Positions 1 through 64,000 of a stretch of 64,000 nt of DNA are shown piece after piece. Every line of letters starts with the position of its first letter. Position 1 is the first letter of the stretch. Both the position numbers and the translations under genes were made by a program. Under the pieces are notes generated by a model. That model searched no databases and was not told where the DNA came from. It worked only from the letters and a program-made list of their open reading frames with translations. Origin of the DNA: Paractinoplanes polyasparticus (GTDB taxonomy: Bacteria; Actinomycetota; Actinomycetes; Mycobacteriales; Micromonosporaceae); contig NZ_JAHWFK010000025.1 in NCBI RefSeq assembly GCF_019710575.1, positions 62,001 to 126,000 of the forward strand. The letters run 5' to 3'.

Positions 1-521
1 CGCCACGAGTCGGTGACGCGCTTACGGTCCTCGGCGCGGACCAGCTGACCCAGCACCGCGGCGACGAAGCCGCCGAGGGCGACCCAGACCAGCGGCAGGA
101 GCTCGGCCCGGGCGCCGGTCACGGCGAGGTAGTCGGCGACCAGCGCGGTCGGCACACAGACCCCGGCCGTGGTCAGGGCCGCGGGCGGGCCGAGCGCCAT
201 CACCCAGGCCAGCAGGGCGAGCAGCTGCACACCGAACAGCACGATGGCGTACGGCAGTCGCGAGTCGGGCGCCGAGGTCACGGCGCCCAGCACGAGACCG
301 AGCGCGAGCAGGCCGGCGAACCCGGCGATGGCCAGCGACAGCTCGCGGCGGACGGGGACGACCTCGATCTCCTCGAGTTCGTCGTCCTCGCCGTCCTCGG
401 GCTCGGCGACGGCGGGATCGTCGGGGCCGGGTTCGTCCCGGAAGCCGGCGGACGGGCGCTTGCCGCCGCCTCTCGCGATCTCGCGTGAGGCGTCGGCGTC
501 CCAGGACTCGTCCTGCGGCAT
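1..521 (-). CDS. Membrane protein with acidic N-terminus (3' end cut by window)
   Basis: The reading frame starts at an ATG at 521 and runs off the left edge, giving about 173 residues. Residues 1-55 are hydrophilic and very acidic, with a run of Glu/Asp around residues 40-53 that suggests a cytosolic tail. After that come hydrophobic stretches at roughly 61-82, 91-108, 112-130 and 142-160, consistent with at least four membrane spans. No family is recognised and no catalytic motif is seen. The gene is divergent from glnR across a 273-base gap. The amino acid composition looks natural in this frame, while the overlapping frames are Arg/Pro-rich shadows. Function unknown. Confidence 0.7.
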   Translation of the reverse strand, partial: MPQDESWDADASREIARGGGKRPSAGFRDEPGPDDPAVAEPEDGEDDELEEIEVVPVRRELSLAIAGFAGLLALGLVLGAVTSAPDSRLPYAIVLFGVQLLALLAWVMALGPPAALTTAGVCVPTALVADYLAVTGARAELLPLVWVALGGFVAAVLGQLVRAEDRKRVTDSW

Positions 522-679
522 GGTGGGGAACACGCAAGCGATCGTGCCAGAACGAACGCGCTCGCCCAATTCTCCGGGCTCTGTTAAACCCCTGTTACGA
601 AACTGCCATTTGTACGCCGGAAGGGCGTTCACTACATCACTCAGACAAACGATCGAGGCGATCCTGGTGATGCATCGGT

Positions 680-698
680 TAAGGTAAGCCCAGCCCAC
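680..698 (+). promoter_or_regulatory. Possible iron-box-like (DtxR/IdeR-type) site upstream of glnR
   Basis: The 19-mer starting TAAGGTAAGCC matches 15 of 19 positions of the commonly cited actinobacterial iron-box consensus TWAGGTWAGSCTWACCTWA. The left half matches fully; the right half carries all four mismatches. It lies about 100 bases upstream of glnR, between divergent genes. A single one-sided match may be chance. Confidence 0.25.
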
Positions 699-794
699 CC
701 GTCGGTGACGCCGGGAAATGTCCGCCGATGTCGGAACCATGAGTAACGCCATCGAGTCACCCGAGCGGCCTGTGCCGCAAGGACGGAGGTGAGT

Positions 795-1511
795 GTGGAA
801 ATCCTTCTGTTGGTGACGGCGCGTGCCGGTGAACCTTCCGCCGTGCTGCCCGCGCTGGATCTGCTTCCCCACTCCGTACGCACTGCCCCCCGCGATGTCC
901 GCACCCTGGTTTCCGGGCCCAGCCCCGACGCCGTGATGGTGGACGCCCGTTCGGAGCTCTCCGAGGCCCGGGCCACGTGCCGCATGCTGCACGCGACCGG
1001 CATCGGGGTCCCGCTCATGGCGGTCGTCACCGAGGCGGGCCTGATCGCGCTCAACGCCGACTGGGGTGTCGACGACGTCATCCTGGCCAGCGCCGGCCCG
1101 GCCGAGGTCGAGGCCCGGCTGCGCATGTCGGTCGGCCGTCTGAGCAACGCGACCGCCGGCGCCAACGGTTCGGTGCGGGCCGGCGAGCTCAACATCGACC
1201 CCGACACGTACGCGGCCAAGCTCAAGGGCCGCCCGCTCGACCTCACGTACAAGGAGTTCGAGCTGCTGAAGTTCCTCGCCCAGCACCCGGGCCGGGTCTT
1301 CACCCGCGACCAGCTGCTGCGCGAGGTCTGGGGCTACGACTACTTCGGCGGCACGCGCACGGTCGACGTGCACGTCCGTCGCCTGCGGGCCAAGCTCGGC
1401 TCGGAATACGAGTCGATGATCGGCACGGTGCGCCAGGTCGGCTACAAGTTCGTGGTCCCGCCGTCCGGCCGCCAGCTGCCCGATCACGAGCCGGTCTCGC
1501 TGCCGGTCTAG
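795..1511 (+). CDS. glnR: GlnR, orphan OmpR-type global nitrogen regulator
   Basis: DNA-binding regulator of nitrogen assimilation in actinobacteria. The C-terminal winged helix (about residues 135-230) contains the near-invariant stretch [20 protein letters not shown]. The N-terminal receiver lacks the usual paired acidic residues after strand 1, as in known GlnR proteins, which are atypical receivers. I start at GTG 795: the GGAGG at 785-789 is then 5 bases upstream, the protein aligns end to end with Streptomyces GlnR, and the conserved receiver aspartate falls at residue 50. A GTG at 789 is in frame but overlaps the Shine-Dalgarno. The next gene is mshD, the same order as Rv0818-Rv0819 in Mycobacterium tuberculosis. 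No kinase gene is adjacent, as expected for an orphan regulator. Confidence 0.93.
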
Positions 1512-1514
1512 TGT
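1509..1514 (+). promoter_or_regulatory. Candidate -10 element for a leaderless mshD transcript
   Basis: TAGTGT ends 7 bases before the mshD ATG at 1522, the spacing typical of leaderless actinobacterial promoters. Its first three bases are the glnR stop codon. No Shine-Dalgarno precedes mshD. Confidence 0.4.
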
Positions 1515-1521
1515 CAGGGGC

Positions 1522-2403
1522 ATGACGACCGTCCGCCCGGTTGACCGGTTGAGTGCTGCCGAGGCAGCCGAGGTGCTCGCGCTGGCGAGCGCCGCCGAAC
1601 AGGCCGACGGCGTCTACCCGCTGTCCGAAGATGTAGTGCTGCGTGTGCGCGGTGGGGGAGCCCCCACCGCGCACACGCACTTTCTGGCCTATGCGGGCGA
1701 GCGCCTCGCGGGCTACGCCTATCTCGAGCGTGACGGCTCCGGTGAGCTTTTCGTGCACCCGTCGGCCCGCCGGCACGGTCACGGCACCGCGCTGCTGACT
1801 GCCGTCGGCCAGGGACCGCTGCGCTTCTGGGCGCACGGCGACGAGCCCGGCGCCCGGGCGTTCGCGGAAAAGAACGGCTTCGAGCGCGTACGGGTCCTGT
1901 GGCAGATGCGCCGCTCGCTCACCGAGCCCCTGCCCGAGATCCCGCTGCCGCCCGGAATCACGCTGCGCAGCTTCCGCCCCGGCCACGACGAGCAGGCCTG
2001 GCTGGGCGTCAACGCCCGGGCCTTCGCGCACCATCCCGAGCAGGGCCGCTGGACCCTCGACGACCTGTTGCTGCGCGAGGGCGAGCCCTGGTTCGACCCG
2101 GCCGGCTTCCTGCTGGCCGTCGACGGCAACGACACGCTGGCCGGCTTCCACTGGACCAAGGTGCATCCCGCGACCGGAGCCGAACCCGCGATCGGTGAGA
2201 TCTACGTGCTGGGCGTCGACCCGGCTGGTCACCGCCGGGGCCTGGGGGCGGCGCTGAGCGTCGCCGGCCTCAGCCATCTGGCCAAGCAGGGCCTCACGGT
2301 CTCGAACCTGTACGTCGACGAGTCCAACACCGCGGCCGTGGCCCTCTACCAGCGCCTCGGCTTCGCCATTCACAAGACGGATATCAACTACTTCCGTCCA
2401 TAA
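1522..2403 (+). CDS. mshD: Mycothiol synthase MshD
   Basis: Acetyl-CoA:Cys-GlcN-Ins acetyltransferase, the last step of mycothiol synthesis; cytosolic. At 293 residues it has the family length and two tandem GNAT folds: an N-terminal one around 50-150, with an RRHGHGTALL acetyl-CoA loop, and a C-terminal catalytic one around 160-293, with GLGAALSVAGL and LYVDESNTAAVALYQRLGF. Position after glnR supports the call. Residues 41-53 are encoded by a near-perfect 40-base palindrome that looks inserted. The start is the ATG 10 bases after the glnR stop; there is no ribosome site, so translation may be leaderless. Confidence 0.93.
   Translation: MTTVRPVDRLSAAEAAEVLALASAAEQADGVYPLSEDVVLRVRGGGAPTAHTHFLAYAGERLAGYAYLERDGSGELFVHPSARRHGHGTALLTAVGQGPLRFWAHGDEPGARAFAEKNGFERVRVLWQMRRSLTEPLPEIPLPPGITLRSFRPGHDEQAWLGVNARAFAHHPEQGRWTLDDLLLREGEPWFDPAGFLLAVDGNDTLAGFHWTKVHPATGAEPAIGEIYVLGVDPAGHRRGLGAALSVAGLSHLAKQGLTVSNLYVDESNTAAVALYQRLGFAIHKTDINYFRP
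1640..1679. repeat. 40-base perfect palindrome inside mshD
   Basis: A 19-base arm at 1640-1658 and its exact reverse complement at 1661-1679 are separated by only AG. The core is GGTGGGGGAGCCCCCACC. It is translated in frame as part of mshD. It could form a cruciform or a very stable mRNA hairpin and resembles a REP-like element fixed in a coding sequence. Confidence 0.8.
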
Positions 2404-2471
2404 TCCGAGGTGGGTGTCGGTCGACACACCCGCCGGGCCTCACGAGTCACGAGCCGGACAAGGTCGTGTTT

Positions 2472-2492
2472 CAGGGCGGTAAACACCGCCTG
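2472..2492 (+). terminator. Weak hairpin after mshD
   Basis: GGCGGT and ACCGCC flank an AAAC loop, extended by CA/TG with one bulged G. It lies 70 bases after the mshD stop and is followed by an A/T-rich stretch rather than a T run, so it is at best a weak terminator. Confidence 0.35.
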
Positions 2493-2525
2493 TAAATATC
2501 CGACATTTCCGTCTCTGGTCACTCA

Positions 2526-2602
2526 GTTCACGCAACGGACAACTCGCCCTCAGGGGAAGGCCAACTTCAGGCGTCGACGTGTTCACTGCGCGTTCATTTA
2601 GG
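2526..2602 (+). promoter_or_regulatory. PHO-box-like direct repeats (PhoP) upstream of pstS
   Basis: GTTCACTGCGC (2581-2591) and GTTCATTTAGG (2592-2602) are adjacent 11-base direct repeats that begin GTTCA, the layout of Streptomyces PhoP-binding PHO boxes. A third GTTCAC at 2526 lies exactly five 11-base units further upstream. Position ahead of the phosphate operon fits phosphate-starvation activation. The spacing is read directly; PhoP binding is inferred. Confidence 0.6.
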
Positions 2603-2632
2603 CCCGGCTAACCGGCTACCTCGCGCTCTTAG

Positions 2633-2675
2633 CTTCGGTGGTGCCGGTGCGAAGCCGGCGCGCACACCACCGAAG
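2633..2675 (+). promoter_or_regulatory. Long hairpin next to the pstS ribosome site
   Basis: CTTCGGTGGTG (2633-2643) pairs perfectly with CACCACCGAAG (2665-2675), with a smaller GCCGG/CCGGC pair inside. The right arm overlaps the start of the AAGGGAA ribosome site for the GTG at 2684. If transcription starts upstream of it, it could gate pstS translation; the start site is unknown. Confidence 0.4.
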
Positions 2676-2683
2676 GGAACATT

Positions 2684-3781
2684 GTGAAGCTCCAGCGGTC
2701 CGGTTTTCTGGCAGCCGGCATTGCTTTGACTGCGACGCTCGCGCTGGCCGCGTGCGGCTCGGACAACGAATCGCCGGAGGGCGGAAGTGACGCTTCCGCT
2801 GCGTCCGGTAACTGTGTCGCCGGCAGCCTGACTGCTCAGGGTTCGTCGGCGCAGAAGAACGCCATGGACGAGTGGATCAAGACCTACCAGGGTCAGTGTG
2901 CCGACGCGAAGATCGACTACCAGGGCACCGCTTCGGGCGCCGGTATTCAGGCCTTCATCGCGGGCACCGCCGACTTCGCCGGTTCCGACTCCGCCCTCAA
3001 GGAGGAGGAGCAGCCGCAGGCTGACGCGAAGTGCCCCGGTGGCGCCGCGCTGAACCTGCCGATGGTCGTCGGCCCGATCGCGGTCGTCTACAACGCTGAG
3101 GGTGTCGACAACCTCCAGCTCGACGCGCCGACGCTCGCCAAGATCTTCGACAGCAAGATCACCAAGTGGAACGACCCGGCGATCGCCGCGCAGAACTCCG
3201 GCGCCAAGCTCCCGGACACCGCCATCACCGCCGTCCACCGCTCGGACGAGTCGGGCACGACCGACAACTTCACCAAGTACCTGAGCAAGACCGCCGAGGC
3301 CGACTGGACCTACGGCAACGCCAAGGCGTGGAAGGCCAAGGGCGGCACCGGCGCGGCCAAGTCGGACGGCGTGGCCACCGCGGTCAAGAGCACCCCGGGC
3401 GCCATCTCCTACGTCGAGCTCTCGTACGCCGAGAACAGCGACCTGCAGAAGGCCAAGATCAAGAACGGTGCCGGCGAGTACACCGAGCTGACCGGCGAGA
3501 GCGCCGGCAAGGGCATCGAGGGCGCCAAGATCGAGGGCACCGGCAACGACCTGAAGCTGAGCATCGACTACACCGCCAAGACCGCGGGCGCGTACCCGAT
3601 CGTCCTGGCCACCTACGAGATCGTCTGCAGCAAGGGCAGCCCGAAGGCCAAGGAGCTCAAGGCGTTCTTCACCTACACCTCCAGCACCGGTGGTCAGTCG
3701 GCGCTGAACGACCTGGGCTACGCCCCGCTGCCGGAGAGCATCCGCAGCAAGGTCGAGACCGCGGTCGCCTCGATCTCCTGA
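2684..3781 (+). CDS. pstS: PstS, phosphate-binding lipoprotein of the Pst ABC transporter
   Basis: Periplasmic-face phosphate receptor that delivers Pi to PstCA. The 365-residue protein has a lipoprotein signal peptide with lipobox LAAC and acylated Cys24. The mature part has PstS motifs: GSSAQ near residue 52, the FAGSDSAL stretch near 105, and HRSDESGTTDNFTKYL near 186, which carries the phosphate-binding Arg/Ser/Asp/Thr residues. The start is GTG 2684 with AAGGGA upstream. It is the first gene of pstS-pstC-pstA-pstB, preceded by PHO-box-like repeats. Confidence 0.95.
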   Translation: MKLQRSGFLAAGIALTATLALAACGSDNESPEGGSDASAASGNCVAGSLTAQGSSAQKNAMDEWIKTYQGQCADAKIDYQGTASGAGIQAFIAGTADFAGSDSALKEEEQPQADAKCPGGAALNLPMVVGPIAVVYNAEGVDNLQLDAPTLAKIFDSKITKWNDPAIAAQNSGAKLPDTAITAVHRSDESGTTDNFTKYLSKTAEADWTYGNAKAWKAKGGTGAAKSDGVATAVKSTPGAISYVELSYAENSDLQKAKIKNGAGEYTELTGESAGKGIEGAKIEGTGNDLKLSIDYTAKTAGAYPIVLATYEIVCSKGSPKAKELKAFFTYTSSTGGQSALNDLGYAPLPESIRSKVETAVASIS

Positions 3782-3819
3782 ACTGACTGAATCCCTCCGA
3801 GACGACAGCGAGCGAGCAG

Positions 3820-4890
3820 ATGGGTGACAACCCCTCCCGCTCGGAGAACGCCACCGCCGGCGACCTGGGTATGACTGGACGTCACCCCCAGGGCGCCGGC
3901 ACCGGTGTTTCCCCGAGGAGCTACGAAGAACCCCCATTCGGCGGCGGGGGCGCCCTGCCCAAGAAGACCCGCTTCGGCATGGAGGCCGGCTTCCGAGGCC
4001 TCTCCGTGGCAGCGGGCGCGATGGTGCTGGTCATCATCGTCGCCATCGCGGTCTTCCTGATCTCCAAGGCCGTGCCGGCGATCAACGCCGACACCGAGAA
4101 CTTCCTGACCTACAAGTCGTGGTTCCCGAACGAGACCGAGCCGAAGTTCGGCATCGCCGTCCTCGCCTTCGGCACCGTGCTGACGTCGATCATCGCGCTG
4201 CTCGTGGCGGTGCCGATCGCTCTCGGCATCGCGCTGTTCCTCTCGCACTACGCGCCCAAGCGCCTGGCCACCCCGCTCGGCTTCGTGATCGACCTGCTGG
4301 CCGCCGTGCCCAGTGTCGTCTTCGGCCTCTGGGGCCGGGACGTCTTCATGGAGCCGGTCCGCAACTTCTCGGCGTGGCTCAACGAATACTTCAGCTGGAT
4401 CCCGATCTTCGGCGGTGACGGCCCGTTCGGCCGCTCGGTGCTGCTGGGCAGCCTGGTCCTCGCGATCATGGTGCTGCCGATCGTGACCTCGCTGTCGCGC
4501 GAGGTCTTCATGCAGACCCCGGGCATGAACGAGGAAGCCGCGCTCGCCCTCGGCGCCACCAAGTGGGAGATGGTCCGCACCGCGGTGCTGCCCTACGGCA
4601 AGCCCGGTGTGATCGCCGCCGTGATGCTCGGCCTCGGCCGCGCCCTCGGCGAGACGATCGCCCTGGCCCTGACCCTCGGTGTCGTCTTCAACATCTCGTT
4701 CAACATCATCGAGAACGGCGGTAACTCGATCGCCGCCAACATCGCCAACTCCTTCGGCGAGGCCAACGAGACGGGCCGCGGCGCCCTGATCGCCTCCGGC
4801 CTCGTGCTCTTCGCGATCACCCTCGTGGTCAACATGGCGGCGCGGGCGATCATCTACCGACGGCGCGAGTTCCGGGACAGTGCGGCATGA
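3820..4890 (+). CDS. pstC: PstC, phosphate ABC transporter permease
   Basis: Inner-membrane permease subunit. 356 residues with a roughly 60-residue hydrophilic N-terminus and about six hydrophobic spans. The ABC coupling loop reads EEAALALGATKWEMVRTAVLP near residues 237-257, matching the EAA motif. The family sequence LLAAVPSVVFGLWG appears near 158. It begins 38 bases after pstS. Its stop overlaps the start of a 33-codon reading frame that runs into pstA. Confidence 0.95.
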   Translation: MGDNPSRSENATAGDLGMTGRHPQGAGTGVSPRSYEEPPFGGGGALPKKTRFGMEAGFRGLSVAAGAMVLVIIVAIAVFLISKAVPAINADTENFLTYKSWFPNETEPKFGIAVLAFGTVLTSIIALLVAVPIALGIALFLSHYAPKRLATPLGFVIDLLAAVPSVVFGLWGRDVFMEPVRNFSAWLNEYFSWIPIFGGDGPFGRSVLLGSLVLAIMVLPIVTSLSREVFMQTPGMNEEAALALGATKWEMVRTAVLPYGKPGVIAAVMLGLGRALGETIALALTLGVVFNISFNIIENGGNSIAANIANSFGEANETGRGALIASGLVLFAITLVVNMAARAIIYRRREFRDSAA

Positions 4891-4988
4891 GCGACTGCAC
4901 CGAGCGGCACTCAGCCGCACCGATGAACGGCCTCGCAGGCGAGGGCCGGGAGCGCATGCCCCAGGGAGCACAGCATGAGCCTTCTTGA
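4887..4988 (+). CDS. Possible 33-residue reading frame bridging pstC and pstA
   Basis: An ATGA overlap at the pstC stop opens a 33-residue frame that starts MSDCTERHSAAP and ends 14 bases inside pstA in another frame. The only reason to list it is the coupled start and the fact that it covers the whole 84-base pstC-pstA gap. It has no recognisable domain or membrane segment. It may carry ribosomes from pstC to pstA, or be meaningless. Confidence 0.2.
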   Translation: MSDCTERHSAAPMNGLAGEGRERMPQGAQHEPS

Positions 4989-6060
4989 ACGTGAGTCTGC
5001 CGATGTCGTCATGACGCCGGACAACATCCGGTCCCAGAAGCTCCACGTGGGCCTGAACCTCGGCCTCGCCGTGGGCGCGCTCGTCATCGGCATGGCCCTG
5101 GCCTACGGCTTCAGCATCGGCAACTACGTGCTCGGTGTGGTCCTCGGCGTTGTCTTCTATCTGGTCGGCCTGCAGGTCGTGGCCGGCCGCATCGAGGGTC
5201 GCCGGGCCGCGCGCGACCGCATGTGGAAGACGCTCATCTACGCCGCCTGCGTGCTGGCGATTCTGCCGCTCGCCTCGGTCGTATGGACGCTGATCTCCAA
5301 GGGCGCCGGCCGCCTCGACGGCGACTTCTTCGGCTCGTCGATGAACAACATCGGCGCCCGGGACCCCGAGGGCGGCGCCTACCACGCCATCATCGGCACC
5401 CTGGAGCAGGTCGGCATCGCCACCCTGATGGCCGTGCCGCTCGGCGTGCTCGGCGCGATCTACCTGGTCGAGTACGGCCGGGGCAAGTTCGCCACCACCG
5501 TCCGCTTCTTCGTCGACGTCATGACGGGCATCCCGTCGATCGTCGCCGGTCTGTTCGTCCTCTCCTTCTGGGTGTTGATCGTCAGCCCGTGGTTCAACGA
5601 CGGCCGGCCGGAGTTCTCCGGTTTCGCCGCTTCGCTGGCGCTGACCGTGCTGATGCTGCCGACGATCGTCCGCTCCACCGAGGAGATGTTGCGCCTGGTT
5701 CCGGGGCCGCTGCGGGAAGGCGCGTACGCGCTCGGTGTGCCGCAGTGGAAGACGATCGTGAAGGTTGTCGTCCCCACGGCGCTGCCCGGCATCGTCACCG
5801 GCATCATGCTGGCGGTCGCCCGCGCGGCCGGCGAGACGGCTCCGGTGCTGCTCGTGGCCGGTGGCGCCGCGGCGATCAACTTCGACCCGTTCGCCGGCGG
5901 TCAGCAGTCCCTGTCGCTCTTCGTGTACCAGCAGGCCGGTGACGCCTCGCGGTACGCCCCGGCGCGGGCCTGGACCGCCGCGCTGACCCTGGTCGCGATC
6001 GTGCTCGTCCTGACGGTCGCCGCCAAGCTGCTCGCCCGTCGCAACAGTCTGTCGAAGTAG
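4975..6060 (+). CDS. pstA: PstA, phosphate ABC transporter permease
   Basis: Second permease subunit of the Pst transporter, 361 residues. Two extra hydrophobic segments near residues 26-66 precede the core, followed by a span near 82-102 and the family core of about five more spans. The EAA-like coupling loop [21 protein letters not shown] lies near 246. The motif [12 protein letters not shown] near 183 is characteristic of PstA. The ATG at 4975 follows GGGAGC. The extended N-terminus compared with E. coli PstA (296 residues) is common in actinobacteria. Confidence 0.94.
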
Positions 6061-6071
6061 AGGTAGCCCCC

Positions 6072-6848
6072 ATGGCCAAGCGCATCGAAGCGAGCAACGT
6101 CTCGTCCTACTACGGGAACTTCAAGGCCATCGACAGCGTGTCGATGGTCGTCGAGCCCAAGACCATCACCGCCCTGATCGGGCCGTCGGGTTGCGGCAAG
6201 TCCACGTTCCTGCGGTCGATCAACCGCATGCACGAGGTGCTGCCCAACGCCCGCATCGAGGGCTCGCTCACGATCGACGAGCAGAACATCTACGACCCGG
6301 ATGTCGACGTCACCGCCGTCCGCCGCCTGATCGGCATGGTGTTCCAGCGTCCCAACCCGTTCCCGACCATGTCGATCTACGAGAACGTGGTCGCCGGTCT
6401 GAAGCTCAACGGCGTCAAGAAGAAGTCGCTGCTCGACGACGCCGCCGAGCAGTCGCTGAAGTCGGCGAACCTGTGGAACGAGGTCAAGGACAGGCTGAGC
6501 CGTCCCGGCGCCGGCCTCTCCGGTGGTCAGCAGCAGCGTCTCTGCATCGCCCGCACCATCGCGGTCGAGCCGCAGGTCGTGCTGATGGACGAGCCCTGCT
6601 CGGCCCTCGACCCGATCTCGACGCTGGCGATCGAGGACCTGATGTTCAAGCTGAAGGACCGCTTCACGATCATCATCGTCACGCACAACATGCAGCAGGC
6701 CGCTCGGGTCAGCGACAAGACCGGCTTCTTCTCGATCGACAAGACCGGCGACCCGGGCCGCCTGATCGAGTACGACGACACCCAGAAGATCTTCAGCAAC
6801 CCGACCGAGAAGAAGACCGAGGACTACATCACCGGTCGCTTCGGCTGA
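6072..6848 (+). CDS. pstB: PstB, phosphate ABC transporter ATPase
   Basis: Cytosolic ATPase that powers Pst import. 258 residues, family length. Walker [10 protein letters not shown] is at residues 37-45, the signature [13 protein letters not shown] near 148-160, Walker [14 protein letters not shown] near 169-181, and the switch histidine in THNMQQA near 207. It starts 11 bases after pstA with AGAGG upstream. It closes the operon; no phoU lies downstream, unlike E. coli. Confidence 0.96.
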
Positions 6849-6919
6849 AAAGTCCCGCACATCACCCGTCGGGCCCTGTGGATAAGTCGATTTGCCCCTT
6901 TCGATCGGCGTATTTCAGG

Positions 6920-6950
6920 CCAGCCCCTTGGGTGGGCGGGGTAGGGCTGG
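6920..6950. terminator. Hairpin between convergent pstB and NUDIX genes
   Basis: CCAGCCC (6920-6926) pairs with GGGCTGG (6944-6950) around a G-rich 17-base loop. It lies in the 113-base gap between two converging genes, so it may serve both. There is no T run. Confidence 0.35.
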
Positions 6951-6961
6951 TTGGCGGCGCT

Positions 6962-7753
6962 CTACTGCAGGTGCAGCAGGGCGCCGCCGTCGTTCGTGAG
7001 TTCGACGCGAGGCATGACCGGGGTTGCGGCGTCGCGGCGGCTCGCGGCCGCGACGATCTGCGTCATTTCGCCGTACGCCGAGAGCGAGTCAACCGTGTGC
7101 CGGGTCGGCGGCAGCATGCGCAGGCCGGTCGTCGCGCTCGGGCCGATCCAGATCGCCTCCGTGGCCTCGCCGGAGACGTCGCGGGCGGCCTGCCCCTCGG
7201 GCAGCAGCGAGACGAAGAACCACGTGTCGTACCGCTTCGGTTCGAACTCCGGGGTGATCCAGCGGGCCCACGGGAACAGCAGGTCGTCGCGCAGCTGCAG
7301 CCCGCGGCGGCGCAGCAGGTCGGTCAGGGTCAGCTCGCGGGCGGCGACGGCGGCCCGGTCGGCCTCCCAGTCGGCCGTGTCCACGTCGCTCAGGGTGCGG
7401 TCGGGTTGCTGGACCGGACCGGCCAGCAGCACGCCGGTCTCCTCGAAGAGCTCGCGCACGGCGGCGCCGACCACCGCGTGGGCGCGTTCGGCGGGAACAC
7501 CGAGACGGGTGGGCCAGTCGGTGCGCAGAGTCGCGGGGCGGTCGGTCGGGTCGACGCCGCCGCCGGGGAAGGCGTACAGACCGCCGAAGGCCATCGTCGT
7601 CGCGCGCTTCACCACGTACAGCTCGAAGGAAACGCCCGCAGGGCGCAGAAGCACGACAGTGGCCGCGTCGCGCACCGGCGCCGGCGTCCCCGCGAACTCG
7701 CGTGCCCTCTTGACCATTGCCGGGGGAAGCCGCACGGGCGTCGGATCGGTCAC
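6962..7753 (-). CDS. NUDIX hydrolase family protein
   Basis: Probable Mg2+-dependent diphosphatase of unknown substrate, about 263 residues. The region AFPGGGVDPTDRP followed by VRELFEETGVLL is a NUDIX box in which the Gly and REXXEE parts are separated by an insert, as in the MutT-like/NUDT19-type branch. I choose GTG 7753 with GGAGAGG upstream over an ATG at 7822, which would overlap the divergent oxidoreductase promoter. The gene converges on pstB. Confidence 0.85.
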   Translation of the reverse strand: MTDPTPVRLPPAMVKRAREFAGTPAPVRDAATVVLLRPAGVSFELYVVKRATTMAFGGLYAFPGGGVDPTDRPATLRTDWPTRLGVPAERAHAVVGAAVRELFEETGVLLAGPVQQPDRTLSDVDTADWEADRAAVAARELTLTDLLRRRGLQLRDDLLFPWARWITPEFEPKRYDTWFFVSLLPEGQAARDVSGEATEAIWIGPSATTGLRMLPPTRHTVDSLSAYGEMTQIVAAASRRDAATPVMPRVELTNDGGALLHLQ

Positions 7754-7807
7754 CCACCGATCCTCTCCCAAAAGCGGACTGAAGACGATCTGACGGGGCA
7801 CGGACGA

Positions 7808-7813
7808 TACCGT
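7808..7813 (+). promoter_or_regulatory. Candidate -10 for a leaderless oxidoreductase transcript
   Basis: TACCGT ends 7 bases before the ATG at 7821. No separate ribosome site is placed for that ATG. Confidence 0.4.
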
Positions 7814-7820
7814 AAGGATC

Positions 7821-8798
7821 ATGACCGAACAGAAGGTTCGCTGGGGGATCCTCGGCCCCGGCGGGATCGCCGCCCAGTTCGCCGGCGACCTGCCGCTCGT
7901 ACCCGGGGCTGAGCTCGCCGCGGTCGGCTCCCGCCGTCAGCAGACCGCCACCGAATTCGCCGAGCGTTTCGGGTTCGCCCGGGCCCATGGCTCGTACGCC
8001 GATCTGGCCGCCGACCCCGGTGTCGACGTCGTCTACATCGCCACGCCGCACGCCTTCCACGCCGAGGCGGCGCACCTGTGCATCGAGGCCGGTAAGTCCG
8101 TCCTGGTCGAGAAGCCGATCACCCTCGACCTGCCGTCCGCCGCCCAGCTCGTGGCGCACGCCCGCGACAAGGGCGTCTTCCTGATGGAAGCGATGTGGAT
8201 GCGCACCAACCCGGCCATCCGCAAGATCGCCGAATTGGTCGAGAACGGCACGATCGGCTGGGTCAGCGCGATCCACGCCGACTTCGGCCTGCAGGGCCCG
8301 TTCGAGGCCGACCACCGCTTGCGCAACCCGAAGCTGGGCGGCGGCGCGCTGCTCGACCTCGGCGTCTACCCGCTCAACCTGGTCCACCTGATCCTGGGCG
8401 CTCCGGCCTCGGTGCAGGCGTGGGCCCACCTGACGCCCGAGCGGGTCGACGAGAACACCGGCATCCTGCTCGGCTACGAGCCCGGCGCGGTGGCCGCGCT
8501 GACGTGCAGCATCAACGGCCAGAGCCGCAACAACGCGACGATCACCGGCACCGACGGCCGGATCGAACTGCCCGAGGGCTTCTTCGTGCCGCGCACCTTC
8601 ACTCTGCACCGCCCCGGCCGCGCCCCCGAGACCTTCGACCACGAATTCCCCGGCAACGGCTACCAGTTCGAGGCGGCCGAGGTCCAGCGCTGCCTCCAGG
8701 CCGGCGAACTCGAGAGCCCTCTCATGTCGCACGCGACCACCCTCGAGGTGATGACCCTGCTCGACACGATCCGCGAGGAAGTCGGCGTCGTCTACTGA
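7821..8798 (+). CDS. Gfo/Idh/MocA family NAD(P)-dependent oxidoreductase
   Basis: Likely sugar- or diol-type dehydrogenase, 325 residues. The N-terminal Rossmann fold begins WGILGPGGIA. The family signature EKPITLD near residue 96, with its conserved lysine, is present. The C-terminal domain has GGGALLDLGVYPLN near 173, the usual substrate-site region. It resembles trans-1,2-dihydrobenzene-1,2-diol dehydrogenase-like members; the substrate cannot be told from sequence. It is transcribed away from the NUDIX gene and converges on the phosphate transporter. Confidence 0.88.
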   Translation: MTEQKVRWGILGPGGIAAQFAGDLPLVPGAELAAVGSRRQQTATEFAERFGFARAHGSYADLAADPGVDVVYIATPHAFHAEAAHLCIEAGKSVLVEKPITLDLPSAAQLVAHARDKGVFLMEAMWMRTNPAIRKIAELVENGTIGWVSAIHADFGLQGPFEADHRLRNPKLGGGALLDLGVYPLNLVHLILGAPASVQAWAHLTPERVDENTGILLGYEPGAVAALTCSINGQSRNNATITGTDGRIELPEGFFVPRTFTLHRPGRAPETFDHEFPGNGYQFEAAEVQRCLQAGELESPLMSHATTLEVMTLLDTIREEVGVVY

Positions 8799-8833
8799 GG
8801 AGCGGGCCGGGCCGGCGCAGGTCGTCCGTCAGC

Positions 8834-9847
8834 TCAGGTGAAGAGCGGGCGGACGAGGAAGTAGTAGGCGCAGGCGATCAGGCCGGCAGCGGGGAAGGTC
8901 GTCACCCAGGCGATCACGATGTTGCCGGCCACGTTCCAGCGGACGGCGTTGAGGCGCTTGGTGGCGCCGACGCCCATGATGGCCGACGTGATCGTGTGGG
9001 TGGTCGAGATGGGGGCGTGCAGCACGTACGCGTTGAAGAAGAGCACCGAGCTGGCCACCGTCTCGGCGGCGAAGCCCTCGGCCGGGCCGAGGTCGATGAT
9101 CTTGCGGCCGAGCGTGCGGATGATGCGCCAGCCGCCCGAGTAGGTGCCGGCGGCCAGCATCGTCGCGGTGGTGATGTAGACCCACCACGGGATGTGGGTG
9201 GCGTTGTCCTGGAAGCCGCCCGTGTAGAGCGCCAGCACCACGATGCCCATGGTCTTGGCGGCGTCCTGGATGCCGTGGCCCAGCGACATGAGCGCGGCCG
9301 AGATGGTCTGGGCGATGCGGAAGCCGCGGTTGAGCTTGCCCGGGTTGCCGCGGCGGAAGATCCACATGATCGCGACCATCACGATGAAGCCGAGCAGGAA
9401 GCCGACGAACGGCGAGGCGACCATCGGGATCAGGACCTTGTCGACGATCGTGCGCCACTGCACCTCGCCCAGCGCCGGGCCGGCGACCAGCGTGGCGCCG
9501 ACCAGGCCGCCGAACAGCGCGTGGGACGAGCTCGACGGCAGCCCGAACCACCACGTGATCAGGTTCCAGGTGACGGCGCCGACGACGCCGGCGAAGACCA
9601 CGGCGAGGCTGGGGATGCCGAGTTCGAGCTTGACCAGCCCGTCGCCGACCGTCTTGGCCACGTCGCCGCCCAGGTGGGCGCCGATGAAGTTGCCGACGGC
9701 GGCCATGGCCAGCGCGATCCGCGGGGTCAGGGCCCGCGTGCTGATGCTGGTCGCGATGGCGTTGGCGGCGTCGTGAAAGCCGTTGGTGTAGTCGAAGGCC
9801 ATCGCAGCGATGATCACCGCGGAGACGGCGAAGAACTCGGGCGACAA
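8834..9847 (-). CDS. Low-affinity inorganic phosphate transporter, PiT family
   Basis: Integral membrane symporter for metal-phosphate, 337 residues. The PiT signature DYTNGFHDAANAIAT is at residues 19-33, and the second half carries FFNAYVLHAPISTTHTITSAI near 277. About ten hydrophobic spans are visible. It starts 3 bases after the DUF47 gene, a pairing seen in many bacteria. Together with pstSCAB, 4 kb away, the window holds both high- and low-affinity phosphate uptake. Confidence 0.92.
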   Translation of the reverse strand: MSPEFFAVSAVIIAAMAFDYTNGFHDAANAIATSISTRALTPRIALAMAAVGNFIGAHLGGDVAKTVGDGLVKLELGIPSLAVVFAGVVGAVTWNLITWWFGLPSSSSHALFGGLVGATLVAGPALGEVQWRTIVDKVLIPMVASPFVGFLLGFIVMVAIMWIFRRGNPGKLNRGFRIAQTISAALMSLGHGIQDAAKTMGIVVLALYTGGFQDNATHIPWWVYITTATMLAAGTYSGGWRIIRTLGRKIIDLGPAEGFAAETVASSVLFFNAYVLHAPISTTHTITSAIMGVGATKRLNAVRWNVAGNIVIAWVTTFPAAGLIACAYYFLVRPLFT

Positions 9848-9850
9848 GGC

Positions 9851-10477
9851 CTAGGACTCCTTGACCGCGATGGTCTCGACGGTGTTCGCCACGTGCTCGA
9901 ACGCGTCGCAGGCGGCCTCGAGCTCGTCGGCCACTTCCTTCATCTTGAGCACCGTGAGGGCGTCGTACTCGCCCGAGAAGAGCCGGACCAGCAACATCCG
10001 GTACGACCGGTCGCCCTCGTTCTCGAGCCGGTTGATCTCGATCCAGTACTCCTCGAGACCCTTCATCGCGCGCAGCCGCGGCATGGCGTCGGCGGTGATC
10101 TTGGCTTGTTGGTCGAGCACGTCGACCAGCTCGTGCATCTCGCGCGGCAGCGACGGGAGCTCGGTCAGCCCGTACAGGTAGAGCAGGTTGCCGACCGCCT
10201 CGAGGTGGTCCATCACGTCGTCGAGCTGTGAGCCCAGCGAATAGATGTCCTCACGGTCGAACGGCGTGATGAAGGTCGAGTTGATCTTCTTGTAGAGGTC
10301 GTGCGTGATCTGGTCGCTGTCGTGCTCGACGTCGGTGAGCCGGTCGCTGACCGACTGCACGTCGACGCCCGGCAGGGCCAGCTCGTTGAGCAGTTCCGTG
10401 CCCTTGACGAGATTGTTCGCGGCCTGGGTGAACAGGTCGTAGAAGGCGCCCTCGACGGGGCGGAAGGAGAACTTCAC
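9851..10477 (-). CDS. DUF47 / PhoU-like partner of the phosphate transporter
   Basis: About 208 residues, almost entirely helical, with the family pattern VEHDSDQITHDLYKKINSTFITPFDREDI near residues 47-75 and a second metal-binding-type helix near LENEGDRSYR. DUF47 proteins are PhoU-like and sit beside Pit genes; the role is probably to regulate Pit activity. I use GTG 10477 (VKFSFRPVEG), where family similarity begins, with GAGG upstream. Upstream in-frame sequence is composition-biased and lacks support. Confidence 0.85.
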   Translation of the reverse strand: MKFSFRPVEGAFYDLFTQAANNLVKGTELLNELALPGVDVQSVSDRLTDVEHDSDQITHDLYKKINSTFITPFDREDIYSLGSQLDDVMDHLEAVGNLLYLYGLTELPSLPREMHELVDVLDQQAKITADAMPRLRAMKGLEEYWIEINRLENEGDRSYRMLLVRLFSGEYDALTVLKMKEVADELEAACDAFEHVANTVETIAVKES

Positions 10478-10556
10478 GGCGCGAACCTCGATCGACAGGC
10501 GATGGTTGATCTCCGGAGATGCTACGGCCTCCCCTGGTTCACCTTCTGCTCGCCCG

Positions 10557-11519
10557 CTAAACGGCTTCCCGGTGTCGTTCTGTGCGGGGCGCCTGGGGGC
10601 GCGGCGAGTTGCGCCGGACGGCCCGGGTCGGCAGCGGTTCGCGGGCAACCCAGCGGCTCACCGGGTTCTTGCGCAGATGCCGGGCGAGTCCACGCTGGTC
10701 ACGGTCGGCGATCACGTCGACGCCGGCGGCGCCCAGCTCGGCCCAGATCGCGGCCCGGGCCTTGCGGGGCCCTTCCGGCAGGCCCGAGATGCGCACGGTA
10801 CGCCCGTCGTCGTGGGCCGAGCGGACCATGGCGTGCAGCAGGTGACGTTCCTCGGCCGGGATCGGTTCGAGCCCGTCCCAGCCGAACCGCCGGCTCCAGG
10901 GCTCGCTGATCATCGGTACGAGAGTGGCCGGCGCCGACCGCGAGCCGAGGTCGTCGAACGACCCGTCGGCGAACGCGTAGCGCACGGGCTGGGCCGCGAG
11001 CAGCTCGCGGACGTCCACGATGCCCGTCACCGACACGGTGACCGCGCCCGGCACCAGGTCGTCGCCGTCGCAGTGGCTGAGCAGCGCGGCGTGGTCCCGA
11101 AGCTGCTGGTCGAGGATGCGGTACGCCCGCAGGAGCGTCTCGGCGTCGCGGACGGCGCCGGTGACCTCGACGACGAGCCGGAACGGCACCGGCTGGTCGC
11201 GGGCGAGCCGGCCGCCGTTGCCGCGGGCGCGGGCGAAGAGCGGGGTGAGCACCAGCCGGCGCAGGGTGCGGCCGGGCTGCGGCGCGCCCGGCCCGAGGAA
11301 CAGTTCGCCCCGTGGACCGGGGGTGACCGGCACGGTGAGGCCGCCGAGCCCGCGCCGGAGCACCCCGGGCAGCGGGTCGATGTCGTCCGGACGCGCCAGC
11401 GCGTGGCCGGACGCCAGGTAGGAGCCGCGGCGGCGCAGCACCGTGAGTCCGGCCACGGCTGATCCGGCCACGCCGGCGAGTCCGGCCAGGCCACCCGCGA
11501 TCGCAAGCCCCTCGTTCAC
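10557..11519 (-). CDS. PLC/GDPD-like TIM-barrel protein, apparently lacking catalytic residues
   Basis: 320 residues with a hydrophobic N-terminal segment (about 4-28) that could be a membrane anchor. The remainder shows spaced similarity to actinobacterial phosphatidylinositol-PLC/glycerophosphodiester phosphodiesterase-like proteins: GELFLGPG then PGRTLRRLVLTPL, a middle barrel, and the terminal pattern AAIWAELGAAGVDVIADRD. The usual N-terminal catalytic His-Asn-Asp block and the metal-binding acidic residues of the second strand are not seen. It is therefore either an inactive homologue or a misassigned family. It starts divergently from the ECF sigma gene. Confidence 0.5.
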   Translation of the reverse strand: MNEGLAIAGGLAGLAGVAGSAVAGLTVLRRRGSYLASGHALARPDDIDPLPGVLRRGLGGLTVPVTPGPRGELFLGPGAPQPGRTLRRLVLTPLFARARGNGGRLARDQPVPFRLVVEVTGAVRDAETLLRAYRILDQQLRDHAALLSHCDGDDLVPGAVTVSVTGIVDVRELLAAQPVRYAFADGSFDDLGSRSAPATLVPMISEPWSRRFGWDGLEPIPAEERHLLHAMVRSAHDDGRTVRISGLPEGPRKARAAIWAELGAAGVDVIADRDQRGLARHLRKNPVSRWVAREPLPTRAVRRNSPRPQAPRTERHREAV

Positions 11520-11607
11520 GTCACACCATCCGCTTTGTACAAAATGGGCGTTTTACACTCTGACACACCTGCTACCCCGCTCCGGGAATGTCGCGCAGAA
11601 TTCCCTC

Positions 11608-12474
11608 ATGCCGCACTCCGCCGAGGCCTTCGAAGCCGAGCGCCCACATCTCGTCGCCGTCGCCTACCGGATGCTCGGCAGCATCGCCGAGGCCCAGGAT
11701 GTCGTGCAGGAGGCCTGGCTGCGCTACACGCGCGCGGCCGACGGCGAGATCCGCGACGTGCGCGCCTGGCTCACCACGGTCACCGGCCGCCTCTGCCTGG
11801 ACGTGCTCAAGTCGGCCCGCGTGTCGCGCGAGGCGTACACCGGCCAGTGGCTGCCGGACTACTTCGTGGACCCCGACGTCGGTCCGGCCGGGCAGGCCGA
11901 GCAGCGCGACCAGGTCGGCCTGGCGCTGCTCGTGGTGCTGGAACGGCTGAGCCCGGAACAGCGGGTCGCGCTCGTGCTGCACGACGCGTTCGCGGTGCCC
12001 TACGGCGAGGTGGCCGAGGTGCTCGGCACGACCGAGGCCGCGGCCCGGCAGCACGCCTCGCGCGGACGCCGGGCGGCCGCCGACGGCAGCGTGCGGCACA
12101 ACGCCGGCCGGGCCGAGCAGCGCCGGGTGCTGGCTGCCTTCATCGAGGCGGTGAACAGCGGGGACATGCAGGCGCTGGCCGCCGTGCTCGCGCCCGACGT
12201 CGTGTCGATCAGCGACGGCGGCGGCTTCACCAGCACCGCGCTACGGCCGATCGTCGGCGCCGACAAGGTGTCCCGCTTCTTCGTCGGCATCGCGCACGGC
12301 AGCCGGATGGCGGGCGCCGTCCTCGAGCCAGCCTTGATCAACGGCACCGCCGGGATCTTCGTACGCGGGGAGTCGGTCCGCGGCGCGCTCGCCATCACCG
12401 TGGCCGACGGCCGCATCACCGGCCTGTTTCAGCAGCTCAACCCGAACAAGCTGCTAGTCAGCGACCTTCTGTAG
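11608..12474 (+). CDS. ECF41-type RNA polymerase sigma factor with SnoaL-like C-terminal domain
   Basis: 288 residues: sigma-2 (about 8-75, VAYRMLGSIAEAQDVVQEAWLR), sigma-4 (about 105-160, LSPEQRVALVLHDAF) and a SnoaL-like domain (about 175-288). The family's three marker motifs are recognisable: WLPDY for WLPEP, DGGGF in the C-terminal domain, and NPNKL near the end. In ECF41 proteins the C-terminal extension regulates the sigma factor in place of an anti-sigma factor. None of the usual partner genes (carboxymuconolactone decarboxylase, oxidoreductase, epimerase) is adjacent. The start ATG 11608 is where sigma homology begins. The 3' end overlaps the convergent DUF402 gene by 21 bases. Confidence 0.9.
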   Translation: MPHSAEAFEAERPHLVAVAYRMLGSIAEAQDVVQEAWLRYTRAADGEIRDVRAWLTTVTGRLCLDVLKSARVSREAYTGQWLPDYFVDPDVGPAGQAEQRDQVGLALLVVLERLSPEQRVALVLHDAFAVPYGEVAEVLGTTEAAARQHASRGRRAAADGSVRHNAGRAEQRRVLAAFIEAVNSGDMQALAAVLAPDVVSISDGGGFTSTALRPIVGADKVSRFFVGIAHGSRMAGAVLEPALINGTAGIFVRGESVRGALAITVADGRITGLFQQLNPNKLLVSDLL

Positions 12475-12960
12475 ATATTGGTGGAAGTGGGTGGCGAACG
12501 GCTCGCTGCCGTCGCCCAGCGCCACGAGCAACTTGTCGGCCGCCGCGCGGGCCTCGCGTACGAGATCGTCGGGGTAGCCGAACTGGGTGCGGTGCTCGTC
12601 GAACTCGTCCTCGTCGCGCAGTTCGACCACGCCCGTCGAGCGCCGGCGCACCACGTCGAGATCGAGGTCGATGATGTGGACGGTGTCGCCCTCCCACCGG
12701 GCCGGGGTGGTGATGTCGCAGTAGACCTCGCTGGTGCGCGGCTGCGGGTTGAACATGCCTGTCCACCACGCGTGATGGGGGATGAGCAGCACGAACGGGA
12801 TCTGCTCGACCGACGGGCGGCCGTGATAGACCGATTCCGTGCCCTTGGTGACGCCGACCCAGACCCCGAGCTCGTCGGAGTCGAAACGGCGGGCGGGATA
12901 GTCCCGGTGGGCCGACCCGTCGTACTTCGTGTAGACGACCCGGACCGTGTCACTCGGCAT
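12454..12960 (-). CDS. DUF402 domain protein
   Basis: 168 residues, matching DUF402 (FomD-like barrel) proteins: the core includes YCDITTPARWEGDTVHIIDLDLDVV (read in parts) and RDEDEFDEH, the acidic cluster expected to bind divalent metal. Family members include nucleoside diphosphate hydrolases; the substrate here is unknown. ATG 12960 is 6 bases downstream of TAGGGT (read on the minus strand), so the mRNA may be leaderless. Confidence 0.8.
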   Translation of the reverse strand: MPSDTVRVVYTKYDGSAHRDYPARRFDSDELGVWVGVTKGTESVYHGRPSVEQIPFVLLIPHHAWWTGMFNPQPRTSEVYCDITTPARWEGDTVHIIDLDLDVVRRRSTGVVELRDEDEFDEHRTQFGYPDDLVREARAAADKLLVALGDGSEPFATHFHQYLQKVAD

Positions 12961-12966
12961 GCAAGA

Positions 12967-12972
12967 ACCCTA
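12967..12972 (-). promoter_or_regulatory. Candidate -10 for the DUF402 gene
   Basis: On the minus strand TAGGGT ends 6 bases before the ATG at 12960. It sits back to back with the helicase promoter. Confidence 0.35.
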
Positions 12973-13003
12973 ACGGTGGTCGGCTTCTGTCGGTGGTGGC
13001 GGG

Positions 13004-13009
13004 TACCGT
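13004..13009 (+). promoter_or_regulatory. Candidate -10 for the helicase gene
   Basis: TACCGT ends 6 bases before GTG 13016; no ribosome site is visible. Confidence 0.4.
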
Positions 13010-13015
13010 CTGCCC

Positions 13016-15013
13016 GTGCCCGCAGCAACGAAGAAGTCGGTGTCCGCAGAGCAGCTCCTCGAGGCCGCCGTCGGCGCCGTGCCCGGGGGCGCCTCCCGCC
13101 CCGGTCAGCAGGCCATGGTGGCCGCCATCGACAAGGCCGTCCGCGAGCGTGAGCACCTGCTCGTCCAGGCCGGCACGGGCACCGGCAAGAGCCTGGCCTA
13201 CCTCACCCCGTCGCTGCTGGTCGACGGTCCGGTGGTCATCTCGACGGCCACCCTGGCCCTGCAGAACCAGCTGGTCGAGCACGACCTTCCCCGCCTCGCC
13301 GCCGCGGTCGAGCCGGTGCTCGGCCGCAAGCCCACCTACGCCGTGCTCAAGGGCCGCCACCACTACCTCTGCGTCGCCAAGATGGAACACGCCGACGAAG
13401 AGGCTCCGACGGACACGCTGTTCGACGACGCGCCGCCCAGGACCACCCAGTGGCTGGGCGAGGCGGGCCGGCTCGGCAAGCAGATCCAGCGGCTGCAGGC
13501 CTGGGCCGAGAAGACGGCCACCGGCGATCGCGACGAGCTCGACCCCGGCGTCGACGACACGGCCTGGCGCCAGGTCTCCATGCCGGCGCGCGACTGCGTC
13601 GGCGCCGCCCGCTGCCCGTACGGCGCCGAGTGCTTCGCCGAGGCCTCACGGGCCCGGGCCCGCGAGGCCGACATCGTGGTCACCAACCACAGCCTGCTCG
13701 CGGTCGACATGCTGGCCGACCGTCACATCGTCCCGCCCCACAAGCTGCTGGTCATCGACGAGGCCCACGAGCTGGCCGACCGGGTCTCCTCCGCGTCCCA
13801 GGCCGAGCTGACCCCCGAGGCGGTCGAGCGTTCCTCCCGCCGGGCCCGCACCCTGCTCTCCCCGGCTGCGGTCGAGTCGCTGGCCGAGGCGGCCGACGCG
13901 CTCACCGTCGGGCTGGCCGAGGCGCCCGCGGGCCGCATCACCGGCGGTCTGCCCGAGCCGCTGGCCCTGGCCGTCGCGCGCGTCGAATCGGCCACCCGGG
14001 CCGGCCTCACGGCGATCGGCGAGGTCAAGTCCGACGACCCCGACCCGGTCCGCAAGCAGCAGGCCAAGGCCGCGTTCGACGATCTCAACGGCACGGCCCA
14101 GCGCCTGCTCGAAGAGTCCGACTTCGACGTGGCCTGGGTCGAGAAGTCGGATGTCGGCAGCGGCCGCCGCGCGCTCGTGGTGGCCCCGCTCTCGGTCGCC
14201 GGCACGCTCGCCCAAGGCCTCTACGCCGACCGCACGGTGGTGGCCACGTCGGCCACGCTCACGCTCGGCGGGCGGTTCGACACCGTGGCCCGCTCGCTCG
14301 GCCTGCCCGTCGCGGCCGCGGCCGGCCCGGAGAGCTCCGGCGACGGCTGGACGTCGCTCGACGTCGGCTCCCCGTTCGACTACCCGCGCCAGGGCATCCT
14401 CTACGTCGCCGCCCACCTGCCCCGCCCCCAGATGTCCGGCCTGCCCGCCGCCGCCGGCGAAGAGCTCGTCAAGCTGGTCGAGGCGCTGGGCGGCCGCACT
14501 CTGGGCCTGTTCTCGTCGCGGCGGGCGGCCACTCAGGCCGCCGAGCTGTTGCGCGCCCGCACCGACCTGCCGATCCTGGTGCAGGGCGAGGAGTCGCTGC
14601 CGGTGCTGGTCCGCAAATTCCGGGAAGACAAGGCGAGTTGCCTGTTCGGGGTGATGTCGCTCTGGCAGGGCGTGGACGTCCCGGGCGACGCCTGCCAGCT
14701 GGTGGTGATCGACAGGCTACCGTTCCCACGCCCCGACGAGCCTCTGGCGGCGGCCCGGGCCGCGGCGGTCGACGCCGGCGGCGGTTCCGGCTTCGCGTCG
14801 GTCAGCGTGCCGATCGCGGCCATCCGCCTGGCCCAGGGCGTCGGCCGGTTGATCCGCTCCACCGGCGACAAGGGCGTGGTCGCCGTGCTCGACTCTCGCC
14901 TCGAGACGGCCCGCGGCTACGGCGCCTTCCTGCGCAAGTCGCTGCCGCCGTTCTGGTACACGACCCGGTCCGAGGTCGCCATGGGCGCCCTCCAGCGCCT
15001 CGCCGGCCAGTGA
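13016..15013 (+). CDS. DinG-like ATP-dependent DNA helicase (XPD family)
   Basis: Superfamily 2 helicase, 665 residues, probably 5'-3' and used in DNA repair. Walker A GTGTGKS is at 53-59, the DEAH box at 248-251 (VIDEAHELAD), and motif VI QGVGRLIRSTGDKG near 607. Cys119, Cys194, Cys200 and Cys206 are spaced as in the Fe-S domain of XPD/DinG enzymes, so a 4Fe-4S cluster is likely. GTG 13016 is preceded by a TANNNT element rather than a ribosome site. The downstream gene overlaps its stop by a GTGA. Confidence 0.92.
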   Translation: MPAATKKSVSAEQLLEAAVGAVPGGASRPGQQAMVAAIDKAVREREHLLVQAGTGTGKSLAYLTPSLLVDGPVVISTATLALQNQLVEHDLPRLAAAVEPVLGRKPTYAVLKGRHHYLCVAKMEHADEEAPTDTLFDDAPPRTTQWLGEAGRLGKQIQRLQAWAEKTATGDRDELDPGVDDTAWRQVSMPARDCVGAARCPYGAECFAEASRARAREADIVVTNHSLLAVDMLADRHIVPPHKLLVIDEAHELADRVSSASQAELTPEAVERSSRRARTLLSPAAVESLAEAADALTVGLAEAPAGRITGGLPEPLALAVARVESATRAGLTAIGEVKSDDPDPVRKQQAKAAFDDLNGTAQRLLEESDFDVAWVEKSDVGSGRRALVVAPLSVAGTLAQGLYADRTVVATSATLTLGGRFDTVARSLGLPVAAAAGPESSGDGWTSLDVGSPFDYPRQGILYVAAHLPRPQMSGLPAAAGEELVKLVEALGGRTLGLFSSRRAATQAAELLRARTDLPILVQGEESLPVLVRKFREDKASCLFGVMSLWQGVDVPGDACQLVVIDRLPFPRPDEPLAAARAAAVDAGGGSGFASVSVPIAAIRLAQGVGRLIRSTGDKGVVAVLDSRLETARGYGAFLRKSLPPFWYTTRSEVAMGALQRLAGQ

Positions 15014-15816
15014 GCCCGATGCGTCGCTGGTGGCTCACCGGCCTCGTCGGGGTCTGGATCGTCGCGCTCGGCGGGCTCGTCGTGTGGTCGGTCGACCACG
15101 ACCGGGCCACCGTGCCCGAGCAGCGCGACATCGACCTCGCGCTGGCCGACCTCGAGCGCGCGGCCGGGGTCGTCTACGCCGCGGCCGACGGCGACGACCG
15201 GGCCGTGGTGCTGGGCGAGTTGCAGCTCACCCGCGACTGTCGCATCACGCCCGTCCGCTCCGGGCTGGCCGCCGCCCGGGCCGTGACGGTCTACGTCGCC
15301 GACACGAAGACGGCCGAGGCGGTCGAGCAGATCGCGGCCGGACTGCCGGCGGACTGGGCCACCGACTGGGGCCGCAGCAGCGCCGGCACCCGAGTCTCGC
15401 TGCACGCCGACGCGGGCAACTTCGTCGGCATCGACCTGAGCAGCCCGGCCGTGGCGACGGCGTTCACGCTGCGGCTCACCACCGGCTGCCGGCCGCTCGA
15501 CGGCGAAGCCCCGCGCGGTGCCGGCGACGCGTCCGCCTCGCCGGCGCCGGCCCTGCTGAGCACAGTGGTGGGCGCACTCGGCGGCAATGTCGGCGAGCCG
15601 GTCGTCCACGCCGTCACGTGCCCGTCGGGCGGCGTCGCGGGCTCGTGGACGGTGGCCGGCGTGTCCACGCCGGACGACCTGCCCCGCCACCTGCGCCAGG
15701 CCGGCGAGGTCGTGCACGCCGACGAGACGGTGCGGGCCTACCGCAACCGTGACGACTCGGTGGTCGTGCGGCCCGAGGGCGCCCAGCTGAGCGTGACCGT
15801 GAGCACGCCCTGCTAA
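15010..15816 (+). CDS. Hypothetical membrane-anchored or secreted protein
   Basis: About 268 residues. A positively charged start and a hydrophobic segment (about 8-25, WWLTGLVGVWIVALGGLVVW) suggest a signal anchor, followed by an alanine-rich extracytoplasmic domain with several cysteines and no known motif. GTG 15010 overlaps the helicase stop as GTGA, implying translational coupling; an ATG at 15019 is the alternative. The coding frame is supported by strong GC3 bias. The 3' end overlaps the convergent DsrE-like gene by 4 bases. Confidence 0.65.
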   Translation: MSPMRRWWLTGLVGVWIVALGGLVVWSVDHDRATVPEQRDIDLALADLERAAGVVYAAADGDDRAVVLGELQLTRDCRITPVRSGLAAARAVTVYVADTKTAEAVEQIAAGLPADWATDWGRSSAGTRVSLHADAGNFVGIDLSSPAVATAFTLRLTTGCRPLDGEAPRGAGDASASPAPALLSTVVGALGGNVGEPVVHAVTCPSGGVAGSWTVAGVSTPDDLPRHLRQAGEVVHADETVRAYRNRDDSVVVRPEGAQLSVTVSTPC

Positions 15817-16175
15817 TAGACGAGCGCCTGCGCGCCGTCCGACATGATCTCCTCGACGAAGACGGCTGCGCCGGCGATGCGGATGCCCGGCAGCACGTCG
15901 GCGGCGGTGATGTCGCGGCGCGCCACGCACTGGGTGCAGGCGGTCACCCGGCCCGCCGAGAGCAGCAGGTCGAGCAGGTCGGGCAGGGGAGCCGCATGCG
16001 GCAACTCGAACTCGGCGGCCCGGCCGGGCAGGGCGAACCAGGCCGATTCCCCGGTGAGCCAGAACGACACGTCCACCCCCGACGCGACCGCGGTGCTCGC
16101 GACCGTGAAGGCCTGCGAGCAGCGTTCCGGGGCGTCGGCTCCGGCGGTTGCCTTGACGACCAGCAAGCGTGCCAT
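15813..16175 (-). CDS. DsrE/DsrF-like family protein
   Basis: 120 residues from ATG 16175. It begins ARLLVVKATAGADAPERCSQAF, a DsrE-fold opening, and has the paired cysteines CTQC near residue 85 where family members carry the sulfur-relay cysteine. A role in sulfur transfer or peroxiredoxin-like chemistry is possible but not shown. It is preceded by TATGCT at leaderless spacing and diverges from the small membrane gene. Confidence 0.7.
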   Translation of the reverse strand: MARLLVVKATAGADAPERCSQAFTVASTAVASGVDVSFWLTGESAWFALPGRAAEFELPHAAPLPDLLDLLLSAGRVTACTQCVARRDITAADVLPGIRIAGAAVFVEEIMSDGAQALVY

Positions 16176-16182
16176 GAGCGCC

Positions 16183-16188
16183 AGCATA
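16183..16188 (-). promoter_or_regulatory. Candidate -10 for the DsrE-like gene
   Basis: On the minus strand TATGCT ends 7 bases before ATG 16175. Confidence 0.4.
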
Positions 16189-16201
16189 GGATGGCTCGGT
16201 C

Positions 16202-16306
16202 ATGGTTACGGAAATCGGGTTCGTGAGCCTGCTGGTCGCCGGTCTCGGCGCGCTGGCGGGCGGTGTCGGCTATCTGGCGATGCGGGTGTCGAGGGGGCGT
16301 TGGTGA
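16202..16306 (+). CDS. 34-residue single-span membrane protein
   Basis: A short frame of 34 residues with one hydrophobic helix (about 6-27) rich in Gly/Ala/Leu/Val, ending in a basic tail (RVSRGRW). Its TGA overlaps the GTG start of the nitrobindin-like gene (GTGA), which supports real translation and coupling. Function unknown; it may anchor or accompany the downstream protein. Confidence 0.55.
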   Translation: MVTEIGFVSLLVAGLGALAGGVGYLAMRVSRGRW

Positions 16307-16905
16307 GCGATCAGGAAAATCCACTGGGCCCACCGCCCTGGCTGAACGCGCCGCCCGTCGACGCCTATCCCTACGAAGAGACGCACGACCTGCGTCGGGG
16401 CGCCGACCTGAACCCGGCGCTGCTCGGTCTGCTGCCGTTCGTGGGGCTGTGGCGCGGCCGCGGCAAGGGCGGCTTCCCGGCCGAGACCGACTACGACTTC
16501 GCCCAGGAGGTGCGGATCAGCCACGACGGCCGCCCGTTCCTGCGCTACGAGTCGCGATCCTGGCTGCTCGACGACGAGTCGAAGCCGGCCGGCGAGTGGA
16601 TCGTCGAGTCCGGGTTCTGGCGTCCGGTGCCCGACGCCCAGGGCCGCGCGACCGACGACATGGAAGCCGTCATCGTCAACCCCGACGGTGTCGTCGAGAT
16701 CTACGTCGGCAACACCATCGGCACCACCCGGCTCGAGATCGACACCGACGCGGTGGCGTACACGCCGACCGGCCAGCATCTGACCGGCGCGCGGCGGCTC
16801 TACGGCATCGTCGAGGGCGCCCTGCTGTACGCCCACGAGGTGTCGATCGACAAGAGCGAGCTGCAGCCGCACATGTCGGCCCGGCTGCTCAGGGTCGGCG
16901 GCTGA
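16303..16905 (+). CDS. Nitrobindin-like heme-binding protein (FABP/DUF1794 family)
   Basis: 200 residues forming a predicted ten-stranded lipocalin-like barrel. The family motif GxWxGxGxGxxP appears as LWRGRGKGGFP near residue 47, and His190 in LQPHMSARLLR is at the position of the proximal heme ligand. Relatives such as Rv0813c and Rv2717c bind ferric heme and react with NO or peroxynitrite. GTG 16303 overlaps the upstream small gene. Function is inferred from these motifs. Confidence 0.82.
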   Translation: MSDQENPLGPPPWLNAPPVDAYPYEETHDLRRGADLNPALLGLLPFVGLWRGRGKGGFPAETDYDFAQEVRISHDGRPFLRYESRSWLLDDESKPAGEWIVESGFWRPVPDAQGRATDDMEAVIVNPDGVVEIYVGNTIGTTRLEIDTDAVAYTPTGQHLTGARRLYGIVEGALLYAHEVSIDKSELQPHMSARLLRVGG

Positions 16906-16919
16906 CCGCTCCGGGAGCG

Positions 16920-16925
16920 TAATCT
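16920..16925 (+). promoter_or_regulatory. Candidate -10 for the Fur-family gene
   Basis: TAATCT ends 6 bases before GTG 16932, at leaderless spacing. Confidence 0.4.
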
Positions 16926-16931
16926 CGTAGC

Positions 16932-17351
16932 GTGTCCGCCACTTCGCTTGCCGCCATGCTCCGGGAACGGGGGCTGCGGCTGACTCCGCAGCGCCAGCTC
17001 ATTCTCGAGGCGGTGCACGAGCTCGGCCACGCCACACCCGAGCAGGTGCACAACCATGTGCGCGAGCGGGCCGCCGGGGTCAACATCACCACCGTCTACC
17101 GCACGCTCGAGCTGCTCGAAGAGCTCGGGCTGGTCACCCACACCCACCTCTCGCACGGCTCGCCCACCTATCACGCGGCGGGTGAGGATCAGCACGTTCA
17201 CCTCGTGTGCCGTGGATGTGGGTCGATCAGTGAGGTAGACCCGAGTGTGATGCAGCCGGTGACCGACCGGTTGTTGAGCGAGCGCGACTTCCGCGTCGAC
17301 GTGGGCCACGTGTCCCTCTTCGGAGTGTGCGGGGACTGCAAGGAGCTGTGA
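16932..17351 (+). CDS. Fur-family metal- or peroxide-responsive repressor
   Basis: 139 residues: an N-terminal winged helix (RLTPQRQLILEAVHEL, ITTVYRTLELLEELGLV) and a C-terminal dimerisation domain with HVHLVCRGCG (Cys93, Cys96) and CGDC (Cys133, Cys136), the structural zinc pair. Regulatory-site histidines are present in DQHVH. Sequence cannot settle whether it senses Zn, Fe or peroxide. It lies one base upstream of ygfZ, an Fe-S maintenance gene, which makes an iron-related role plausible. Confidence 0.88.
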   Translation: MSATSLAAMLRERGLRLTPQRQLILEAVHELGHATPEQVHNHVRERAAGVNITTVYRTLELLEELGLVTHTHLSHGSPTYHAAGEDQHVHLVCRGCGSISEVDPSVMQPVTDRLLSERDFRVDVGHVSLFGVCGDCKEL

Positions 17352-17352
17352 G

Positions 17353-18387
17353 ATGACCGTGGTAATGGTCGAGGACCTCGATCCCTCCGCCGCCGACTCC
17401 GGGGTGCCGGCCCATTACGGCGACCCGATGCGCGAGCAACGCACGCTCGCGACCGCGGTGGGCCTGGTGGACCGCTCCAACCGCGATGTCCTCGCCGTGC
17501 CCGGTGAGGAACGCGCGAGCTGGCTGCACACCCTGACGACCCAGCATCTGTCGGATCTGTCGGAGAACCAGGGCACCGAGCTGCTCGTGCTGTCGCCGCA
17601 CGGCCACGTCGAGCAGCACGCCCTGGTCACCGAGGACGGCGAGACGACCTGGCTCGACACCGAGCCCGGCGCCGGGCCCGGTCTGCTCAAGTATCTCGAG
17701 ATGATGCGCTTCTTCACCAAGGTCGAGCCGCGCGACGCCACCGGCGAGCTGGCCGTGCTGTCGCTGGTCGGCCCCGGCGCGGTCGACGTGATCCCCGGCC
17801 TGGCCGAGCCTCGTGTGCAGCCGGTGCCGGGCGCCAAGTTCGCCGCCGGTGATGTGCGGCCCGAGGCGACGAGCCTCTACGACGTACGGAAAACCGAATT
17901 CGGCTTGGCTCGCCGGGTGCCCCTCGGCATCGATCTGCTGGTCCCGCGTACGGAGAAGACCGCAGTGATCGAGAAGCTCGGCGTTCCCCTGGCCGGCCTG
18001 TGGGCCTACGAGGCGATCCGCGTCGAGCACCGCACGCCCCGGCTCGGCTGGGAGACCGACCACCGCACGATCCCGGCCGAGGCCGAGTTCATCGCGGCCG
18101 CCGTCCACCTCGACAAGGGTTGCTACCGCGGGCAAGAGACCGTGGCCCGGGTGCACCACCTCGGCCGCCCGCCGCGACGCCTCGCCCTGCTGCACTTCGA
18201 CGGCATCGCCACCGACCAGCCGCCCGCCAAGGGCACCCCCGTGGTCCGCGAGGGCCGCGAGGTCGGTTTCATCGGCACCGCTGTCCGCCACCACGAGCTG
18301 GGCCTCATCGCCCTCGCCGTGCTCAAGCGCAACGCGACCGATGGCCTCACGGTGGGCGAGTCCGTAGTGGCGGTCGACGAACACTAA
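17353..18387 (+). CDS. ygfZ: YgfZ/GcvT-like folate-binding protein
   Basis: Folate-dependent protein that helps maintain some Fe-S enzymes. 344 residues with the GcvT-like tripartite fold. The signature KGCYRGQE lies at 255-262, with the functional cysteine inside it. AGGAG precedes the ATG. It follows the Fur-family gene directly, suggesting co-transcription. Confidence 0.9.
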   Translation: MTVVMVEDLDPSAADSGVPAHYGDPMREQRTLATAVGLVDRSNRDVLAVPGEERASWLHTLTTQHLSDLSENQGTELLVLSPHGHVEQHALVTEDGETTWLDTEPGAGPGLLKYLEMMRFFTKVEPRDATGELAVLSLVGPGAVDVIPGLAEPRVQPVPGAKFAAGDVRPEATSLYDVRKTEFGLARRVPLGIDLLVPRTEKTAVIEKLGVPLAGLWAYEAIRVEHRTPRLGWETDHRTIPAEAEFIAAAVHLDKGCYRGQETVARVHHLGRPPRRLALLHFDGIATDQPPAKGTPVVREGREVGFIGTAVRHHELGLIALAVLKRNATDGLTVGESVVAVDEH

Positions 18388-18390
18388 GGT
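18385..18390 (+). promoter_or_regulatory. Candidate -10 for the BKACE-like gene
   Basis: TAAGGT contains the ygfZ TAA stop and ends 7 bases before ATG 18398. Confidence 0.35.
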
Positions 18391-18397
18391 CAGGTCC

Positions 18398-19267
18398 ATG
18401 ACCGGGACCGTGATCACCGTTGCTCCGACCGGCGCCGAAAGCAGCAAGGCCGACGTGCCCGCGCTGCCCGTCACGCTCGACGAACTCGTGGCCACCGCCA
18501 AGGAGTGCGAAGCGCTGGGCGCTGCCATCATCCACGTCCACATCCGGGACGCCGACGCTCAACCGACCCTCGACCAGGGGCGGCTGCGCGCCACGGTGAG
18601 CGCCCTGCGCGAGTCGACCGGCCTGGTGGTGCAGCTCTCGTCGGGCGGTGCGGTCACCGACCCCGAGGGTGATCGGCTCGCCGTGCTCGACGCCGGCCCC
18701 GAGATGGCTTCCTGCACGATGGGCACCGTCAACTTCGGCGACGGCGTGTTCCTGAACCGCTGGGAGTTCATCGTCGACCTGCACACCCGCATGCAGGAGC
18801 GGGGCATCGTGCCGGAGTACGAGATCTTCGATCTGGGTCAGCTCACCACGCTGCAGCGACTGCTCGGGAAGTACGGTCTGCCGTTCGGCGGGCACGTGCA
18901 CGTCGACCTGGTGATGGGCGTGCCGGGCGGGATGCCGGCCACGGCGGCCGCGCTGGTCGCGTGCGAGCAGGCGATCCGCGACCTGCCGGCGGGCAGCACG
19001 TTCTCGGCCACCGGCATCGGGCGCGGCACCATCCCGGTCATGCTGGCCTCGCTGAGCACGGGCGGGCATCTGCGCGTCGGCATGGAGGACACGGTCACGT
19101 ACGCCAAGGGCCGGCCCGTCGAGTCGAACATGCAGCTCGTGGCCCGGGCCGTCGGCTTCGCCCAGCTGGCTCAGCGCCCACCGCTGACCGCCCGCGAGAC
19201 CCGCGCGCTGCTGGGGATCCCGACGCCCCATCCAACCACCCCGGCCACCACCCCGAAATCGGACTAA
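18398..19267 (+). CDS. BKACE-like (3-keto-5-aminohexanoate cleavage, DUF849) protein
   Basis: 289 residues, a TIM barrel of the beta-keto acid cleavage enzyme family. It carries VITVAPTGAES at the start, HVHIRD near residue 47 and FGGHVHVDL near 165, which supply the zinc-binding histidines, and a conserved acidic/basic set. Members condense acetyl-CoA with beta-keto acids; the substrate is unknown. The gene directly precedes an asparaginase with a 6-base gap, so the two are probably co-transcribed. Confidence 0.82.
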   Translation: MTGTVITVAPTGAESSKADVPALPVTLDELVATAKECEALGAAIIHVHIRDADAQPTLDQGRLRATVSALRESTGLVVQLSSGGAVTDPEGDRLAVLDAGPEMASCTMGTVNFGDGVFLNRWEFIVDLHTRMQERGIVPEYEIFDLGQLTTLQRLLGKYGLPFGGHVHVDLVMGVPGGMPATAAALVACEQAIRDLPAGSTFSATGIGRGTIPVMLASLSTGGHLRVGMEDTVTYAKGRPVESNMQLVARAVGFAQLAQRPPLTARETRALLGIPTPHPTTPATTPKSD

Positions 19268-19273
19268 AGGCGC

Positions 19274-20179
19274 ATGATTATCGCTGAAGTAGTGCGCTCG
19301 GGCTTCGTCGAGAGCGTGCACCACGGCTCGGTCTTCACCACAGCCGGAAGCCGCGGAGACGTGACCACGCCGATCTTCCCGCGCTCGTCCAACAAGCCGC
19401 TTCAGACCGTCGGCATGCTGCGGGCCGGCCTCGTGCCGCGCGACGAAGCCGACCTGGCCCTGATCAGCGGCAGCCACTTCGGCGAGGCTTTACACGTACG
19501 CCGGGTCCGCGAGATCCTCGACGCGGCCGGGCTGACCGAGGACGCGCTGCGCTGCCCGGTGTCGCTCCCGCTGAACGAAGAGTCCCGCGACGCCTGGCTG
19601 CGTGCCGGCGGTGGCGCCGAGCGGGTGCTGATGAACTGCTCGGGCAAGCACGCCGGCATGCTGGCCACCTGCGTGGCCAACGGCTGGCCGGTGGAGTCGT
19701 ACCTCGACCCGAAGCATCCGCTCCAGGTGGCGATCACCGAGGCGTTGGCCGATCTGGCCGGCGAGCCGATCACCGCGACCGGCGTGGACGGCTGCGGCGC
19801 GCCGGTGCTGGCCCTCTCACTGACCGGGCTGGCCCGCGCGTTCGAGCGGCTGGTCGCGGCCGAGCCGGGCACCCCCGAGCGGCGGGTGGCCGACGAGATG
19901 CGGGCCCACCCCGAGCTGGTGGCCGGCACCGGGGCCGACGACACGGTGCTGATGGCCGCGGTGCCCGGCCTGCTCGCCAAGGGCGGCGCCGAGGGCGTGG
20001 TCGCGGCGGCGGTGCCCGGCCGGGGCGCGATCGCCATCAAGATCGACGACGGCGGCATGCGCGCCCGCACCCCCGTACTGCTGAAGGAACTACGACGCCT
20101 AGGCGTAGACGCGCCCCAGATCGCAGAGCTCGTACTGGGCGGCGGCGAGCCGGTAGGAGAGATCCGCGCAGTTTCTTGA
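19274..20179 (+). CDS. Asparaginase (plant-unrelated, asparaginase II family)
   Basis: 301 residues matching the actinobacterial/rhizobial L-asparaginase II family (ReAII-type): FPRSSNKPLQTVGML near residue 36, MNCSGKHAGML near 119, and GVDGCGAPVLALSL near 174, whose Ser, Lys and Cys residues form the active site in this family. It probably hydrolyses L-asparagine in the cytosol; no signal peptide is present. The ATG follows AAAGG. Confidence 0.85.
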   Translation: MIIAEVVRSGFVESVHHGSVFTTAGSRGDVTTPIFPRSSNKPLQTVGMLRAGLVPRDEADLALISGSHFGEALHVRRVREILDAAGLTEDALRCPVSLPLNEESRDAWLRAGGGAERVLMNCSGKHAGMLATCVANGWPVESYLDPKHPLQVAITEALADLAGEPITATGVDGCGAPVLALSLTGLARAFERLVAAEPGTPERRVADEMRAHPELVAGTGADDTVLMAAVPGLLAKGGAEGVVAAAVPGRGAIAIKIDDGGMRARTPVLLKELRRLGVDAPQIAELVLGGGEPVGEIRAVS

Positions 20180-20195
20180 ACAGTGCGCACCCTCC

Positions 20196-20291
20196 GCGCT
20201 TCGCCCGTCGATGTCGAGGGCGCCGAAAAGTGCTAGGCGAAGCCGAGGTGCTTTTCGGTGCCCTCGACATCGACCTCCCAGGGCGAAGCGC
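20196..20291. terminator. Very long two-part hairpin after the asparaginase gene
   Basis: An inner 24-base arm (20207-20230) pairs with 20251-20274, with one G-T wobble. An outer 11-base arm GCGCTTCGCCC (20196-20206) pairs perfectly with 20281-20291. The 20-base loop itself contains GGCGAAGC, echoing the outer arm. It lies 17 bases after the stop and has no T run. It could be a terminator, an RNA-stabilising structure, or a REP-like element. Confidence 0.6.
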
Positions 20292-20335
20292 CCGCCGAGC
20301 GAAGGCGAGGCCATAAGCCCAGTGGTCAGTTTCAC

Positions 20336-20372
20336 GCTAGCTGTAGTTAGCGTTTTGCTTGCAACAGCTAGC
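20336..20372 (+). promoter_or_regulatory. Inverted-repeat operator candidate upstream of the XRE gene
   Basis: GCTAGCTGT (20336-20344) and ACAGCTAGC (20364-20372) are perfect inverted 9-mers 19 bases apart, placed where the -35 and upstream region of the TACCGT promoter would be. The region is more A/T-rich than its surroundings. It is a candidate autoregulatory site. Confidence 0.45.
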
Positions 20373-20381
20373 ACTTCCGGC

Positions 20382-20387
20382 TACCGT
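20382..20387 (+). promoter_or_regulatory. Candidate -10 for the XRE gene
   Basis: TACCGT ends 7 bases before GTG 20395, at leaderless spacing. Confidence 0.4.
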
Positions 20388-20394
20388 CGGATGC

Positions 20395-20796
20395 GTGGCC
20401 GCACCCAAGGATCTGCCCGAGGACATCGGTGGTTTCATCCGTGACCTGCGGCAGACCGCCAAGATCTCGCTGCGCCAGCTCGCCGACAAGGCGGGCGTGA
20501 GCAACCCGTACCTCAGCCAGATCGAGCGTGGCCTGCGCAAGCCCAGCGCCGAGGTGCTCCAGCAGATCGCCAGCGCGCTGCGGGTGTCGACGCCCGCGAT
20601 GTACCTGCGTGCGGGTCTGCTCGACAGCGAGGGTCAGCAGGGTGTGCTGGCGGCGATCGCGGCCGATCCCGAGCTGACGATCGCGCAGAAACAGACGCTG
20701 ACGCAGATCTACGAGACGTTCCGCAACGAGAACGCGCGCAACCGGCCCGAAGAGGCCGCACCCGAGACCACTCCCGCCCAAGAGGAGCAGAAATGA
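20395..20796 (+). CDS. XRE-family transcriptional regulator
   Basis: 133 residues. The helix-turn-helix covers about 12-66, with ISLRQLADKAGVSNPYLSQI and ERGLRKPSAEVLQQIASAL. A helical tail follows, ending in an acidic, Pro/Gln-rich segment. It sits before an hbhA-like gene and a DUF2516 gene, the same order as Rv0474-Rv0475-Rv0476. Its stop overlaps the next start (ATGA). It probably regulates this small operon. Confidence 0.85.
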   Translation: MAAPKDLPEDIGGFIRDLRQTAKISLRQLADKAGVSNPYLSQIERGLRKPSAEVLQQIASALRVSTPAMYLRAGLLDSEGQQGVLAAIAADPELTIAQKQTLTQIYETFRNENARNRPEEAAPETTPAQEEQK

Positions 20797-21251
20797 CCGA
20801 GCAGACCAAGACCCGCTTCCCCGCCCCGCTCTACGCCGCCGCCGGCGCCGGTGACATCGCCGTCGAGCAGCTGCGCAAGCTGCCCGCCGTGCTCAACGAG
20901 CTGAGCGAGCGCGCCACCGCCTCCCTGCGTGTCTACAACGAGCAGGCCGGCACCAAGGCCGCCGAGCTGCGCGACAAGGCCTCCACCACCGACTTCGAGG
21001 CGCTGCGGGGCAACGCCGCCAGCGTCGCCACCTCGTTCGCCCAGATCGCGCAGGACCGCGCGGTCGCGGCGTACACCGCCCTCGTCGCCCGCGGCGAGCG
21101 CGTGGTCGGCACCGGCGTCGTCGAGGCGGCCGAGGTCGTGAACGCCGACATCGAGACCACCGAGGAGCCGGCCGCCATCGAGGCCGCCGAGGCGGCCACC
21201 GCGAAGGCCGCGGCCACCCCGAAGCCGCGCAAGCGCGCCGCCTCGAAGTGA
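20793..21251 (+). CDS. HbhA-like (heparin-binding hemagglutinin homologue) protein
   Basis: 152 residues with a long alpha-helical, coiled-coil-like body (about 15-110) and an Ala/Pro/Lys-rich basic C-terminus (ATPKPRKRAASK), the layout of mycobacterial HbhA. No signal peptide, as in HbhA. In mycobacteria the lysine-rich tail binds heparan sulfate; in this non-pathogen a role in lipid inclusions or envelope association is more likely. It is translationally coupled to the XRE gene. Confidence 0.75.
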   Translation: MTEQTKTRFPAPLYAAAGAGDIAVEQLRKLPAVLNELSERATASLRVYNEQAGTKAAELRDKASTTDFEALRGNAASVATSFAQIAQDRAVAAYTALVARGERVVGTGVVEAAEVVNADIETTEEPAAIEAAEAATAKAAATPKPRKRAASK

Positions 21252-21272
21252 CGACGCGATAAAAGATGATCA

Positions 21273-21300
21273 GCGGGGCCCGGCATGCGCTGGGCCCCGC
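21273..21300 (+). terminator. GC-rich hairpin after the hbhA-like gene
   Basis: GCGGGGCCC (21273-21281) pairs perfectly with GGGCCCCGC (21292-21300) around a 10-base loop, 22 bases after the stop. There is no T run, common for actinobacterial terminators. Confidence 0.6.
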
Positions 21301-21304
21301 GGCA

Positions 21305-21310
21305 TAGACT
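21305..21310 (+). promoter_or_regulatory. Candidate -10 for the DUF2516 gene
   Basis: TAGACT ends 7 bases before ATG 21318, immediately after the hairpin, so the gene may have its own leaderless transcript. Confidence 0.35.
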
Positions 21311-21317
21311 TTCCGTC

Positions 21318-21632
21318 ATGGCCTCCTCCGCGCCGATCTTCTACGACATCGCCGTCGGCTACCTGAACCTGCTCATTCTCATCTTCTCGCTGGTCGTCCA
21401 GGCGGTCGCGCTGATCCACTGCCTGACCCAGCGGGGCGACGGATTCCAGGCCATCGGCACCCTGCCCAAGGGTGCGTGGGCGGCGATCCTCGCGATCTGC
21501 ATCGTGCTGACGCTTCTGGTCAGCAGCGCGGTCGGCATCTTCAGCCTGATCGGTATCGCGGCGGCGCTGATCTACCTGCTCGACGTCCGACCCGGGCTCA
21601 AGGATCTCTCGGACGGCAAAGGCTTCTGGTGA
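21318..21632 (+). CDS. DUF2516 small membrane protein
   Basis: 104 residues with hydrophobic spans near 12-33, 53-72 and 74-91, and the family ending LLDVRPGLKDLSDG. It matches the Rv0476-type proteins found after hbhA in actinobacteria. Function unknown. Its stop overlaps a GTG that could start the following hydrolase. Confidence 0.8.
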   Translation: MASSAPIFYDIAVGYLNLLILIFSLVVQAVALIHCLTQRGDGFQAIGTLPKGAWAAILAICIVLTLLVSSAVGIFSLIGIAAALIYLLDVRPGLKDLSDGKGFW

Positions 21633-21736
21633 GGCGGTTCGGCCCGCCGCCGCCCGACGGTGGGCCCCGCTTTCAGCGCCGGGAGCCGACCGGGCCGCGA
21701 TCCGGCCGGCCTACCCTTCCCGAGCCGCCGACCGAG

Positions 21737-22513
21737 ATGCTGACAACCCCTTCCGGCGTACGCCTGGAGGGGTTGATCACCGGCGTCGGCGATCCCGTCA
21801 CGGTCTTCGCGCACGGGCTGGCCGGCGACATCTCCGGCACCCGCCCGCTGGGCAGCGCGGTCACCGGCCGCCGGGTCTTCTTCCACTTCCGTGGTCACGG
21901 CCGTTCCGACGCGCCGGTCGGCCCGTGGAGCTTCGGTGACCTGGCCGCCGACCTGCGCGCCGTCGCCGACCTGACCGGCGCCACCCGGGCACTGGGCGTC
22001 AGCCTGGGCTCGGCTGCGCTCGGGCGGCTGCTCAGCGACACACCGGGCCGGTTCGAGCGGGTGGTCTTCTATCTGCCGGCGCCGCTCGACGGCCACCGGC
22101 CCGCGGCGGCCGAGGCGCGGCTCGAGCGGTTGCTGGCCGCGGTCGAGTCGGGCGAGGCGGCGCCGATCGCGGCCGCGGTCGAGCCCGAGCTGCCGCCCTC
22201 GGTGCGCAACACCCCGGCCGGCTGGAGCTTCCTGCGGCAGCGGGTCGAGCAACTGCAACGCGATGGCCTGGCGCCCGAGCTGACCACCCTGTGGCACGAG
22301 CCCGCCGTGGCCGACGAGTCGTCGCTCCGAGCTTTCCAGGGGCGCGCACTCGTGCTGGGCTGCGTCGGCGACGAGGTGCACCCGGTGGCCTGGGCCGAGC
22401 GGCTGGCGTCCCTGCTGCCGGGGGCCGAGCTGCATGTCTACGACCGCCCGGCCGTGTTGTGGAACAACCGGCGCGAGCTGCGCGACCGCATTTCCGCCTT
22501 CCTGAACGGCTGA
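21737..22513 (+). CDS. Alpha/beta-fold hydrolase
   Basis: 258 residues. The oxyanion stretch FAHGLAGD is near residue 24, the nucleophile elbow GVSLG near 87, an acidic residue in GCVGDEVHP near 216, and the catalytic histidine is probably in HPVAWAE. The substrate is unknown. ATG 21737 is the start of recognisable fold; an in-frame GTG at 21629 overlapping the DUF2516 stop (GTGA) would add 36 Pro/Arg-rich residues and is possible by coupling. Confidence 0.75.
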   Translation: MLTTPSGVRLEGLITGVGDPVTVFAHGLAGDISGTRPLGSAVTGRRVFFHFRGHGRSDAPVGPWSFGDLAADLRAVADLTGATRALGVSLGSAALGRLLSDTPGRFERVVFYLPAPLDGHRPAAAEARLERLLAAVESGEAAPIAAAVEPELPPSVRNTPAGWSFLRQRVEQLQRDGLAPELTTLWHEPAVADESSLRAFQGRALVLGCVGDEVHPVAWAERLASLLPGAELHVYDRPAVLWNNRRELRDRISAFLNG

Positions 22514-22615
22514 GGAACCGCCCTATTTCCCGGACGGGTCCTCAGTGGCGCCGTCTTACGTGCGCCCGTCTGATCGGTCTGCTGCCGGTTGGGCCGTAAC
22601 CTTCCTCGGCTCCTG

Positions 22616-22635
22616 GCACGTTGTCTAGAACGTGC
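22616..22635. promoter_or_regulatory. Inverted repeat spanning a start codon
   Basis: GCACGTT and AACGTGC flank GTCTAG, forming a 20-base perfect inverted repeat that includes the GTG start at 22632. No ribosome site is seen in front of it. Confidence 0.3.
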
Positions 22636-23090
22636 GGCTATCCCCCAAATCAGTCTTTTTCGGACTCGTGGCCTTCGGGCTCCCGGTCGCCGTCGCGGTC
22701 GGCTGGAACCTCGCCGTCCCGGTCAAGCGCCCCGCTGCAGTGGGCGTCCCGGGCGGCGAGGGCGTGCTCGGCGCCGCCCCGGCCGCGACGGCAACCGAGC
22801 CGGTAGCCGTGCGCTACTCGGCCCGTCCCTACCGTCCGGTGCCGACGGTGACCCCCACGGCCTCGGCGACGTCGGTCGCGGTGCCATCGGCGCCGTCGCG
22901 GTCCCCGGCGGCCACCGTCGTGCCGCCCCCGGCCAGTCCGTCCCCCGGCCCGTCGGAGAGTGTGGTGATCCCGCTGCCGCCACTAGACCAGCCGCCCGTC
23001 CCCACCCCCACCGAGGTAAGCAGCTGGCCGGCCCCGCCCACGGAGCCGTCCACGTCCTCGTCGGCCCCGGCGGCCCAGCCGTCGGAGTAG
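22632..23090 (+). CDS. Secreted or anchored Pro/Ser/Thr-rich protein
   Basis: 152 residues. A hydrophobic segment near 7-28 follows a basic start, so it is a signal peptide or single anchor. The remainder is low-complexity and rich in Pro, Ser, Thr and Ala with no fold apparent. Such linkers occur in wall-associated proteins. No function can be assigned. The start GTG lies in an inverted repeat; an ATG is not available nearby. Confidence 0.55.
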   Translation: MRLSPKSVFFGLVAFGLPVAVAVGWNLAVPVKRPAAVGVPGGEGVLGAAPAATATEPVAVRYSARPYRPVPTVTPTASATSVAVPSAPSRSPAATVVPPPASPSPGPSESVVIPLPPLDQPPVPTPTEVSSWPAPPTEPSTSSSAPAAQPSE

Positions 23091-23140
23091 ATCCGCAAAG
23101 ACTCGGCTGGTGCTACGCGGCGGGTTCACGCCGGCTGTTC

Positions 23141-23146
23141 TAAGCT
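23141..23146 (+). promoter_or_regulatory. Candidate -10 for the EI24-domain gene
   Basis: TAAGCT ends 7 bases before GTG 23154. Confidence 0.4.
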
Positions 23147-23153
23147 GCCGGGC

Positions 23154-23972
23154 GTGACCGTCGCGAAGCAGTTCCTCACCGGCGCCGGGCTGCTCGGGCG
23201 CGGGCTGGGCCTCGTGTTGCGCAGCCCCAAACTGCTCGGACTCGGGCTGGTGCCGGCGTTGATCGCCGGGCTGGTCTACAGCACGGCGCTGTTCTTTCTG
23301 ATCAACTATCTGCCCGAGCTCTCGCGTACGGTCACCTGGTTCGCCGACGGCTGGGCCGAGTGGGGCCGCGACGTCGTCCAGGTGTTCGCCGGGCTGGGAC
23401 TGCTCGGGCTGTCCGTGCTGCTCGGCATCCTGACCTTCACGGCGGTCACGCTGCTCATCGGCGACCCGTTCTACGAGCGCATCTCGGAGCTGGTCGAGGA
23501 CCGGTTCGGCGGGGTGCCGGACGAGGTCGAGGTGGGTTTCTGGCCGTCGCTGCGGCGCAGCCTGGCCGACTCGCTGCGGTTGATCGGGCTGTCCATCCTG
23601 CTCGGTGTCCCGCTCTTCCTGCTCGGGTTCGTGCCGGTGGTGGGCCAGACGGTCGTGCCGGTGCTCGGTGGCGCCCTCGGGGGCTGGGTGCTCGCCGTCG
23701 AGCTGACCGGGGTGCCGTTCCAGCGGCGCGGGCAGCGACTGCGGCAGCGCCGGGCCGTGCTGGGCGCGAACCGGCCGCTCGCGCTCGGCTTCGGTGTCGC
23801 CGTCTTCTGCTGCTTCCTGATCCCGCTGGGCGCCATCCTGCTGATGCCGGCCGCGATCGCCGGGGCCACACTGCTGGCCCGGCAGTCCCTCGGCTACGAC
23901 ATCACCGGCCCCGGCAGCGCGCGACGGGGCAGCGGGTCAGGCGGACTCGCGGACCACCAGCTCCGTCGGTAG
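23154..23972 (+). CDS. EI24-domain (CysZ-like) membrane protein
   Basis: 272 residues with hydrophobic spans near 26-50, 78-105, 139-165, 166-186 and 207-235, and the family sequence ITFTAVTLLIGDPFYERISELVE (read in parts) near 92. Family members are of uncertain function; CysZ is a sulfate transporter. No cysteine genes are adjacent. Its last 36 bases overlap the convergent LacI gene. Confidence 0.8.
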   Translation: MTVAKQFLTGAGLLGRGLGLVLRSPKLLGLGLVPALIAGLVYSTALFFLINYLPELSRTVTWFADGWAEWGRDVVQVFAGLGLLGLSVLLGILTFTAVTLLIGDPFYERISELVEDRFGGVPDEVEVGFWPSLRRSLADSLRLIGLSILLGVPLFLLGFVPVVGQTVVPVLGGALGGWVLAVELTGVPFQRRGQRLRQRRAVLGANRPLALGFGVAVFCCFLIPLGAILLMPAAIAGATLLARQSLGYDITGPGSARRGSGSGGLADHQLRR

Positions 23973-24947
23973 CACCACGGCGTCGGGCAGGCCCTGCTCG
24001 CCGTTGACCAGCCCGAGCAGCTGGCGGGCCATCGTGCGGCCCATGTCGGCGATCGGCTGGCGCACGGTGGTCAGCGGCGGATCGCTGTAGCGGCTTATCT
24101 CGAAGTCGTCGAAGCCGATCACCGCGACGTCCGAGGGCACACGACGGCCGGCGTCCTTGAGGGCGATGAGCGCGCCGTGGGCCATCATGTCGGAGGCCAC
24201 GAAGACCGCGTCCAGGGCCGGGTCGCCGGCCAGCAGCGCCCGCATCGCCTGGATGCCCGATTCGCGGGTGAAGTCGCCGATCGCGACGTGCTGAACCAGC
24301 CCGGCCTCCTCGAGGGTGGCGCGGTAACCGGCGAGGCGGTCGATGCCGGCCACCATGTCCTGCGGGCCGGCGATGGTGGCTATCCGGCGGCGGCCCGCGG
24401 CGACCAGGTGGCGGACGGCGGCACAGACCCCGCCGAAGTGGTCGACGTCCACATAGGGCACGTCGGCGCGGCCGATGGGTCGTCCGCTGCAGATCACCGG
24501 AATGCCCAGGCGCGCCAGCGTGCCGGGGAGCGGGTCGGCGCCGTGCATGGAGGCGAACATGACACCGTCCACATGGCCGGCCACCGCGTAGCGCTCCACC
24601 CGGCCGTGGCTGCGGGCGGAGCCGGCCATCATCAGCACCAGCTGCTTGTCGGCCGCTTCGAGCTCGACACCGACGCCGCGGATGATGGCCGGGAAGAACA
24701 GGTCGTCCGAGAAGACGCGGTTGGCGGTCTCGGGCAGGATCAGCGCGATCGACTCGGTGCGCTGGGTGACCAGGCTACGGGCGGCCTGGTTGGGCACGTA
24801 GCCCAGTTCGTCGACGGCCCGGGTGACCGCCTCGCGGATCGAGGCGGCCACCGAGGTCGAGCCGTTGACGACGCGGGAGACGGTCGCCCGGGACACCCCG
24901 GCGCGGCGCGCCACTGCTTCCAGCGTCGGCCGCTCCCGCGTCACCAC
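23937..24947 (-). CDS. LacI-family transcriptional repressor
   Basis: 336 residues. The helix-turn-helix ARRAGVSRATVSRVVNGS covers about 12-29, followed by the hinge helix and a periplasmic-binding-like sugar sensor domain (about 60-336), with VIGFDDFEISRYSDPPLTTVRQP near 277. It lies 5 bases after the GH1 gene and is probably co-transcribed with it. It likely represses the beta-glucosidase through the 12-base palindrome upstream. The inducer is probably a beta-glucoside or its product. Confidence 0.92.
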   Translation of the reverse strand: MVTRERPTLEAVARRAGVSRATVSRVVNGSTSVAASIREAVTRAVDELGYVPNQAARSLVTQRTESIALILPETANRVFSDDLFFPAIIRGVGVELEAADKQLVLMMAGSARSHGRVERYAVAGHVDGVMFASMHGADPLPGTLARLGIPVICSGRPIGRADVPYVDVDHFGGVCAAVRHLVAAGRRRIATIAGPQDMVAGIDRLAGYRATLEEAGLVQHVAIGDFTRESGIQAMRALLAGDPALDAVFVASDMMAHGALIALKDAGRRVPSDVAVIGFDDFEISRYSDPPLTTVRQPIADMGRTMARQLLGLVNGEQGLPDAVVLPTELVVRESA

Positions 24948-24952
24948 TCAGG

Positions 24953-26377
24953 TCACCCCTCGCTAGAGTCCGACGCCGCGATGCCGTTGCGCCGGATCAC
25001 CTCCCGGTACCACTTCGCGCTGTCCTTCAGCGTCCGCTGCTGGGTCGCGTAGTCGACGTGCACGACCCCGAACCGCTTGCGGTAACCCTCGGCCCACTCG
25101 AAATTGTCCATGAGCGACCAGACGAAGTAGCCACGCAGATCGACACCGGCCGTCAGGGCATCATGGCAGGCCCGCAGGTGGCCGTCGAGATATTCGACCC
25201 GCCGGCTGTCGTGAACCTCGCCGTCGGCCGACGGCACCTCGGGGTACGCCGCGCCGTTCTCGGTGATCAGCAGGGGCACGCCGGGGTAGTCGTCGTTGAT
25301 GCGCTTGAGCAGGCCGGTGAGCGCGGACGGCTCGATCAGCCAGTTCATGTCGGTGACGGGGCCGTCCGGCGCGCGCCAGGCGATGCCCTCGCTGCCGGGC
25401 TGGTCGAGCGCGGCCGGGGCACCGGGCTTGGCCGACACGTACGCCGGTTGGTAGAAGTTGATCCCGAGCACGTCGATCGGGGCGTTGATCGTGGCCAGGT
25501 CACCGTCGGCGATGTACGACAGATCGGTGAAGCGGGACATGTGCTCGAGCATGTCGGCCGGATACTGACCCTTGAACAGCGGGTCGAGGAACATCCGGTT
25601 GGAGAGGCCGTCGATGATCCGCACGGCTTCCTGGTCGGCGGCGCTGGTCGGGTCGACCGGCAGCGCGACGTTCGGGTTGAGCGTGATGCTGACGCTCTGG
25701 GCGCCGGCCGAACGCAGCGCGCGGGCGGCCAGGCCGTGACCGAGCAGCAGGTGGTGCACCGCCGCGAAGACGGCGGCCGGGTCCTGCTTGCCGGGCGCGT
25801 GGACGCCGCTGCCGTAGCCGAGGTAGGCCGAGCACCAGGGCTCGTTCAACGTCGTCCAGGTCTTGACGCGGTCGCCGAGCCGGGCGTGCACGATCTGGGC
25901 GTACTCGCCGAAAGCCTCCGCCGTCAGCCGGTTGGCCCAGCCACCGAGGTCTTCGAGGGTCTGCGGCAGATCCCAGTGGTAGAGCGTGACGACCGGGTCG
26001 ATGCCCTGGCCGAGCAGTTCGTCGGTGAGCCGGTCGTAGAAGTCCAGCCCCTTGACGTTGACCGGGCCGGTGCCGTCGGGCTGGATCCGCGGCCACGCGA
26101 CCGAGAACCGGTAGGAGGCCAGGCCCAGGTCCGACATCAGCGCCACGTCGTCGACGTAGCGGTGGTAGTGATCGCAGGCCACGTCGCCGGTGTGCCCGTT
26201 GTAGACCCGTCCCGGCGTACGGCTGAAGGTGTCCCAGATCGACGGGCCTCGACCGTCCTCCCGCGCCGCGCCCTCGATCTGGTACGACGCCGTGGCGGCG
26301 CCCCAGATGAAGTCGTCGGGGAAGGTGATCGCGGCGAGGGCCGGCTGCGCCGACGTGGACGTGACGGTTGCCGTCAT
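24953..26377 (-). CDS. GH1 family beta-glucosidase
   Basis: 474 residues, cytosolic. It has the GH1 opening FPDDFIWGAATASYQIEGA, the acid/base motif TLNEPW near residue 165, and the nucleophile motif ITENGAAY near 370. It should release glucose from cellobiose or other beta-glucosides. I choose ATG 26377 with AGGAAGCGGGG upstream; an in-frame ATG at 26413 would sit against the operator. No transporter gene is adjacent, unlike many cellobiose operons. Confidence 0.94.
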   Translation of the reverse strand: MTATVTSTSAQPALAAITFPDDFIWGAATASYQIEGAAREDGRGPSIWDTFSRTPGRVYNGHTGDVACDHYHRYVDDVALMSDLGLASYRFSVAWPRIQPDGTGPVNVKGLDFYDRLTDELLGQGIDPVVTLYHWDLPQTLEDLGGWANRLTAEAFGEYAQIVHARLGDRVKTWTTLNEPWCSAYLGYGSGVHAPGKQDPAAVFAAVHHLLLGHGLAARALRSAGAQSVSITLNPNVALPVDPTSAADQEAVRIIDGLSNRMFLDPLFKGQYPADMLEHMSRFTDLSYIADGDLATINAPIDVLGINFYQPAYVSAKPGAPAALDQPGSEGIAWRAPDGPVTDMNWLIEPSALTGLLKRINDDYPGVPLLITENGAAYPEVPSADGEVHDSRRVEYLDGHLRACHDALTAGVDLRGYFVWSLMDNFEWAEGYRKRFGVVHVDYATQQRTLKDSAKWYREVIRRNGIAASDSSEG

Positions 26378-26414
26378 TCGTGCCCCGCTTCCTAGTTGAA
26401 CGCGAAACCTCAAC

Positions 26415-26426
26415 TTAACCGGTTAA
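26415..26426 (-). promoter_or_regulatory. LacI-type operator upstream of the beta-glucosidase gene
   Basis: TTAACCGGTTAA is a perfect 12-base palindrome with the central CG typical of LacI-family operators, 38 bases before the GH1 start. TATCAT directly upstream could be the -10, so a bound repressor would block transcription start. A second imperfect repeat, GGAGCGG-AA-CCGCTCC, lies at 26432-26447. Confidence 0.7.
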
Positions 26427-26476
26427 TGATAGGAGCGGAACCGCTCCCGGGTAGCCCGGTAAGTCGAATGTAAGCG

Positions 26477-27235
26477 TCAACCGGTGCGCAGGGCCGAGAT
26501 CAGGCGGGGGTCGCCGGTCACCGCCAGGCGTTCCGCGTCCATGCGTCCCATCAGCATCAGCAGCAGGTCGCTGGCCGACCCGGTGGCCTGGGCGCGGGCG
26601 TGATGATCGTCGGAGTCGAGGATCGTGCCCGTGTCGAGCAGGGCCACCCCGGGACCGCGCAGCCGCACGAACCACTCGTACGAAGCGTCGGTCGCCACCA
26701 GATGGACGACGCCGTGCAGGTCGGTCGGGCCCTTGCGGCGGCCCGCCGGAAGCCAGGTGTCGAGCACCTCGTTGACCCCGTCGGCGGCCAGCTTGGTCTC
26801 GATCGGCGTGGCTCGCTGGGCCGCCGATTCCGCGTCCCAGCGGTGCACCGAGACCTCGTGAGCCATGCGGCGCTGCCAGAACGACGCCTTCTTGGCCTGC
26901 GGCGCCCAGTTCCACGCGGGGAAGTCGGCGTCGAGGGCCTCGAGCGTCTCGATCGTGCCGGTGAGCTCGCGGCGGAGCCCGTCGAGCGCTGCCGCCCACT
27001 CGGGCCGGGCCGGGACCTCGGCCGGGGCGGGCCGTTCGGTGACACCGCGAGCTGCGGTTTCGCGCACCCAGTGCAGTTCGGAGGTGAGGTGCTCGACGAG
27101 GTCGGCCACCGTCCAGCCGGGGCAGGAGGGCACGGCGGCGCCGGCGCCGGCCTGGGCGACGGCGTCCTGCAGCGCGGGGCTGTCGGCACGCAGAGCCGCC
27201 AGCCAGAAGTCCTTCGTCGCGTGCAGCCTGTTCAT
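26477..27235 (-). CDS. Mycothiol-dependent maleylpyruvate isomerase-like (DinB-fold) protein
   Basis: 252 residues matching the TIGR03083-type family: VPSCPGWTVADLVEHL near residue 35 and MAHEVSVHRWDAE near 122, which supply metal-binding histidines of the DinB-like four-helix bundle. A C-terminal domain (about 160-252) resembles the SCP-2-like half seen in such proteins. The host makes mycothiol (mshD is in the window), so a mycothiol-linked role is plausible; the substrate is unknown. GGAGAGCAAGG precedes the ATG. Confidence 0.8.
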   Translation of the reverse strand: MNRLHATKDFWLAALRADSPALQDAVAQAGAGAAVPSCPGWTVADLVEHLTSELHWVRETAARGVTERPAPAEVPARPEWAAALDGLRRELTGTIETLEALDADFPAWNWAPQAKKASFWQRRMAHEVSVHRWDAESAAQRATPIETKLAADGVNEVLDTWLPAGRRKGPTDLHGVVHLVATDASYEWFVRLRGPGVALLDTGTILDSDDHHARAQATGSASDLLLMLMGRMDAERLAVTGDPRLISALRTG

Positions 27236-27290
27236 CGCCTTGCTCTCCGCTCCACCGGACCGCCGATGAGAATGCCCGAATCATTGAGCC

Positions 27291-27296
27291 TAGGGT
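27291..27296 (+). promoter_or_regulatory. Candidate -10 for murB
   Basis: TAGGGT ends 7 bases before GTG 27304, which favours that start. The same CCTAGGGT/ACCCTAGG block offers TAGGCT to the opposite strand, so the divergent pair may share a promoter core. Confidence 0.45.
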
Positions 27297-27303
27297 GGTT
27301 GTC

Positions 27304-28338
27304 GTGTCTGACGCTACCGCCGCCCCGCAAACCGACCTGTCGGCGTACACGACGCTACGCCTCGGCGGTCCGGCCGGCACCTTGACGGTCGCCACCGAAA
27401 CCGACCAGATCCTGGCAACAGCCCGCAAAGCGCCCGGCAAAGTGCTGATTCTGGCCGGCGGCAGCAACGTGGTGATCGGCGATGACGGGTTCGACGGCAC
27501 CGTCCTGCTGCTGCGCACCCGGGGCATCCGCGTCGTGGAGGACCACGGTGACAGCGTGGTGCTGCGGGTCGCGGCGGGCGAGCCGTGGGACGACTTCGTG
27601 GCGTACGCGGTGGAGCAGGGCTTCTCCGGGGTCGAGTGCCTCAGCGGGATCCCCGGCTCGGCCGGCGCCACCCCGATCCAGAACGTGGGCGCCTACGGGC
27701 AGGAGGTCGCTCACACCATCGTGGCCGTGCACGCGTACGACCGGCGGAGCGACACGATCCGGGTCATGCCCCCGGCCGAGTGCGGCTTCGCCTACCGGGC
27801 CAGCGTCTTCAAGCACAACGACCGCTTCGTGGTGCTCGAGGTCGACTTCCGGCTGGCCCGGTCGCCCGGGTCGGCGCCCATCCGCTACGCCGAGCTGGCG
27901 CGCAACCTCGGCGTCGAAGCCGGTGACCGGGTCGGCCTGCAGCAGGCCCGCGACACCGTGCTGAAGCTGCGGGAGCAGAAGGGGATGGTGCTCGACCCGG
28001 CCGACCGGGACACGTGGTCGGTCGGCTCCTTCTTCACCAACCCGGTCCTCGGCGCGGCCGAGTGGGCGGCGCTCGGGCTCGAGGCTCCGCACTGGCCGGG
28101 CGCGGACGGCTCGGTGAAGATCCCGGCGGCCTGGCTGATCGAGCGGGCCGGGTTCGCCAAGGGCTTCGCCGGTGACGGGGTGGCCATCTCGAGCAAGCAC
28201 ACGCTGGCGCTGACCAATCGTGGCGAGGGCACCACCGAGGCTCTGCTCGACCTGGCCCGTACGGTGCGCGACGGCGTCCGCGGCAAGTTCGGCATCGAAC
28301 TGCACCCCGAGCCTGTGCTCATCAACTGCGCCCTTTAA
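27304..28338 (+). CDS. murB: UDP-N-acetylenolpyruvoylglucosamine reductase MurB
   Basis: FAD-dependent enzyme that reduces UDP-GlcNAc-enolpyruvate to UDP-MurNAc in peptidoglycan synthesis. 344 residues. Opening TTLRLGGPA, FAD-binding LAGGSNVVIGDDGFDG, SGIPGSAGATPIQNVGAYG near 114, CGFAYRASVFK near 157, and the proton-donor serine in VGSFFTNPV near 240 are all present. It is the type I form. GTG 27304 is chosen over GTG 27295 because of the TANNNT spacing. Its end overlaps the convergent CAP gene by 4 bases. Confidence 0.95.
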   Translation: MSDATAAPQTDLSAYTTLRLGGPAGTLTVATETDQILATARKAPGKVLILAGGSNVVIGDDGFDGTVLLLRTRGIRVVEDHGDSVVLRVAAGEPWDDFVAYAVEQGFSGVECLSGIPGSAGATPIQNVGAYGQEVAHTIVAVHAYDRRSDTIRVMPPAECGFAYRASVFKHNDRFVVLEVDFRLARSPGSAPIRYAELARNLGVEAGDRVGLQQARDTVLKLREQKGMVLDPADRDTWSVGSFFTNPVLGAAEWAALGLEAPHWPGADGSVKIPAAWLIERAGFAKGFAGDGVAISSKHTLALTNRGEGTTEALLDLARTVRDGVRGKFGIELHPEPVLINCAL

Positions 28339-28832
28339 TCCCAGCCGAAGACCTGGGTGTAGTACGGAACGCCGTTGGCGGCGTACACCACGCCGGTGCC
28401 TATCGAGTGGGCGCCGCAGTTGAGCATGTTGGCGCGGTGCCGCGGGCTGGCCATCCAGGCCTCGATGACCTCGGTCGCGGTGCGGTAGCCCCACGCGATG
28501 TTCTCGCCGGCCGGCTGTTCGTATCCAGCCAGGTGTGACCGGCGGACGAAGGTGGTGCCGTCGCTCCAGACGTGACTGAAGCGGCCGGTGCGCGCCATGT
28601 AGAAGCTCTGCCGCACCGAGGCCACAGTCAGTCCCCGGTCGACCGCGAGCAGCCGCCTGCAGCCGTTGGCCCACCGTTGCTGATTGGTCATCGTGACCAC
28701 CTGGGACATCAGCACGCGGGGCGCGACGACACTCGGCGGCGCAGCCGGAACGGGCACCACGGCGCCGGCCGGCGCCGACGCGGCCAGCAGCGCGCCGAGC
28801 GTGGCCGTACACAGGACGAGACGTCGCACCAC
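28335..28832 (-). CDS. Secreted CAP-domain (SCP/PR1-like) protein
   Basis: 165 residues. A signal peptide covers about 1-25 (cleavage near AGA-VV). The CAP fold follows: TNQQRWANGCRRLL, FSHV, AGENIAWGY and WMASPRHRANML carry the conserved His and Glu residues, and YYTQVFG ends the domain. Bacterial CAP proteins are extracellular and of uncertain activity. AGGAGG precedes the GTG start. Confidence 0.85.
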   Translation of the reverse strand: MVRRLVLCTATLGALLAASAPAGAVVPVPAAPPSVVAPRVLMSQVVTMTNQQRWANGCRRLLAVDRGLTVASVRQSFYMARTGRFSHVWSDGTTFVRRSHLAGYEQPAGENIAWGYRTATEVIEAWMASPRHRANMLNCGAHSIGTGVVYAANGVPYYTQVFGWD

Positions 28833-29196
28833 GTTGCCTCCTCTTCGCGGTGGGCCGAGTCGCCCACCAGGGATATGGCATCCGTTTTCTGGCTGTACGT
28901 CCCATCTTTGCCGGAAACCGGAATCCCGGGCCGAAATATTTGTCAGGCTGAAGGGATTCGCGTGATCTCCCGATTGGCCGGGCCGGGAGTGAACAGCCCG
29001 CTAAACTGTCACTGTCCGTAAATAGACCGTGACATCACGCTATCGTGAGCTTTGCGCGGTTGATTCCGCCGCCGGCGAGCGTGCCGACGGCGCCGAGCAC
29101 ACGACACCGACCCTCTCCCCGGGCGCCACCGGCGCGCGGCGGGCGGTCGTGTCCGGACATGAGCACGAGCGAGGGGTGGGGCAGGGTGAGCACAGG
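28833..29196. other. 364-base divergent intergenic region
   Basis: It holds the CAP gene's upstream region and the response regulator's leader. No convincing gene was found. The distal part is comparatively A/T-rich. CGTGA-CA-TCACG at 29028-29039 is a small inverted repeat, followed 4 bases later by another CGTGA, and could be a regulator site. No tRNA or known riboswitch was recognised. Confidence 0.5.
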
Positions 29197-29895
29197 ATGA
29201 GTCGCCTACTCGTCGTCGAGGACGATCCGGACATCGCACTGGCTCTGCGGATGCTGTTCAGCCGGGCGGGTTACGAGGTGGCCCATGCCGGTGACGGCCG
29301 TACCGGTCTCAAGGAGGCCTACGCCGAACACCCCGATCTGGTGGTGCTCGACGTCGGCCTGCCCGAGATGGACGGCTGGCAGGTGCTCGAGCGGCTGCGC
29401 GACGTCTCCGACGTGCCGGTGCTGGTGCTGACCGCGCACGGCCAGGAGGCCGAGAAGGTGCGCGGGCTGCGCGGCGGCGCCGACGACTACCTGACCAAGC
29501 CGTTCGCCAACAACGAGTTGCTGGCTCGCGTCGAGGCGCTGCTGCGACGCTCCTCGAGTGGCCAGAACAACTGGGCCAGCCAGGTCTACGACGACGGTCT
29601 GGTGCACCTCGACCCGACCAAGCGGCGGGTCTATGTCAAGGGCGACGAGAAGCGTCTCACGCCCACCGAGTTCCGCCTGCTCAACGCCCTCGTGCGGCAC
29701 GCCGGCGCGGTGCTCAGCCCCAACCAGCTGCTGACTCAGGCCTGGGACGACCCGACCGGCATCGGGCAGGAGCGCGTCAAGTTCGCCGTACTGCGGTTGC
29801 GCCGCAAGCTCGGCTGGTCCGATCCGGACGAGTCGCCCATCGAATCCGTGCGCGGATTCGGCTACCGCTACCGCCGCCCCGGCGGAGAGGCCTGA
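29197..29895 (+). CDS. OmpR/PhoB-type response regulator
   Basis: 232 residues. The receiver (1-120) has Glu8-Asp9-Asp10, phospho-acceptor Asp52 in VVLDVGLPEMDGW, Thr in VLTAHG near 80 and Lys in LTKPF near 102. The winged helix (about 135-230) has LTPTEFRLLNALVRHAG and SVRGFGYRYR. No kinase is adjacent. It precedes cheA, and in that place may regulate motility genes or answer to a distant kinase. ATG 29197 is where receiver homology starts. Confidence 0.88.
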   Translation: MSRLLVVEDDPDIALALRMLFSRAGYEVAHAGDGRTGLKEAYAEHPDLVVLDVGLPEMDGWQVLERLRDVSDVPVLVLTAHGQEAEKVRGLRGGADDYLTKPFANNELLARVEALLRRSSSGQNNWASQVYDDGLVHLDPTKRRVYVKGDEKRLTPTEFRLLNALVRHAGAVLSPNQLLTQAWDDPTGIGQERVKFAVLRLRRKLGWSDPDESPIESVRGFGYRYRRPGGEA

Positions 29896-29922
29896 TTTCT
29901 CTTCGGTTGTGTTTCAGGTGCC

Positions 29923-29948
29923 CTCAGGTGGCCCGTACGCAGGTCGAT
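29923..29948 (+). promoter_or_regulatory. Candidate FliA-type promoter for the che operon
   Basis: CTCA (29923-29926), 16 bases, then GTCGAT (29943-29948). It matches the element shared by five flagellar units in this window, with one change in the -10. cheA starts 36 bases downstream. Confidence 0.5.
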
Positions 29949-29983
29949 GAGTCCCTTGGAACGCCGAGCTGGAGGTAACGAGC

Positions 29984-32329
29984 GTGGAAGACCTTGGTGA
30001 GATCGTTGGCGAATTCCTCATGGAAAGCCACGAGAACCTGGACCAGATCGACCGTGACCTGGTGCAGCTCGAACAGGACCCGAATTCCCGCGATCTGATC
30101 TCACGCATCTTCCGGGCGATCCACACCATCAAGGGCACCAGCGGCTTCCTGGCCTTCGGTCGTCTCGAGAAGCTGGCTCACGCGGGTGAGTCGCTGCTGT
30201 CGAAGCTGCGCGACGGGGTCATGCCGGTCACCCCGACGACCATCACCACGCTGCTCGCCACCATCGACGGTGTGCGCTCGATCCTGGCCAACATCGAGGA
30301 GACCCAGGCCGAGGGCGACGTCGACATCGACAGCATCATCGCGCAGGTCAACGCCCAGATGAAGGCCGGTGAGGCGGCGCCGCCGGCGGCCGAGGCGCCC
30401 GCTGCGGAGGCGGCCGAGGCGCCGCAGCCGCTCGACGAGACGCCCGCGCGCCCGACCCCCGAGCCGGTCGAGAACCAGCGCCGGCCGATCGGCGAGATCC
30501 TGGTCGAGACGGGCGCCGCCCAGGCCCAGGACGTCGGTTCGGCCCTGGCCCAGCAGATCGAGGGCGACGAGCGCAAGCTCGGCACGATCCTGCTCGAGGA
30601 GGGCAAGGCGCAGCCGGCCGCGGTCAGCGAGGCGCTACAGGCCCAGGCGCCCAAGCGCAGCATCGCCGACAGCGCCATCCGGGTCGACGTCGATCTGCTC
30701 GACACGCTGCTGAACATGGTGGGCGAGCTGGTGCTGGCCCGTAACCAGCTGGTGCGGGGCGTGATGGAGATCGGCGACACGACGCTGGTGCGCAGCGCAC
30801 AGCGGCTCGGCATGATCACCAGCGAGCTGCAAGAGGGCATCATGAAGACCCGGATGCAGCCCATCGAGCACATCTGGTCGAAGCTGCCCCGGGTCGTCCG
30901 GGACCTGAGCAACGGCCTCGGCAAGCAGGTCCAGCTGGTCATGCAGGGTAAGGACACCGAGCTCGACCGAAGCCTGCTGGAGGCGGTGAAGGACCCGCTG
31001 ACCCACCTGGTGCGCAACGCGGTCGACCACGGCATCGAGGAACCGGACCAGCGGATCGCGTCGGGCAAGGGTCCCGAGGGAACGCTGACGCTGCGCGCCT
31101 ATCACGAGGGCGGGCACGTGGCGGTCGAGGTCGCCGACGACGGCGCCGGCCTGAACGTGGACCGGATCGCGCAGAAGGCGGTCGAGAACGGGCTGCTGCG
31201 TCCCGACCAGGTGCCCAACATGGACCGTCGCGACATCATGGCGATGGTCTTCCAGCCCGGGTTCTCCACCGCCGCCAAGGTGACCAACGTGTCCGGCCGC
31301 GGTGTGGGCATGGACGTCGTGAAGACCAACATCGAGAACATCGGCGGCGCGGTCAGCGTCGACTCCACGCCCGGCGAGGGCACGGTCTGGCGGCTGACCA
31401 TCCCGCTGACGCTGGCCATCATCCAGGCCCTCACCGTCGACTGTGGTGACCAGCGGTACGTGGTGCCGCAGGTCGCGGTGCTCGAGCTGGTCTTCATCGA
31501 CGGGCAATCCACCAAGATCGAGTACGCCTCGGGCGCACCCGTCTACCGCCTGCGCGGCAAGCTGCTCCCGCTGGTGCGGCTCGACCGCGCGCTCGGCCTC
31601 GACGTGGGGGCCGACGAGGGCGTGTACATCATGGTGCTGCAGGCCGACGGCCGCCGGTTCGGCCTGGTCGTCGACCGGGTGCTGAACACCGAGGAGGTCG
31701 TGGTCAAGGCGCTCAACAGCCGGTTCAAGGACATCGGGCTCTACGCCGGGGCCACCATCCTCGGCGACGGCAAGGTGGGCCTGATCCTCGACGTCTCGTC
31801 GCTGGCCCGGCGCAGTCACCTCACCGCGGACGCCGAGCGGCAGAACCTGGAGGCCTCGGCGCGAGCCGGGAAGGGCGCCGGATCGGGCGAACGGCTGCTG
31901 GTCACGGCGGTCGGCGAGCGTCGGGTGGCGATTCCGCTCGACACCGTCACCCGGCTCGAGGAGTTCCCGCGCAAACGCATCGAGCACGCCGGCTCCCGCG
32001 AGGTGGTGCAGTACCGCGGGCAGATCTTGCCCTTGGTGCGGCTGTCGCACCTGCTCGGGGCGTACGGCGAGGAGCCTGAGGGCGACACCGTGTCGGTGGT
32101 CGTCTACAGCGAGGGCGCCCGCAGCGTGGCCCTGGTCGTCGATCGGATCGTGGACATCGCCGAGAACTCGACGACCGCCCGCCGGGACGCCGAGGAGGAC
32201 GGCCTGGTCGGCACCGCGGTCATCCAGCAGCGGGTGACCGAGTTGCTGGACGTGCGCCGGGCGATCCTCGCGGCCGATCCGAACTTCTACACCGACCTGG
32301 AAAACGACGAGTTGCTGGTGGAGGCCTGA
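29984..32329 (+). CDS. cheA: CheA chemotaxis histidine kinase with an MshEN-like repeat pair
   Basis: 781 residues. HPt domain at 1-105 with phospho-acceptor His47 (FRAIHTIKGTSGFL); an Ala/Pro-rich linker (about 130-165); two 24-residue repeats at 168-191 and 198-221 beginning PIGEILVETG and KLGTILLEEG; dimerisation (about 230-300, LLNMVGELVLARNQL); ATPase (about 330-480, with LVRNAVDHGIE, DDGAGL and GRGVGMDVV); and two CheW-like regions (about 485-620 and 640-770). Standard CheY-binding P2 is not recognisable; the repeats take its place. Two CheW-like domains are more than in E. coli CheA. GTG 29984 follows GGAGG. Confidence 0.94.
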   Translation: MEDLGEIVGEFLMESHENLDQIDRDLVQLEQDPNSRDLISRIFRAIHTIKGTSGFLAFGRLEKLAHAGESLLSKLRDGVMPVTPTTITTLLATIDGVRSILANIEETQAEGDVDIDSIIAQVNAQMKAGEAAPPAAEAPAAEAAEAPQPLDETPARPTPEPVENQRRPIGEILVETGAAQAQDVGSALAQQIEGDERKLGTILLEEGKAQPAAVSEALQAQAPKRSIADSAIRVDVDLLDTLLNMVGELVLARNQLVRGVMEIGDTTLVRSAQRLGMITSELQEGIMKTRMQPIEHIWSKLPRVVRDLSNGLGKQVQLVMQGKDTELDRSLLEAVKDPLTHLVRNAVDHGIEEPDQRIASGKGPEGTLTLRAYHEGGHVAVEVADDGAGLNVDRIAQKAVENGLLRPDQVPNMDRRDIMAMVFQPGFSTAAKVTNVSGRGVGMDVVKTNIENIGGAVSVDSTPGEGTVWRLTIPLTLAIIQALTVDCGDQRYVVPQVAVLELVFIDGQSTKIEYASGAPVYRLRGKLLPLVRLDRALGLDVGADEGVYIMVLQADGRRFGLVVDRVLNTEEVVVKALNSRFKDIGLYAGATILGDGKVGLILDVSSLARRSHLTADAERQNLEASARAGKGAGSGERLLVTAVGERRVAIPLDTVTRLEEFPRKRIEHAGSREVVQYRGQILPLVRLSHLLGAYGEEPEGDTVSVVVYSEGARSVALVVDRIVDIAENSTTARRDAEEDGLVGTAVIQQRVTELLDVRRAILAADPNFYTDLENDELLVEA

Positions 32330-32330
32330 G

Positions 32331-32768
32331 ATGCCGAGCCGACAGTTCGCCACGTTCGAGGTGGCCGGCCAGCTCTTCGGTGTCGAGGTGCACACGGTGC
32401 AGGAGGTGCTCTCGTACAACGAGTACACCCCCGTGCCGCTGGCGCCGCAGGCCATCGGCGGGCTGTTCAACCTGCGCGGTCAGGTGATCGCCGCGGTTGA
32501 TCTGCGGGTGCAGCTCGGCATGGCCCGAAAGGCGCTCGAGGGTCCGGTGATGAACGTGATCCTGCGCGGCGACGGCGAGCCCGTGAGCCTGGTCGTGGAC
32601 CGGATCGGCGAGGTGGTCGACCTCGACGACGACACGTTCGAGCCGCCGCCGGACACGCTCAGCGGACCGACCCGGGAGCTCGTCGTGGGGACGTTCAAGC
32701 TGGACGGCCGGCTGATGCTGGCCCTCGACGTCAACCAGGCCGTCGACACGCAGCGCGCTACCACCTGA
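32331..32768 (+). CDS. cheW: CheW chemotaxis coupling protein
   Basis: 145 residues, one CheW domain: FATFEVAGQLFGVEVHTVQEVL at the start, IGGLFNLRGQVIAAVDLR near 44 and VSLVVDRIGEVVDLDDD near 84. It links receptors to CheA. It begins 1 base after the cheA stop and its TGA overlaps the next ATG, so the cluster is tightly coupled. No receptor (MCP) gene lies in the window. Confidence 0.93.
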   Translation: MPSRQFATFEVAGQLFGVEVHTVQEVLSYNEYTPVPLAPQAIGGLFNLRGQVIAAVDLRVQLGMARKALEGPVMNVILRGDGEPVSLVVDRIGEVVDLDDDTFEPPPDTLSGPTRELVVGTFKLDGRLMLALDVNQAVDTQRATT

Positions 32769-33640
32769 TGTACAGCCTCGTCAGCGCCCCGGTGCTCGGC
32801 TTCGACCTGACCCGCCTCACCGGCGGGTCGGCCACGGCCGAGGTGATGCTGCGCGGACTCCGCCTCCAGGCCGCCGACCTGCCGGTGCTCGCCGACCGGC
32901 TGCCGGACGAGGGGGTCCGTGGCCCGCTCTGGGTCGAGGTGGAGAGCGCCGCCCGCCGGATGCCGTCGCTCAAGGGCCTCAACAAGGACGATGCGGCGGG
33001 CAGCCTGGCCCTGGTCGAGCGCGCCCCCATCGGCACCGTCGACTCGCTGCTCACGTGTCTCCGGTACGACGTGATGGCGTGGACCTGGACGGGCACCGGG
33101 CGCGACGCGACGCAGACCGAGGTGGCAGCGTCCGCGACCGCGCTGCTGTGCGATGCCGCCGTCGCCAGTTACCTGCGCGAGGTGCTCGACGCCGACACGC
33201 GTCGCGGCCTCGGCGCGGGCTGGGTCGCGGCCATGCGCAAGCTGCCGACCGGCGCCCCGATCGACCTCGGTCCGCACCACTACACGGTCTCCGCCCTGCT
33301 CGACCGGCTGCGCTCGCTGCGATCAAGCGACCTGAGCCGGCTCCTCGCCTCGGCCGAGGACTCCCGCCGCAACGCCGGCGGCTGGTCACCGGCCGTGCAT
33401 TCGGCATCCTGGGCGGCTTATCTGTCGGATCGGGTCCGCACGGCCGCCGCAGCACAGATGCTGTTGGTGCAGGCCGTCGACACGGCCGCCATTCCGTTGG
33501 CCGACCGGGCCGGCGGTGTCTGGAACATGCTCAGCGGTGCGGTGCAGGCACTGGTCGTACGCGACCTGCTGGACACCTCGACCGCCCATCGGCTGCTCGC
33601 CCCGGTGGTTGCGGCCCTCGGCCCCGCGTGGCTCGGGTAA
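32768..33640 (+). CDS. Unrecognised 290-residue protein inside the che operon
   Basis: The ATG overlaps the cheW stop (TGATG) and cheB follows 13 bases after the stop, so it is expressed with the chemotaxis genes. The protein is mainly helical, Ala/Leu-rich, without membrane spans, signal peptide, cysteine clusters or receiver-like motifs. A basic, Ser/Arg-rich stretch lies near 172-200 (LRSLRSSDLSRLL). I recognise no family. It is not CheC, CheD, CheZ or CheV by any visible motif. It could be a phosphatase, adaptor or localisation factor specific to these bacteria. Confidence 0.75.
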   Translation: MYSLVSAPVLGFDLTRLTGGSATAEVMLRGLRLQAADLPVLADRLPDEGVRGPLWVEVESAARRMPSLKGLNKDDAAGSLALVERAPIGTVDSLLTCLRYDVMAWTWTGTGRDATQTEVAASATALLCDAAVASYLREVLDADTRRGLGAGWVAAMRKLPTGAPIDLGPHHYTVSALLDRLRSLRSSDLSRLLASAEDSRRNAGGWSPAVHSASWAAYLSDRVRTAAAAQMLLVQAVDTAAIPLADRAGGVWNMLSGAVQALVVRDLLDTSTAHRLLAPVVAALGPAWLG

Positions 33641-33653
33641 GGAAGGTGACCGG

Positions 33654-34805
33654 GTGATATCGGTCCTTGTCGTCGACGACTCGGTGGTCGTCCGTCGCTT
33701 GATCGTCGACGCTCTCGGTGGTGCCGAGAACATCGAGGTCGTGGGCACGGCGTCCAACGGGTTGCTGGCCCAGGCCAAGATCGACCAGCTCAAGCCCGAC
33801 GTGATCACGATGGACATCGAGATGCCCCAGATGGACGGCATCACCGCGGTCCGCGAGCTGCGCAAGCGGCACAAGCAGATCCCGGTGATCATGTTCAGCA
33901 CGCTGTCGGCCGCGGGCGCCTCGGCCACGCTGGAGGCGCTCTCGGCCGGCGCGACCGACTACGTGACCAAGCCGAGCAACACCGGCAGCGTCGAGCAGTC
34001 GATCAAGGCGGTCCGGGACGAGCTCGTCCCCAAGATCTACGCGCTGGCGGGCAAACGCCGGCCGAGCGCGACACCGGCTGCTCCGACCCGCCCCGGCGCG
34101 GCCCCGCACCGGGTCGGCCTGCCGCCCACCGGTCCGGGCCGTCCGCCCGCCGGGCCGCCCAGCTCCGCCCCGGTCCGGACGGCTCCGCGCCGCTCCGCGC
34201 CCGGCGGCCGCATCGACATCCTGGCCATCGGCTCTTCGACCGGCGGTCCGGACGCGCTGACCAAGGTGTTGAGCGGCATTCCGGCCGACATCCCGGTGCC
34301 GATCGTCATCACCCAGCACATGCCGCCCGTCTTCACCAAGATGTTCGCCGAACGGCTGGACCGCAGCACGCCGCTGCGGGTGGTCGAGGCCGGCGACGGC
34401 ATGGAGCTGACGGCCGGGTGGGCCTACGTCGCACCCGGCGACCAGCACCTGGTGCTGCACCGCCGGGGGACGGCCACGCTGACCCAGCTGAGCGGTGCGC
34501 CGCCCGAGAACTCCTGCCGCCCCGCCGTGGATGTCATGTTCCGGTCGGTCGCGGCACTGTACGGCGGCTCCGCGTACGCGACCGTGCTGACCGGAATGGG
34601 ACACGACGGAAGAGGTGGCGCGAAGGTGCTGAGGGACGCGGGCGCCGAGGTGCTGGCCCAGGACGAGGCCACCTCGGTGGTGTGGGGCATGCCGGGCGCC
34701 GTGGTCGGCGCGGGGCTGGCGGACGAGATCCTGCCGCTCGACCGGATCGCCGCCCATCTGGTGGGCCGGGTCAAGGCCGGACGCTCGGCGGCGGTGGCCC
34801 GATGA
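33654..34805 (+). CDS. cheB: CheB protein-glutamate methylesterase
   Basis: 383 residues: receiver (1-120) with Asp8, Asp9 and phospho-acceptor Asp54, a Pro/Arg-rich linker (about 135-180), and the methylesterase domain (about 185-375). The catalytic triad is visible: Ser195 in GSSTGG, His222 in TQHMPP, Asp318 in GMGHDG. It demethylates and deamidates receptors. GTG 33654 follows GGAAGG. Its stop overlaps the cheR start (ATGA). Confidence 0.94.
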   Translation: MISVLVVDDSVVVRRLIVDALGGAENIEVVGTASNGLLAQAKIDQLKPDVITMDIEMPQMDGITAVRELRKRHKQIPVIMFSTLSAAGASATLEALSAGATDYVTKPSNTGSVEQSIKAVRDELVPKIYALAGKRRPSATPAAPTRPGAAPHRVGLPPTGPGRPPAGPPSSAPVRTAPRRSAPGGRIDILAIGSSTGGPDALTKVLSGIPADIPVPIVITQHMPPVFTKMFAERLDRSTPLRVVEAGDGMELTAGWAYVAPGDQHLVLHRRGTATLTQLSGAPPENSCRPAVDVMFRSVAALYGGSAYATVLTGMGHDGRGGAKVLRDAGAEVLAQDEATSVVWGMPGAVVGAGLADEILPLDRIAAHLVGRVKAGRSAAVAR

Positions 34806-35647
34806 CGCTGTCGCAGGCCGAGTTCAACTTCGTGTCCCAGCTCGTACGGCGTGAGGCCTCGATCGTGCTGGCTCCCGGAAAGGAGTATCTGGTCGAGGCG
34901 CGGCTCATTCCGGTGGCCCGCGCGGTCGGGGCGGCCGGGGTCAGCGAGTTCCTGGCCGACCTGCAGCGCCGGCCCGACCCGGCCAAGCAGCGCAAGATCA
35001 TCGACGCCCTGACCACGAACGAGACCTCCTGGTTCCGGGATCGGGAGCCGTTCGCGGCGCTCACCGATGTCGTGCTGCCGGAGCTGGTCAAGTCGCGGGC
35101 GTCGGCCCGCAAGGTGCGGGTGTGGTCGGCCGCGAGCTCCAGCGGCCAGGAGGCGTACAGCCTGGCCATCACGATGCAGGAGACGCTGCCGCCCGGCTGG
35201 TCCTACGACATCATGGGCACCGACATCTCGACCGAGATGGTCAAGCGGGCCGAGACGGCCGAGTACAGCCAGGTCGAGGTGAACCGCGGTCTGCCCGCGG
35301 CCCAGTTGGTGCAGTACTTCGAACGGGCCGGGGCGCACTGGCGGATCGCTCCGGCGCTGCGCCGCAACGTCTCGTTCCGCCTGATGAACCTCACCGCGCC
35401 GCTGCCGGTCATGCAGCCGTTCGACGTGATCTTCCTGCGCAACGTCCTGATCTATTTCGACGTCGCCACCAAGCGTCAGGTGCTGCAGAACGTGGCCAAG
35501 CTGCTGCGGCCGGACGGCTGGCTCTTCCTGGGCGCGGCCGAGACCACGATCGGGATCGACGACAACTACGAGCGGGTGGCCGCCGGCCGCACCTCCGCCT
35601 ACCGAGTCCGTACCGGGGCGCCCGCGGGCGCCATGAGAAGGGGATGA
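34802..35647 (+). CDS. cheR: CheR chemotaxis methyltransferase
   Basis: 281 residues. N-terminal helical domain, then a SAM-binding Rossmann domain: TNETSWFRDREPF near 71, VWSAASSSGQEAYSLAI near 106 and the DVIFLRNVLIYFD near 209 are family hallmarks. It methylates receptor glutamates and opposes CheB. Translationally coupled to cheB by ATGA. Confidence 0.94.
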   Translation: MTLSQAEFNFVSQLVRREASIVLAPGKEYLVEARLIPVARAVGAAGVSEFLADLQRRPDPAKQRKIIDALTTNETSWFRDREPFAALTDVVLPELVKSRASARKVRVWSAASSSGQEAYSLAITMQETLPPGWSYDIMGTDISTEMVKRAETAEYSQVEVNRGLPAAQLVQYFERAGAHWRIAPALRRNVSFRLMNLTAPLPVMQPFDVIFLRNVLIYFDVATKRQVLQNVAKLLRPDGWLFLGAAETTIGIDDNYERVAAGRTSAYRVRTGAPAGAMRRG

Positions 35648-35652
35648 CGCGG

Positions 35653-36039
35653 ATGCGCGCCATGGTGATCGACGACTCGCGGGCGATGCGCATGATCCTC
35701 AAGCGCATCGTCACCAAGCTGAATTTCGAGGCGGTGGAGGCGGGCGACGGCAAGGAGGCGCTCGACCTGCTGACCGCGATGCCCGAGGTGCCGGAACTGG
35801 CCCTCATCGACTGGAACATGCCCAACATGAACGGGCTCGAGTTCGTCACGCACGTCCGGGCCGACCCACGCCTGCGCGAGATGACGCTGGTCATGGTCAC
35901 CACCGAGAGCGAACAGAGCCAGATCGTCCGGGCGCTCGCCGCGGGCGCCCACGAATACGTGATCAAGCCCTTCACCGAAGGAGCCATGATCGAGAAGCTG
36001 GCCCTGCTGGGCCTCGTCCCGACCGGAGCGAACTCATGA
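35653..36039 (+). CDS. cheY: CheY-like single-domain response regulator (first copy)
   Basis: 128 residues, a stand-alone receiver with Asp7-Asp8, phospho-acceptor Asp53 (LALIDWNMPNMNG), Thr in MVTTES and Lys in YVIKPF. I choose ATG 35653 because AGAAGGGG is 9 bases upstream; the ATG at 35644 overlaps the cheR stop but directly abuts that site. Either gives the same domain. Likely carries the CheA signal to the motor or acts as a phosphate sink. Confidence 0.9.
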   Translation: MRAMVIDDSRAMRMILKRIVTKLNFEAVEAGDGKEALDLLTAMPEVPELALIDWNMPNMNGLEFVTHVRADPRLREMTLVMVTTESEQSQIVRALAAGAHEYVIKPFTEGAMIEKLALLGLVPTGANS

Positions 36040-36521
36040 GCGTCGAAGTCGAGGTCAACGAGAACGACCTCGCCGAGATGGTGGAACAGGTCTGGGAGTC
36101 GTACCTGGATCCGGAGGGCGTGAGCCCCCTGATGCAGACCTACGACGAGAACCAGGCGTCCGAGGTGCATTCCTCCGTCTCCATCACCGGTTCCTGGACC
36201 GGGCACGTCGTCTACGCGTCCTCGCTGCCGGCGGCCCGCCGTGCCGCGGGCGCCTTTCTGGCCATGGGGCCGGAAGAGGTGAGCGAGGAGGACCTCTCCG
36301 ACGTGCTCGGCGAACTCGCGAACATCATCGGCGGAAACGTCAAGGCGATGCTGCCGCCCGGCGCGCTCCTGTCGCTACCGCAGGTGGTGCTCGCTCCCGA
36401 AGCGACGGCGCGCTACCCCAATGCCCACCGGATCACCGGGGTGTACGGGATCTGGGACGGCGAGCCGGTGTCAATTTCCATGTGGCAGAGCCGCGGAGAC
36501 AACAAGGAGGGCGCGGAATGA
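36036..36521 (+). CDS. cheX: CheX-like CheY-P phosphatase
   Basis: 161 residues with the phosphatase motif ExxN...GN as Glu93, Asn96 and Asn101 in GELANIIGGNVK. CheX/CheC proteins dephosphorylate CheY-P through these residues. Beta strands flank the helix as in the family. It lies between two CheY genes and overlaps both neighbours by ATGA. Confidence 0.85.
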   Translation: MSVEVEVNENDLAEMVEQVWESYLDPEGVSPLMQTYDENQASEVHSSVSITGSWTGHVVYASSLPAARRAAGAFLAMGPEEVSEEDLSDVLGELANIIGGNVKAMLPPGALLSLPQVVLAPEATARYPNAHRITGVYGIWDGEPVSISMWQSRGDNKEGAE

Positions 36522-36880
36522 AGATTCTCATCGCTGACGACAGCCGGGTGATGCGGCAGATCGTGATCCGCACCCTGCGTCAGGCCGGGTTCGGCGACCA
36601 CGAGCTGATCGAGGCGGCCAACGGTCGCGAGGCCGTGGAGCTGACCAAGTCGGAGAGCCCGGATCTGGTGCTCTCGGACTGGAACATGCCCGAGATGTCG
36701 GGCATCGAGGCGCTGCGCCAACTGCGCGCAGCCGGTAACGACGTCAAGTTCGGTTTTGTGACGTCCGAGAGCACGGACGAGATGAAGGAACAGGCTGAGG
36801 CGGCCGGTGCTCTCTTTTTCATCGTCAAGCCGTTCTCGGCTGAACGATTCGATGAGGTCTTCGCTCCTATTCTGGGATGA
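36518..36880 (+). CDS. cheY: CheY-like single-domain response regulator (second copy)
   Basis: 120 residues with Asp7-Asp8, phospho-acceptor Asp54 (LVLSDWNMPEMSG), Thr/Ser in VTSEST and Lys in FIVKPF. It differs clearly from the first CheY over most of its length, so the two are probably specialised (one for the motor, one as a sink). Start overlaps the cheX stop. Confidence 0.9.
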   Translation: MKILIADDSRVMRQIVIRTLRQAGFGDHELIEAANGREAVELTKSESPDLVLSDWNMPEMSGIEALRQLRAAGNDVKFGFVTSESTDEMKEQAEAAGALFFIVKPFSAERFDEVFAPILG

Positions 36881-36887
36881 TTACGAC

Positions 36888-37376
36888 ATGTCCGACGTCT
36901 CGCTCCTTCCTGGCACCCTGGCCGTTCGCAACCTCTTCGAGGATCTGCTCGGCCGGGAAGTGACCGTCAGCCCCGGCGAACCCATCAGCGCAGATGAGGT
37001 CGCCACCTCGACGGTCGCCCTTTTCACCGATCCCGCACAGAACCTCTTCGCCGTCCTCGGCATGGATCTCAAGCTGGCGGCCAACGCCGGCGCCGCGCTC
37101 GGCCTGCTTCCGGCCGGCGCTGCCGAGGACAGCATCGACGAGAAGCAGCTGTTCCCGAATCTCGCCGAGAACGTCGGCGAGCTCTGCAACGTGCTGACCA
37201 GCCTGCTCAACCGCGAGGGCAGCCCGCACATCAAGCTCCACCAGGTGGTCTACCCCGGCGACCCGCTGCCCGCCGACGCCCGGGCCCACCTGATGGCGCT
37301 CGGCCGCCGGGTCGACCTGCTGGTCGAGGTCAACCGGTACGGCAAGGGAAAGTTCAGCCTCTCCCTGGCGCCGTGA
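36888..37376 (+). CDS. Divergent CheX/CheC-like protein
   Basis: 162 residues. The sequence NLAENVGELCNVLTSLLN contains an ExxN (Glu98, Asn101) in the same setting as the CheX motif, and strand predictions around it resemble the CheX fold; the second Asn of the GN motif is replaced. It may be a weak phosphatase, an inactive partner, or a CheX-fold adaptor. Last gene of the che operon, directly before a strong terminator. The family assignment rests on this local match. Confidence 0.6.
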   Translation: MSDVSLLPGTLAVRNLFEDLLGREVTVSPGEPISADEVATSTVALFTDPAQNLFAVLGMDLKLAANAGAALGLLPAGAAEDSIDEKQLFPNLAENVGELCNVLTSLLNREGSPHIKLHQVVYPGDPLPADARAHLMALGRRVDLLVEVNRYGKGKFSLSLAP

Positions 37377-37391
37377 CATCAGCTCGGCAAG

Positions 37392-37427
37392 AACGGGTCT
37401 GCCCAGGTGGCAGGCCCGTTCGTTTTT
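37392..37427 (+). terminator. Rho-independent terminator of the che operon
   Basis: AACGGGTCTGCC pairs with GGCAGGCCCGTT (one wobble) around CAGGT, followed by CGTTTTT. It is a textbook terminator, 15 bases after the last che gene. Confidence 0.9.
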
Positions 37428-37493
37428 GGTTCTAAGCAAGTTGCCGATCCGGTCGAAGCAGATTATGAGCCTGCTAACCGACGGGAGCACGTC

Positions 37494-37949
37494 ATGACCT
37501 CGCCGATCTCCGGATTCTCCGGCGCCGCGGCCGCGGCCGGTGCCGCCGGCGCCACCGGCACCGAGAAGGAGAAGAGCAAGACCCTCGGCGACCGGGACAC
37601 GTTCCTCAAGCTCCTGGTGGCCCAGCTGAAGTACCAGGACCCCAGCAAGCCGGCCGACTCGACCCAGTTCCTGGCCCAGACGGCCCAGTTCACCCAGGTC
37701 GAGAAGCTGGAGGGCATCGCCGACATGCTCAAGGGCCAGCAGCTGATCACTGCCAGCTCCCTGGTCGGCAAGACGGTCGAGTTCATGGACGCCGGCGGGG
37801 CCAGGGCCACCGGCGTCATCTCGGCCGCCAAGCTCAACGGCGACAGCGAACCGATGCTTCGGATCGGGAACACGGAAGTGCCGCTGTCCAAGGTCACGGA
37901 AGTCCAGGAAGTGAAGCCGGACGCGACCCAGGCGACGCCCAAGCCGTAA
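37494..37949 (+). CDS. flgD: FlgD, flagellar hook-capping scaffold
   Basis: 151 residues with the FlgD core DTFLKLLVAQLKYQDPSKP near 35-53 and the helical region MLKGQQLITASSLVGKTVEF near 81. It caps the growing hook so that FlgE assembles. The N-terminus is Ala/Gly-rich. The C-terminal tudor/Fn3-like part is short compared with enteric FlgD (231 residues). GGGAGC precedes the ATG. A GCCGATCC at 37443 resembles a FliA -10 but lacks the CTCA partner. Confidence 0.92.
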   Translation: MTSPISGFSGAAAAAGAAGATGTEKEKSKTLGDRDTFLKLLVAQLKYQDPSKPADSTQFLAQTAQFTQVEKLEGIADMLKGQQLITASSLVGKTVEFMDAGGARATGVISAAKLNGDSEPMLRIGNTEVPLSKVTEVQEVKPDATQATPKP

Positions 37950-37989
37950 TCCTCAACCGCTGTAGTCCTCAACCGCAAAGGATCCATTC

Positions 37990-39273
37990 ATGCTGCGTTC
38001 TCTCTATTCCGGCATCAGTGGCCTGCACGCGCATCAGCAGATGATGGACGTGACCGGTAACAACATCGCCAACGTCAACACCGTCGGTTACAAGGCGAGC
38101 TCGGTGCAGTTCCAGGACACCCTGAGCCAGATGACCCAGGCGGCCGGCGCTCCCCAGAACGGCGGGGCCGGCACCAACCCGGGCCAGGTCGGCCTCGGTG
38201 TGCGCAACGCGGGCATCACGTCGAACTTCAGCCAGGGCTCGGCCCAGACCACCGGCAAGGCCGGCGACATGATGATCCAGGGCGACGGCTTCTTCATGAC
38301 CCGCCGCGGCAACGAGGAGCTCTACAGCCGGGCCGGTTCCTTCTTCTTCGACGCCAACGGCACGCTCGCGACGGCGACCGGGGATCCCGTGCAGGGCTGG
38401 ACCGCCGACGAGGACGGTGTGGTGAACCCGGCGGCCAAGCCGGGCGACATCAAGATGCCGCTCGGCAAGAGCATCTCGCCCGTGGCGACCAGCACGGTCG
38501 AGATTAAGGGAAACCTGACCAACGACATGCCGGAGGGCGTCACCGACCCGACCACCATTCCGGCCATCGAGATCCCGTTCAAGGCGTTCGACAAGACCGG
38601 CAACCCGATCAGCCTCTCGGCGAAATTCACGCGAGCCACCGCGGATCCGACGGCCGCTATCCAGGACTGGACGGTGACTCTCACGAAGTCGGGTGATGCC
38701 GGGCCGACTCCGCCGGTCACCGCGACCATTCAATTCTCCGACGGTAAGCCTGTCGTCACGCCGCCGGCGACGAAGGCGATGCTCGCGTTCACGAACGCCG
38801 CAACGATCGACCCCAACCTCAGTAACACGTTCGATTTCGACGCCGGGGATCTGACGATGTACCACGGCCTCACCGAGGCCCGGGTCTCCGACTCGAACGG
38901 CAACGCGGCCGGCACGCTGGCTTCGCTGTCCTACACCGTCTCGGACACCGGGCAGATCATCGGCGCCTTCAGCAACGGTCAGAAGAAGGTCCTCGGCCAG
39001 GTCGCCCTGGCCACCTTCAAGAACGTCAACGGCCTCGAGAAGACGGGGGACTCGCAGTGGCGGGCCACCGTCAACTCCGGCCTGGCCCAGGTCGGGCAGC
39101 CCACCAGCGCCGGTCTCGGCCAGGTGATCAGCGGCGCCCTGGAGATGTCGAACGTCGACCTGGCTCAGGAGTTCACCAACCTGGTCGTCGCCCAGCGCGG
39201 CTTCCAAGCCAACTCCCGCATCATCACGACCTCTGACGAGATGCTCCAGGAGCTCGTCAGCATGAAGCGCTAG
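37990..39273 (+). CDS. flgE: FlgE, flagellar hook protein
   Basis: 427 residues. The N-terminal rod/hook signature LYSGISGLHAHQQMMDVTGNNIANVNTVGYK (read in parts), the FlgE-specific central domains, and the C-terminal helix ending NLVVAQRGFQANSRIITTSDEMLQELV are present. It forms the universal joint outside the cell and follows flgD by 40 bases. Confidence 0.95.
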   Translation: MLRSLYSGISGLHAHQQMMDVTGNNIANVNTVGYKASSVQFQDTLSQMTQAAGAPQNGGAGTNPGQVGLGVRNAGITSNFSQGSAQTTGKAGDMMIQGDGFFMTRRGNEELYSRAGSFFFDANGTLATATGDPVQGWTADEDGVVNPAAKPGDIKMPLGKSISPVATSTVEIKGNLTNDMPEGVTDPTTIPAIEIPFKAFDKTGNPISLSAKFTRATADPTAAIQDWTVTLTKSGDAGPTPPVTATIQFSDGKPVVTPPATKAMLAFTNAATIDPNLSNTFDFDAGDLTMYHGLTEARVSDSNGNAAGTLASLSYTVSDTGQIIGAFSNGQKKVLGQVALATFKNVNGLEKTGDSQWRATVNSGLAQVGQPTSAGLGQVISGALEMSNVDLAQEFTNLVVAQRGFQANSRIITTSDEMLQELVSMKR

Positions 39274-39295
39274 TCATAAGCATCAGAACGGTCGG

Positions 39296-39331
39296 CGGTC
39301 GGGACAGGCGTTTTCACGCTTGTCCCGGCCG
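39296..39331 (+). terminator. Terminator after flgE
   Basis: CGGTCGGGACAGGCG pairs with CGCTTGTCCCGGCCG around TTTTCA, with two wobbles, followed by TCTGTCTTT. It separates flgDE from the flbD unit. Confidence 0.8.
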
Positions 39332-39378
39332 TCTGTCTTTGAGCAGGTCGGCTGCACCCGTACCGCCACCGGTTGGAT

Positions 39379-39405
39379 CTCATCGGCAACCGGGATCAGG
39401 CCGAA
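39379..39405 (+). promoter_or_regulatory. FliA-type promoter for the flbD-mot unit
   Basis: CTCA (39379-39382), 17 bases, GCCGAA (39400-39405), between a terminator and flbD. It matches the shared flagellar element. Confidence 0.6.
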
Positions 39406-39469
39406 ACACATATCGAAGGGCCACGGACGGCCCACCAGCCCAGGACTACACCACCAAGGACGGATGTAA

Positions 39470-39763
39470 GTGATCCTCGTAACCCGCATCAATGGTGCCG
39501 TGTTCGCCCTGAACCCGGACCTGATCGAGCGCGCGGACTGCACGCCCGACACGGTCATCACGCTGGTCGACGGCACCAAGTACGTCATTGCCGAGTCCGT
39601 GCCCGAGTTCATCGATTCAGTGCGGCACTACCGCGCCTCACTGATCGCCCAGGCAAGTCGCCTCGAGGCCGAGCCCACCAACACCCACTCCTCCGCTCCG
39701 TCGTCCGACGACCACGACGACGACGACGCCAAGGTGCTCCCGCTGCACCGGAATGGACGCTGA
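39470..39763 (+). CDS. flbD: FlbD family flagellar protein
   Basis: 97 residues. The N-terminal 60 residues match the small FlbD family (ILVTRINGAVFALNPDLIE, VITLVDGTKYVIAES). It sits directly before motA, as in Gram-positive flagellar clusters. A Ser/His/Asp-rich tail (SSDDHDDDDAK) follows and could bind metal. Its precise role is unknown. TGATG overlap with motA. Confidence 0.85.
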   Translation: MILVTRINGAVFALNPDLIERADCTPDTVITLVDGTKYVIAESVPEFIDSVRHYRASLIAQASRLEAEPTNTHSSAPSSDDHDDDDAKVLPLHRNGR

Positions 39764-40554
39764 TGGACATCTCAACCATCGTCGGTGTAGTCGCCGGCCT
39801 CATCATCATCTTCACTGTTCAGATTCTCGAGGGCGGTTCGCCGGCCTCGATCATCCTGCTCCCCTCGATGCTGCTGGTGTTCGGCGGCGCCTTCGCGGCC
39901 GGTATGGCCGGCGGCGTGCTGAAGGACGCGACCGGCGCCGGCAAGATGCTCCAGAAGGCCTTCCTGGCCAAGGTGACGCCGCCGACGCAGCTGGTCGAGG
40001 AGATCGTCAAGCTGGCCGAGCGGGCCCGCCGCGAGGGTCTGCTGGCCCTCGAGGACGCCGTCAAGACGGTCGAGCACCCGTTCCTCAAGCGCGGTCTGCA
40101 GCTGGCGATCGACGGCACCGACCCGGACGAGCTGCACGACATCCTGCACGCCGAGATCGCGGCCAAGAAGAAGTCCGACAAGGCCAGCGCCAAGCTGTTC
40201 GAGAACATGGGCGGCTACGCCCCGACGATCGGCATCATCGGCACGGTCATGGGCCTCGTGCACGTGCTCGAGAACCTCGACAAGCCCGACACGCTCGGCC
40301 ACTCCATCGCAGCCGCGTTCGTCGCGACCCTCTGGGGCGTGCTCAGCGCCAACGTCATCTGGCTGCCCGTCGCGGCCCGCCTCGCCCGCCTCAGTGGCGT
40401 CGAGGCCGAGGAGATGGAGCTGGTGGTCGACGGTGTCCTGGCGATCCAGGCCGGCTCCAACCCGCGTCTGGTCGCCCAGAAGTTGCGCAGTCTGCTCCCT
40501 CCGGAGGAGGCCAAGAAGGCCGAGGCGGCCGCGAACACCAAGAAGGCGGCATAA
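39763..40554 (+). CDS. motA: MotA stator subunit
   Basis: 263 residues with four hydrophobic spans (about 5-22, 27-48, 147-170, 182-205). The cytoplasmic loop has ERARREGLLALE near 87, which carries the Arg and Glu that contact FliG. The stator proline is in GGYAPTIGIIG near 148. It forms the MotA5B2 ion channel with MotB. The C-terminus is Lys/Ala-rich. Confidence 0.94.
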   Translation: MDISTIVGVVAGLIIIFTVQILEGGSPASIILLPSMLLVFGGAFAAGMAGGVLKDATGAGKMLQKAFLAKVTPPTQLVEEIVKLAERARREGLLALEDAVKTVEHPFLKRGLQLAIDGTDPDELHDILHAEIAAKKKSDKASAKLFENMGGYAPTIGIIGTVMGLVHVLENLDKPDTLGHSIAAAFVATLWGVLSANVIWLPVAARLARLSGVEAEEMELVVDGVLAIQAGSNPRLVAQKLRSLLPPEEAKKAEAAANTKKAA

Positions 40555-40557
40555 AGC

Positions 40558-41583
40558 ATGAGTTCCGGCGGCGGCAAGCGCAAGCAGCGCCATGAGGAGC
40601 ACGAGGAGCACGTCAATCACGAGCGCTGGCTCGTGTCGTACGCCGACATGCTGACCCTGCTGTTCGTACTGTTCGTGGTCCTGTACTCGATGAGCGACGT
40701 CAACATGAAGAAGTTCGCCCAGCTCGCCTCCGGTCTGTCCTCCGGCTTCGGCGCCCAGAGCGTCGCGTTCCAGGGCCAGACCGGGCCGATGGACGGCTCG
40801 GGCAACTCCGCCGAGATCGTGCAGATCGACCCGGGCGCCAACCCCGGCGACGGCAAGGCCGGCTCGGCCAACCTCACGGCCCAGCAGAAGGAAGCCGTCA
40901 AGGCCGCCATGGCTGCCGAGAGCCGCGCGCAGGCTTCGAAAAACGCTCAAGCCGCCGCCAAGGAAGCCGAAGACCTCAAGAAGATCGAGAACAAGATCTC
41001 GGACGCGTTGGCCAAGCAGAAGCTGCTCGACTCGGTCAAGTTCACGATCGACCGGCGCGGCCTGGTGGTCACCGTCCTGACCAACGAGGTCGTCTTCGCC
41101 GGCAACCGGGCCGATCTGCAGCCCGGCGGCCGGAAGATCCTCGACGCCATCGCCCCGACCCTGGCCAAGCTGCCCAACAAGATCGAGGTCGACGGCAACA
41201 CCAACCAGCTCAAGGCCAGGACCACGTTCTACCCGAGCGGCTGGGAGCTCTCCGCGGCCCGCGCGTCGACCACGGTGCGATACCTGGTGGCGCGTGGCCT
41301 GGCCAAGGACCGGATGAGCGCTGTCGGCTTCTCCGACACCAAGCCACTGATCGACCCGTCCGACCCCCGGTCGATCACCATGAACCGCCGCGTGGACGTC
41401 GTAGTCCTGACCACGCTGACCGCCGAGCAGGCGGCACTGCTGCCGGCCGCGTCCGGCGCCGACAGCAAGTTGCACACCGGTGAGACTTCGGAGCAGGCCG
41501 GTAAGCGGGCTCAGAGCGACACCGGGAACACCGATACACCAAGCGAGTCCGGCACCAAGCCGGCCACCACGACGCACGATTGA
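40558..41583 (+). CDS. motB: MotB stator subunit
   Basis: 341 residues. A basic N-terminus, one span with the ion-binding Asp30 (SYADMLTLLFVLFVVLYSMS), a coiled linker (about 115-160) and an OmpA-like peptidoglycan-binding domain (about 165-290, VDGNTNQL, LSAARASTTVRYLV, NRRVDVVVL). The pattern around the aspartate and the span resembles proton-type MotB more than PomB, though this needs testing. Acidic/Thr-rich tail. Confidence 0.93.
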   Translation: MSSGGGKRKQRHEEHEEHVNHERWLVSYADMLTLLFVLFVVLYSMSDVNMKKFAQLASGLSSGFGAQSVAFQGQTGPMDGSGNSAEIVQIDPGANPGDGKAGSANLTAQQKEAVKAAMAAESRAQASKNAQAAAKEAEDLKKIENKISDALAKQKLLDSVKFTIDRRGLVVTVLTNEVVFAGNRADLQPGGRKILDAIAPTLAKLPNKIEVDGNTNQLKARTTFYPSGWELSAARASTTVRYLVARGLAKDRMSAVGFSDTKPLIDPSDPRSITMNRRVDVVVLTTLTAEQAALLPAASGADSKLHTGETSEQAGKRAQSDTGNTDTPSESGTKPATTTHD

Positions 41584-41596
41584 GAGGAGCTTTCAG

Positions 41597-42055
41597 ATGA
41601 GCAAGGACGAGACGACCACCACTGCCGCCGACGCCCCGAAGAAGTCCAAGAAGATGCTGATGATCATCGTGATCGCCGCAGTCGTGCTGCTGGGCGGCGG
41701 CGGTGCCGGAGCATTCTTCATGCTCAAGGGCGACACCGCCGAGGCCGCGCCGGTCAAGGGCAGCGTTGTGGCCCTGGAGGACGCGATGACGATCAACCTG
41801 GCCGACGGCCACTACCTGAAGCTGAACTTCTCGCTCCAGCAGACCGCCGACGCCGGCGCCGAGTCGGTCGACACCAGCGAGGCCCGCGAGCTGGCGATCG
41901 ACGAGTACACCGGCAAGTCGCTGGAGGAGCTCTCCACCGAGAAGGGCCGCGAGGAGCTCAAGAAGGAGCTGACCGCGAAGATCGTGAAGGCGTACACCGA
42001 GGAAGACAAGAAGATGGTGATGGGCGTCTACTACACCTCCTTCGTCACCCAGTAA
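41597..42055 (+). CDS. fliL: FliL, basal-body associated protein
   Basis: 152 residues: a short basic cytoplasmic N-terminus, one membrane span (about 21-43), and the periplasmic SPFH-like FliL domain with INLADGHYLKLNFSLQ and YYTSFVTQ at the end. It supports stator function. GAGAGGAGC precedes the ATG. A strong terminator follows. Confidence 0.92.
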   Translation: MSKDETTTTAADAPKKSKKMLMIIVIAAVVLLGGGGAGAFFMLKGDTAEAAPVKGSVVALEDAMTINLADGHYLKLNFSLQQTADAGAESVDTSEARELAIDEYTGKSLEELSTEKGREELKKELTAKIVKAYTEEDKKMVMGVYYTSFVTQ

Positions 42056-42075
42056 TCGAACAGCACTGATCAGCC

Positions 42076-42109
42076 AGAGGGCGGGTTCACCACGGTGAAC
42101 CCGCCCTCT
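42076..42109 (+). terminator. Terminator after fliL
   Basis: A perfect 15-base stem AGAGGGCGGGTTCAC/GTGAACCCGCCCTCT with a 4-base loop CACG. It ends the flbD-motA-motB-fliL unit. No long T run. Confidence 0.85.
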
Positions 42110-42141
42110 CTGGTCGTAAGCCGGTAAAAAGGCCCCTCCCG

Positions 42142-42167
42142 CTCAGCCGTTCCGGAAACGAGCCGAT
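42142..42167 (+). promoter_or_regulatory. FliA-type promoter for the fliM unit
   Basis: CTCA (42142-42145), 16 bases, GCCGAT (42162-42167). fliM starts only 9 bases downstream of the -10, so the mRNA leader is very short or absent. Confidence 0.65.
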
Positions 42168-42176
42168 GGGGACAAC

Positions 42177-43127
42177 GTGACCAACGCCGCACGTACCTCG
42201 GGCCGGATCTCGCGCCGCGGCCATGGCGGCGGGCCGGCGCCGTACGACTTCCGCAAGCCCATCAAGCTCTCCCGGGAGCACGTCCGCACCTTGCAGATCG
42301 CGTTCGAGACGTACGCGCGCAGCTGCGGCACACTGCTCACGACCCGCCTGCGGGCGGTCAGCAACGTCACGCTGGCCGGGATCGAGCAGCTGAACTACGA
42401 CGAGTACGTCGCCGCTCTGAACAATCCGACGGTGCTCGCGGTGGTGGTGCTCGACCCGCTGCCCGGATCGGCCCTGTTCGAGATGTCCACCTCGGCATCT
42501 ATGACCGCAATCGATCACATGCTGGGCGGCCCCGGCGGGCCGCAGCCGGAGCGGCCGCTGACCGAGGTCGAGATGCCCCTGCTGCGAGGTCTGCTGGAGC
42601 GGATGCTCGGCGAGCTGCGGTACGGCTTCGAGACGCTCGTCGACATGCATCCGAAGCTCAAGGAGATCGAGTACAACGCGCAGTTCCTCCGTGCCCACCA
42701 GCCCGGGGACGCCTGCGTGGTCGCCTCGTTCGACATCAAGATCGGGGCCGAGGAGACCAGCCACACGATCTGCCTGCCCTTCAACACGATCCTGCCGGTG
42801 CTCTCGCGTACCGAGGCGGTGGTGCTCAGCGAGGCCGAGCGGGCGGCCAAGGACATGGCTCTGCGCAACCTCACGGCCGGACTTTCCTCGGCCCCGCTCG
42901 ATGTGGCGGTCCGATTCCAGCCCATTCGGATGCGTACCGATGACATCGTGGACCTGCGGCCCGGTGACGTCGTCCCGTTGGGCCATCCGACGAGTCAGCC
43001 TCTCGAGGTGACCGTCAACGAGACCGTTTTCGCCCATGCAGTGCCCGGTAATCAGGGGGCCCGGCTCGCCTGCCTCGTCGTGCCTGCTCCCAAGGAGTCC
43101 TCGCCCAAGGAGTCTGGTCGCCCATGA
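42177..43127 (+). CDS. fliM: FliM, motor switch protein without the N-terminal CheY-docking motif
   Basis: 316 residues. The middle CheC-like domain (about 40-225: [39 protein letters not shown]) and the C-terminal SpoA domain (about 230-310: [24 protein letters not shown]) are intact. The N-terminal LSQxEIDALL-type peptide that binds CheY-P in most FliM proteins is absent; the first 22 residues are Arg/Gly-rich. No in-frame upstream codons up to the stop at 42117 encode it. Its stop overlaps fliN (ATGA). Confidence 0.92.
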
Positions 43128-43885
43128 CCGCGCCCACCATCACCGCGCCGCAGCTGGCGCTCGCCCGGAACGCGGCCGAGGCCGCGCTCGGCGTCCTTCC
43201 CACCAGCCGGCCCCTGGTCGCTGCCGACCCGATCGCGGCGACCGCCGACGCCCTGACCGAGGGGCAGGCGGTCACCGCCCGGTTCAGCGGCGCGGCCTCC
43301 GGCGAGGTGGTCGTGGTGGTCGGGCAGGACCTGGCGGACGCGCTCCGGGAGAGCCCGCTCGGCGAGCTCGACCTGACGGCCGCGGTGCGCCCGGCGCTCG
43401 AGGCCGCGGCCCGCGTCTTCGGCCCGGTGGTGCTCGACCCCGGTGTCGTGATGGAGCCGCAGGTGGCGCTGAGCGCGCTGGCGGCCAAGGACGATGCCGT
43501 CGCTGTGCCGCTGGTCGAGGGCAACCAGATCCGGGCCGTGCTGGCGCTGGCCCTGAACCCGTGGCCCACCGGCGACGGGGGTGGGGGTGGGGTGGCCCGG
43601 CGTGAGCCGGCGGGACCGGCGGCCGTGCAGCTGCGTGGCGGACTGGACATGTTGCAGGACGTCGAGATGGAGGTCTCGGCCGAGCTGGGCCGCACCCGGA
43701 TGAGCGTGCGCGAACTGCTCTCGCTCACCCCGGGCGCGATCGTCGAGCTCGACCGGGCCGCCGGCAGCCCGGCCGACCTGCTGGTCAACGGCCGGCTGAT
43801 CGCCCGGGGCGAGGTCGTCGTGGTCGACGAGAACTTCGGCATCCGGGTCACCGACATCGTCTCGCCCGGCGCCGAGCGGGAGTAA
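43124..43885 (+). CDS. fliN: FliN/FliY-like switch protein
   Basis: 253 residues. The C-terminal SpoA domain (about 172-250: [61 protein letters not shown], read in parts) is classical FliN. The N-terminal 150 residues resemble a CheC/CheX-type fold ([16 protein letters not shown]), making it FliY-like. No EIDALL peptide or ExxN phosphatase motif is evident in it. A glycine run (about 150-155) links the domains. Confidence 0.9.
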
Positions 43886-43890
43886 CGGCC

Positions 43891-44334
43891 TTGTTCGAGC
43901 TCGTGCTGCGGGTCGGCTTCTCGCTCTTCGTCATCCTCGGCATGATGTGGGGGCTGGCCAGGCTGGTACGCCGTCCGCTGCTCGGGCGCGGACACGGGGA
44001 TCTGGTCGTGCTCAACCGTCAACAGCTCTCCCGGGGCGCCGCGCTGGCCGTGGTCAAGGTGGCCGACCGGGCGATGATCCTGGGCGTCACCGATCAGCAG
44101 GTGAGCCTGCTGGGCGAGGCCGAGGTCGAGCTGTTCGAGCACCACCCGAACGAACACCGCGACCATCTGCCGGTGGACGCCGATCTGGCCGCGGAGCTCG
44201 CGAACGGCTCGGGCGATCTGCCCGGGCGGCATCCGGCGGCGCCGAAGCACAGCCGGTTGGACGGGTCGCTGCTGTCGCCGCGCACGTGGCGCTCGGCCAT
44301 GGAGTTTCTCCGCGATCGGACCAGCCACAAATGA
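43891..44334 (+). CDS. fliO: FliO, flagellar export assembly factor
   Basis: 147 residues. One N-terminal span (about 3-22) followed by a basic cytoplasmic region with GDLVVLNRQQLSRGAALAVVKV and DRAMILGVTDQQVSLL, the FliO core. It helps assemble FliP. The start is TTG 43891 (the upstream frame closes at the fliN stop). ATGA overlap with fliP. Confidence 0.85.
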   Translation: MFELVLRVGFSLFVILGMMWGLARLVRRPLLGRGHGDLVVLNRQQLSRGAALAVVKVADRAMILGVTDQQVSLLGEAEVELFEHHPNEHRDHLPVDADLAAELANGSGDLPGRHPAAPKHSRLDGSLLSPRTWRSAMEFLRDRTSHK

Positions 44335-45188
44335 TCAAGCGCGCGCTGTTCCTCCTGCTGGCGAGTTGCGGATTCGCACTCGTGCTGTTGCCCGGACCGG
44401 CAGCGGCCGAGCTTTCCCGTACGCCCGCGGCCCCGGACCGCGCGCCGGTGACCGTCGTGGTCGCCCTTCCCGAGCGGGCTCCCGCGCCCCCGAGCCCGCC
44501 GGCCCGGCCCCGTGGGCCCAACCTCAACGTCAACATTCAGGGCACCAACCCGGACGGCAGCCGCCCGGCCACGTCGCTGATCGTCATGCTCGGCCTGACC
44601 GTGCTCTCGGTCGCGCCGGCCCTGCTGCTGCTCTGCACCTGCTTCACCAAGATTTTCATGGTCCTGGGGATCACCCGCAACGCGCTCGGCTTGACCTCGA
44701 TGCCGCCCAACCAGGTGCTGGCCGGTCTGGCCCTGTTCATCAGCCTGTTCATCATGGGTCCGACCATCTCGGCCATGAACGAGCAGGGGGTCCAGCCCTA
44801 TCTGAAGGGCGACAAGACCCAGTCGCAGGCGTTCAAGGACGGCGTCAAGCCGCTGCAGGACTTCATGTGGCGCACCACCCGCGACGACGAGGTGGCGCTG
44901 ATGATCCGGCTCTCCGGTGAGGAGCGGCCGCAGAACCGCAACGACGTCGAGCTGACCACCCTGATCCCGGCCTTCGTGCTTTCCGAGCTGCGCGCCGCCA
45001 TGATCATCGGGTTCGTCATCTTCATCCCGTTCCTTCTGATCGACATGGTGGTCTCGGCGTCCCTGATGTCCCTGGGCATGATGATGCTTCCACCGGTGAC
45101 TGTTGCTTTACCCTTCAAGCTTTTGCTGTTCGTGCTGGTCAACGGGTGGGGGTTGATCCTCACGGCGCTGGTGGCGTCGTACCGATGA
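44331..45188 (+). CDS. fliP: FliP, flagellar export gate protein
   Basis: 285 residues. A signal peptide (1-27) and an unusually long Pro-rich segment (about 30-75) precede the core. The core has TSLIVMLGLTVLSVAPALLLLCTCFTKI (read in parts), MPPNQVLAGLALFISLFIMGP, LIPAFVLSELRAAMIIGF and MMLPPVTVALPFKLLLFVLVNGW. It forms the gate with FliQ and FliR. Here fliR follows with a 4-base overlap and no fliQ between. Confidence 0.94.
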   Translation: MIKRALFLLLASCGFALVLLPGPAAAELSRTPAAPDRAPVTVVVALPERAPAPPSPPARPRGPNLNVNIQGTNPDGSRPATSLIVMLGLTVLSVAPALLLLCTCFTKIFMVLGITRNALGLTSMPPNQVLAGLALFISLFIMGPTISAMNEQGVQPYLKGDKTQSQAFKDGVKPLQDFMWRTTRDDEVALMIRLSGEERPQNRNDVELTTLIPAFVLSELRAAMIIGFVIFIPFLLIDMVVSASLMSLGMMMLPPVTVALPFKLLLFVLVNGWGLILTALVASYR

Positions 45189-45949
45189 ACCTATCCGTGC
45201 CGACCGCCGAGCTGCTCGCGCTGATGCTCGGCGCGGCCCGCACCGGCGCTTGGATGATGGTCTGCCCGCCGTTCAACTCCCGGCTCATCCCGGGCCCGGT
45301 CAAGGCGCTGCTCTCGATCGGTCTGACCCTGCCGGTCTTTCCGCAGCTGCGCGGCGCGCTGCCGTCGCTGCAGACCTCCGACATCATCTTCAGCGTCGCT
45401 CTGCAGGTCTTCGTCGGGGCGGGACTGGGCTTCGTCACCGCCATCCTCTTCGCGGCCCTGCAGGCCGCCGGTGACCTGATCGACCTGTTCGGGGGTTTCA
45501 CCCTGGCCATGGGGTACGACCCGTTGTCGCAGAACCAGAGCTCGATCTTCGGTCGGTTCTACAATTTGGTCGCCGTCACCCTGCTCTTCGCCACCGACGG
45601 GCATCAGCTGGTGCTGCGCGGCTTCATGCAGTCGTTCAAGACGGTGCCGCTCAACTGGACGTTCTCTCCCAACACGTTCAGCGAGCTACTGATCAAGGGC
45701 ATCGGCGAGATGTTCATGGCCGCCGTGCAGATCGCCGGCCCGCTGGTCGCCGTCCTGTTCCTCACCGACGTGGCCTTCGGTCTGCTCAACCGGGTCGCCC
45801 CCGCGCTGAACGCCTTCCAGCTCGGCTTCCCGGCCAAAATTTTCATGGTCCTGCTGATCTCCGGCATCGCGATTACGGCCCTGCCCGGTGTCCTCGACGC
45901 GATCGTGGAGCGTGCGGTCAACGCCGTGATCCAGCTCAGCGGGGGGTGA
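45185..45949 (+). CDS. fliR: FliR, flagellar export gate protein
   Basis: 254 residues, six or so spans. FliR features: VCPPFNSRLIPGPVKALLSIGLTLPV near 27-52, GAGLGFVTAILFAALQAAGDLIDLFGGF (read in parts), and a C-terminal VLLISGIAITALPGV. ATG 45185 overlaps the fliP stop. In most bacteria fliQ separates fliP and fliR; here it does not. Confidence 0.93.
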   Translation: MNLSVPTAELLALMLGAARTGAWMMVCPPFNSRLIPGPVKALLSIGLTLPVFPQLRGALPSLQTSDIIFSVALQVFVGAGLGFVTAILFAALQAAGDLIDLFGGFTLAMGYDPLSQNQSSIFGRFYNLVAVTLLFATDGHQLVLRGFMQSFKTVPLNWTFSPNTFSELLIKGIGEMFMAAVQIAGPLVAVLFLTDVAFGLLNRVAPALNAFQLGFPAKIFMVLLISGIAITALPGVLDAIVERAVNAVIQLSGG

Positions 45950-45955
45950 GCGGAC

Positions 45956-47047
45956 ATGTCGGGGGAGAAGACCGAACAACCGACAGAACAGAAACTCAAG
46001 AAGGCCAAGCGCGAGGGCCAGATCGGCCGCAGCCAGGACATCGGCGCGTGGTTCGGCATGCTGGCCGCCAGCGTGATACTGCCGCGCACCCTCGAGACCG
46101 CGATGGAGCATGCCGAGAAGCTGATGGTCCAGCTGCCCGACGTCATCGCCGACCCGCAGCCGGCCCAGGCGATGGCGCTGCTCAAACAGGCCATGATGGG
46201 CACGATCTGGGCCGTCCTGCCGCTGGCCCTGACGATGATGGTGGTCGGCATCGCGGCGGCCGGGGCCCAGGGCGGCATCCGGGTCGCCACCAAGCTGTTC
46301 GTCCCCAAGTTCAACCGGCTCAACCCGTGGCCCGGCCTCAAGCGGATGCTCGGCCCGCAGGCCCTCTGGGAGGGCACCAAGGCGCTGGTCAAGACGGCGG
46401 TGCTGACCGGTGTGCTCTATTCGACGACCAAGGACGTTTTCCCGGCGCTGATGAGTGCCGGGCAGCTTCCACTGCCCGCGCTGTTCGGCACCGTCGTGGA
46501 CGCGTCCCTCAACCTGATCCGGGCCGCCTCGGTGGCCGGCATCGCGATGGCCGCCGCCGACTACTTCGTGGTGCGCCGCCGCACCAACAAGCAACTGCGC
46601 ATGACCAAGGAAGAGGTCAAGCAGGAGTACAAGAACACCGAGGGCGACCCGCTCATCAAGGCGCAGATCCGGGCCCGGCAGATGGCGATGGCGCGCAACC
46701 GGCAGATGGCCGACGTGCCGACCGCGGACGTCGTGATGGTCAACCCGACCCACGTGGCGGTGGCGCTGCGCTACGAGCCGCAGAAGGGCGCGCCCCGGGT
46801 GGTGGCCAAGGGGCAGGGCCCGCTGGCCACCAAGATCCGCGAACTCGCGGCCGAGCACCGGGTTCCCATGGTCGAGGACAAGCCCCTGGCCCGGGCCCTG
46901 TACGGCAGCGTCGACGTGGGCCACGAGATCCCGGCCGAGTTCTTCGGCACGGTGGCCAAGGTGCTGGCGTTCGTCATGAGCCTGAAGGCGAAGGGATCGG
47001 CGGCCGGGCTGCACCGCAACCCTCATTCTGCCTCAGAAGCCGCATAA
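45956..47047 (+). CDS. flhB: FlhB, export substrate-specificity switch
   Basis: 363 residues. N-terminal EKTEQPTEQKLKKAKREGQ, four spans, and a cytoplasmic domain that self-cleaves at NPTH (Asn263-His266, VMVNPTHVAVALRY). Cleavage switches export from rod/hook to filament proteins, together with FliK. It begins 6 bases after fliR. Confidence 0.95.
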   Translation: MSGEKTEQPTEQKLKKAKREGQIGRSQDIGAWFGMLAASVILPRTLETAMEHAEKLMVQLPDVIADPQPAQAMALLKQAMMGTIWAVLPLALTMMVVGIAAAGAQGGIRVATKLFVPKFNRLNPWPGLKRMLGPQALWEGTKALVKTAVLTGVLYSTTKDVFPALMSAGQLPLPALFGTVVDASLNLIRAASVAGIAMAAADYFVVRRRTNKQLRMTKEEVKQEYKNTEGDPLIKAQIRARQMAMARNRQMADVPTADVVMVNPTHVAVALRYEPQKGAPRVVAKGQGPLATKIRELAAEHRVPMVEDKPLARALYGSVDVGHEIPAEFFGTVAKVLAFVMSLKAKGSAAGLHRNPHSASEAA

Positions 47048-47121
47048 CTGAAAAGTTAGGAGATTTCCTCACATCGGTACCTCGAACGGGGGAAGATCGC
47101 TCTGTGGGTCAGCATGCCCTG

Positions 47122-47147
47122 CTCAGTGAAGGCGACGGATCGCCGAA
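47122..47147 (+). promoter_or_regulatory. FliA-type promoter for the flhA unit
   Basis: CTCA (47122-47125), 16 bases, GCCGAA (47142-47147), in the flhB-flhA gap. Confidence 0.6.
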
Positions 47148-47213
47148 CAGAGAAACGCCAGGATGGCGACCACCGCGCAGGGATGGCTCCACCATCCACT
47201 CCTGGAAGGTGCC

Positions 47214-49268
47214 GTGAAGAACCGCAGCATCAGCAAACTTGCCGTGCCCGTCGGGGTCATCGGCATCATCCTCATGATGGTCGTGCCCATGCCGACCTTC
47301 CTGCTGGACACGCTGATCGCGGTCAACATCACCGGGGCCCTGCTGATCCTGCTGGTCAGCATGTTCGTCCAGAAGCCGCTCGACTTCGCCGTCTTCCCCG
47401 CCCTGCTGCTGGTGGCCACCCTGTTCCGCCTGGCCCTGAACATCAGCGCGACCCGGCTGGTGCTGCGCGACGGTGACGCCGGCAAGGTCATCCACGCGTT
47501 CGGCAGCTTCGTCGTCGGTGGGAACCTGGTCATCGGTCTGGTCATCTTCCTGATCCTGGTCATCGTCCAGATGGTCGTGGTCACCAAGGGCGCCGAGCGG
47601 GTGGCCGAGGTCGGCGCCCGGTTCACCCTCGACGCCATGCCCGGCAAGCAGATGGCGATCGACGCCGACCTGAACGCCGGTCTGATCGACGAGGAGCAGG
47701 CCAAGGCCCGCCGGGCCGAGGTGGGCGCGGAGGCCGAGTTCTACGGCGCGATGGACGGTGGTTCCAAGTTCGTCAAGGGCGACGCCATCGCCGCCGTCAT
47801 CATCACGCTGATCAACCTCGTCGGCGGCTTCGCGATCGGCGTGGCCCAGCAGGGCATGGCCGCCGGCGACGCGATGAACCACTACAGCCTGCTGAGCATC
47901 GGCGACGGCCTGGTCTCGCAGATCCCCGCGCTGCTGCTCTCGGTGGCCACCGGTCTGATCGTGACCCGCTCGGCCACCTCGGGCGACATGGGTTCGACGG
48001 TGACCGCCCAGCTCAGCCAGAACAAGCTCGCGATGCGCATCGCCGGCGGGGCCTCGCTCGCCCTGTGTGTGATCCCCGGCCTGCCCAAGGTTCCCTTCCT
48101 GATCGTCGGCGTGGCCGTGCTGGCGGCGGCCCAACGGATCAAGGACCCGGTGCCGGAGGAAGAGGCGGCGGCTGCGGCCGCAGCCTCGGAAGTGGTCGAC
48201 TTGCCACCGGCCGACTCGCCCGAGCAGCTGCTGGGCGAGATGCGGGTCGATCCACTGGAACTCGCTCTCTCGCCCGACCTGGTCGATCTGGTCGACGCCA
48301 GCAGCGGTGACCTGCTCGACCGGGTCCGGGCCCTGCGCCGCAAGATGGCCATGGAGCTCGGCGTGATCATGCCGCCGGTGCGTACCCGGGACGACCTCGA
48401 TCTGCCCCTCTCGTCGTACGCGATCCGCATCTCCGGGGTCGACGCCGGCACCGGGGAGGCTCCGCCCGGCACGGTGCTGGCGATCGGCGACGGCCTGCAG
48501 GGGCTGCCCGGCAAGGCGGGCGTCGAGCCGGTCTTCGGCCTGCCCGGCAAGTGGGTGCCGTCCGAGCTGCACTATCAGGCCGAGCTCTCCGGGGCGACGG
48601 TCGTCGACCGGGCCAGCGTGATCATCACGCACCTGGCCGAGGTGGTGCGCTCCAACGCCAGCCGCCTGCTCGGCCGCGAGGACGTGCGGGCGCTGACCGA
48701 GATGGTCAAGCGGACCCATCCCGTCGTGGTCGAGGAGCTCACCCCCGCGGTGCTCAGCCTCGGCCAGATCCAGAAGGTCCTCCAGGCGCTGCTCGACGAG
48801 GGTGTGCCGGTGCGGGACCTGGTGCGCATCTTCGAAGCTCTCTCTCTGCGAGCGAAGGTCACCATCGACCAGGACAGCCTGGTCGAGGCGGCCCGCGCGG
48901 CACTGGGCCCGGCCATCGCCGCCCAGTACACGACCGCCGGCCGGCTTACGGTGATCACGCTCGACCCCATGCTCGAGCAGCAACTGCTCGAATCTCTGCG
49001 GCCCAGCGAGACCGGGGCCTTCATGGCGATCGACGGCATCCGTGCCGAGTCCATCGTCAGTGAGGCCGCCCGGCTCGCCGAGACCGCGGAACAGCAGGGC
49101 CTGGCCCCGGTGCTGGCCTGCTCGCCACAGCTGCGGCTGCCACTGATGCGACTCCTGCGCGCTGGGTCGCGCCGGGTGCATGTGCTGTCGTACGGCGAAA
49201 TCTCTGGTTCAACAGCACAGATCGAGACGATTGGGGTGGTGAACGGTGCCTACGCGGGTGCTGCTTGA
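47214..49268 (+). CDS. flhA: FlhA, flagellar export apparatus protein
   Basis: About 684 residues: eight spans in the first 320 residues, with the FHIPEP-type cytosolic signature ARFTLDAMPGKQMAIDADLNAG (read in parts) near 137, then the large C-terminal export-docking domain (about 340-684). The GTG at 47214 follows GGAAGG and gives the family's usual opening (VKNRSISKLAVPVGVIG). An ATG at 47163 adds 17 residues and is possible. The last 23 bases overlap flhF. Confidence 0.93.
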   Translation: MKNRSISKLAVPVGVIGIILMMVVPMPTFLLDTLIAVNITGALLILLVSMFVQKPLDFAVFPALLLVATLFRLALNISATRLVLRDGDAGKVIHAFGSFVVGGNLVIGLVIFLILVIVQMVVVTKGAERVAEVGARFTLDAMPGKQMAIDADLNAGLIDEEQAKARRAEVGAEAEFYGAMDGGSKFVKGDAIAAVIITLINLVGGFAIGVAQQGMAAGDAMNHYSLLSIGDGLVSQIPALLLSVATGLIVTRSATSGDMGSTVTAQLSQNKLAMRIAGGASLALCVIPGLPKVPFLIVGVAVLAAAQRIKDPVPEEEAAAAAAASEVVDLPPADSPEQLLGEMRVDPLELALSPDLVDLVDASSGDLLDRVRALRRKMAMELGVIMPPVRTRDDLDLPLSSYAIRISGVDAGTGEAPPGTVLAIGDGLQGLPGKAGVEPVFGLPGKWVPSELHYQAELSGATVVDRASVIITHLAEVVRSNASRLLGREDVRALTEMVKRTHPVVVEELTPAVLSLGQIQKVLQALLDEGVPVRDLVRIFEALSLRAKVTIDQDSLVEAARAALGPAIAAQYTTAGRLTVITLDPMLEQQLLESLRPSETGAFMAIDGIRAESIVSEAARLAETAEQQGLAPVLACSPQLRLPLMRLLRAGSRRVHVLSYGEISGSTAQIETIGVVNGAYAGAA

Positions 49269-50958
49269 GGGGCCGGCCATCGAGCCGTTGCTGGCTCAGG
49301 TACGCGATGAGTACGGCTCCCGTGTCCGGATCATCTCTGCCGACAAGGTCCGCAGTGGCGGGGTCGGTGGCTTCTTCGCGAAACAGCATTACGAGCTGTC
49401 CGTGGAGGTTCCGGACCCGAACGAGGACAGGAGTGACATGGCACAGCGCACGAAGACGGCCGACAGTGGTCAGCACAGCCTGGAACGGCTCCTGGAACGG
49501 GCCGAGTCGCAGGACCGGATCGACGATCCGGGCCGGGGGACGGCCCGTCCCTTCGGCACGTCCTCGCCACGCTCGGTGACGCCGGCATCGTTCGGCATCT
49601 CCCGGTCGGCCGAGACGCCGGCGCACGCGGCGCCCGAGAACAACTTCGGGGCCGACGAGGGTCGCAGCGCGGCGCTCGGCGACACCGGGGCCGCGTTCGC
49701 CGAGCTGATGGCCGGCCTGGACGCGGGCAACGACCGGTTCGCCTCGCGTCCCAAGCCGGCGCCGCGGGAGGACACCCCGACGGTACGGCCGTTCCGTCCG
49801 GCCGCCGCCGCGGAAACGCCGGTCAACGCCGCTCCGCGGATCCCCACCCCGCCGACGGTGGCGCCCCAGTCGCCCGCGCCGCCGCCGATGACCGCGGCCG
49901 TGCCAATGGCTCCGCCGCCGATGGCCGCTGCGCCGATGGCCGCTGCGCCGATGGCCGCTACGCCGATGGCGCAGCCGCCGATGGCTCCGCCGGCGCCGAT
50001 GGTCGCGACAGCGCCAGTGGTTGCGGCGGCGCCGGTTGTCACGCCGCCGCCGGTGGCGCCGGCCGTTTCCGAGCCGGTCGCCCCGGTCTCGCCCGCGCCC
50101 AGACTGGCCGATCGGATCGGTGGGCTGGCCGCCAGCGAGGTCGAGGTGGACCCGGCGCCGGAGCCGGTCGCCGAGCCGCACGGCTTCCAGCCGTCCGCGT
50201 CCGTGTCGCCGGCCCCGGCCGTACAGCCCGTCGCGTCACCCGAGCCTGCGGTGGCCGACAACGAGCCGGTCATCCGCAACCTCATGTCGGTGGGCATGCC
50301 CGAGTCGATGGCCCGCCAGATCACCGGCAGCGACACGTACGCCGGTGTGCTGAGCGTGCTGGCCGCCCGCCCCGCGGCGGCCGGCGTCCCGGACGGCCCG
50401 GGCGAGATCCTGGTGCTCGCCGGCGACCTCAACCTGGGCGTCACGATCGGTCGCCAACTGCTCGACGAGATCGGGGTGCCGGAGAACCACCTTCTGCTGG
50501 CCGCCCAGTCGACGGCCGGCACCGGGCTGCACTCGTCCCGGCTGATCTCGACCCCGGACGCGGCCGAGCAGCGGGCCGAGAAGCTTCACAGCGCCGAGGA
50601 GCCGTGGGTCGTGGTGCTCGAGGCCCCGGTCGGCGGCACCGATCCGATCTGGATCAACGAGATGTGTGACGCGATCGGGGCCACCGCGGTCTGGGCGGTC
50701 GTCGACGCCACCCGCAAGACCGCCGACACGGCCCGCCACCTGCGGTCGCTGGGCGAGGTCGAGTCGCTGGTGGTGCACGGCGTCGAGCTCACCGCCGACC
50801 CGGCCTCGGTGCTCGGCCTCGACCTGCCGATCCACTCGCTGGACGGCAAGCCGGCCACCCCGCACGCCTGGGCCGCAATGCTCTGCGCGCGGATCGCCAC
50901 CGACGTCATGCCGGTGGCCGCGCCGCCGCGGCGGGTCACCCGCTCGGTCCGGCCGTGA
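49246..50958 (+). CDS. FlhF-like protein with degenerate GTPase core
   Basis: 570 residues. Residues 1-60 match the FlhF B domain (VRDEYGSRVRIISADKVRSGGVGGFFAKQHYEL, read in parts). A long Pro/Ala/Met-rich linker (about 175-335) contains five tandem pentapeptides. Residues 340-560 align with the FlhF N and G domains, but the P-loop GxxGxGKT is replaced by AGDLNLGVTIG (about 391-401) and the DTAGR element by LEAPVGGTD (about 458-466). GTP binding is therefore unlikely. FlhF normally sets flagellar number and place. Position directly after flhA supports the identity. Confidence 0.75.
   Translation: MPTRVLLEGPAIEPLLAQVRDEYGSRVRIISADKVRSGGVGGFFAKQHYELSVEVPDPNEDRSDMAQRTKTADSGQHSLERLLERAESQDRIDDPGRGTARPFGTSSPRSVTPASFGISRSAETPAHAAPENNFGADEGRSAALGDTGAAFAELMAGLDAGNDRFASRPKPAPREDTPTVRPFRPAAAAETPVNAAPRIPTPPTVAPQSPAPPPMTAAVPMAPPPMAAAPMAAAPMAATPMAQPPMAPPAPMVATAPVVAAAPVVTPPPVAPAVSEPVAPVSPAPRLADRIGGLAASEVEVDPAPEPVAEPHGFQPSASVSPAPAVQPVASPEPAVADNEPVIRNLMSVGMPESMARQITGSDTYAGVLSVLAARPAAAGVPDGPGEILVLAGDLNLGVTIGRQLLDEIGVPENHLLLAAQSTAGTGLHSSRLISTPDAAEQRAEKLHSAEEPWVVVLEAPVGGTDPIWINEMCDAIGATAVWAVVDATRKTADTARHLRSLGEVESLVVHGVELTADPASVLGLDLPIHSLDGKPATPHAWAAMLCARIATDVMPVAAPPRRVTRSVRP
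49921..49995 (+). repeat. Five tandem 15-base repeats inside the FlhF-like gene
   Basis: Units beginning ATGGCCGCTGCGCCG, the first two identical and the next three drifting, encode MAAAP, MAAAP, MAATP, MAQPP and MAPPA. Slippage could change the linker length between strains. Confidence 0.8.
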
Positions 50959-51197
50959 TCCGTCCGTCGGTCCTGCTGTTCGCGCTCCTGATGAGCGCGC
51001 CGGCGTTGTATCGCTACGTTCTCGACCAGGTCGACATCACCGAGGTACTGATCCGGTTCGTGATCGCGGTGCCGATCGCCGCTCTGCTGCTGGCAGGGTT
51101 GCGGTTCGTCACGGCGGGTTACGGCCGGCCGGAGGGGAAGCCGGAAGGCACCCCGGTGACGCCGACTTCCATGGACGAGGCCGAGAGGCCGGCCTGA
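50955..51197 (+). CDS. 80-residue small membrane protein closing the plus-strand flagellar run
   Basis: GTG 50955 overlaps the stop of the FlhF-like gene (GTGA). Two hydrophobic segments (about 4-20 and 30-53) and a Pro/Glu-rich hydrophilic tail are visible. It is not FliQ: the length is similar but the FliQ pattern is missing and the tail is wrong. No family recognised. It may work with the FlhF-like protein at the membrane. Confidence 0.6.
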   Translation: MIRPSVLLFALLMSAPALYRYVLDQVDITEVLIRFVIAVPIAALLLAGLRFVTAGYGRPEGKPEGTPVTPTSMDEAERPA

Positions 51198-51210
51198 CGG
51201 GCACAAGTCG

Positions 51211-51244
51211 AAGAGGGGTGATCGCGAAAGCGATCACCCCTCTT
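51211..51244. terminator. Bidirectional terminator between converging flagellar arms
   Basis: A perfect 15-base stem AAGAGGGGTGATCGC/GCGATCACCCCTCTT with a GAAA tetraloop. It serves both the flhA unit and the fliK unit. Confidence 0.85.
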
Positions 51245-51272
51245 GTGTTCGGAGTCTACCGGCGACTCAGGT

Positions 51273-53054
51273 TCAGGCGTGTGTGTCGAGACGGCTCGAG
51301 CCCGGTGCGGCCGGACGGATCGTCGGCGTGTTCGGCTCGGTGGGCGCGGCCGGATCGGCGTCCCGGCGGCCACCACCCGGCAGGCCCCCGCCGGCGAACT
51401 GCTGACGCGCCTGATCCTGCTGGGCGTTGCCCTGCCGCAGGTCGAGCGACGTGTTGCGGAAACCGGCCTCGTCGAGCTGTCGCCGCAGGTCGTCGAGCGC
51501 GTTGCGCAGCGCGTCGTGGCCGGCGTCGGTGCTGCCGGTCAGCTGCACGTTGATGTCGCCGTTGCGGATCTCGGCCACCACCTGCACCGGGCCGAGGTCG
51601 ACCGGGTGCAGATGCACGGTCAGGCGGTGCACACCGTCGGCGTCCAGCTTGAGCGGCACGATCCGCATGGCCAGCTGGGCGGCCGGCGGCGAGAAGGGCT
51701 GCGCGGCCGGAGCCGGAGCCTGAGCGCCGGCCGCGGGTGCGGTTGGCGCGGCTGCCTGCGGTCCGGTCACACCGGCCAGGCCGGCCTGGCCGAGCGCGCT
51801 GGTTGCGGCGCCGTCGGGGGCGACGCCGGGCGCAGCCGACGGGTAGACCGGATTCGCGGTGACGGTGCCCGCCGTGGCGTCGGGCGTCGGCTGGTCGGGC
51901 AGCGGGACCGGCGGGGCCGCGGCAGCGTCGTCCGCCGGCGCCGGGGTGGCGTTCGCGTCGGCCGGGCCGGGCGCGGTCGGCGCCGGAGCGGTCGCGGCAT
52001 CGGCCGGTGGGGCGAGAACCGCGGGCCGGAGACCGGCCACCACCGGATCGCCGGCGCCCGCCGGTGCCGTGAGTGCGGTGGCGGCCGCGGCGGCCGCGGC
52101 CGGTCCGGCGGGAGTCGCAGTGCCGGTCGGGTCGGTGCCGACGGTGTGCCCGGCCGGTGCGGCCGTGCCGGCTCCGCTCTGGGCGAGCTGAGCGGCCAGG
52201 GCCGGCGAGAGCGGCGTGGCCGGCGTGCCGGGCGGCGCCGCGCCGGCGGGGTTCGAACCTCCGGTGGGCGCGGCCTCGACGCCGGTCGGCACACCGGTCG
52301 TGGGGGCGCCTGGCGCGGGCGGTCCGCCGGGCGGAGGTGGTCCGCCGGCGGTGGTTGTGGTGTCGGCGGCGGTGGGCTGAGCGGCCGCCGGCGGGACCGC
52401 CTGGGCCATCGCAGCGGCGGTGGCCGGAGTGGTGGTGGCTTCGGTTCCGGCCGGGGCGGACGTCTCGGCGTCCGTCGATTCCGGGCCGGTCGATCCGGCT
52501 GCGGCCGCGTCGGCATCGGCCTGGACCTCGCGCAGGCCGGTGTGCTCGTCGTGGCCGGGGGTCTCGGTGCCGGCCTGGTCGGTGCGGCGGTTGTCGGCCC
52601 GGTCGGTGCGGGTTCGGTCGGTGTCCGCTCGAGCGGTGTCGGTCCGGGCGGTGTCCGCCCGGGCGGTGGGCTCGCGGTCGTCGGTGCGGCGGCTGCCGGC
52701 CCGGTCGCCGGCCCGGTCGGTGTCGGTCCGGCGCTGCCCGGCCCGGTTGGCGGCCGCGCGGTCGGCCGCCTCCCGCTGCAGGGCGCTGCGCCCGGCGGCG
52801 TCGGCCCGGCGGTCCGCCGCCCGGTCGGCGACGCGCTGGTTCGCGGCCTGGTCGTCGGCCCGGTCGGCGGCACGCTGGTCGGCCGCGCGGTCCGCCGTGC
52901 GCCGGTCGTCGGTCTTCGCCTGGCCCGGCCGGTCGAGCTCGGCCGAGAGCGCGGAGCCGAACTCCTCCGCACCCTCGCCCTTCCTGGAGGGCCGGCGGCC
53001 GGCGTCGGTCACCGGCGCGCGGTCGGCCCCGCTGACGGAATTCGGCATCTTCAT
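51273..53054 (-). CDS. fliK: FliK, hook-length control protein
   Basis: 593 residues. The C-terminal domain (about 465-545) has VHLHPVDLGPVQVVAEIRNGDINVQL (read in parts), the FliK core that contacts FlhB. The rest is low complexity: an Arg/Asp/Ala-rich section (about 45-185) and an Ala/Pro/Thr-rich section (about 200-460), consistent with the disordered ruler. AGGAG precedes ATG 53054. It is last in the minus-strand run. Confidence 0.9.
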   Translation of the reverse strand: MKMPNSVSGADRAPVTDAGRRPSRKGEGAEEFGSALSAELDRPGQAKTDDRRTADRAADQRAADRADDQAANQRVADRAADRRADAAGRSALQREAADRAAANRAGQRRTDTDRAGDRAGSRRTDDREPTARADTARTDTARADTDRTRTDRADNRRTDQAGTETPGHDEHTGLREVQADADAAAAGSTGPESTDAETSAPAGTEATTTPATAAAMAQAVPPAAAQPTAADTTTTAGGPPPPGGPPAPGAPTTGVPTGVEAAPTGGSNPAGAAPPGTPATPLSPALAAQLAQSGAGTAAPAGHTVGTDPTGTATPAGPAAAAAAATALTAPAGAGDPVVAGLRPAVLAPPADAATAPAPTAPGPADANATPAPADDAAAAPPVPLPDQPTPDATAGTVTANPVYPSAAPGVAPDGAATSALGQAGLAGVTGPQAAAPTAPAAGAQAPAPAAQPFSPPAAQLAMRIVPLKLDADGVHRLTVHLHPVDLGPVQVVAEIRNGDINVQLTGSTDAGHDALRNALDDLRRQLDEAGFRNTSLDLRQGNAQQDQARQQFAGGGLPGGGRRDADPAAPTEPNTPTIRPAAPGSSRLDTHA

Positions 53055-53090
53055 GCGGATCTCCTGCTCGCGTTGGGGATCGGATCCCGG

Positions 53091-54098
53091 TCAGCCGCCG
53101 AGCGCGGCCAGGGCCTTCTGGACCTTCGGGACGTACGCCTGGGTCTCCCGGAACGGCGGGATGCCGCCGTACCTGTGCACCGCGCCGCCGCCCGCGTTGT
53201 ACGCGGCCAGCGCCAGCGGCAGGGACTTGAACTCGCGCAGGTTGCGGGCCAGCAGCTTGGCGCCGCCGTTGATCGCCTGCTCGGGGTCGAAGGAGTTCTT
53301 GACGCCCAGGCCGCGGGCGGTGGACGGCATGAGCTGCATGAGGCCCTGCGCGCCGGCCTTGCTGACCGCCTGGGGGTCATATCCGGACTCGACCTTGGCC
53401 ACCGCGGCGAGCAGCTTGGGCGAGACGCCGTAGCGGTTGCCGGCCTTGACGAACAGATCACCGTAGGGAACACCGCTCAGCGAGCCCGTGCCCTGCAGGC
53501 TGGCCGGGCGCATTGCCGCGGCAGCGTTCGACCCGGCCACGGCGGAGTAGTCGGAGACGACACGGCGGATGTGCGTCGGCTTCTCGTACACACTTTGGAT
53601 CTTGACCTGGTCGCCCGGCTTGGGCGCCGCGATCATCTTGTTGTTGCCGAGGTAGATGGCGACGTGGTCGACGGGGGAGTCGAAGGCCAGGATGTCGCCC
53701 GGCTTGGCCTGGGCCAGGTTGGCCACCGGCTCGCCCGCCTTGGCCTGCTGGTGGGACAGCCGCGGCAGCTTGATACCCAGGTCCGAGTACGCGCGCTGGA
53801 CCAGCGACGAGCAGTCGAGGCCCCGGTCGGGGTCGGTGCTGCCGAAGACGTACGGGGTGCCGAGGTACTTCTTGGCCGCGTCGGCCACGTCCTGGCCGGT
53901 AGCCTGACTGTTCAGCCGCATCGCCGTACCGGCCCGGCCGGTGGCGCTGGCCAGCGCCGACGCGAAGGTCGAGCCGCCGGCCGCGGTGGTGCCGGTGGCG
54001 GTGGCGCCGGTCGTGCCCGGGGCCGGGTTGACCGGTGTGAGTCCGAGGTGCCCCTGAAGCTCCTGGATGCGGTTGAGCACCCCGGAAACACCCATCAT
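53091..54098 (-). CDS. NlpC/P60 peptidase-lytic transglycosylase fusion, probable flagellar wall remodeller
   Basis: 335 residues with no signal peptide, so it is probably exported by the flagellar route. The NlpC/P60 domain (about 65-185) has the nucleophile Cys96 (GLDCSSLVQRAY) and His145 (VDHVAIYLG); the third triad position, in MIAAPKPGD, appears to be Ala157. The SLT domain (about 210-335) has catalytic Glu237 (KVESGYDPQAVSKAGAQGLMQLMP, read in parts) and AAYNAG. It sits between fliJ and fliK where other clusters carry FlgJ-type or SltF enzymes. Start ATG 54098 overlaps the fliJ stop. Confidence 0.88.
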   Translation of the reverse strand: MMGVSGVLNRIQELQGHLGLTPVNPAPGTTGATATGTTAAGGSTFASALASATGRAGTAMRLNSQATGQDVADAAKKYLGTPYVFGSTDPDRGLDCSSLVQRAYSDLGIKLPRLSHQQAKAGEPVANLAQAKPGDILAFDSPVDHVAIYLGNNKMIAAPKPGDQVKIQSVYEKPTHIRRVVSDYSAVAGSNAAAAMRPASLQGTGSLSGVPYGDLFVKAGNRYGVSPKLLAAVAKVESGYDPQAVSKAGAQGLMQLMPSTARGLGVKNSFDPEQAINGGAKLLARNLREFKSLPLALAAYNAGGGAVHRYGGIPPFRETQAYVPKVQKALAALGG

Positions 54099-54535
54099 TC
54101 GGCGGCTCCCCGCGCCTCGTTGCGGGCCTTGCTGGTCATCGCGAGCTCGTCCAGGTTGGCCTGGTCCTTGCGCAGGTCGTTGGCGCGCACCATCTCGGCG
54201 TGCCGCTCGGCCATCATCTCGACCGCGCGGCGGCGCTTGGCCGCGTCGGCCAGCACGGCCATCCGGTCGCGCTCGACCTCCTCGGCCTCGGTGACCATCT
54301 TCTGGGCGCTCATCAGCGCGCCGGCCAGCGACTGGCGGGCGACCAGCGAGGCCACCATGGCCCGGGCCGTGGCCTCGGTCGGGGCCTCCGCGCCGACCAG
54401 GTCGAGCTGCTTGCGGCGGACGAGGGCCTGGGCCTCCCGGACGTCCGCGCGGGACTGGATCACGGCGCCCTTGGCCGCATCCTCCTGGGCCTTGCGGGCG
54501 CGAAGCACGGGCGAGAGTCGAAAAAACCGGTTCAA
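54095..54535 (-). CDS. fliJ: FliJ, export chaperone-escort coiled coil
   Basis: 146 residues, almost all helical with heptad repeats. It begins FFRLSPVLRARKAQED, the FliJ pattern, and continues with Glu/Arg-rich helices. FliJ links the FliI ring to FlhA, like the gamma stalk of F-type ATPase. The ATG follows AGGAGGCAG. It has its own FliA-type promoter upstream. Confidence 0.85.
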   Translation of the reverse strand: MNRFFRLSPVLRARKAQEDAAKGAVIQSRADVREAQALVRRKQLDLVGAEAPTEATARAMVASLVARQSLAGALMSAQKMVTEAEEVERDRMAVLADAAKRRRAVEMMAERHAEMVRANDLRKDQANLDELAMTSKARNEARGAAE

Positions 54536-54572
54536 CGTTCTGCCTCCTAGCGCGGCGAGCCTCGTCTACCCG

Positions 54573-54598
54573 GTCGGCCGGACAACCAGATCGCTGAG
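54573..54598 (-). promoter_or_regulatory. FliA-type promoter for the fliJ unit
   Basis: On the minus strand CTCA (54598-54595), 16 bases, GCCGAC (54578-54573). It differs from the others by one base in the -10. fliJ begins 38 bases downstream. Confidence 0.55.
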
Positions 54599-54664
54599 TT
54601 GCTGCACCCGAACAGCAACTGTGTCTAATGGCTCCGCTTCGCTCCGCGGGCGATCGCCTCTTCA

Positions 54665-54741
54665 GCTGGTGAGCGGGCACGCGATTTTCCGCCGTCCGCA
54701 AAACCCGCGGACGTCGAAAAACCGAGTGCCCGCTCACCAGC
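54665..54741 (-). terminator. Long hairpin between fliI and fliJ
   Basis: A perfect 16-base outer stem (54665-54680 with 54726-54741), an inner 7-base stem CGTCCGC/GCGGACG, and A/T-rich internal bulges. It lies 38 bases after the fliI stop and just upstream of the fliJ promoter, so it probably ends the fliI unit. Confidence 0.65.
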
Positions 54742-54779
54742 CGGCGATCGCGGGTAGCTCACCGGCGGGGATCGTGTGG

Positions 54780-56087
54780 CTAGGCCGCGGCTACCAGGGC
54801 GTGTAGTTGGGCCCAGGCTTCTTCGGCGGTTACGCGTTCGTCGAGGCCCTGGCGCAGGAAAGCGTTGACGTGGGGCCAGACGGCGGTGGCCCGGTCGGCG
54901 TCCGGGTTGGTGCCGGCGACGTACGCGCCGATCTCGACCAGCTCGCGCACCTCGCGGTGGGCGGCCATCAGGCGGCGCAGTTCGGTGGCGTCGGATCGCT
55001 GCTGCGGGGTGGTGATCTTGTTGGCGACCCGGGAGATCGAGTCGAGCGCCTGGATGCTCGGGAAGTGGCCGGCCGTGGCCAGCTTGCGGTCGAGCACGAT
55101 GTGGCCGTCGAGGATCGAGCGGGCCGCGTCGGCGATCGGCTCGTTGTGGTCGTCGCCCTCGACCAGCACGGTGTAGAGGCCGGTGATGCTGCCCCGCGCG
55201 CCCGGCCCGGCCCGTTCCAGCAGCGAGGCCAGCATCGCGAAGACCGACGGCGGATAACCCCGGGTGGCCGGCGGCTCGCCGACCGAGAGCCCGACCTCAC
55301 GCTGAGCCATCGCCGCACGTGTGACGCTGTCCATCATCAGCAGCACGTCGGCGCCCTCGTCGCGGTAGTACTCGGCGATCCGGGTGGCGACCGCACCCGC
55401 CCGCAGGCGCACCAGCGGCGGCGTGTCCGAGGTGGCGATCACCACCACGGAGCGCGCCAGCCCCTCCGGGCCCAGGTCGTGCTCGATGAACTCGCGCACC
55501 TCGCGGCCGCGCTCACCGACCAGCGCGACGACGTTCAGCTCGGCCGAGGTGCCCCGGGTGATCATGGACATCAGGGTCGACTTGCCGACGCCGGAGCCGG
55601 CGAAGATGCCGATGCGCTGCCCGCGTCCGCACGGCACGAGCGTGTCCAGCACCCGGACGCCGAGCGGCATCGGCTTGTCGACCAGCTGGCGTTCCATCGC
55701 CGACGGGGGCGCGGCGTCGATGCTGACCAGGTGCCCCTGCAGCGGTGGGCCGCCGTCCATCGGCCGGCCCAGCCCGTCCAGGATGCGTCCCTGCAGGTCG
55801 GGGCCGACCGCGACCCGCAGCGGGCCGCCGGTGCTGACCACCGGGGTGCCCGCGCCCAGTCCGGCGATCGGTCCCAGCGGCAGGCAGGACAGCTTGTCGC
55901 CGTCGATCGCGGCCACCTCGGCGAAGATCGCGTCCGGGCCGTCGCCCATCTGCACCAGGTCGCCGACCCGTGCGTCGACCCCGCTGACCGTCACCCGCAG
56001 GCCGACCGCGCCGGTCACCTTGCCCCGGGTGAGCGGGCGGGCTGCCTCGAGCGCCGCCGACATGCGGTGGCGGAACACGTCCGTCAT
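54780..56087 (-). CDS. fliI: FliI, flagellum-specific ATPase
   Basis: 435 residues. Walker A AGSGVGKST is at 163-171, VALVGERGREVREFIE near 187, Walker B VLLMMDSVTRAAMAQRE near 243 and the LYTVLVEGDDHNEPIADAARSILDGH (read in parts) typical of FliI near 305. It energises export with FliH and FliJ. ATG 56087 follows AAAGGGG. The in-frame sequence upstream is shadow of fliH. Confidence 0.95.
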   Translation of the reverse strand: MTDVFRHRMSAALEAARPLTRGKVTGAVGLRVTVSGVDARVGDLVQMGDGPDAIFAEVAAIDGDKLSCLPLGPIAGLGAGTPVVSTGGPLRVAVGPDLQGRILDGLGRPMDGGPPLQGHLVSIDAAPPSAMERQLVDKPMPLGVRVLDTLVPCGRGQRIGIFAGSGVGKSTLMSMITRGTSAELNVVALVGERGREVREFIEHDLGPEGLARSVVVIATSDTPPLVRLRAGAVATRIAEYYRDEGADVLLMMDSVTRAAMAQREVGLSVGEPPATRGYPPSVFAMLASLLERAGPGARGSITGLYTVLVEGDDHNEPIADAARSILDGHIVLDRKLATAGHFPSIQALDSISRVANKITTPQQRSDATELRRLMAAHREVRELVEIGAYVAGTNPDADRATAVWPHVNAFLRQGLDERVTAEEAWAQLHALVAAA

Positions 56088-56112
56088 ATTGCGCCCCTTT
56101 CGATACAGGCCG

Positions 56113-56793
56113 CTACAGCAGCCGCAGCGCCTCGCGGGCGCGGGCCGTGGCGGCGGCGATGGTGGCGTCCACCGTCGCCATGCCGGTCTCCGCGACTGCG
56201 TCGCCGGGGCGCAGCGCACCGTCCGGGCGCAGGCGCACCCGGCGTCCCTCGTACTCGAAATCCGTCTCGCCGGCCTCGCCGACCAGCGTGTGGTAGTCGT
56301 CCGGGTGCAGGCTGACGACCAGCGAGCCCGCTTCGGGGGTGGCCGCCATGGCCCGGCGCAGCGCGGCCACCGTACGGCCCTGCGGGTCGTCCAGGCTGCG
56401 GCCGACGATCGCTTCGGCCAGCTCGAAGGCGTGGGCCAGCAGCACCTCCTGCAGCTCGGCGAAGGTCGGCATGAGCTGGTTCTCGTGCTCGGTGACGGCC
56501 CGGCCGAGCGCGTTGACGGCCTGCGCCAGCGCGGTCGCCCGGCGCTGTTCGTGGGCCTGCTCGGCCGCGGCCGCCCGGGCCTGCGCGTTCTGTGCCGCGG
56601 CGGCCGCCTCGCGCTGGCCCTGGGCCCAGCCCTCGGCGTAGCCGGCGGTGCGGGCCTGCTGCCGGGCCCGGTCGAGCGAGTCGCCGTCGGTCGGCCGGCC
56701 GGTACGCAGGTCGGTCCCGAATCGGGCGGCCGCAGCCGACTCGGCGACCGTGCCCCGCAACACGGGGCTGGTGCTCTCAGGCGATGAGCTCAT
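56113..56793 (-). CDS. fliH: FliH, flagellar export ATPase regulator
   Basis: 226 residues. A central Ala/Gln/Glu-rich helix with GYAEGWAQGQREAAAAAQ (FliH GxxxG-type segment, about 52-70) and a C-terminal globular domain with VSLHPDDYHTLV near 160. It binds FliI and the C-ring. I choose ATG 56793 with GAGG upstream; GTG 56805 is also in frame. It overlaps fliG by 17 bases. Confidence 0.82.
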   Translation of the reverse strand: MSSSPESTSPVLRGTVAESAAAARFGTDLRTGRPTDGDSLDRARQQARTAGYAEGWAQGQREAAAAAQNAQARAAAAEQAHEQRRATALAQAVNALGRAVTEHENQLMPTFAELQEVLLAHAFELAEAIVGRSLDDPQGRTVAALRRAMAATPEAGSLVVSLHPDDYHTLVGEAGETDFEYEGRRVRLRPDGALRPGDAVAETGMATVDATIAAATARAREALRLL

Positions 56794-57802
56794 CGGCCTC
56801 GCCACCGCGCTGGACCTCGATCTGGCCGGAGTCCTCGAGCGATCGGATCACCGAGACGATCTTGGCCTGGGCCTCCTCGACCATCTTGACCTTGACCGGG
56901 CCGAGCAGGTCGATCTCCTCGAGCAGGTTCTCGCGGCCGCGCTCGGAGAGGTTCTTGGTGACCTTGTCGCGGACGGTGTCGGGCACGCCCTTGAGCGCGG
57001 TGGCCAGATCGGCCGGCTCCACCTGTCGGAGCACCAGCTGGATGGCGCGGTCCTCGAGGTTGATGATGTCCTCGAACATGAACATCCGGCGCCGGATCTC
57101 CTCGGCCAGCTCGGGGCTGCGGGCGTCCAGCGCCTCCAGGATGAGCCGCTCGGTGGTGCGGTCGGCGCGGTTGATGATCTCGACCAGCGGCTGGAGGCCG
57201 CCGACGGTGGAGAGCTCGTCCGGCTGGAGCACGGTCGAGAGTTTGCGCTGGAGCGCCTGCTCGACCTGGCGGATCACGTCGGGGGAGGTCCGGTCCATGA
57301 CCGCGATGCGGTGCGCGACGTCGGTCTGCACCTCGATCGGGAGGCCGGCCAGGATCGACGAGGCGAGCGCCGAGGGGATGTGCGCCAGCACCAGGGCAAT
57401 CGTCTGCGGGTGCTCGTACTGCACGTACGAGAGCAGCTGCCGAGGGTCGGCGTGGCTGAGGAAGTTGAACGGGATGTCGTTCATCGAGGCTTCGAGCCGG
57501 TCCAGGATCAGCGCCGCCCGGTCCTTGCCCAGCGAGGCCTCGAGCAGCTCGCGGGCGTAGTCCATGCCGCCTGAGCCCGCATAGCGGGTCGTGGCCATGG
57601 CGTAGAACTCGTCCATCACGTCGTCGACCTGGGTCGGCTCCAGCTTGCCGAGCCGGGCGATCTCAGCCGAGATCATCTCGACTTCCTTCTCCGACATCTG
57701 CGACATGATCTGGGCGGACTGTTCCTTGCCGAACTGGACGAGCATGATGGCGGCCTTGCGCACGCCCGTCATCGACATGGTGGTGAGCGCCGGTGTGGTC
57801 AA
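56777..57802 (-). CDS. fliG: FliG, motor switch protein
   Basis: 341 residues, family length. The N domain binds FliF (GVRKAAIMLVQFG), the middle has EHPQTIALVLAHI (EHPQT motif near 130), and the C domain carries the charged torque helix (RRRMFMFEDIINLEDRAIQLVLRQV, read in parts, about 239-263). The start is TTG 57802. It follows fliF after a 73-base gap containing a perfect hairpin. Confidence 0.94.
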   Translation of the reverse strand: MTTPALTTMSMTGVRKAAIMLVQFGKEQSAQIMSQMSEKEVEMISAEIARLGKLEPTQVDDVMDEFYAMATTRYAGSGGMDYARELLEASLGKDRAALILDRLEASMNDIPFNFLSHADPRQLLSYVQYEHPQTIALVLAHIPSALASSILAGLPIEVQTDVAHRIAVMDRTSPDVIRQVEQALQRKLSTVLQPDELSTVGGLQPLVEIINRADRTTERLILEALDARSPELAEEIRRRMFMFEDIINLEDRAIQLVLRQVEPADLATALKGVPDTVRDKVTKNLSERGRENLLEEIDLLGPVKVKMVEEAQAKIVSVIRSLEDSGQIEVQRGGEADELIA

Positions 57803-57838
57803 CGCGTACTCCTCGGACCGTCAGCAGGAAATCAGCCA

Positions 57839-57866
57839 GCGGCGACCGGCTCCAGCCGGTCGCCGC
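57839..57866 (-). other. Perfect hairpin between fliF and fliG
   Basis: GCGGCGACCGGC pairs perfectly with GCCGGTCGCCGC around a 4-base loop, about 10 bases after the fliF stop. It is not followed by a T run. It may reduce read-through or protect the fliF mRNA end, setting the FliF:FliG ratio. Confidence 0.55.
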
Positions 57867-57875
57867 CGAAAAGGG

Positions 57876-59486
57876 TCAGCGCGTCGTGTCGGCGGCCAGC
57901 CAGCCGCGCAGAAGCACCGCCATCTCGTCAGGTTGATCCTTGACCATCTGCTCGATCTCCCGCTGGCGTTCCTCGCGAGCCTGCACGTTCGTGTTGTCCA
58001 TGGCCATCCCGGCCTCCAACATCTGAGCGGGAATGGCCTGGTTGAGCTCGGCCAGCCGCTGGGCCTCGAGAGCGGCCTGCATGTCCTCGAGGTGCTTGCG
58101 CTCCTCGGCGGTCAGGCCCCGCCGCTTCTTGCTCTTCCGGCTGAACCGCCAGGCCACGAACATCAGCAGCAGCACGAGCGCACCGAGCGCCCCCGTCTTG
58201 ATCAGCGACATCTGCTTGGCCTGGGTGGCGGCGGCGGACGACGCGCTCAGCGCCTCCTGAGCCGCCTTGGCGGCGCTCTGGTCGAACGGCATGGCCGAGA
58301 CCGCGATCGTGTCGCCGCGGGTGGCGTCGATGCCGGCTGCGGCCGAGACGAGCTGCTGCACCTGGGCCGGGTCGATGGTGCCGGCCACGTTGCTGTTCAG
58401 CAGGACGGCCACGTTGAGCTTCTTGATGCCGCCCGGAGCGTTCTTCCGGGTCTCGTTGATCTCATTGAGCGCGTTGTTGCGGACGCTCGAGCTGTTCTCG
58501 TACTGGCCCGGCCCGTTGCTGCCGGCGGGACCGGCGATGTTGTCGGGGCCGAGCACACCACCGGCGTTGCTCCCCGAGGCGTTGTAGGCCTCACGGTTGT
58601 TCTGCTCGGAGAGGGCGGGCACCGACGGGTCCGCGTTGTAGGTGCGGCTCTGCGTGGTGGCCTGGTCGAAGTCGAGCGTGGCGCTGGTCTGCACCACCGC
58701 GTTGCCGGGCCCGACCAGACTCTCGACGATCTTCTGCAGCGACGAGTTCATGCGGTTCTGGAAGGCGACCGTCTGCGCTTCCGTCCCGCTGTCCCCACCG
58801 GTCCCGATGGCCGCGCCGCCACCGGTCGACAGGATCTTGCCGTCGGCGCCGGCCACGGTGATCTCGGTGGGGTCGAGGCCTTCGACGCTGGAGGCCACCA
58901 GGTGCACGATGGCCTGCACCTGATCGCCGCTCAGGGGCTGGGTGGAGTTCGAGGCCACCAGCACCGAGGCGGTCGGCTTGTCCTGCTCGTCGGCGAAGAC
59001 GTCCTTCTTGGGGATCACGAGGTGCACGGTGGCCGCCTCGACACCCTCGATGGACTTGATGGTGTTGGAGAGCTCGCCCTCGAGCGCTCGCTGGTAGTTC
59101 GTCTGCTGCATGAAGTCGCTGGTGGTGATGCCCTGCTGGTCGAGCAGCGAGTAGCCGGTGCCGGCGTCGCCGGGCAGTCCCTCGCCGCTCAGCGACAGGC
59201 GCAAGTCGTTCACCTGGTCCTGCGGCACGAGCACGGTCTGGCCGTCGTTGGCCAGCTCGTAGCTCGTGCCGGTCTTCTTCAGCGACTCGACGATCGCACT
59301 GGCGTCCTTGGACGACAGATTGTTGAACAGGATGGAGTAGGACGGCTTGGAGGCCCAGGTGGCGAAGAAGTAGGCGCCGATGACGAGGGCTACCACCGCC
59401 GCGATCGTGACGGCCTTCTGTCCCGGTGTGAAGGACCGGAACGTGTCCGTGACGCGGCGGACCGGAGCGGGAAGGCGGTCGGTCAT
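57876..59486 (-). CDS. fliF: FliF, MS-ring protein
   Basis: 536 residues with a first span (about 26-46), the ring-building motifs YSILFNNLSSKDASAIVESL (about 50-69), a YscJ-like region (about 110-190), an extracytoplasmic beta-collar region (about 260-400), a second span (about 428-448) and a C-terminal FliG-binding helix. The ATG overlaps the fliE end region by 1-3 bases, so the two are coupled. Confidence 0.94.
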   Translation of the reverse strand: MTDRLPAPVRRVTDTFRSFTPGQKAVTIAAVVALVIGAYFFATWASKPSYSILFNNLSSKDASAIVESLKKTGTSYELANDGQTVLVPQDQVNDLRLSLSGEGLPGDAGTGYSLLDQQGITTSDFMQQTNYQRALEGELSNTIKSIEGVEAATVHLVIPKKDVFADEQDKPTASVLVASNSTQPLSGDQVQAIVHLVASSVEGLDPTEITVAGADGKILSTGGGAAIGTGGDSGTEAQTVAFQNRMNSSLQKIVESLVGPGNAVVQTSATLDFDQATTQSRTYNADPSVPALSEQNNREAYNASGSNAGGVLGPDNIAGPAGSNGPGQYENSSSVRNNALNEINETRKNAPGGIKKLNVAVLLNSNVAGTIDPAQVQQLVSAAAGIDATRGDTIAVSAMPFDQSAAKAAQEALSASSAAATQAKQMSLIKTGALGALVLLLMFVAWRFSRKSKKRRGLTAEERKHLEDMQAALEAQRLAELNQAIPAQMLEAGMAMDNTNVQAREERQREIEQMVKDQPDEMAVLLRGWLAADTTR

Positions 59487-59487
59487 C

Positions 59488-59832
59488 TCAGGCCTGCATC
59501 CTCATGATTTCCTGGAAAGCTTCCACGGCCTTGTTGCGCACGGCGAGGGTGAGCTGCAGGCCGAGCTGAGCTTCGTTGGCCGCCATCGTGTACTGCGCCG
59601 GGTCCTGAAGCGTGCCTTGGGCGACCTGGACGGCCAGGTCACTGGCCTTGGCCTGCGACGCCGAGACGCTCTCGAGGCCGCGCGAGAGCATGCTGGCGAA
59701 GCTCTCGTGCTCGCCCTGGGCCGCGGTGACCTTCTCGGAACCGGGCAGGGGGGCGGCGCCGCCGATGCCGCTGACCGCCTCGAGTCCGGAGACCGGTGAG
59801 AAACCGCTGATGGGGCTGATCGGGGAAGTCAT
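59488..59832 (-). CDS. fliE: FliE, MS-ring-rod junction protein
   Basis: 114 residues with the FliE core FASMLSRGLESVSASQAKA and the C-terminal LGLQLTLAVRNKAVEAFQEIMRMQ (read in parts). The Ser/Pro/Ile-rich N-terminus is typical. Last of flgB-flgC-fliE. Confidence 0.92.
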   Translation of the reverse strand: MTSPISPISGFSPVSGLEAVSGIGGAAPLPGSEKVTAAQGEHESFASMLSRGLESVSASQAKASDLAVQVAQGTLQDPAQYTMAANEAQLGLQLTLAVRNKAVEAFQEIMRMQA

Positions 59833-59840
59833 CGCCTACC

Positions 59841-60233
59841 TCACTTTCCGAGGTTGATCGCGGCGGTGTAGGAGTCCTTGGCCCGGTCCACGACCGCCAG
59901 GTTCGCCTGGTAGGCGCGCTGGGCCATCATCATCTGGGACATCTGCGAGCTCAGGTCGATGTCCGCCTTGCGCACGTAGCCCTGGCTGTCGGCGAGCGGG
60001 TTGTCCGGCTCGTGCACGAGGACACCCTCGGCGCTGCCGAACGCCACTCCGCCGACCTGGGCGCCGTTGCCGTCCTGGGCCTCCTGGGCGAGGACGTACC
60101 GGGCCTGGAAGGCCTTCTCGGACGTACGCACGGTGTTGTCCATGTTGGCGATGTTGTCGGAGACGGCGTCGAGCCATTTGCGGTAGACCGTCACACCGGT
60201 GCCGGCGACCCCGATCGCGTTGAAAGTGCTCAT
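59841..60233 (-). CDS. flgC: FlgC, proximal rod protein
   Basis: 130 residues. The rod motif KWLDAVSDNIANMDNTV is near 19, and the FlgC tail VDLSSQMSQMMMAQRAYQANLAVVDRAKD (present with IDLS for VDLS; read in parts) is near 98. It begins 2 bases after flgB. Confidence 0.94.
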   Translation of the reverse strand: MSTFNAIGVAGTGVTVYRKWLDAVSDNIANMDNTVRTSEKAFQARYVLAQEAQDGNGAQVGGVAFGSAEGVLVHEPDNPLADSQGYVRKADIDLSSQMSQMMMAQRAYQANLAVVDRAKDSYTAAINLGK

Positions 60234-60235
60234 GC

Positions 60236-60583
60236 TCAGGCTCCCTTGATCGCGTCGCGCAGCATCGAGTACTTGGTATCCATCGCCCGCAGGGTCAGCT
60301 GATAGCGCATCGTGGTGTCGATGTGGGAGAGCGTCTCCTCGTCGAGGTTGACGTTGTTGCCGTTCAGTCGCGTGGGCTCCAGCGACGAACGGGTCTGCGG
60401 TGCGACCCCGAGCGGTGACATGCCCTTGGCGACGGCACCGCGCAACGCTTCCTCGAATTCGACCTTACGGGCCCGGTAGCCGGGGGTCTCGATGTTGGCG
60501 ATGTTGTTGGCGATGGCGCTCTGCCGAGCCGACAGGCCGGCCACCGCGACGCGCAGGGAAGACGATGAGACGTCGTCGAACAC
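60236..60583 (-). CDS. flgB: FlgB, proximal rod protein
   Basis: 115 residues with LSARQSAIANNIANIETPGYRARKVEFEEAL (read in parts) near 18 and the C-terminal rod helix. GTG 60583 follows AAGGAG. It is the first gene of the rod-MS-ring-export run behind a FliA-type promoter. Confidence 0.93.
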   Translation of the reverse strand: MFDDVSSSSLRVAVAGLSARQSAIANNIANIETPGYRARKVEFEEALRGAVAKGMSPLGVAPQTRSSLEPTRLNGNNVNLDEETLSHIDTTMRYQLTLRAMDTKYSMLRDAIKGA

Positions 60584-60657
60584 AGCAGCTCCTTGTGTCG
60601 TTCCAAGGTGCCGATCCGTGGCTTTCCAGTGAGCGTTCCGTCGCTCGTACCATGCAG

Positions 60658-60683
60658 TTCGGCGCGTTCGGGAATCCGCTGAG
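60658..60683 (-). promoter_or_regulatory. FliA-type promoter for the flgB unit
   Basis: On the minus strand CTCA (60683-60680), 16 bases, GCCGAA (60663-60658), just downstream of the fliC-side terminator and 75 bases before flgB. Confidence 0.65.
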
Positions 60684-60709
60684 TGTCAGACGGTTGCCAG
60701 CCGGTTGCA

Positions 60710-60755
60710 CGAAAAGGCCCCGGAACCCCCGCAACGGGATTCCGGGACCTTTTCG
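60710..60755 (-). terminator. Terminator of the fliD-fliS unit
   Basis: CGAAAAGG-type arms about 20 bases long pair with a few wobbles around a 3-5-base loop. It lies 8 bases after the last gene of the filament unit and before the flgB promoter. Confidence 0.85.
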
Positions 60756-60762
60756 ATGCCCA

Positions 60763-61086
60763 TTACATGGCCCGGTCGACGTATACGGGCCGTTTGACTG
60801 CTTCGCCGGTCTCGATCTTTCTCGTCATCGTCATCTGCTGACGGGTTGCGGTCATCCGCCGCGCGATTTCCTCGGCCGCCTTGAGCTGGCGGGTGAGGAT
60901 CTCGTCGGCGCGCGGCTTGAGCTCCAGCGGCAGCGCGCCGAGTTCGGTCGGGGCTTTCCACAGGCTGGCCGGCGGCGTCTCGGCGTTCCGGTGCTCGTCG
61001 TCGAGCATCGCCTCGATCGTGGCCACGTCGAGCTCCAGCTCGTCGAGGGCCTCGCTCCAGGCGTTGCGCCATTCGCCGCCGCTCAT
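60763..61086 (-). CDS. Small helical protein in the FliT position
   Basis: 107 residues, mostly charged helices with Glu/Arg/Lys and few hydrophobics; it starts MSGGEWRNAWSEALDELELD. It follows fliS by 16 bases and precedes the terminator. Enteric fliT (FliD chaperone) holds this place, and length and helicity fit a FliT/FlgN-type chaperone, but no sequence motif confirms it. Confidence 0.6.
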   Translation of the reverse strand: MSGGEWRNAWSEALDELELDVATIEAMLDDEHRNAETPPASLWKAPTELGALPLELKPRADEILTRQLKAAEEIARRMTATRQQMTMTRKIETGEAVKRPVYVDRAM

Positions 61087-61102
61087 GTCGCTCCCCTGCT
61101 CG

Positions 61103-61489
61103 TCAGTGGGCGACCGCCGAGGCGGCGGCCTCTCGCCAGGCGTCGCGCAGCGGCTCGACGAAGCCGCGGCAGGTCGCCACGCGGTCGGCGTCCTTGGCGA
61201 CGTTGGCCCCGATCAGCTCGGTGATCAGGTAGCCGTACAGGTTGGCCAGACCGGGCGCGCCCGACCAGGCCTCGACGTCCAGGCTGACCTGGAGCTCGAT
61301 GAGAATCTCCTGAGCGTGGGAGATCTTCTCGTGCGCGTTCTCGATCTCGCCGGCGCGGATCGCCTCCTCACCCTGCACGAGGTCGAGGACGAGACGGTCG
61401 TAGAGCATGGTCAGCAGCTTGGCCGGCGAGGCGGTCTGGATCGAGTCCTGCAGGTAGCGGTTGCGGAGGTTCGGGGCGGTCACGGTCAT
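61103..61489 (-). CDS. fliS: FliS, flagellin export chaperone
   Basis: 128 residues with the FliS opening YLQDSIQTASPAKLLTMLYDRLVLDL (read in parts) and four helices. It binds the flagellin C-terminus until export. AGGAG precedes the ATG. Confidence 0.93.
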   Translation of the reverse strand: MTVTAPNLRNRYLQDSIQTASPAKLLTMLYDRLVLDLVQGEEAIRAGEIENAHEKISHAQEILIELQVSLDVEAWSGAPGLANLYGYLITELIGANVAKDADRVATCRGFVEPLRDAWREAAASAVAH

Positions 61490-61535
61490 CGGTCTCCTTG
61501 GTCAGGGCCCTGCGATGGCTGGTCGGGGCGGTGGA

Positions 61536-62927
61536 TCAGAGGCCGGAGAGCTGGCCGGCGAGCCAGGTGGACTGGTTCTTCAGCTTGCCCAGAGAGGTCT
61601 CCAGGTCGGCGTACTGCTTCTGCAGCGCGGTCCGCTTGGCCGCGAGCCGCAGGTCCCAGCCGCTGATCTGCGTGTTGAGGCCGTCGATCTCGTTCTTGCG
61701 GCCGGTGATCACCGCGGTGATGTTGGTCGTCTGATCGCCGGCGTACTTCTCCATCTGGTCGGCGAACTCGATGCCGGCCGCCTGCATCTGGAGCGGGTTC
61801 TCGTTGTACGAGTTCGTGAACTTGGTCGAGTCGAACGTCAGCCGGCCGCTGCGGTCGAGTTCCACGCCCAGCTTGGACAGCGAGATGGAGATCTTCTCGA
61901 GGTTGGTCTTCGTGGCCGCGTCGGTCGGCTGGTTCTTGTCGTACGACGGGTTCGCGTAGGTCAGGCCGAGGCTGATCTTGCCGAGCATGCTCTGCGAGAT
62001 GTTGCGCACCGAGAAGTCGCCGGTCAGCGGCGATCCCTTCTTGGTGGCCGCGTCGTAGGCCGTCTGCTTGGCGACCTCGCTCAGCGTGCCGTTGGCCGCG
62101 TCCACCAGCGCCTGGATCTTGCTCGCGATGCCGCTGACGTCCTGGTCGGAGGTGACCGTGACGTCGTTCTCGAGCTTCGACACGGTGATCGAGACGCCCG
62201 GCATGAGCTTGGCGAACGTGTTCGTGTCGCTGGTGACGGAGTAGCCGCCGTTGGCGGCGTTGGCGTCGCCGCCGCCGATGTCCAGCTGGGCGTTGGCGGC
62301 TGTCGCGACGTTCGTCAGCGGCGAGGCGACGCCGTCGAGCCCGCTGTCGATACGGAAGGCCGCGCCGGTGCCCGTCTTGGCCCCGCTGATCTGCAGGATG
62401 TCGTTGGCGCCGCCGGTGGTCACCACGGTCGCCTTGATCCCGATGCCGGCCGCGTTGATGGCGGCGGCGACGCCCTTGGCCGACTTGTCGTCGCCCAGCG
62501 TGATCGTGTGGGCCTTGTCGCTGGCGCTGCCGTCGAGCGGCCCGGTGGTGATCTGGATGGTGCCGGAGCTGATGTCGCCGGTGGCGGGCACCTTGGCCGT
62601 GGTGATCTGGTTCTTGGCCAGGCTCTTGACGTCGAAGACGGTGGTGCCGGAGGCGCCGTTGGTGCCGGTCAAGGCGGTGGCCGTCACAGTGCTGGAGCTG
62701 GTGGTCGCTTTGACCGCGCGCCAGGTGCTGAGCTGGCCGAGGCTGTCCGCGGAGTTCTTGAGCGAGGTCAGTGCGGCGTTGACCGACATGTAGGAGGCGA
62801 TCGCGGTCTGGGCGGTGCTCACCTTCGACTTGAGCCGGTTCTGCGGCGCTGCCTCGACCTGCATCAGGGAGGTGATCATGGAGGAGGTGCTGAGGCCGCT
62901 GACGAGTCCGTCTACCGAAGTGCTCAC
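61536..62927 (-). CDS. fliD: FliD, filament cap protein
   Basis: 463 residues. N-terminal D0 region (VDGLVSGLSTSSMITSLMQVEAAP), central beta domains with flagellin-hook IN-type sequence near 105-150, and a C-terminal coiled coil (YADLETSLGKLKNQSTWLAGQLSGL, read in parts). It caps the filament and folds incoming flagellin. Start GTG 62927 with AAAGG upstream. The gene lies after the flagellin terminator. Confidence 0.94.
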   Translation of the reverse strand: MSTSVDGLVSGLSTSSMITSLMQVEAAPQNRLKSKVSTAQTAIASYMSVNAALTSLKNSADSLGQLSTWRAVKATTSSSTVTATALTGTNGASGTTVFDVKSLAKNQITTAKVPATGDISSGTIQITTGPLDGSASDKAHTITLGDDKSAKGVAAAINAAGIGIKATVVTTGGANDILQISGAKTGTGAAFRIDSGLDGVASPLTNVATAANAQLDIGGGDANAANGGYSVTSDTNTFAKLMPGVSITVSKLENDVTVTSDQDVSGIASKIQALVDAANGTLSEVAKQTAYDAATKKGSPLTGDFSVRNISQSMLGKISLGLTYANPSYDKNQPTDAATKTNLEKISISLSKLGVELDRSGRLTFDSTKFTNSYNENPLQMQAAGIEFADQMEKYAGDQTTNITAVITGRKNEIDGLNTQISGWDLRLAAKRTALQKQYADLETSLGKLKNQSTWLAGQLSGL

Positions 62928-62951
62928 CGGAGCCTGCCTTTCAAAAGAAGC

Positions 62952-62980
62952 GGGGGCAGCCGCTTTTGACGGCTACCCCC
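62952..62980 (-). terminator. Terminator after flagellin
   Basis: An 11-base stem GGGGGTAGCCG/CGGCTGCCCCC (one G-T) around a 7-base loop on the minus strand, followed by CTTCTTTT. It is likely to limit read-through from abundant fliC mRNA into fliD. Confidence 0.8.
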
Positions 62981-63032
62981 ACCTATTCGGTCGCTTGCGA
63001 AAGATATTCAGTTGCTGACGGTGGCAGTTCGG

Positions 63033-64000
63033 TTAGCGCAGCAGCGAGAGAACGTTCTGCGCCGACTGGTTGGCCTGCGACAGCATCGAGGTGCCGGCCT
63101 GGGTCAGGATCTGCGACCGGGTGAACGACACCATCTCCTGGGCCATGTCGGTGTCACGGATACGCGACTCCGACGCGGACAGGTTCTCGACGGCCACGTT
63201 CAGGTTGTTGATCGTGTGCTCGAAGCGGTTCTGCACAGCACCGAGCGTGGCCCGGCTGTCCGTGACCGACGACAGAGCCTTGTCGATGATCTTGATCGCG
63301 GCGTCGGGGTCCTTGGTGAGGTCCAGGGCCGCGGTGCCGAGCGTCTGCGAGTCCACGCCACCGATCGAGATGCCGATCTTCTGGTTGGCGTTCGCGCCGA
63401 CCTGGAACTTGCCGCTGTTGCCACCGGTCTTGTCCAGCGTGGGCGTGGCCGCCGTGGACGTGAGGTCGATCTTCGCGCCGGCCAGGACGGCGCCCGTGCC
63501 GTCGGCGACGGCGAAGTTGCCGGAGCCGGCCATCGAGTAGGTCGTGTTGTTCTGCGCGTCGACCTTGGCCGACATGGTGATCTCGTTGCCCTGGTAGCCG
63601 GCCGCCTTGAGGGCCTTCTCGGTGGCGTTGTTGACGGCCTTGGCCAGGTCCTGCGCGGTGGCGTCGGTGGCCAGCGCGTCGACCGACACCGTGATCGGCG
63701 TCGTGCCGAGGTCCTGGCCGGTCGGCGTCTTGGTGCCGCCGCCGACCTGGCTGATGGTGAAGGTGAACGGGCTGTTGGCGCCGCCCGGCACGGGAGCCGC
63801 CGCGCCGGCGACGGCGTCCAGGGTGTTGGTCGCGGCGTTGGTGAACTTGGTCTTGACGGTGTTGCCGAAGGAGCCGTCGAGCAGGTTCTGCTTGCCGAAC
63901 GAGGTGCTCTTGCCGATCCGGTCCAGCTCGGCGTTCAGCTGACCCATCTCCTTGTTGGCGGCTTCGGAGGCCGCGGTGTCGGTGGCGCCCGAGTTGGCCG
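63033..64000 (-). CDS. fliC: FliC, flagellin (N-terminus cut by window)
   Basis: 322 residues are visible up to the window edge. The first visible part matches the flagellin D1 helix followed by FGKQNLLDGSFGNT. A variable central region (about 220 residues) and the conserved C-terminal helices (NRFEHTINNLNVAVENLSASESRIRDTDMAQEM, read in parts; ending SQANQSAQNVLSLLR) follow. It is the main filament subunit. Roughly 60-80 N-terminal residues and the promoter lie outside. Confidence 0.95.
   Translation of the reverse strand, partial: ANSGATDTAASEAANKEMGQLNAELDRIGKSTSFGKQNLLDGSFGNTVKTKFTNAATNTLDAVAGAAAPVPGGANSPFTFTISQVGGGTKTPTGQDLGTTPITVSVDALATDATAQDLAKAVNNATEKALKAAGYQGNEITMSAKVDAQNNTTYSMAGSGNFAVADGTGAVLAGAKIDLTSTAATPTLDKTGGNSGKFQVGANANQKIGISIGGVDSQTLGTAALDLTKDPDAAIKIIDKALSSVTDSRATLGAVQNRFEHTINNLNVAVENLSASESRIRDTDMAQEMVSFTRSQILTQAGTSMLSQANQSAQNVLSLLR

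Follow-up and report, generated by a model that had tools for sequence, protein, structure and literature searches.

In the pilus ATPase MshE of Vibrio cholerae (PDB 5HTL), the MshEN_N subdomain is described as two 24-residue motifs joined by a short, non-conserved spacer of five residues (PMC5013675). Each motif has Gly at positions 3 and 10, hydrophobic contacts at positions 2, 17 and 21, and Gln at position 24. The strict form of the motif starts with Arg, while a relaxed form, with 11 fixed positions per unit, allows R, K, P or N at that place (PMC5013675). Wang et al. 2016, who assayed several intact proteins, also list CheA among the MshEN-associated proteins, the same pairing of cassette and kinase as the one reported here, although their main text names CheA once, with no organism, position or binding attached (PMC5013675). 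Chemotaxis is again given as an MshEN setting in the introduction of a study (PMC8669469) in which E. coli NfrB is described as an enzyme with a directly fused MshEN that binds c-di-GMP.

The closest solved structure to the cassette described below is PilF of Thermus thermophilus, another pilus ATPase, at motifs II and III of its GSPII-C domain, where the aligned motif starts with Pro. Both GSPII-B and GSPII-C of PilF bind c-di-GMP (PMC11731258), whereas GSPII-A adopts an MshEN-like fold and yet does not bind it (PMC12002112). On the kinase side, the main text of a survey of CheA architectures (PMC10782961) makes no mention of MshEN, di-GMP, DUF4388, T2SSE, an unknown domain or Actino, and among the open-licence PMC papers listed in our searches, judged by title and start of abstract, none tests c-di-GMP binding by a CheA or describes the present cassette in Actinoplanes. 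The MshEN-CheA pairing is already known; what is new here, as read from the sequence, is a conserved arginine-free variant.

The CheA that we analysed is the main one of a soil actinomycete most closely related, among named organisms, to Paractinoplanes and Actinoplanes (97% with Paractinoplanes pyxinae and P. aksuensis), and it is encoded in a window of 64,000 nucleotides, the whole stretch of DNA under study (Table 1). Its gene is followed by cheW, a 290-aa ORF, cheB, cheR, a receiver gene at about 35662-36000, cheX, a second receiver gene, a 189-aa ORF, flgD and more flagellar genes. According to Pfam, the locus has the features of chemosensory class F5: the kinase has an additional CheW besides its HPt, dimerisation, HATPase and CheW domains, and the genes follow an A-W...B-R order. 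This class was defined in PMC10746217, which describes it as dominant in the later actinobacterial classes. The true start of cheB probably lies downstream of the ORF start, since its receiver begins only at ORF residue 50, and the same probably holds for cheR, where CheR_N is not reached until ORF residue 134. Between HPt and the dimerisation domain (P3) CheA has 131 residues, of which 125-167 are rich in Ala, Pro and Glu and 168-221 form the cassette.

Table 1. Features of the cheA locus, in window positions.
Feature	Position	Strand	Basis and remarks
cheA	29984..32329	+	single open frame, 781 aa; two CheW stretches, F5-like make-up
HPt (P1), CheA residues 6-98	29999..30277	+	Pfam PF01627, E 3e-14
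Ala/Pro/Glu-rich linker, CheA residues 125-167	30356..30484	+	sequence; length differs between relatives
Motif I, CheA residues 168-191	30485..30556	+	contacts P168, I169, G170, V184, L188, Q191; turn G177
Spacer, CheA residues 192-197 (IEGDER)	30557..30574	+	between motif I and motif II
Motif II, CheA residues 198-221	30575..30646	+	contacts K198, L199, G200, V214, L218, Q221; turn G207
H-kinase_dim (P3), CheA residues 230-289	30671..30850	+	Pfam PF02895, E 2e-15; 8 residues past motif II
HATPase_c (P4), CheA residues 336-476	30989..31411	+	Pfam PF02518
First CheW domain (P5), CheA residues 481-610	31424..31813	+	Pfam PF01584; second CheW stretch after
cheW	32331..32768	+	Pfam PF01584
290-aa ORF, cheW-cheB interval	32768-33640	+	no Pfam match at E <= 0.001
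cheB	33516..34805	+	Pfam PF01339 and PF00072
cheR	34418..35647	+	Pfam PF01739, PF03705
cheX	36036..36521	+	Pfam PF13690
cheY-like single receiver	36482..36880	+	Pfam PF00072
189-aa ORF, last receiver-flgD interval	36807-37376	+	start overlaps receiver ORF; no Pfam match at E <= 0.001

Motif I (PIGEILVETGAAQAQDVGSALAQQ) and motif II (KLGTILLEEGKAQPAAVSEALQAQ) are separated by six residues and identical at 11 of 24 positions, against at most nine identities in 20,000 shuffles of both units. Scored with the relaxed MshEN motif, they reach 11/11 and 10/11, respectively. Neither 2,000 shuffles of the complete CheA sequence (best 20) nor 20,000 in which region 125-231 alone was shuffled (best 19) attained this pair total of 21. 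A lone unit is less telling than the pair, since an unrelated stretch at CheA residue 597 also scores 10/11. The two 24-residue MshEN-like repeats, six residues apart, that had been proposed from the sequence are therefore real.

We built profiles from three alignments: A1 (21 CheA cassettes), A2 (the 13 F5-type cassettes only) and A3 (47 close orthologous segments, with the duplicates L086 and L119 left out). The NCBIfam model NF053729 (c-di-GMP_motif, "c-di-GMP-binding domain, MshE-related") aligns over all 53 of its positions both with the whole CheA (E 4.7e-7, 29.5 bits) and with a 64-residue segment of it (E 1.3e-8, 34.4 bits), neither of which reaches the curated cut-off of 38 bits. The model matches all 47 segments of A3 (best 1.4e-10), and seven of the ten A1 cassettes that were scored singly, out of 21, lie at or above the cut-off. 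These include L020 from another genus of the same family (41.1 bits) and L047 from elsewhere in the phylum (38.9 bits). When bits are summed over separately matched motifs, two cassettes with a one-residue spacer score 46.2 and 51.1, and three from the second CheA type 47.1, 49.1 and 48.8. Below the cut-off are the window CheA, L021 (37.4) and L051 (30.7).

Searches of the PDB place MshEN domains first with all three profiles. With A1, PilF was found at 3.3e-25 for the whole chain (2.9e-13 for the best single domain), PilB at about 1e-10 and MshE (5HTL) at 7e-10, the last also for the whole chain; with A2, the whole-chain values were 6e-19 for PilF and 2e-7 for MshE. A3, made of close orthologues only, retrieved a domain of PilF (6ejf, 7.5e-9) and the whole chain of MshE (0.009). 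A single-sequence phmmer search with the window segment returned only PilF chains below E 1 (6ejf domain, E 2.4e-5), the alignment starting Pro on Pro at PilF residue 335. The window CheA also gave weaker NCBIfam matches to NfrB and to a related glycosyltransferase model, as well as a sub-threshold match to Pfam DUF4388 (PF14332; 18.7 bits against a cut-off of 25), whose best stretch spans one motif only. DUF4388 matches 16 of the 21 cassettes, weakly, with E down to 1.3e-4.

Except for the first unit position, three contact leucines and the spacer, the cassette has the motif layout of MshEN_N of MshE: it has Pro/Lys instead of Arg/Arg at position 1, Ile or Val in place of three of the six contact Leu, and a spacer of six residues instead of five. 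MshEN_C is missing, since P3 begins eight residues after motif II and the Pfam scan of CheA gave no match to PF05157, the family for full MshEN with its C-terminal subdomain. The hosts differ as well: MshE is a pilus ATPase and ours a chemotaxis kinase, PilF GSPII-C comprises three motifs plus a C-terminal part, and NfrB is a glycosyltransferase with its MshEN cassette at the C terminus. Although PF05157 bears the name MshEN, in the one match of this genome it covers only what reads as the C-terminal subdomain. This would account for the failure of Pfam to pick up the cassette, and it makes this family unfit to judge the absence of a significant profile match. That single match is a pilus-type ATPase (L001, G000:C93) whose N-terminal part, by eye, lacks RLG...Q motifs, and which perhaps does not bind c-di-GMP, as far as its sequence may tell.

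AlphaFold, given the 47 close sequences, predicted the segment with a pLDDT of 85.6 and a pTM of 0.61 as three helices, with helices 2 and 3 fused. This single model, made from a narrow alignment, does not reproduce the four-helix bundle of MshEN_N and has no match in the PDB at E <= 0.001. The predicted fold is indeed unlike MshEN_N and counts against the assignment, but weakly, given the narrow alignment behind it.

One might then ask whether the repeat is a product of chance or composition, that is, Ala/Glu/Gln-rich helices unrelated to MshEN. Besides the AlphaFold model, the reversed-sequence control speaks in this direction, for in the PDB it reached whole-chain E-values down to 7e-6 on seven designed repeat proteins; whole-chain values consequently need caution wherever the target is repetitive, as PilF is. 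None of these seven has a stretch that passes alone, unlike the PilF match, and the same control has no NCBIfam match. Together with the 22,000 shuffles, none of which equals the pair, and with the first rank of MshEN domains for A1, A2 and A3, this makes a chance origin extremely improbable. We conclude that homology of residues 168-221 to c-di-GMP-binding MshEN domains is supported at the level of sequence. The resemblance in the original prediction thereby gains standing as homology, by the full-length NF053729 alignment and the matches to PilF, PilB and MshE, although that alignment scores 29.5-34.4 bits, under the cut-off.

Would such a cassette bind its ligand? The Arg of the strict motif is absent at position 1 of both units, where Pro168 and Lys198 are invariant in 47/47 distinct orthologous segments. 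On the other hand, both units keep Gly at position 3 (G170, G200) and Gln at position 24 (Q191, Q221), and they have hydrophobic residues at positions 2, 17 and 21 (I169, V184, L188; L199, V214, L218), of which only three of six are the Leu of the strict motif (L188, L199, L218). Isoleucine or valine at the other three contacts may lower the affinity. Across the 47 sequences, 10 of the 12 contact positions are invariant, compared with 15 of the remaining 42 within residues 168-221 (Fisher p 0.007, treating alignment columns as independent).

Published variants help to weigh these substitutions. In MshE, changes at Arg9 reportedly cost about fivefold at most, while the variants G11L and G40I are no longer stabilised by the ligand, and named changes of single conserved hydrophobic residues to Ala cost more than tenfold (PMC5013675). 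PilF GSPII-B, which has Lys and Leu at the Arg positions, binds c-di-GMP at 6 nM, and the authors accordingly widened the consensus at position 1 to R/K/L (PMC11731258). A KD of about 0.3-0.5 uM is ascribed to GSPII-C, whose sole stated deviation is Pro335 (PMC11731258); since this domain has three motifs, the proline perhaps forms no more than one side of the site. Since binders with Lys, Leu or Pro exist and the Arg9 changes in MshE are mild, Pro and Lys in CheA do not predict a loss of binding. The replacement of Arg by Pro and Lys pointed out earlier is confirmed, but the suggestion that binding may thereby be lost is weakened by GSPII-B and GSPII-C, which bind with Lys, Leu or Pro at such positions.

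The repeats had also been thought to replace the P2 region. A P2 family was not found in CheA by Pfam at E up to 1, a search run without a positive control for P2. However, three relatives that lack the cassette (L026, L030 and L117) have no Pfam P2 match either at E <= 0.001, like the five cassette carriers scanned alongside, and the replacement is not shown.

The P2 result bears on a different reading, in which the cassette is a degenerate MshEN_N that has lost c-di-GMP binding and serves for docking or spacing, for example by giving CheY, or some other response regulator, a place to land on a CheA that has no P2. Here PilF GSPII-A offers a precedent, for which a docking role was suggested (PMC12002112), and several traits of our cassette fit: its NF053729 score below the curated cut-off, the lost arginines and the altered leucines, the lack of a Pfam P2 match in its CheA, the continuous helix 2-3 of the AlphaFold model, and a Gly-Asp-x-Arg (GDxR) spacer that is invariant in 13/13 F5-type rows of A2, while the MshE spacer is described as non-conserved (PMC5013675). 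Against it, both key Gly and both Gln are retained along with the invariance of most contact positions, residues other than Arg are tolerated in c-di-GMP binders (PMC11731258), and cassette-less relatives without P2 imply that the cassette does not simply track a need for docking. We regard this reading as possible but the less probable one. Binding of c-di-GMP is, in our judgement, about evenly balanced: residues 168-221 may be an MshEN_N-type c-di-GMP-binding cassette without its C-terminal subdomain that tunes the flagellar F5-like CheA of Actinoplanes/Paractinoplanes.

Our genome comparison indicates how widely the cassette is spread. Its profile matches 88 of 354 genomes of the family, 67 from the same genus (the host included) and 21 from others; in several of the latter the match lies in a second CheA only, or in frames of about 600 aa, a length that does not fit CheA. 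All 67 same-genus genomes among the matches listed carry a cassette match, and none of that genus appears among the unmatched family genomes listed, with 246 further unmatched genomes beyond that listing. Judged by eye from the linkers, the cassette is present in 23 of 30 CheA loci of the family search (the seven without it come from some genera of the same family) and in 48 of 55 loci of the named scan, both counts leaning towards carriers because a whole CheA including the cassette was the query. In the named scan it is lacking from Spirillospora, Actinomadura, Sanguibacter, Jonesia and three Cellulomonas. Moreover, 20 of the 42 loci listed out of 44 (L032-L075, the window's own included) have a cassette, likewise judged by eye and distributed over three CheA types.

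The genome itself encodes a second CheA (L032, G000:C114:9500-13500) with its own cassette, which scores 46.6 bits summed over two motifs, above the NF053729 cut-off. It is more canonical, with Arg-Ile-Gly and Pro-Ile-Gly starts and a longer spacer. The CheAs of three other Actinomycetota genomes (L060, L061 and L066) have the same two motifs with one residue between them, and in a CheA on a plasmid of Microvirga lotononidis (L134) the stretch joining HPt to P3 contains a tandem repeat of another kind (LAYQVLER...SLDELERAF). One Actinoplanes-type CheA (L015, G143:C1) is recorded with a single in-frame TAA.

In several related genera the CheA has an Ala/Pro-rich linker instead of the cassette, and a quick tree of 80 CheA cores (44 with and 36 without cassette; L015 and L046 left out) requires six changes of presence, at least four of them forced by starred branches. 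The dN/dS of the cassette is 0.34, compared with 0.12 and 0.13 in the core domains (36 of 46 loci used). These three observations would suit a spacer that folds yet is nearly neutral in function, kept between HPt and P3 by descent and sporadically lost. The dN/dS is nevertheless well below 1, ligand-contact positions have more than their share of invariant residues, every same-genus genome listed has a match, and the same cassette turns up in three CheA types of the phylum that are separate from one another; we therefore consider a near-neutral spacer unlikely. The GDxR spacer common to the 13 F5-type rows suggests, as a feature of sequence, an old cassette that was lost repeatedly.

Assuming that the cassette does bind c-di-GMP, a route from ligand to kinase can be proposed. 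With 69 GGDEF and 43 EAL matches in the genome, c-di-GMP is very probably in play in the host. The cassette would bind one c-di-GMP between its two helical hairpins, with an affinity that is probably sub-micromolar to micromolar, and the ligand would pin both hairpins together beside P3. Since eight residues separate the cassette from P3 and a linker from HPt that looks flexible precedes it, binding would tighten the HPt-P3 region and alter the ease with which HPt gets to the kinase core of the CheA dimer, an effect that could go in either direction. In this way c-di-GMP may tune the output of CheA during the switch from mycelium to zoospore.

Described inputs of c-di-GMP into chemotaxis include PilZ receptors, CheR-binding adaptors, CheY-like proteins and motor brakes. 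We tentatively propose, with somewhat less confidence than we attach to c-di-GMP binding by the cassette, that in zoospore-forming Actinoplanes c-di-GMP acts directly on the flagellar CheA and sets its activity through an arginine-free MshEN_N cassette beside the dimer interface, and that this cassette is old in Actinomycetota and was repeatedly lost. The conserved Pro/Lys variant is also relevant to the question of how loose the MshEN consensus may be. If our proposal is true, the second messenger would enter chemotaxis at the kinase itself, and not at the receptor, CheR, CheY or the motor.
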